A stretch of DNA of 20,666 nt from positions 1-20,666 of the IMG/VR virus record IMGVR_UViG_3300034101_000866. One strand, given 5' to 3'. The DNA comes from a virus. The translations under genes and the position numbers were made by a program. Below the pieces are notes generated by a model. It worked only from the letters and a program-made list of their open reading frames with translations, was not told where the DNA came from and searched no databases. Of this stretch, positions 1 to 20,666 are shown piece by piece; position 1 is the first letter of the stretch; every line of letters starts with the position of its first letter.

Positions 1-3000
1 CTTTGTTGTCCTTCTGTGCCTCCAGCTCCTGCGCGATTTTCTCGTCGTCGAACTTGATCTTGAACGCGGGGGCCAGGGCGTCGATGGCCCGCACAGCGCC
101 GGTTGCCGCAGGACGGAAGAACATGAACGCAGCGCCCATCTCCTTGCCGTAGCGCCCAACCTGCTCGAAGTTGGCAAGGTTCTTCGTCGCCTCTACAGAG
201 TGGACTGCAGCCGACTCCGGGTCCTCGCCCCGCGCTACGTATTCGTCCCGCATCGTACGGAACGCGCTCAGTCGAGACGCCAGCTCAAACACGTCGTTGT
301 AGATGTCGAAGAACTTATCGACCTGATCCTTCTTCTGCATGATCTTGGATCGACCGATGTCCTTCATCAACGTGTCGAGCGCACCCTTGGCAGCGATGCC
401 TTGCAGATAGGACACCTTGCCGCCCTTCTGCACGTAGTCCAGCATGTCCCTGTAGTACTTCTGGCTGAAGTTCAGAGTGCTGTACGGAGCATTTCCACCA
501 GCAAGTCGATTGATGTCGGCAAGCTTACCGTTCGTGTACAGGGTCACGAACCTCCATGAGCGATACAGACCTCCGCTGGCAACCTCCGCAGCCATGGCCT
601 TGAGTACCCGTCCAGCCACCCCTGGACCGAGTTCTGCCCCAAGAGTGAACGCGTTCGTGAACACGTTACGGATGAAGTCCATGGGCGCGAACGCGGGGTT
701 GTACCGCGTGTGCATCTGCCCGATGCTGCTCGTGGTCAGGTTCGCAATGTCGGTCAGCGGGTTCGACGTGCGGTACGAACGCCGGATAGCCTCGCGCTCC
801 TGCTCGTTCTTCAACTCGACAATCGTGATGGAGCCATCATCCTCGTAGTGGAAGATCTTGTTTGCTCCACCGAGTTCTTTCAGATTGGCTTTGTCGAGGA
901 AGAGATCTTCAAACTTGATCTTGTCCGGGAGAATCTTTCCGTCAAGGATGCCTTGCGACACAGCGTTCTTGATTGCAAGGGTCAGGTCTTTGCGGCCACC
1001 GCGCATCGAGGCTTGGTGGGCTTCTGCAATGACCTGAATCACTGCGTTCTCAGCCTCGGACAGACGGCCCTCGAAAGCCTGCTGCCCTTCCTGCAGTTCC
1101 CCGCCCAACTTCCTGGTGTTGAACTCCAGATCCTCGTCGTAGACAGTCTTACCCGGCTTGCCCTTGTACGGTACGTAGTTCTCCCACCCGTAGAAGTTCT
1201 TGATGTTCTCGGTCGGTCTGGACCAGTAGTTGGCTTCCTTGTTGAGTTCGATGGTCTTGTTGGTGAGGTCATACATCAGGCCCAGGATGCCGTCCATCCG
1301 GTCCTTGTGCGTGTCGGTGTCGAACAGACGCAGCAGACGATCCACTTCATCCGGCGTACGCCCAGCCCAGACCGCGTACTGTGCATTAGCCCTGTCGAAG
1401 ACAGAGTTCTTCAGTCCGTCAGGAGTTGCTTTGGCCTTGGCAAGTTCAAGCTGGTCGAAGAATTTCTCGTCAGACGTGAACGCGTTCAACACTTGGCGCA
1501 GGTAGGCCGCGCGACTCTCTCGCTCCTTTGCCGTAGGGGCCAGATCAGGGTTGGCAACTTCCTTCAGGATGTACTCACGCCACGCCGCAGGGCTCATCTT
1601 GAGCGGAGCGCCCTTGCTGTCGTTGAAGCCAGTTACCTTGTACTTCTGAGACGTATCGAGCGGCACCTTCTTGATGAACTTGACTTCTCGCCGTTCTGAC
1701 TCGTGGCGGGCCTTACCCACGATGTCGATGCGCGACAACGCCTCCGACACAGAGACACCCAACTCCTCGGCAAACGCAGCAATTTGCTCGTGAAGCCGCA
1801 ACTCCAGAGGCTTGACGTGCGTGTTGTCCAGATCAAGCGCCATACCAATGGAGCGTGTGATCTGTCCCCAGACATCATTCAAGTTTTTGCCGATGCGCTC
1901 GATACGCCCAGCACGTTCTTCTCGCTCGAAGATTGTCTTGACGACTCGGCGCTCGTTCTGCAGGTTCGTGACAACCTTCTCGAAGCTGAGGTTCCTCAGC
2001 TTCTTCGTGCGGCTGCGATCCTTCAGAGCGAACTTCTCTAGCGTCTCATTCTCAAACTCTTCGTCAGTCAGTTGTGACGAGGGCTTGGACCGTGGGGCCT
2101 TCTTCGTAACAGGCTTGGTAGTCTTCGCCTTGGCAGGCAGCGGTTCGAGGTCGATGCCAGCCTCCGGCACCGCCATGATCTTCTCAAACGCGTTGAAGAC
2201 CTCGGCCAGCGCATCGGTCTGGTCGGGCTTCAGAACACCTTTCTTGTCGAAGAGACTGCTGACCGAGGGGAAGAGCCTCGCCACCGCCTTCATGAAGCTC
2301 GTCCACAAAGACTTCTCTATCGGGAGTTCGATGTACTCCAGCCGCTTAGTGTCAACGTCAGCGAGGGCCTTCTGGAACGCCCTGTCGGTCATCGCGTACG
2401 AGACGAACTCGTACAAGTCCTTGAACGCATTCTCGAATTTTCTGCCAAGAGACTTCTTGGCGATCTTCATCACTTCATCGAGCTGCTGCGCTGCATCGCG
2501 CTCTTCGTCCGTTAAGGGTTTACCCGTGAGGTACTTATTGATTGCCCTGACTGTGACGGCATGAACGGCTTCATGCAGCATGTACGTATTCGTCATCCCA
2601 GCGCGGGTGACTCTGATCACGTCTTCTATTGGGTCGTACTGTGCAAGGGCGTCTTTCGGCAAAACATCTACGATGACGACCTTGGTGTTCAACCCTTGCC
2701 CAAGCTGCAGGATGCGCTGTGCAACGTGCCGCAGAACGGGGTTTGCACTCTGCGCCCTGATCACGTTCAAGACGCGCTTGAAGTCCCCGCTCTCGATTGC
2801 ATCGGTCAACTGACTGGACTCATCAAGGCGCACTGGTCCTACTGGCTCTCTTCTGCGCTCTTTTCGGGCTTCCCTGCGCTGTTTCTCTCTGATTTCAAGT
2901 TGCGCTCGGGTGTAGCTGAGTGGCTCGCCAGCCTGTTTGGCTTCTACTTCTCCAATCTTCTGTGACGCAGACTTGATGGCATTCGCCACAGACTTGAAGG

Positions 3001-5773
3001 CAAGATCCTGTTGCACCGCAGCCGTACGCGCCGCTTTGTCTCCGGGAGCATACTTCTGCAACATGTCTATGAACAGGTTGCGCAGCGCTTCGGACAAGTT
3101 GTTCCACGTAGGCAGTTTGACTTGTTCGAGTTTCTCGTACTGTCCCCGGTTCAGCTCGTAGATGCGAGCCTCGGGAGCAGCCAGAGTCTCGGTACGGTTC
3201 GTACCCTGCGCTTCTGAGACACGGTCCAAGTATGTCCGCAATTGCCGTCGCGCAATTGCACGTTGCTCCGGTGTGTTCTCCGTCATGCTTGCAAGGTAGA
3301 TGTCCTTGCCGTCACGCCTCAAGTCTTCCCACTTTGGGATTTCAGCGCGTTTGAACCGGAGATTTTCCAACGCAGCGTAGATGTCCTTAGCGACTTTTTG
3401 AATAGCCGCTTTGACTTCCGCCACAGGAGTGGAGCCACCAATCTCGTCAGGAAGTACAAAGTCTCCAGGATCAAGACCGTTGGCACGAAGCGTCTGTTCA
3501 AGTCTGCGCGAACCCAACGATTGCCCGTCAGGTAGATTTCCTTCTTTGGTAGCAGCAGATAGGGCGGCAGTGTTCTCGTCCTCAAAACTGGACAACAGCC
3601 GCTCCTTGTCGTACGACTCTCCAATTACATCTTCCTGTTCGTTGATCTCATCCTTGATCTTCTTGAACCAAGCCTTTTCTTCCGGTGTCTTTCCTTCCGG
3701 CTTTTTGTCCGCAGCAGCTTTGGCTTCTGCAGACGGCTCAGGAAATTGCCGGGAGGACAACAGGATTTCTTTGACCGCATCAACGGCGATCTTTACGCGC
3801 CGCTGGAAGTTTCGGAATTCCTCTTCCTCAGAACGCCAGACAACGCCGTACTGTTTCCCAAGTTCCTGTAATTTGCGGCGTTTCGCAAGCTGTTCTTCAG
3901 AAAGAGCGGCAGGGCCAACAGCAAAATGGCCGTCGTCATCTTCAAGGAGGCTATCAACTTCTTCTGCGTCTTCGATAGCCGTCGAACGAGTAGGCTTGGT
4001 AGCCTTGGCGGGCTTTGTAGCCTTTGCAGTAGAAGTCTCAGCCGGAGGAGTCTCGGCAAGAGGAGTCTCAGCAACAGTGGTCTTGACGGCAGCGGTCTCA
4101 ACCGGAGGCTTTGCAGTTACAACAGGCTCAGCCGTTTTGCGCAGTGGGCTAGACGCAGGAAGCTTGTTGACATCGAAATCCCCAAGCTCATCAAGCGCGT
4201 TTGCTGCGGCCAAATAAGAACGTTCTTCTTCCTCGTCTTCAGTCAGCTCCCGAGTTTCTCTGGCTTTGTCGAGTTCATTGAGGCGGAGTTCTCGTGGATC
4301 AGCAGCCGTCTCAGCAGTGGGAGTCTTGACAGCGGGCGTTTCGGCAGTGGGAGTCTTGACAGCGGGCGTTTCGGCAGGAGGAGTGCCAAGCGCTTTCGCC
4401 AGCTCGCTCTTCTTGGACTCGATCAGCTTCTCTGTATCGACGAACTTCTTCTGCCGATTGGCAATCTTGGTCTTGTTGTCGCCAGCAGCGATGTTCTTTT
4501 CGAGTTCGATCTTCCGCGCGGCGTTCTCCGTCTCAAGGGCGGCGATCTCTTTCTTCAGGCGCTCGGTCAGTGCAGCGGGCTGTTCTCCTTCTCCTGCAGG
4601 AGGTTTTGCAGAAGGCGCTCCAGCAGCATCCACTCCAGGGGGTTTAGCTGCTGCAGCTCCGGAGGTATCTGGACCTTCAGGGGTGATTGCAGAAATGTCA
4701 ACGCCCGCTCCAGTTGGAGGAGGCTGAGTTCTTGTACCACTTGGTGCTCCTTTGGTGTCTCGTGCAGGAGGCGCGACAGGGGGCGGTGCAGCTTTTTCTC
4801 CACCTATCACCGTGCCTAGGCCAAGACCGGCCAACCCTTCAAGCGTGCCTGCGCCCACAGCGCCCCGGTACGTCGGAGTATCAAACCCTTCGCGCTGCAG
4901 CGCGATGTTCTGAGCGACCTGCTCTTGGAAGGCTTGCCCGAACTCAGGCAAAGCTTCAGCCACACCCGCCTCAGCACGGCGCCGGATAGCGCCCTTGGCA
5001 GCTTTCTCAGAAATGGACTCGCCAGTTTCCTTGGCGGCTTCCTTGGCAGCGGCCTTCCTCTGGATCGTTCGCGCGAGTAGTGCTGCAGTAGTCTTCTCCA
5101 CCGGACCCGTGGCAGCAGCACCGCCCAGCACTACGCCGAGTAGGATCTGATCCAGGTTCTCGCCGTTGGTACGTTGCGCAATTTCCGCGCGACGCTCGGC
5201 TTCCTCAGGAGCGGCCCCAGCTTCAATAAGTGCGTCCTTGGTGGCTTCGTAGATGGACCCCTTCACGGTGCCCGCACCCATGACGCCGCCAGTCAGAACT
5301 CGCGCGCCAGTAGCAACCAGCGCCCCCGCACCGAGGATCTTGACCCCCAGAGCAGCAAGAATCGACGGGACTGCAGTGCCGAACGCACTGGTCAACATGT
5401 CAACAGGCGCAACAGAAAACGCCTGGAATGCCGCCTTGACTTGGTCCGTCGCCCCAGCGTCCTCAGCCTTCTTCATGATCCTGGCGATCTCTGCCTGATC
5501 ATTCTTGGCCTGTGCGGACATCAGGTCAGCGACGTACTCCTCAGCACCCCGAAGCGCTTTGGACGTGTCAGACCCAGCACCGAACGCGTCCGCAATCATG
5601 CGGACACCTGAGACAGCGCCCTTGACAAACCCTACAGGGACGTCAGCAACCTGACGGAATACGCTCTGCTGTTCAGGCGCGGGAGGCGCAGTGAACCGAT
5701 CAACCAGTTGGAACCCGGGGGGAAGATTGGCCGGTTCTGATCCGACAAGAGTGAATCCAGGTGGAAGCGCCAT
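1..5773 (-). CDS. Giant polyvalent phage protein with metallopeptidase-like and LPD38-like regions (partial, C-terminus off the window)
   Basis: One stop-free frame of 1924 codons starts at ATG 5773 and leaves the left edge. The start lies two bases after the TAA of the 786-aa gene. Seen in order: two LPPGFxLV copies (residues 3-10, 17-24); a hydrophobic stretch (about 124-175); a Pro-rich linker; a charged coiled-coil-like helix (about 400-445); Pro/Thr/Ala linkers (about 463-490 and 546-597); HEAVH at 1067-1071 with YEFVSYAM (E1122) downstream; and a C-terminal region (about 1500-1910) with NPAFAPMDFIRN at 1692 and a NFEQVGRYG...MFFRP block at 1868. HExxH followed by a distant Glu fits a zinc metallopeptidase as found in phage polyvalent proteins, and the C-terminal blocks resemble the LPD38 domain. 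Such proteins are thought to be packaged and delivered into the host. Delivery here is inferred from size, linkers and position after the virion genes. The domain names are from memory and the catalytic activity is unproven. Confidence 0.9.
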   Translation of the reverse strand, partial: MALPPGFTLVGSEPANLPPGFQLVDRFTAPPAPEQQSVFRQVADVPVGFVKGAVSGVRMIADAFGAGSDTSKALRGAEEYVADLMSAQAKNDQAEIARIMKKAEDAGATDQVKAAFQAFSVAPVDMLTSAFGTAVPSILAALGVKILGAGALVATGARVLTGGVMGAGTVKGSIYEATKDALIEAGAAPEEAERRAEIAQRTNGENLDQILLGVVLGGAAATGPVEKTTAALLARTIQRKAAAKEAAKETGESISEKAAKGAIRRRAEAGVAEALPEFGQAFQEQVAQNIALQREGFDTPTYRGAVGAGTLEGLAGLGLGTVIGGEKAAPPPVAPPARDTKGAPSGTRTQPPPTGAGVDISAITPEGPDTSGAAAAKPPGVDAAGAPSAKPPAGEGEQPAALTERLKKEIAALETENAARKIELEKNIAAGDNKTKIANRQKKFVDTEKLIESKKSELAKALGTPPAETPAVKTPTAETPAVKTPTAETAADPRELRLNELDKARETRELTEDEEEERSYLAAANALDELGDFDVNKLPASSPLRKTAEPVVTAKPPVETAAVKTTVAETPLAETPPAETSTAKATKPAKATKPTRSTAIEDAEEVDSLLEDDDGHFAVGPAALSEEQLAKRRKLQELGKQYGVVWRSEEEEFRNFQRRVKIAVDAVKEILLSSRQFPEPSAEAKAAADKKPEGKTPEEKAWFKKIKDEINEQEDVIGESYDKERLLSSFEDENTAALSAATKEGNLPDGQSLGSRRLEQTLRANGLDPGDFVLPDEIGGSTPVAEVKAAIQKVAKDIYAALENLRFKRAEIPKWEDLRRDGKDIYLASMTENTPEQRAIARRQLRTYLDRVSEAQGTNRTETLAAPEARIYELNRGQYEKLEQVKLPTWNNLSEALRNLFIDMLQKYAPGDKAARTAAVQQDLAFKSVANAIKSASQKIGEVEAKQAGEPLSYTRAQLEIREKQRREARKERRREPVGPVRLDESSQLTDAIESGDFKRVLNVIRAQSANPVLRHVAQRILQLGQGLNTKVVIVDVLPKDALAQYDPIEDVIRVTRAGMTNTYMLHEAVHAVTVRAINKYLTGKPLTDEERDAAQQLDEVMKIAKKSLGRKFENAFKDLYEFVSYAMTDRAFQKALADVDTKRLEYIELPIEKSLWTSFMKAVARLFPSVSSLFDKKGVLKPDQTDALAEVFNAFEKIMAVPEAGIDLEPLPAKAKTTKPVTKKAPRSKPSSQLTDEEFENETLEKFALKDRSRTKKLRNLSFEKVVTNLQNERRVVKTIFEREERAGRIERIGKNLNDVWGQITRSIGMALDLDNTHVKPLELRLHEQIAAFAEELGVSVSEALSRIDIVGKARHESERREVKFIKKVPLDTSQKYKVTGFNDSKGAPLKMSPAAWREYILKEVANPDLAPTAKERESRAAYLRQVLNAFTSDEKFFDQLELAKAKATPDGLKNSVFDRANAQYAVWAGRTPDEVDRLLRLFDTDTHKDRMDGILGLMYDLTNKTIELNKEANYWSRPTENIKNFYGWENYVPYKGKPGKTVYDEDLEFNTRKLGGELQEGQQAFEGRLSEAENAVIQVIAEAHQASMRGGRKDLTLAIKNAVSQGILDGKILPDKIKFEDLFLDKANLKELGGANKIFHYEDDGSITIVELKNEQEREAIRRSYRTSNPLTDIANLTTSSIGQMHTRYNPAFAPMDFIRNVFTNAFTLGAELGPGVAGRVLKAMAAEVASGGLYRSWRFVTLYTNGKLADINRLAGGNAPYSTLNFSQKYYRDMLDYVQKGGKVSYLQGIAAKGALDTLMKDIGRSKIMQKKDQVDKFFDIYNDVFELASRLSAFRTMRDEYVARGEDPESAAVHSVEATKNLANFEQVGRYGKEMGAAFMFFRPAATGAVRAIDALAPAFKIKFDDEKIAQELEAQKDNK
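1982..2003. repeat. Perfect 10-bp inverted repeat inside the giant gene
   Basis: The arms 1982-1991 and 1994-2003 are exact reverse complements separated by two bases. On the coding strand this part specifies KKLRNLSFEK. No T-run follows on the minus strand, so it does not look like a terminator. It could form a strong hairpin in the mRNA or be a coding coincidence. Confidence 0.75.
2561..2575 (-). other. HEAVH zinc-metallopeptidase motif in the giant protein
   Basis: These codons encode H1067-E-A-V-H1071 within a hydrophobic-flanked helix (NTYMLHEAVHAVTV). E1122, in the segment LYEFVSYAM, lies 51 residues after the second His and is a plausible third metal ligand. The HExxH plus distant Glu arrangement is typical of gluzincin-like peptidases and matches the metallopeptidase domain described in phage polyvalent proteins. 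All expected catalytic residues are present, so nothing suggests an inactive copy. Confidence 0.7.
4314..4373 (-). repeat. Two perfect 30-bp tandem repeats in a Pro/Thr/Ala linker
   Basis: Two identical 30-base units (4314-4343 and 4344-4373) stand head to tail, with partial copies on both sides. Translated on the minus strand they give a decapeptide alternating AETP and VKTP. The same amino-acid flavour recurs about 80 residues further on in a non-identical linker (around 3985-4137). The stretch is probably a flexible, extended spacer between folded parts of the giant protein. Confidence 0.9.
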
Positions 5774-5775
5774 GA

Positions 5776-8136
5776 TTACTTGCTTTCAATAGGCTGACCA
5801 GTCCTTGCGTCCTTCCAAGTTTTGCCATCGTCCTCAGAGATGATTTCCTGCTTGGTAGTGGGATTGACAGCTCGTAGTATCGGTTTAATGCCAATAATCT
5901 GCGCAAGCATCCTGTTCACTCTATCCAACTCACCAGTAAGTGCCTCCTTGCCTTTGGGATCAATAGTCTCTTTGATCATGCTGGCATAGTTGGTAGACAT
6001 CTGTTTAAGCACTTCCAGCGCAGTAGTCTTCTGATCAGGTGTCGGGAAGAGCCTGTTGAACAGCGCCGGATTCTGGACTGCAAGATTGATCTTCTCCTGG
6101 AGATCAGACGGTTTGTCGATCTGCGCTTGCCGCAGCCGGATATCCGCTTGGGTCTTCAGTGCGTCAATGTCTTGACCAGCAATCTTATCGCGCAGTTCAG
6201 CGATCTGATCTTCGATCCTGTTCGCGTCATCGTAGCGCTTCTCGCGGATGGCCTGTACGCGTTGTGCCTCCAGCACGCGCATCTTCAGGATGTTGCGGCC
6301 AGCTTCCTCCGACTCGCGTTGAGCAGCGGTCAGTTCCTTACGAGCCTCTTCCTTGCCCGTGCGGACACGCTGTTCTTCCCTGGTGGTCTCATCCCCCAGC
6401 GATGTGAACAACTCACCCGGCTTGGAGCTGATGCTCCTGAGGATACGGGCAATGTCGGGCTTCAATTCACCTTGCCGAGCCTCATACATCCTGCGAGCTT
6501 CAGCCATACGCTCATCGCGCATACGCTGTTCATTGGCAATCTGCTCAGCCATGAGACGCTCGATGCCCGCCTGTCCACTGAGGATCTCTTCCGGGACGCC
6601 TTGACGCGTACGCAGCGCAGAGAGTCTGTTCTGCAGTTCTGTGCCCCGAGAAGTTTCCCTGGCAGCGATTTGATCGATGAGGGTCTCGATGGCGCTCTTC
6701 TGTGGACGCGCTTGGGCTGTGGGACCGGCAGCAGGCCCGGCAGCGGCAGCGGTGGTGGAAGCAGCGGGACTAGTAGCAGCGGCAGCGGGACTAGTAGCAG
6801 TGGGACCAGCAGCGGCTTCGCGGACACGACGTGGTTCTGGATACCGCGCGTCAGCAGCAGCGGCAGCGGCAGCGGCGGCTTCAGCAGACCGAGGTTGAGT
6901 CTCAGCCATGAATTGTCTAGATACTGCGTCTGGCATTCTTGCGCCAGCGCGAGGTATAGACATAGCAGACTGCCCCTGAAGGAATGCAGTCATGGCTGCA
7001 TCAAGCGCTGCCTGTGTTTGTGTAACTTTTTCTTGCGCTTGCCTATATCCTGCTGCGTCGCTCTGTTGCGCAGGATACGAAAACATGCGTACAAGCTGAA
7101 CTGCAGCTTGATGATTTTGCCGCGCTTCTTCCAGCTTTTGTTGCAGTTCAGCTAGACTATATGTCTGAGCGTCATTCGAAACAGCGGCGGTAGAAGTGCT
7201 TTGCAGGGGCAATGACCCTTGAGCGCTGGCTGGCGTACTCGGGGCAAACGTGGCTGCGTCCGGCAAAATATTGCCGAGGGTTCCAGGAGGAGCAGGGGTG
7301 TTCTCTGTGAGCAACGGCCTTTGAGCACCGAGGGCTCGGCTTCTTGCAGCCGCGCGCTGGGCGGAACTCAAAGCAGCCTCTGCGGCCCGTACTTTGCCCA
7401 CATAGAGGTTGACCGAATTAACGTCTCCGGACTTATTAGCTGCTGCTAGCTGTTGCCGCAGCGATTGAAGTTCGTCCGAGAGCTGCTTTATCCGGGCGGC
7501 GTCCGGGGCAGCAGCGGCTGGGGCAGCGTTGGTAGTAGGAGTCGTAACTGGAGCAGCGTTGGCTGAGGGGATGACCGCCTCGGCTCCTCTACGAGCCAGA
7601 TTTGCCAGCCCTCCCGATTCGAGGATGTTGAGGGCTCTTGCAGCGAGCCTCCGCTCCGTCATGAGGATGGCGCGCCTATCACCCTGCGAGTTCCGGATCT
7701 CCACGTCGAGCTGCCTCAGGTTGTCCCGTGCAATCTCCGGCGTCTTGTACTCCTGAGCACGAATCTTGGCAGCGATCTCGTCGCGCTGAGCCTGCACTGC
7801 AGGATCGACAACCCTTTCCCCGTCCTTAAACGCCACGATCCCGCCCTGTGCAAGCTGGGCAACGGGTGGCTGGACCATGTCAGCCTCGCGCCGGACCTGT
7901 TGTGCAAGCGAGCCGATACCCTGTGCCTGCGCGTTCTGCTGCATCGCAGCCATGTCCTGCTGCGCCTTGGCCATCTTGATAGCTTCGGTCTTGCTCCGGA
8001 TAGCAGACAGCAACGCGTACGGGTCGAACTGAGTGTCGCCCCCCGGCTGCATCGAGCGGTCGAACAGGGCCTTCAGTTGATCCAACCCCATCCGACCAAG
8101 GACGGGAGTCTGCCCGGAACTCTGACTCGAAAACAT
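5776..8136 (-). CDS. Large coiled-coil, Ala-rich phage virion protein (putative internal/ejection protein), 786 aa
   Basis: The start is ATG 8136, preceded by GGAGG at six bases and placed two bases after the TGA of the 319-aa gene. An upstream in-frame start at 8163 lacks this support. The protein has an AQGGIVAFKDGE segment (residues 96-107), Ala/Pro/Thr linkers with a run of nine alanines, and long charged helices near residues 225-270, 335-400 and 540-720 that are likely coiled coil. There is no signal peptide or recognisable catalytic motif. The large helical, low-complexity make-up and the position before the giant gene resemble the large internal virion proteins of podoviruses. That role is inferred, because I do not recognise a named family. 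Bases around 6900-7170 are visibly more AT-rich than the rest of the gene. Confidence 0.9.
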   Translation of the reverse strand: MFSSQSSGQTPVLGRMGLDQLKALFDRSMQPGGDTQFDPYALLSAIRSKTEAIKMAKAQQDMAAMQQNAQAQGIGSLAQQVRREADMVQPPVAQLAQGGIVAFKDGERVVDPAVQAQRDEIAAKIRAQEYKTPEIARDNLRQLDVEIRNSQGDRRAILMTERRLAARALNILESGGLANLARRGAEAVIPSANAAPVTTPTTNAAPAAAAPDAARIKQLSDELQSLRQQLAAANKSGDVNSVNLYVGKVRAAEAALSSAQRAAARSRALGAQRPLLTENTPAPPGTLGNILPDAATFAPSTPASAQGSLPLQSTSTAAVSNDAQTYSLAELQQKLEEARQNHQAAVQLVRMFSYPAQQSDAAGYRQAQEKVTQTQAALDAAMTAFLQGQSAMSIPRAGARMPDAVSRQFMAETQPRSAEAAAAAAAAADARYPEPRRVREAAAGPTATSPAAAATSPAASTTAAAAGPAAGPTAQARPQKSAIETLIDQIAARETSRGTELQNRLSALRTRQGVPEEILSGQAGIERLMAEQIANEQRMRDERMAEARRMYEARQGELKPDIARILRSISSKPGELFTSLGDETTREEQRVRTGKEEARKELTAAQRESEEAGRNILKMRVLEAQRVQAIREKRYDDANRIEDQIAELRDKIAGQDIDALKTQADIRLRQAQIDKPSDLQEKINLAVQNPALFNRLFPTPDQKTTALEVLKQMSTNYASMIKETIDPKGKEALTGELDRVNRMLAQIIGIKPILRAVNPTTKQEIISEDDGKTWKDARTGQPIESK
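6853..6879 (-). repeat. Poly-alanine codon run (nine GCN codons)
   Basis: Nine consecutive alanine codons mixing GCC and GCT sit in an Ala/Thr/Pro-rich linker that extends to about 6720. The mixed codon use argues against recent simple triplet slippage. It is probably a spacer between helical segments of the 786-aa protein. Confidence 0.8.
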
Positions 8137-8138
8137 TA

Positions 8139-9098
8139 TCAGCCTCCCGAAAGGCCAAGCCAATCACCAAAAGTCTTGCCCAGCCCTGCGCCTTGAAGCA
8201 TGGTAGCAATCGCTGACAGCCCTGGAGAATACTGCGGAGCCGTGAGGGGGAGCCCCTGCAGAAGACTCTGCATATACGTGGCTTGTTGGTACGGGTACTT
8301 CTGCGACTCCTGGAACTGCTGATAGCCGAAGTCCAGAGGCTGTTGCGCGATGCCCCGCTCTTCCCGACCTGCAGCCATTTGATCAGCCAGAGATCTGAGA
8401 CCGTAGTTGGCTCCGAACTGATTTGCCGTTTCACCCAAGCGCTGAGCTTCGAGACCGAGGGTTGACTCTCCAAGACGCTGCTTCAGCGCTAGGTCGTACG
8501 CGGACTGAAGTCCCTTGGCCTGGATATCTCCAATCTGAGTCTGCAGATTCCTCTCGCGCTCCGACCGCATGATCGCATCACGCGCCCCGCCGAACGCCCC
8601 AGCCTGAGCAAACTTGGCCTGCTCTGACTGTCCTGCGATGTTTGACTGCCTGCGGGCTTCCCGTGCCTGAGCGTCAACGACGCTCTGCATGTACGGGTTC
8701 ATGTAGTCCTGAACAGAACCCAGTGCGCCAAGACCCGTGTTGAACTGCGTGGCTTGATACGGACCCAGCCCTTCGTAGCCCTTGAACGCCCCCTTCTGCA
8801 AGGCCGTTGGATCAGCGTACCGCTGCCCCGTGAACGGCGTGTAAGGCAGGTTTGCCAGCCCCCAGCCACGGGAGAGCATGTCCATGACATATGGACCGAA
8901 GCTCGCAGAGAGGGAAGACTGCGACGGGTCGATGGCAGTAGTCGTACCCGTGCCGGTCGTAGTGCCCGCACCAGTGCCGGTCGTCCCGGTGCTGGTGGTG
9001 CTGGTCGTATCAGTGCTAGTCGCCCCAGCAGGTGGAACATACGCTCCGGGATACGCAGTAGTCGTGTTCAAATTGGTAGCGTCGGGTGACATATTCAT
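8139..9098 (-). CDS. Phage virion protein with Thr/Gly-rich N-terminus and long amphipathic helix, 319 aa
   Basis: ATG 9098 overlaps the preceding TGA as ATGA, and AAGGAG stands six bases upstream. Residues 25-55 are almost only Thr, Gly, Ser and Ala, a disordered leader. Residues 131-215 form a long charged, Ala/Gln-rich helical block that starts with DYMNPYMQSVVDAQ and contains AQAGAFGGARDAI. From memory, blocks of this kind recur in structural proteins of uncultured marine and freshwater phages, but no exact function is established. The C-terminus ends GDWLGLSGG. Its place in the row of low-complexity proteins suggests an internal or tail-associated, possibly ejected, component, which is an inference. 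No enzymatic motif is visible. Confidence 0.9.
   Translation of the reverse strand: MNMSPDATNLNTTTAYPGAYVPPAGATSTDTTSTTSTGTTGTGAGTTTGTGTTTAIDPSQSSLSASFGPYVMDMLSRGWGLANLPYTPFTGQRYADPTALQKGAFKGYEGLGPYQATQFNTGLGALGSVQDYMNPYMQSVVDAQAREARRQSNIAGQSEQAKFAQAGAFGGARDAIMRSERERNLQTQIGDIQAKGLQSAYDLALKQRLGESTLGLEAQRLGETANQFGANYGLRSLADQMAAGREERGIAQQPLDFGYQQFQESQKYPYQQATYMQSLLQGLPLTAPQYSPGLSAIATMLQGAGLGKTFGDWLGLSGG
8143..8147 (-). promoter_or_regulatory. Ribosome binding site of the 786-aa gene
   Basis: GGAGG on the minus strand lies six bases upstream of ATG 8136 and inside the last codons of the previous gene. It decides for this start over the upstream in-frame start at 8163. Confidence 0.8.
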
Positions 9099-9895
9099 CG
9101 CGCTCTCCTTTGAAGATCGTTCATCAGCGCATAGAGCGTTCTGGCACCGCCCATCTCATCGACGCTTTCCTTGGGAACATACATCTCGCCAGCAGAAACG
9201 CGTGCCGGAGTCGTATCACCGATTCTGGCATGGACTCGGTCATCAACACCACTACCGTCACCTTCGCCTGTGATCAACTTCGCCCCAGGGACCAACTGTG
9301 CAAGACCCATGGGACCACCCGCACCGTCCACAGCGCGTTTGGTCATCACGAACGCACCGTCTTTCATCTGCAGCGGACGCTGCGGCGTGCCGGTGACAAC
9401 ACCGCCCGTGGCATACGCCTGGGCAAGTCCGCCATTAGCGGAGTACTGAACAAGCGGCCCGTACTTGCCCTGGACCACTTCCTTGGTGTACTGCTTGGGA
9501 GCAGAGACTGCGTACCCGTACCCGCCGCCCCTAGGCTGTCCTTCAGCGGATTTTGCATACCTGTTGCCGAGGTATCCGCCCAGAATGGCAGCGAGTCCTG
9601 CCGGACTCGTGGCGAAGTCGAGAGCTTTCGTGCCGACCTTCTTGGCAGCTTCAAGGGCTTTGGTCAGGTAGTCTTTACTGCCCGAAGGAAGGGTACCGCT
9701 TGTATCAAGCGCTGCGATACCTTCTGTGATCCCGTAGCCTTTCGGCCATTCAATGGTGTTGATGTCAGGAAGAGATTTTTCGGAAAGCCAATTAATCAAT
9801 GTATCTTGATAATCGGCCCCTGAACTAAAATCACCTACCAGATCAGTATCCCAATCGGTGCTACCAAAAAGGCCTTCAAACCAATTTCTAGACAT
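9095..9895 (-). CDS. Phage structural protein with paired G-x-V motifs at the C-terminus, 266 aa
   Basis: ATG 9895 overlaps the end of the previous gene by eight bases. The N-terminal 60 residues are acidic with Trp residues. Residues 98-110 form a short hydrophobic Ala/Gly stretch (AGLAAILGGYLG), followed by Gly-rich sequence with ANGGLAQ and ATGGVV. Two similar 16-residue elements follow: 179-194 (DGAFVMTKRAVDGAGG) and 235-250 (AGEMYVPKESVDEMGG), separated by an acidic loop rich in Gly, Asp and Ser. Comparable 'GEFVvp...V...G' elements occur near the C-termini of phage tail and virion proteins, but the function is not known to me. The 5' part of the gene (9720-9890) is AT-richer than its 3' part. 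Confidence 0.88.
   Translation of the reverse strand: MSRNWFEGLFGSTDWDTDLVGDFSSGADYQDTLINWLSEKSLPDINTIEWPKGYGITEGIAALDTSGTLPSGSKDYLTKALEAAKKVGTKALDFATSPAGLAAILGGYLGNRYAKSAEGQPRGGGYGYAVSAPKQYTKEVVQGKYGPLVQYSANGGLAQAYATGGVVTGTPQRPLQMKDGAFVMTKRAVDGAGGPMGLAQLVPGAKLITGEGDGSGVDDRVHARIGDTTPARVSAGEMYVPKESVDEMGGARTLYALMNDLQRRAR
9105..9110 (-). promoter_or_regulatory. Strong ribosome binding site of the 319-aa gene
   Basis: AAGGAG on the minus strand stands six bases before ATG 9098 and lies within the end of the 266-aa gene. Together with the ATGA overlap it indicates translational coupling. Confidence 0.85.
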
Positions 9896-11186
9896 TTTGC
9901 TCTCCGTACAGCGTGCCGTAAGGTGTCATTGCAATACCGCGACGGACATCAGCGGCGTTTTTGTTTTCCTCGTCCTTGCTGCCCGAAGAACCGCCGAGCA
10001 ATCCGGCCAGACCAAGAATCCCGAACGGATTTGCACTACCACCTGACGTAGTGTCACCCGAAGCACCACCCGAAGTACCGCCTGAAGTGTCACCCGAAGC
10101 GCCACCTGCATCTCCAGTAGCAGTTGACGCCCCCGTATCCGTAGATGCTGTAGTTGTGCCCACGGAGTCGAGCGAAGGCCCAAGCAGGTCAGGGCCTTTC
10201 AGGTCAGACAGTGCCCCCGCAACCGACTTGCCGACTCCCGCAGCACCCAGCCCCATGTTGACCAGTCCAGCAGGAACACCAAGCGTATTCCCTATCAGTC
10301 CTGCAAGGCCCGATTGTGCAATGCCACCAGCAAGAGGTCCATACTGTCCGCCGAATGCCTGTTGCAGAGCGCCCTCTGGGATGTTTGTTTTCCCGCTGAG
10401 CAGGCCGAGACCGATCTGTGCAAGCGCTTGTCCCGGAGTCAGATAGCCTTGATGCAGCCCCACGAGGGCCTTGGACACAGACGACAGCGTGCTGAAACCC
10501 GGGACCATTGCGTTGGCAAGACCAGGGAACGCGTAGTCCATCGCGTCCGACACATTGAACGCAGCAAGGGCCTGATCAACCGTCTGGTTGTCGGTTATGT
10601 TCAGCCCGCCGTATCCTGCAGCAGACACGGCGTCCAGCGTGCCACGGTCTAGTCCAGACACGCTGATTTGAGAAGGGTCGATGTTTCCAAACTCATCCCT
10701 GCCCGCAAAGGCCAGCAAAGCATCCAGAGGCATGTCAAGTGCTTTAGCGACTTGATTGAGCGCTTCCGGGTTTGCGGTGTTGGGGTTGGTCCCCGCGTAG
10801 GGACCAATAGGACCATGCGTCGGGTCCAGCCCAAGGGAGATGTTCATCCCCTGAGAGACAATTCCTCGTCCACTAGAGTCCTGCCAGCCTCCAGCAAGTT
10901 CGCTTCCAAGGACGTTATCTGCTGATTTTCCACTCCCAGTACTTGTGCCGGAGGTTCCAATATCTAGGCCGAGGCTCGCAGCCGCCGCCGCATCACCACC
11001 ACCCGCGTCGGAAAAACTACCCCCGCCTAGTGACCCTGCGAGATCTCCTGAGCCTCCGTATGCGTCATTGCCCCCACCGCCGCCACCATCACCGCCGTCA
11101 TAGAGCCGGATCTTGCGGTTACCGCAGTGTGTAAATGCCCTCAGATCACCTGACGGGATCTCCAGAGCCCAGAGACGATTTCTCAT
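9888..11186 (-). CDS. Gly-rich low-complexity phage virion protein, 432 aa
   Basis: The start is ATG 11186, which overlaps the TGA of the GNAT-like gene as ATGA. An upstream in-frame start at 11237 would intrude 55 bases into that gene. The N-terminus (MRNRLWALEIPSGDL) is compact, then residues 30-90 are dominated by Gly, Asp, Ser and Ala. The centre (about 95-240) looks globular. Residues 245-345 are rich in Gly, Ala and Leu and moderately hydrophobic, which might allow membrane contact. Residues 350-395 are an imperfect Gly/Ser/Thr/Asp repeat. No catalytic motif is seen. The position at the head of the low-complexity block suggests an internal or ejected protein, by inference only. Confidence 0.88.
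   Translation of the reverse strand: MRNRLWALEIPSGDLRAFTHCGNRKIRLYDGGDGGGGGGNDAYGGSGDLAGSLGGGSFSDAGGGDAAAAASLGLDIGTSGTSTGSGKSADNVLGSELAGGWQDSSGRGIVSQGMNISLGLDPTHGPIGPYAGTNPNTANPEALNQVAKALDMPLDALLAFAGRDEFGNIDPSQISVSGLDRGTLDAVSAAGYGGLNITDNQTVDQALAAFNVSDAMDYAFPGLANAMVPGFSTLSSVSKALVGLHQGYLTPGQALAQIGLGLLSGKTNIPEGALQQAFGGQYGPLAGGIAQSGLAGLIGNTLGVPAGLVNMGLGAAGVGKSVAGALSDLKGPDLLGPSLDSVGTTTASTDTGASTATGDAGGASGDTSGGTSGGASGDTTSGGSANPFGILGLAGLLGGSSGSKDEENKNAADVRRGIAMTPYGTLYGEQNV
10051..10106 (-). repeat. Imperfect 36-bp-spaced repeats encoding a Gly/Ser/Thr linker
   Basis: The 20-base block at 10051-10070 recurs at 10087-10106 with one mismatch, and shorter nine-base echoes lie between them. It encodes repeating GGASGDT units in the C-terminal third of the 432-aa protein, so it is probably a disordered linker subject to repeat-number change. 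Confidence 0.8.
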
Positions 11187-11593
11187 ATTGCAGCCTCGAA
11201 GACGGTGTACTTCTTCTTCAGACCAAAGCGTGCCCACAGACGGACTGTGGAATCCCTACCGGCCCCGGCAATACGTGTTGCCCCGGCAGCTTTCAGCAGT
11301 GCTACAAACTGAGCGTACCCATCAGGCTTGGCAATCCATCTCCCACCAATCGCCAGGACAAAAGCCACACGCGCGTTGCGTTGGTTCTGAAAGGTCACTG
11401 CCGCTGCGCCTATGACCTCATCCCCTTCGATAGCCTTATAAAGCGCAGCCCGATTCTGCCCCAGATCCGCACGAAGCTGACCAATAGTAATCTCACCAGA
11501 CGCTTCAGGGTTCTCGAACGCAGCACGCAAGTACGGTTCCACCTGCTCCCACTGCTGGTGGATGAACGAGGTGGACACGTATTCGACTTTCAT
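11183..11593 (-). CDS. Small phage protein resembling a GNAT acetyltransferase fold, 136 aa
   Basis: ATG 11593 begins 14 bases after the TAA of the 459-aa gene, and the stop overlaps the next start. The sequence alternates helices and strands in a GNAT-like order: N-terminal helices (WEQVEPYLRAAFE), a strand pair (AALYKAIEGDEVIGAAAVTF), a strand (RVAFVLAIGG), a helix (YAQFVALLKAAGATRI) and a C-terminal RDSTVRLWARFGLKKKYTVFE segment like the end of GNAT proteins. A clear Q/RxxGxG/A acetyl-CoA loop is not visible, so activity is doubtful. In T7 the internal virion protein gp13 is also described as GNAT-like and precedes the large core proteins, as here. That correspondence is inference. Confidence 0.85.
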   Translation of the reverse strand: MKVEYVSTSFIHQQWEQVEPYLRAAFENPEASGEITIGQLRADLGQNRAALYKAIEGDEVIGAAAVTFQNQRNARVAFVLAIGGRWIAKPDGYAQFVALLKAAGATRIAGAGRDSTVRLWARFGLKKKYTVFEAAI

Positions 11594-11607
11594 GTCACTG
11601 AGTCAAA

Positions 11608-12987
11608 TTACCGGCTGATCTCTTCCCAGTCCATCGAGGCATGAACCTGATTTCCATTCGCCGCCGCTGTGCATACAAGCGTAAGCTCGTAGGGCGTGGC
11701 GGTGAATGAGTTCCGTTCAAGTTGGAAAGAGAACAAGGCTTCCTTCAAGATGTCAATGGTGCTGGACCCTTGATTCGATCCCTGGAAGTAGCCTGAAGCC
11801 AGGATGCGCCCGCCTGTTGTTGCAGTGCCTGTGATGTTGTAGTCCACAGCCGAACTCGTCCCCGCACTCACCCATGTACCCCCAGTAGTCGTACCTGACG
11901 CCACCACGCGCCACTGATAGTTAGCGTTGTTGGTGATGCCCATGATGGACAGCGCGGTCAAGATGACAATGCCGTCCAAGCGGGTAGACTTGAGTCGAAT
12001 TGAGATAACAGGGTACAAGGTGCCTGCGGTCGTCAGCGTTCTTGGTGTCAAAATATCTGTGCCGATAGCTTGCTGCAGCCCTCGAAGCTCGTAACCTCCT
12101 TCAGAGATCACGGTAGAGCAGACCTGCTTCAACGTACTTGTCGTGGCGGGGTTCGGGGCGCCGTCGTTTTTCATCTCGTAGCGCAGGGGTAGGGAGGCGG
12201 TGGTGATGTACGTCGTTGTGATCAGGTTCGCGTGGTTGAAGTTGTGCGCCGGAACAAACACGCCGTCAATGATGAACCCCAAGCGGCAAGTGCCCAGACC
12301 CAGCCACTCTATGTCGATGTAAAGAATCTGTGCTTTGGTCGCATCTAGGGTAATCCCTGATGGACCAGTGCCGTTGAGCGGATCTTGGTTCCATTCCGAC
12401 TGCGCCACCGGCGTGTTGATCACCGAACCCGTGACGCTGCTTCGCTCAACGAAGTACAGACTTGTACCTTTGCGCTCGAAGTACAGGCCGTTTGCCGCTC
12501 CGAAGTACCCCACCCGCTGGCGAAGGTTGGTCTTGGCTACACCAAACACAAAGGTGTTCATCACCAACAGGCTCTTGCCCGGTTGGTAGGAGAAGACCTT
12601 GGTGGTCTCTCGGATTATTTCATCCCCGTTGGCTGTGCCTACAGTCAGATCGACAAGGCCCTCATCTGGATTAAACGTGGCCGCAGCCGTTCCCGTAATG
12701 CCGTTTACCCAAAGGTTGTTGTCCGAAAAACGGTGCGACGAATCAAACAGCGTCAGCGGGTTGCTGGTGCGCAGACGGCCAAACGCATCGACGTTGGTGC
12801 CGCCAATTGATACCGGAATAGGGTTTGCAGTGGTTGCCACGATTTGATTCAGCAGGTTGTCTAGCTGGTTGAAGTAGATCCGCAGAATGCTCAGTAGCTG
12901 GTTGAAGTAGTCCGGATCGTAGCCTCTTGTAGGGAACGGAAGCGCAGGGGCTTTGAACCGCTTGATGATCGTGCTGATGATGCTCAC
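11608..12987 (-). CDS. Phage structural/tail-fibre-like protein with FGRLR motif, 459 aa
   Basis: The start is GTG 12987, overlapping the TGA of the 722-aa gene as GTGA. I see no better in-frame start. Residues 23-50 form an amphipathic helix (YDPDYFNQLLSILRIYF) of a kind seen at the N-termini of phage fibre-type proteins. DAFGRLRTSNPLTLFDSSHRF (about 67-87) carries the FGRLR motif, followed by YQPGKSLLV, RQRVGYFGAANGLYFE and IEWLGLGTCRLGF blocks. From memory this combination is widespread in marine phage structural proteins. The rest is predominantly strand-like with many Thr, Ser and Gly residues. A virion surface or fibre role is likely, but the exact location is unknown. Confidence 0.92.
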   Translation of the reverse strand: MSIISTIIKRFKAPALPFPTRGYDPDYFNQLLSILRIYFNQLDNLLNQIVATTANPIPVSIGGTNVDAFGRLRTSNPLTLFDSSHRFSDNNLWVNGITGTAAATFNPDEGLVDLTVGTANGDEIIRETTKVFSYQPGKSLLVMNTFVFGVAKTNLRQRVGYFGAANGLYFERKGTSLYFVERSSVTGSVINTPVAQSEWNQDPLNGTGPSGITLDATKAQILYIDIEWLGLGTCRLGFIIDGVFVPAHNFNHANLITTTYITTASLPLRYEMKNDGAPNPATTSTLKQVCSTVISEGGYELRGLQQAIGTDILTPRTLTTAGTLYPVISIRLKSTRLDGIVILTALSIMGITNNANYQWRVVASGTTTGGTWVSAGTSSAVDYNITGTATTGGRILASGYFQGSNQGSSTIDILKEALFSFQLERNSFTATPYELTLVCTAAANGNQVHASMDWEEISR

Positions 12988-15152
12988 GATTTACGCCCGT
13001 CCTGACGCACATCGATTCTCGGCACCCCCAGTTGCCACTGCACGCCCTTGCCGTCAGAAGACACCTTGATCGCCATCTGGCGTGCCCGAATGCGAATGTT
13101 GACCTGCTCGGTGAAGCGCTCGACTGTGGTCGTGGCCACCCTGGCGACAGGGAAGGAGTTGCTCCCCGCAACGGACATGTTGGAAATGTCTGTAGCCACC
13201 GGGTCCACGCCGCGCGTGTAGCCGGAACCCGAGTTCTGCAGGGTCAGGAGAGATAGCTCAACGCTGGGTTGCGCGGGCAATTCCGTGGTAGACCCCGTGA
13301 ACGTAATGTCCGGAAGCACGCGCCAGACGAAGCCGAAGTTGTGACCGTCGTCGATGTCGAACTCTGAGGACGTGATGTAAGCCTCGAAGCCGACAGGCGT
13401 GGACGTGGAGCCGTCATCACAGCCGGTTTCTTGAAGCAGCAGCCTGTTGTTGTAGTCCGCTGCCATTGGCACATCTTGCACAACACTTGCGTCCACCCAC
13501 GCGGTGCGGGCCATCGTGCCGTAGTACCAGATCTTCTCTGCGTAGTTGTAAACCACGTAGCGGTCTATGGTCGTGGAGTTAGCGGAGCAGTAGAACCACC
13601 ACACTTCGCTAAACTGCTCTACGGTAGATGCAAAGACCTGCAGCGGCTGGCCGTAGTTGAAGTCATTGAAGATGTACTGGCGCAGATCACAGTTGAGCGT
13701 TTGCACGCGCCCGTCGAAGGCGTAGAACTTCTCGTAGCCCATCCAGTAGGTGACGCCTGCGGCGGTTGCCCAGGCACGGTCACTGACGATGGAGACGTTG
13801 TCCGCGAGGATCTGTGAGCCCCACACGATGGGCGGGCCGAGGTACTGGAGCGAGTACAGCGATGTGTCTGTCCAGACCAGAATCTCCTGGCGCACTTGCG
13901 CGACTGCCTCGATAGCCGAACCGTGGGACAGGCGCAGGCTACCTGCTTGGGTGGTGGCCGCAGGCGTCCAATCCGCCGCCGTCTCTTGATCCGACCACCG
14001 GATCAGCATAGGGTCGAGACTGATAGAGCTGTAGTCCGTCGTGCCGAAGGCCAGAACGAAGCGTGAGGCGTCGGAGACGACGATGTAGTTCGCCTTGCTG
14101 GGCGTGTCGCTTGCCCCCGCGAGCGTCGAGATGTTGACCGCCCGCGTGCCTGTGCCAATCGTGGTCGCCGTCCAGTAGTAGATGCCTCCGCCCTTGGGGT
14201 TGATCAGCAGGTCGTTGCCGAAGTTGTAGGCGGTCCAAATGCCGATGTTCAACGGAACAAAAGGCGTCGAGCTACCACCCCAAACACCGGAACCCCAAGT
14301 TCCCGAACCCCATGTTGTGCCCAAAGCGGAGGCGGGGTATTGGATTTCCGAACCCACAGTGATTTGATACGCGGAACCTGTCCCTGCACCGCCAGTAATC
14401 CCTGTTGATGCGGTAGAAGTGGCTTGTATAAAGTATGTATGTACTATATTTTCTATTTCTAAAACTGTACCGGCGGGGATAGGTGTAGAAAACGGCGTAG
14501 CGACAACGCCAACAAAAAGACGGTAGTCGCCTACGCCCCCGGTGCCTTGACCAGAAACCCAAGCTATTGTTCTGGTTTCTCCGTTAAATACGATAACTGC
14601 GCCGGGAGTGACTATTCCAGAATTTAGCGCGCTTACTGAAAGCGTGATGCCGGAAGATGAGCAAGTTATAGACGCGGTATTAGATTGAATACTGTATTCT
14701 GCAGTCCCATTGACTCCAGAAGTCGCTATGTTTATCCCGCCAAGAGTTGGTGCACCAGTGTATGTTACGTACGACCCAACCTTAAGCTCCCCGCTGGCAA
14801 AAGTACCGACACCAACTGAAGTATCCTGTACACCGATAAGGTCAAAACCGCTAAATACTCTGAAAGCTGTTACAGTTCCCGTAACTCTTATCGGAGTAAC
14901 GTCGTAGTACGCGCCGTACTGGATGTAGTACTTGAGGTTCGTACCGACACCGACGTACTGCGTCCAAGGCCAGAGAGACCGGCAGACACCCAGGAATTGA
15001 TCAGGCAAAAGCTGCTGCCACCCGCCAATCTTCTCAGGCTGGCTTGAGCGAAAGCGCACCTTCTCGCAGAAGTACCATCCACGGTCTTCCGAGGCATAGC
15101 GGGTGTTCTCGCGGAAAACCCCAGGACGAATGCGGACGGCCTTCAGCGGCAT
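12984..15152 (-). CDS. Large tail/stabilisation-like structural protein with inserted Gly-rich repeat region, 722 aa
   Basis: ATG 15152 lies four bases after the endolysin stop, with GAGG at seven bases. The N-terminus (PLKAVRIRPGVFRENTRYAS...IGGWQQLLP) and the C-terminus (RIRARQMAIKVSSDGKGVQWQLGVPRID) match a pattern I associate with large podovirus structural proteins of the tail hub or packaged-DNA stabilisation type (P22 gp10-like). Residues 310-650 contain many Trp- and Tyr-rich strand blocks suggesting a beta-propeller. Residues about 91-280 look like an insertion: Ser/Gly/Thr-rich, with cycles ending in G-x-[AD]-Y, and encoded by clearly AT-richer DNA. Three WG pentapeptides follow. 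The structural role is fairly safe; the specific assignment is tentative. Confidence 0.93.
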   Translation of the reverse strand: MPLKAVRIRPGVFRENTRYASEDRGWYFCEKVRFRSSQPEKIGGWQQLLPDQFLGVCRSLWPWTQYVGVGTNLKYYIQYGAYYDVTPIRVTGTVTAFRVFSGFDLIGVQDTSVGVGTFASGELKVGSYVTYTGAPTLGGINIATSGVNGTAEYSIQSNTASITCSSSGITLSVSALNSGIVTPGAVIVFNGETRTIAWVSGQGTGGVGDYRLFVGVVATPFSTPIPAGTVLEIENIVHTYFIQATSTASTGITGGAGTGSAYQITVGSEIQYPASALGTTWGSGTWGSGVWGGSSTPFVPLNIGIWTAYNFGNDLLINPKGGGIYYWTATTIGTGTRAVNISTLAGASDTPSKANYIVVSDASRFVLAFGTTDYSSISLDPMLIRWSDQETAADWTPAATTQAGSLRLSHGSAIEAVAQVRQEILVWTDTSLYSLQYLGPPIVWGSQILADNVSIVSDRAWATAAGVTYWMGYEKFYAFDGRVQTLNCDLRQYIFNDFNYGQPLQVFASTVEQFSEVWWFYCSANSTTIDRYVVYNYAEKIWYYGTMARTAWVDASVVQDVPMAADYNNRLLLQETGCDDGSTSTPVGFEAYITSSEFDIDDGHNFGFVWRVLPDITFTGSTTELPAQPSVELSLLTLQNSGSGYTRGVDPVATDISNMSVAGSNSFPVARVATTTVERFTEQVNIRIRARQMAIKVSSDGKGVQWQLGVPRIDVRQDGRKS
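14268..14312 (-). repeat. Three tandem Trp-Gly pentapeptide repeats
   Basis: The codons give WGSGT, WGSGV and WGGSS in a row (residues 281-295 of the 722-aa protein). The period is 15 bases with partial nucleotide identity. Short aromatic-Gly tandem repeats recur in phage tail proteins and probably form a turn or stacking ladder. They mark the end of the AT-rich insert. Confidence 0.8.
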
Positions 15153-15156
15153 ACGA

Positions 15157-15660
15157 TTACCTCAAAAACAGCGCACGCTCGTCCCTGCGCCGCTTGACAA
15201 GACCCGGGAGTTCCTTGCCGCCAGCCTTGGTCCACTGCATGAACGCATCTGCGGCCCCCTCGATGTCATCGCGGTTGGCCTTCATGCGGATCTGACTGCG
15301 CTGAAGATTCCCTAGGCCAGCGTTGTACGCAAAAGAGACCAGAGCGTCGAAGCGCCCTTGATGACCAGCACAGCCGGGAACCAGACGAAGAACACCTCGT
15401 TCAAAAGCAGCGACGTCCACCGCGAATAGTCTCTCGATCTCTTCCTTGGACCAGACACGGTTGTGCTCCGGACGTAGCGGGTAGTTCATGCGGATGAACC
15501 CAGTGTAGCCCTCTTTGCGAACCATGGGCAGTTGAATCTGGTCCTGATACAGAACGTGCCCGTACCCGACGGTCCAAATGTGAGCAGGGCACAAGTAGGG
15601 CCGGGTTCTGTAGCCCTCGTACCTGTGCATCAGCGCAGCGCCCTCGGGGCTGAGCTTCAC
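15157..15660 (-). CDS. Endolysin, T4-type lysozyme (glycoside hydrolase family 24)
   Basis: The enzyme cleaves the beta-1,4 bond between MurNAc and GlcNAc in peptidoglycan. I place the start at GTG 15660, which overlaps the holin TGA as GTGA and has GGAG six bases upstream. GTG 15672 is an alternative that adds four residues. The catalytic region reads YEGYRTRPYLCPAHIWTVGYGH. By spacing (9 and 6 residues), E15, C24 and T30 align with the T4 lysozyme Glu11-Asp20-Thr26 triad, so Cys replaces Asp. The C-terminal half has FDALVSFAYNAGLG and a final GLVKRRRDERALFL, both typical of the family. At 167 aa it has normal length. No signal or SAR sequence is visible, so release should depend on the adjacent holin. 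Confidence 0.96.
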   Translation of the reverse strand: MKLSPEGAALMHRYEGYRTRPYLCPAHIWTVGYGHVLYQDQIQLPMVRKEGYTGFIRMNYPLRPEHNRVWSKEEIERLFAVDVAAFERGVLRLVPGCAGHQGRFDALVSFAYNAGLGNLQRSQIRMKANRDDIEGAADAFMQWTKAGGKELPGLVKRRRDERALFLR

Positions 15661-16160
15661 TTCTTGCTCCACTGCCTGCTGCCGAACCAGAACCCAATGA
15701 TTCCGCCCAGCATGGCCATCTCATCTTCACTGAAGATGATCGCCGTCACCCTGATAAGGTCATCCACCGACTGGATCAGACCCGGATGCTTCCAGACGTA
15801 CAGCGTCAAGGCCGCATTGATCAGCACCAACTCGATGATGAAAATATAGGTCACCGTCGGCCGCACCGTGCCGACGTAGTTTGCCACCCAGCGGCTGGCT
15901 TTCTCCAGCACCTTCTCATCGTGCCTGAGCGCAGCCTCGGTCATCTGCGCCTCAGTCTGCATCGCAACCTGTTCGACGCGGATCTCCTCCATCTTGGCCT
16001 GGGAGGCGTATCCCTGGGCTGCAAGCTGGAGTTCACGCTCGGTCTGAAGACGCGCCAGGGCGATCTCGTGCTTCTGGTCGCTCTTGTTCTGGAAGAACTC
16101 CAGCAGCTTGGGCAGGCCGCTGATCAGCAGACCACCGAGGGTAGAAAGCAGAGAGAGCAT
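15657..16160 (-). CDS. Phage holin, 3TM type, 167 aa
   Basis: A holin would open the inner membrane to release the endolysin. ATG 16160 follows the previous TAA by two bases, with AAGGGG in a good position. The N-terminal 22 residues are hydrophobic and amphipathic (LSTLGGLLISGLPKLLEFF). A long charged helix (25-90) follows, then TM segments at about 102-123 (VTYIFIIELVLINAALTLYVW) and 147-161 (MAMLGGIIGFWFG). The ending FGSRQWSKK is basic. This order, and the RWVANYVGTVRP segment before the first TM helix, resemble the 3TM holin family found next to gene-transfer-agent and phage endolysins. Its position directly before and overlapping the endolysin supports the call. Confidence 0.82.
   Translation of the reverse strand: MLSLLSTLGGLLISGLPKLLEFFQNKSDQKHEIALARLQTERELQLAAQGYASQAKMEEIRVEQVAMQTEAQMTEAALRHDEKVLEKASRWVANYVGTVRPTVTYIFIIELVLINAALTLYVWKHPGLIQSVDDLIRVTAIIFSEDEMAMLGGIIGFWFGSRQWSKK
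15667..15670 (-). promoter_or_regulatory. Ribosome binding site supporting the GTG start of the endolysin
   Basis: GGAG on the minus strand is six bases before GTG 15660, inside the last codons of the holin. The arrangement suggests the endolysin is translated by ribosomes ending on the holin. Confidence 0.6.
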
Positions 16161-16162
16161 GT

Positions 16163-16573
16163 TTACCCCTTGGTGGAGATGACATCATCACCGCGCTGGA
16201 CGGTGACCTTGTCGCCTTCGACACTGACCTTCATGGACGCTTCCTGACGCTCAGGCTTGTCCAGGCGCCCGATCAACTCCTTGATGATCGTGATTTCGGG
16301 CTTCTCTTCCTTCTTGGTCTCGTTGACGATGCCGTTGACCATCTGGATCAGAGCCATCGTGGCGGTTGCCACCAGACCGATGACAGCAGGAAGCGCTTCG
16401 GTGTTCAGGAAAGCCGACGACACAACACCCACCAGCACCAGCAGGAAAATCCAGACGATGGCCGTCTTGCCGATGGCCTTGGCAGCGACTTCCTTGGCGG
16501 TGGCCTGAGCCTCCAGCCGCTTGAGTTCAACTGCAGCCTGGGCCTTCAGGGTGTTCAGGTCAATCGGTTCCAT
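16163..16573 (-). CDS. Two-TM membrane protein of the lysis cassette (putative second holin or antiholin), 136 aa
   Basis: ATG 16573 has AAGGAG five bases upstream. A cytoplasmic-looking charged N-terminal helix (1-35) is followed by two TM segments at about 37-54 (TAIVWIFLLVLVGVVSSA) and 62-83 (LPAVIGLVATATMALIQMVNGI) and a charged tail of about 50 residues (KKEEKPEITIIKELIGRLDK). It ends two bases before the holin start. Membrane topology and linkage suggest a lysis regulator or alternative holin. A spanin is less likely, since no lipobox or periplasmic coiled coil is visible. I do not recognise the family. Confidence 0.88.
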   Translation of the reverse strand: MEPIDLNTLKAQAAVELKRLEAQATAKEVAAKAIGKTAIVWIFLLVLVGVVSSAFLNTEALPAVIGLVATATMALIQMVNGIVNETKKEEKPEITIIKELIGRLDKPERQEASMKVSVEGDKVTVQRGDDVISTKG

Positions 16574-16578
16574 GATGG

Positions 16579-16584
16579 CTCCTT
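16579..16584 (-). promoter_or_regulatory. Strong ribosome binding site at the head of the lysis cassette
   Basis: AAGGAG on the minus strand is five bases before ATG 16573, in the short gap after the tail-fibre stop codon. Confidence 0.85.
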
Positions 16585-16587
16585 AGA

Positions 16588-17595
16588 TCATGCTGTCCGT
16601 TTCCACATGTAAACAGTGATGTACGGCTGGTAGTTGGCGTTTGTACCGCTAGATCCCGCCGTGTTCATGCTGATGCCGGTCGTTGCAGTTGAGGAAGTTA
16701 TTACCGTATTAACACCTGCATCAGTAGAGTACAAAGCTTCACGGTTGTTTCCAGTTGCAGAATTTGGAATGGTCGTCGTGTGCGAGTGGCCCGGATCAGT
16801 GATCGTATGTGTGTGGCTGACTACCACAGCATCCGCAGAACCGCCAGTTTCTTCGGCAGTATCAAACAGAACGTTTGTAGAGTCAAAGCCGACAGGGACA
16901 CGCCCCGCACCAAACGCAACCCAAGTGCCAAATCCAAACAACGTTCCAGGATTGGTTGCGTTGGTGGCGTTGATGTAGATGGATCCAACGGGATGAAGAA
17001 GCTGCAAAATTGAGGTCGCAGATGACCACTGTGGAATGCCTCCAGAAACAGCCAAAATGGAGTTGGTCGCCCCTATTGGCAGTTTGCTGAGCGCCGTGGT
17101 GCTGGAGGCGTACAGCAGGTCTCCAACTGCGTAGCTAGCCAGCCCAGTGCCGCCAGAGGTAGGGACCAATGGGTCAATTAAGCGCAGTCCTTGAAGCTGT
17201 GAAATAGCGTGATATACATCCCCGCTAGTGTCTACACGGACAACAGTCGATGAACCCGAAGGCATAATTGCTAGTGCAACCCCTGTAGCGGTTCTAATCT
17301 GAATCGGCCCCGCGCCTTCATTGATGACAAAATAAATCTTACTAAGCGTCGGAACAATTACATTTCTTGCGGAGACCGGGCCGTTAATAACGCGCAGACA
17401 CATATACCGCGCTTGATCTGTGGCACCGTTGGCCGTAGTCAACGTCACATCGCCTGCCGACACATCGACGTCTACAATCCCGGCAATCGCATTGTCAATC
17501 AACTGAAACGTGCCGTTGTTGACAAGTGTTCCCCATCCCGCCGTAGTGAGTCCGGGCTTGGTCAAGCGAAGAAGCGGGGTGTAGGTGTCTGCCAT
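16588..17595 (-). CDS. Short tail fibre with collar-type receptor-binding tip, 335 aa
   Basis: The start is ATG 17595 (ADTYTPLLRLTKPGLTTAGW), with GAGG five bases upstream. A longer frame to 17688 would overlap the previous gene by 86 bases with an Arg/Gln/Cys-rich shadow translation. The N-terminal half is strand-rich and may attach to the tail. At about residue 220, LLHPVGSIYINATNATNPGTLFG starts a phage tail collar-like domain. SHTHTITDPGHSHTTT (260-275) gives two HxH pairs, known in T4-type fibre tips to bind metal ions within trimers. The end YQPYITVYMWKRTA is typical of collar proteins. The function is host surface recognition, and the tip is usually a variable host-range determinant. 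Confidence 0.92.
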   Translation of the reverse strand: MADTYTPLLRLTKPGLTTAGWGTLVNNGTFQLIDNAIAGIVDVDVSAGDVTLTTANGATDQARYMCLRVINGPVSARNVIVPTLSKIYFVINEGAGPIQIRTATGVALAIMPSGSSTVVRVDTSGDVYHAISQLQGLRLIDPLVPTSGGTGLASYAVGDLLYASSTTALSKLPIGATNSILAVSGGIPQWSSATSILQLLHPVGSIYINATNATNPGTLFGFGTWVAFGAGRVPVGFDSTNVLFDTAEETGGSADAVVVSHTHTITDPGHSHTTTIPNSATGNNREALYSTDAGVNTVITSSTATTGISMNTAGSSGTNANYQPYITVYMWKRTA

Positions 17596-17600
17596 GATGT

Positions 17601-17604
17601 CCTC
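17601..17604 (-). promoter_or_regulatory. Ribosome binding site fixing the tail-fibre start
   Basis: GAGG on the minus strand is five bases before ATG 17595 and overlaps the stop codon of the 140-aa gene. It argues for this start rather than the in-frame codon at 17688. Confidence 0.7.
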
Positions 17605-18025
17605 AAGCGAAGCGCAGCAGCGCCGTTGTTGCAGTTGCTGCGGGCATCTGGATCGTGAACGTGCCCGACGCCGTCTTGTCAGCACCAAAGTCCAGCACAG
17701 CGATGGCGCGGTTGGCCTTGGTCTCGTTGTAGATCAAACCGCCCCGGCAGGTGAAAGATGCGTTGGCCCAGACCGGATTGTCAAACGTGACGTAGGCAGT
17801 GGTGCCGGAGAGAAGGACTTGGACGTTGGTAAGCGTCACACCGCCCGCCACATACCCTGTACCAGAAGCCTGTCCCGGCGTTGAAAAGCTGTACGCTGTG
17901 GTGGCTTGACTGAGATCTGCTGATGCGGTGTAAAGCGCCAGCTTCAGCGTGTCGGTGTCCAGATCATGGATACCTAACCAAGACTCCTGCTTGAACGAGG
18001 AGCACATTCCTTGGAGTATAGGCAT
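17603..18025 (-). CDS. Small beta-rich phage virion protein, 140 aa
   Basis: ATG 18025 directly abuts the TAA of the adaptor gene. The sequence begins CSSFKQESWLGIHDLDTDTLKLALYTASADLSQ and continues with SGTGYVAGGVTL and VTFDNPVWANASFTCRGGLIYNE blocks. From memory this pattern is frequent in structural proteins of uncultured marine phages, where it is annotated as structural or hypothetical. The profile is strand-rich with Thr, Ala and Gly and has no membrane or catalytic motif. A decoration or tail-associated role is plausible. A second Met at residue 7 exists but has AAGGA immediately adjacent, too close for good spacing. Confidence 0.9.
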   Translation of the reverse strand: MPILQGMCSSFKQESWLGIHDLDTDTLKLALYTASADLSQATTAYSFSTPGQASGTGYVAGGVTLTNVQVLLSGTTAYVTFDNPVWANASFTCRGGLIYNETKANRAIAVLDFGADKTASGTFTIQMPAATATTALLRFA

Positions 18026-18670
18026 TTACTTCACCGGGTTTCTGACCTGACCGCTGCGGTAGGCGTCTTGACGGTTTTTGCCGTCGCCCAGGTTCTTCAG
18101 CAGCAGGATCGAATCATTGAACTGGCTGACGTACAACTGGACAATGTCCTGCTCAGCCTTCATGAACCGAGCAGCTTCCACCATGATCGCGTTGAACAGC
18201 ACGCTGTCAAAGTTGTTGCCAAGCCATGTGTTGCCTGCCGTGACGATGCTTTCAGGCTGGTAGAAGTAGTTCAGCTCCGCATTCAACGCAGCATTCGGCG
18301 TCGGGCCGAGAATGATCTGCTGGATTAGCGTGGAAGCTGTACCGTCAAGAGCGTAGTACTTCGGAGTACCCGTACTCGCCGGGTTCGGATAGCTCTCCCG
18401 CATGAAGTTCACATCCTTGTTCAGGAGGAACTCGTATGCCCCCGTGGCAAGAATGATTGCCAAGGAGTACGCTGCCAGGAAGTCCGAAGGAAGACTCAGG
18501 TTCCTGTTGCCGATAATCAGCGTCAGCGTAGAGGTCTTCCGAAGGATCGGAAGCTGCACCGTCTGATAGATCTTCTGTTCTGCCAGCTTGGTGAGCGTGG
18601 CAAAGTCAACAGACGAGAACGTGTTCTCGGTGCTGTCCTCGACGGCGACCTGCAGTGCAGCGTAGTCCAT
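18026..18670 (-). CDS. Head-tail adaptor-like protein, 214 aa
   Basis: ATG 18670 begins three bases after the previous stop. The N-terminal part has helices (VDFATLTKLAEQKIYQTVQLPILR) followed by strand-like TSTLTLIIGNRNLSLPSDFLAAYSL, with 'LPSDFL' as seen in adaptor or tail tubular A-like proteins. Then comes a central strand region (KYYALDGTASTLIQQIILGPTP, LNYFYQPESI) and a C-terminal helical part (SVLFNAIMVEAARFMKAEQDIVQLYVSQFNDSILLLKNL). Overall length and secondary-structure order fit connector proteins of podoviruses (T7 gp11-like, about 200 aa) that join portal and tail. The assignment is by resemblance only and another virion role is possible. Confidence 0.88.
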   Translation of the reverse strand: MDYAALQVAVEDSTENTFSSVDFATLTKLAEQKIYQTVQLPILRKTSTLTLIIGNRNLSLPSDFLAAYSLAIILATGAYEFLLNKDVNFMRESYPNPASTGTPKYYALDGTASTLIQQIILGPTPNAALNAELNYFYQPESIVTAGNTWLGNNFDSVLFNAIMVEAARFMKAEQDIVQLYVSQFNDSILLLKNLGDGKNRQDAYRSGQVRNPVK

Positions 18671-18673
18671 AGC

Positions 18674-18850
18674 TTACGCCATCGGTCCCCGGGCCATGGT
18701 GCCCTTGGTGGCTGCACCAGTCCCACGGATCTTGATCCCCGAGGTCTTGGCCGGGGGCGTTGCAGCGGAAGCAATGTTGCCTACCACCATGCGCGGCATG
18801 GGCGCGTCAGCGTTCACGACCGGAGTCGGAACAGGTTTGGCCTTCAGCAT
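18674..18850 (-). CDS. Tiny phage protein with Gly/Ala/Arg-rich tail, 58 aa
   Basis: ATG 18850 follows the TGA of the preceding gene by one base, with AGAGGA upstream, and the frame closes with TAA at 18674. It fills an otherwise empty 180-base gap in a window where genes touch. The N-terminus is Pro/Val-rich (LKAKPVPTPVVNADAPMPRM) and the C-terminus is IKIRGTGAATKGTMARGPMA. From memory, short proteins with a related 'RGTGAATKG..RGPM' ending occur near connector genes of uncultured phages. It is basic and probably unstructured. It may be a minor virion or assembly protein; the function is unknown. Confidence 0.78.
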   Translation of the reverse strand: MLKAKPVPTPVVNADAPMPRMVVGNIASAATPPAKTSGIKIRGTGAATKGTMARGPMA

Positions 18851-18851
18851 G

Positions 18852-19022
18852 TCACTTCCTCTTGCGCCCGACCGGGCCTTGGTTCGCCACGCGGGCCATG
18901 TTGCGACCCATCTTCTGGGACATCTTGGTGGTCACACCACCCTTGGCGAGCTTGGCGCCGGGGCCGTGCGCCACACTGGCGGGCTTCTTGGCATGTGCCC
19001 GGAGGGCCTTCATTGCGTCCAT
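18852..19022 (-). CDS. Tiny strongly basic phage protein, 56 aa
   Basis: I choose ATG 19022 because AAGGAG stands five bases upstream. An in-frame start at 19064 would add 14 residues but lacks this signal. The protein starts MDAMKALRAHAKKPASV, has an LAKGGVTTKMSQKMGRNMARV centre and ends GPVGRKRK, with a large excess of Lys and Arg and almost no acidic residues. It could bind nucleic acid or another virion protein. No family is recognised. It is followed one base later by the other tiny gene, a linked pair. Confidence 0.85.
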   Translation of the reverse strand: MDAMKALRAHAKKPASVAHGPGAKLAKGGVTTKMSQKMGRNMARVANQGPVGRKRK

Positions 19023-19064
19023 GTTCACTCCTTGGTTGGACCGAATGATAGCGGAACTGCCCAC
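19023..19064 (-). promoter_or_regulatory. Largest intergenic gap, carrying a strong ribosome binding site (AAGGAG at 19028-19033)
   Basis: This 42-base stretch is the only sizable spacer in the window. It contains AAGGAG five bases before ATG 19022. I see no convincing -35/-10 pair and no hairpin followed by a T-run, so beyond translation initiation nothing can be assigned. Confidence 0.6.
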
Positions 19065-19790
19065 TCAGGTAAAGATTAAGTAAGCAGCGTAGGTCGCGGG
19101 GTTCGCAACCATGTATGGATTAAGCACTGTTTCGATATACGTATTGTAGGCGGGGAGATTTAAAGTTGGGTTGCCGATAAAGCGGGTATACGCGAGCGAA
19201 TCTGAACTTTGTACTGCACCGTTGTTTGTTATGTCTCCCAGCGGGCGGGAGCCAATAAGTGTATCTTTAAATAACGTCTTTGCGGGTTCTATGTTTAATG
19301 CCGCCAACAAAATAGTAGCCGGCATTACGCTGTAATTGACATAAATACCACCGGGGGGAGCCGTAGGCGACGTAGTAACTTGACCAACTTCACCCACGCC
19401 GACCAAGGTGTTTGGCGTGAGCACAGCGTCAAAGTCCCTGGCACCACCGATAGGGTTCCACCCCCACTGGATGACCAGCATGCCCTCGCCAGGAAAGCCC
19501 TCTTGCAAGGGGCCGGTGCCTGACACCGTGTCAGTTTGGAGGCCGTTCGTTCCGGACTGATACCACGTATTTGTGTCCGGACGGGGGTCCCGCAGAGCCT
19601 GGGGGTCATCCACCGGGTACATGCCCAACTGCAACTGCGGCTGGTCCGGAGTCCAGCACTGAGGGCACGCCTTGATCTGCGTCTGCTTGGTCTTGACGAC
19701 GAGGTTCTTGAGCTTCTTCAGGTCGAAACGGAACCCACAGACGTCGCAGAACCCGAACGCCTTTGCGCCGTTTGCAAACCTGTTGGCCAT
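19065..19790 (-). CDS. Phage protein with N-terminal zinc-ribbon-like Cys pairs and C-terminal dockerin-like loop, 241 aa
   Basis: ATG 19790 follows the previous TGA by one base. C15-DV-C18 and C42-PQ-C45 form a four-Cys zinc-ribbon pattern separated by 23 mostly basic residues. The middle contains WGWNPIGGARDFDAVLTPNTLVG and strand-like sequence. Residues 186-197 (DITNNGAVQSSD) followed by SLAYTRFIG match a dockerin-type calcium loop: Asp1, Asn5, Gly6, Val8, Asp12 and a following helix. Only one such loop is visible, whereas typical dockerins have two. The protein probably belongs to the virion, given the adaptor gene downstream, but its role is unknown. The DNA around 19080-19340 is AT-richer than its surroundings. 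Confidence 0.9.
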   Translation of the reverse strand: MANRFANGAKAFGFCDVCGFRFDLKKLKNLVVKTKQTQIKACPQCWTPDQPQLQLGMYPVDDPQALRDPRPDTNTWYQSGTNGLQTDTVSGTGPLQEGFPGEGMLVIQWGWNPIGGARDFDAVLTPNTLVGVGEVGQVTTSPTAPPGGIYVNYSVMPATILLAALNIEPAKTLFKDTLIGSRPLGDITNNGAVQSSDSLAYTRFIGNPTLNLPAYNTYIETVLNPYMVANPATYAAYLIFT

Positions 19791-19791
19791 G

Positions 19792-20574
19792 TCAGATCAT
19801 CCTGACCCGCCCACCTTGGCGGTATTCTTCTGGCATGGGTACACCGCTGCGAAGCAGCGCTTGCGCTTTCATTCTTGCCTGCTGTTGCTGCTGTTGTCTT
19901 GCCCTGTATTCTGCATCCTGTGCGGCACGCACCTCCGGTGGCAGAGTGCCTGGGGCCAATGTCGATGGAGTCATGCCAAGCGGCAAAAGAGACTCTGCTA
20001 TGTCAGCGGCTGCTCTCCTGTACTCACCAGCGTTTGCTGCTCCTGCTCCGCCAACCAAAGCACCGATACCAGCCAACTTTGCGGGGCCAAGACGGCTTGG
20101 ACGAGAATGGACTTCAGTAATTGTGTTGCCAAAATGGATATATCTACCAGGGTCGCCTATCTTACTTTCACTAGCATAAATTTCAACCGGGGCCAATCCA
20201 ACTTCAGGTTTTGTACGGTAATTAACAACAGCCAATACGCTTCCGGCTTTACGTGGACCGTAGTCCTCCAGTAGCTCTAATTTGGCTTTACCCGTTGGTT
20301 TGCCCTGTTCATCCATTACAGGAACAAGTCGGGTTGCCATGTCAGGGTTCTGGAACAAGCCAGCTACCCGATTTACATCTGCTTCAGACATGAAGACGGT
20401 TTTACCAGAACGCGGCTGTATTCCTGTTGATCTATCAGTATGCTTTTCCCCACTACGATTTCTAGTTGTAGTGATATCCTTATGGAAAGCATAAGTTGAA
20501 CCACGCCCCGTCTTGAAGACGGATTCAATGTCCTCTACGCCCGTTGGCAGCTTAAAAAGCGGATCGTAGTCCAT
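19792..20574 (-). CDS. Uncharacterised phage protein with Gly/Ala hydrophobic segment and poly-Gln tract, 260 aa
   Basis: ATG 20574 stands two bases after the previous TGA. Residues 20-70 contain GRGSTYAFHKDITTTRNRS and GIQPRSGKTVFMSEADVNRV, which faintly recall a block I associate with phage virion proteins. I cannot name a family. Residues 166-182 (KLAGIGALVGGAGAANA) are hydrophobic and Gly/Ala-rich. Residues 227-232 are six consecutive glutamines within a basic helix, and the protein ends YRQGGRVRMI. No catalytic motif is evident. The position upstream of the zinc-ribbon and adaptor genes suggests a virion or assembly protein. Confidence 0.85.
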   Translation of the reverse strand: MDYDPLFKLPTGVEDIESVFKTGRGSTYAFHKDITTTRNRSGEKHTDRSTGIQPRSGKTVFMSEADVNRVAGLFQNPDMATRLVPVMDEQGKPTGKAKLELLEDYGPRKAGSVLAVVNYRTKPEVGLAPVEIYASESKIGDPGRYIHFGNTITEVHSRPSRLGPAKLAGIGALVGGAGAANAGEYRRAAADIAESLLPLGMTPSTLAPGTLPPEVRAAQDAEYRARQQQQQQARMKAQALLRSGVPMPEEYRQGGRVRMI

Positions 20575-20576
20575 GA

Positions 20577-20666
20577 TCAGCTAATAAACATCTGCCGAGG
20601 TACGAACCGTACCGCAGCCTTCTCACGGTCTTCGCTCGATGCACGATCCCAGTCTTCGTCGTACTG
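20577..20666 (-). CDS. C-terminal 29 residues of an unidentified upstream protein (partial)
   Basis: An open frame enters from the right edge and ends with TGA at 20577, two bases before the next start. The visible end is QYDEDWDRASSEDREKAAVR followed by FVPRQMFIS, acidic then basic and without a recognisable motif. The spacing equals that of the neighbouring gene junctions, which supports this frame. The gene could be any head or packaging gene; I assign nothing. Confidence 0.7.
   Translation of the reverse strand, partial: QYDEDWDRASSEDREKAAVRFVPRQMFIS

Follow-up and report, generated by a model that had tools for sequence, protein, structure and literature searches.

A mobile dockerin-like module shared by unrelated, mainly neck and tail, proteins in metagenomic phages

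A C-terminal half-dockerin module in a predicted virion protein of the window (the whole 20,666-nucleotide stretch analyzed, from IMG/VR record IMGVR_UViG_3300034101_000866) recurs within unrelated virion proteins of other phages, and is likely, though by no means assured, to be a mobile, calcium-stabilized, dockerin-derived accessory binding module of the neck and tail, probably an adhesin. The protein that carries it in the window comprises the following features:

19065–19790, minus strand: ORF of 241 amino acids in the virion gene block, with a zinc-ribbon-like core and a C-terminal half-dockerin module
19371–19790, minus strand: conserved core, residues 1–140, near the end of which 59 of 81 IMG/VR ORFs (the window's own included in the 81) stop
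19656–19748, minus strand: CxxC-x23-CxxC (C15, C18, C42, C45), zinc-ribbon-like
19080–19343, minus strand: half-dockerin module of about 88 residues (about 150–237), from profiles, AlphaFold and structural neighbors
19200–19235, minus strand: single F-hand/EF-hand loop DITNNGAVQSSD, residues 186–197, from family conservation

The core has the two CxxC knuckles of a zinc ribbon, with C15, C18 and C42 present in 16/16 aligned cores and C45 in 15/16, and these N-terminal Cys pairs lie apart from the module, as the preliminary description had proposed. The Pfam family Zn_ribbon_8 matched the window protein weakly (E 0.32), and HypA-like rows in VIA-align reached a Z of 3.0 over a stretch modeled with low confidence, the core being poorly modeled by AlphaFold (pLDDT mostly <60). 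A neck or tail context is supported by a gene downstream, which matched SU10_adaptor in Pfam (E 1.7e-19). Two distant cores came from Pag-Yong1 and DSL-LC04, both of them isolate phages, where they immediately adjoin adaptor genes. The core is thus a putative neck/tail-block gene with an optional tail, since most relatives are tailless, others are variously tailed, and the distant cores adjoin adaptor genes. A very basic small ORF (18852–19064, minus strand) separates the core gene from the adaptor; it is kept in relatives, where an AAGGAG ribosome-binding site precedes it, and has no family match in Pfam or PHROGs. Another small ORF within the tail gene block (11183–11593, minus strand) resembled a GNAT acetyltransferase by eye.

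The search for relatives of the window protein in IMG/VR returned 283, the best 80 of which were kept. Among the resulting 81 ORFs (those 80 plus the window's own), 59 ended at about residue 141–143, 10 had the half-dockerin, six a LamG tail, five a Gly-rich tail and one another tail, which starts Gly-rich and is interrupted by the contig end (L030). The LamG tails were named by Laminin_G_3 (E 1.6e-15 and 1.5e-12) and the Gly-rich ones by Gly_rich_2, under its cut-off (E 9.5e-5 and 7.3e-4). The zinc-ribbon core is joined to a LamG (ConA-like) tail in L012, L016, L022, L027, L028 and L036, and to a glycine-rich one in L017, L020, L025, L026, L030 and L074. Because these tails replace the half-dockerin on the same core, residue ~141 is an apparent swap point for tails. 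An empty site was also seen in the DNA, where the window and the module-free L010, L011 and L024 align on both sides of the module. Nine bases at the stop codon, TTTACCTGA, are common to module-bearing and empty cores (window 19065–19073, minus strand; L010 2595–2603), and are possibly a recombination joint.

When the C-terminal motifs of the tail, and not the loop, were used as the search pattern, the module was found inside other proteins, and wider scans followed. An iterative HMM search over all gathered loci yielded 186 ORF segments; the distinct proteins bearing the module numbered 88, and by flank similarity they formed 22 clusters, while 0/13,800 shuffled ORFs reached an E of 10. Two weak or doubtful clusters (L175 and L209), which look like a different kind of protein with repeats, were left out of the tree, leaving 20. 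Carriers that could be named with PHROGs or Pfam were the lambda-J-like central tail fiber J, the P22 gp10-type stabilization protein/Hc3, phrog_3287, the SU10 adaptor, a T4 gp53-like baseplate wedge, Hc2/wedge proteins, a tail-tip fiber protein and phrog_28581; the remaining carriers had no match in either collection. As a point against a neck or tail site for every carrier, PHROGs assigns phrog_2941 and phrog_3287 to its head and packaging category. Empty versions of three carrier types are all present in the window:

18026–18670, minus strand: SU10-type adaptor without the module; homologs bear it in two different loops (L216/L235/L154/L173/L195/L157, and L098)
17603–18025, minus strand: phrog_644-like protein without the module, which lies inside the homologs L093 and L104/L105
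12984–15152, minus strand: phrog_3287 virion protein without the module, which L106 and L111/L113-115 bear at two different sites

Compared with these and other empty homologs, the insertions were in frame and in loops. At the first adaptor site the insert separates stretches that follow each other without a break in the adaptor of the window itself, the second (in L098) is another loop, and in the phrog_644-like carriers the flanks of the module align to the empty copy of the window. Like mobile accessory binding domains of phages (Ig-like and CBM types), the same module occurs in unrelated virion proteins that also have empty homologs. A model of the adaptor with its insert still matched solved adaptors (Pa223, Z 14.8; SU10, 7z47, 14.7; T7 entries, 10.3–10.9), the module part being of low to moderate confidence, with few module rows. 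The preliminary description, which placed a half-dockerin on one virion protein, was right as to its presence and underestimated its spread, as the module is mobile across many unrelated virion proteins and the zinc-ribbon core is one carrier only.

An adaptor homolog in L230 (8480–9334, plus strand) holds a different insert of ~70 residues in yet another loop, so these loops may be hotspots for insertion in general. In L104 (290–1216, plus strand), an adaptor homolog that exceeds the usual length of 214 residues by ~95 adjoins the module-bearing phrog_644-like gene. The contigs L154, L170, L173 and L216 have two to three modules each, either in adjacent genes (core-like and adaptor) or as two copies within a single protein. 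Across 63 module-bearing records, some near-identical and most of them fragments, a single copy was found in 58 (23/23 and 35/40) and two or three copies in 5, which rules out a strict rule of one per genome.

The main alternative to a binding module is a structural clamp, by which calcium-dependent self-association or docking to a neighboring virion subunit would stiffen the neck or tail with no outside binding. The predominance of connector and tail parts among the named carriers, and the usual single copy per record (58/63), would suit such a role. However, the carriers differ widely in kind and core homologs are mostly without the module (59/81 core only), so that no fixed neighbor is in common, and LamG and Gly-rich tails occupy the same place on the core; we consider the clamp rather unlikely. 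The accessory-adhesin reading draws on the neck and tail carriers and on the lectin-type tails that take the place of the module on the core.

The preliminary description had placed a half-dockerin loop at residues 186–197, with Asp, Asn, Gly, Val and Asp where expected and a helix next, and sequence comparison confirmed it as a real dockerin/EF-hand-type loop. The residues of DITNNGAVQSSD fit the dockerin/EF-hand pattern (D1, T3, N5, G6, V8, D12), and the predicted helix spans residues 195–206. A regular expression for the loop, picked after the loop had been seen, occurred in 13/20,000 shuffles of the window protein. The loop was kept in 18/18 loci retrieved by the C-terminal motifs of the module alone, without the loop in the search. 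Over 71 modules the ligands were D1 in 71/71, G6 in 69/71 and D12 in 69/71, a set partly selected by the loop pattern, though the 18 motif-found loci were not.

The dockerin profile support that had been named as a check was found with family profiles, the window protein alone remaining under the Pfam Dockerin_1 cut-off (E 0.15; 12.7 bits against 22.9). In an hmmsearch of PDB, a profile of nine relatives ranked dockerins first (best E 1.3e-5), and the 13 matches listed included 10 cellulosomal dockerins or dockerin-bearing enzymes by name, 8x39/8x3a ("serine protease," in an entry titled double-dockerin) as two further ones, and one unrelated protein. A profile of 19 relatives again ranked dockerins first (best E 5.2e-7), with dockerins or dockerin-bearing proteins as 24 of the 25 matches listed. 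Some of these PDB entries we take to be cellulosomal dockerins or dockerin-bearing proteins. Dockerin_1 was also matched at E ≤ 0.01 by 5/19 module members (best 3.6e-4), and on the strength of the family profiles a chance loop was rejected.

AlphaFold modeled the module with a pLDDT of 94–98, with helices at residues 156–164, 170–175, 195–206 and 213–229 and short strands at its two ends (149–151 and 238–240), so that computation shows it as an autonomous predicted fold. In VIA-align, rows 1–6 were all dockerins, at low Z (3.4–4.4); since the rows extend over residues 149–226, the likeness to dockerins exceeds the loop alone. As to a dockerin fold the outcome was mixed, with a confident model and dockerin neighbors on one side, and low Z scores on the other, together with a Foldseek search of the whole model against PDB in which nothing was significant (best E 0.41, to zinc-ribbon proteins). 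A viral structure library searched with the model also gave nothing significant.

These data bear on whether an ordinary phage-specific domain merely looks like an EF-hand by chance, with no relation to dockerins. The weak single-sequence match (E 0.15) and the low fold Z leave some room for this, but the 19-relative profile (E 5.2e-7) listed almost only dockerins, and the sequence-profile and structure rankings agree on them; a chance likeness is therefore quite improbable, and computation shows the module to be related to dockerins. It is not a true dockerin because it has a single loop only, its first half being loopless where a dockerin has two tandem F-hand repeats. Compared with type I dockerins (PF00404), the module shares the 12-residue D-x-N/D/T-x-x-G-x-V-x-x-x-D loop and F helix, and dockerins were nearest in the structure comparison. 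Unlike them, it has one loop instead of two, an extra C-terminal helix and no enzyme or scaffoldin, is often inside virion proteins, and had no cohesin in the records searched.

For the phylogeny, removal of redundancy at 90% identity within each label left 71 of the 88 modules. Carrier label changed 31 times on this tree, in which many forks are unresolved, compared with a least possible number of 17 and a shuffled mean of 53.2. Starred forks uniting different carriers exist, for example L104 (phrog_644-like) with L197 (core). Among modules from different carriers, the closest 25 pairs had an identity of 56–66%, so the observed hops do not date from very recent times. The GC content of the module was 0.458 against 0.602 for the core; as proof of recent transfer this was rejected and is suggestive only, as other window genes hold stretches as poor in GC3. 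Most close module pairs are under purifying selection, with a median dN/dS of 0.155 (18 of 20 pairs, two being saturated); two close pairs had values of 1.0 and 1.34, on few changes. In-frame insertion at several sites in many unrelated genes might also be expected of a selfish element, spliced out like an intein or skipped in translation and with no virion role, but this is scarcely credible, as Pfam scans (E ≤ 0.01) with 19 modules and with 10 carriers gave no intein or splicing family, the window module is a C-terminal tail whose splicing would join nothing, insertions sit in loops, and the loop ligands are conserved under mostly purifying selection.

In the accessory-adhesin reading, the C-terminal ~88 residues would be a self-contained, probably calcium-stabilized domain derived from a dockerin, built of one intact F-hand loop and helix, a loopless first half and an extra C-terminal helix. 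Phages would exchange it as a cassette among exposed loops and ends of neck and tail proteins. With its ligand positions kept, the module probably binds calcium, and it may be displayed on the outside of the virion, in the window protein presumably anchored at the neck or tail by the zinc-ribbon core. The ligand would belong to the host envelope, to an extracellular polymer or to a particle, or perhaps be a cohesin-like domain, and the lectin-type modules presumably do likewise at the same core point in sister phages. The cohesin-like partner suggested earlier was not recovered, PF00963 being found in 0/24 virus records searched; if the module docks to a cohesin-like domain, the partner would consequently lie outside the phage, and one from the host is conceivable.

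No significant match to seven module query sequences was found among 50,697 records of isolate phages, no cellular relatives of the module were detected in a species-genome collection by scans dependent on short patterns, and no description of such a module was found in the literature searched, dockerin-related work included. Mobile Ig-like domains of tailed phages offer a precedent, as one domain, a beta-sandwich, occurs on unrelated virion proteins and is present or absent among close relatives; the module is likewise distributed, but is mostly helical, of EF-hand type and often inside loops. In PMC5967307, "dockerin" refers to a carbohydrate-binding module of a dockerin-named protein. In lactococcal 936 phages, according to PMC6669499, the neck, tail and Dit proteins bear carbohydrate-binding modules, two of which were shown to bind hosts. 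Both systems appear as exchangeable accessory binding "bricks" on several neck and tail proteins, although those of the 936 phages are lectin-type and from one phage group, whereas the present one is a candidate binding module, dockerin-like and helical with a calcium loop, from very different tail types.

As far as found, a dockerin-type mobile domain on unrelated neck and tail proteins is new, mobile accessory domains as such being already known. The module is common enough in metagenomic viruses to recur across many protein families, yet is absent from the isolate records searched. A wider and more speculative proposal, which we advance tentatively, is that uncultivated tailed phages, whatever their tail type, have in common a roaming cassette of dockerin origin, usually one per genome, which would move between loops of neck and tail proteins and dock under calcium control to some conserved environmental partner, cohesin-like or a polymer, as a viral counterpart of the cellulosomal plug and socket. 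The findings extend the small set of domains exchanged among phage virion proteins by one of EF-hand/dockerin type, mark permissive insertion loops in adaptors and fibers, and offer the prediction that such phages would bind in a calcium-dependent manner through the neck or tail.
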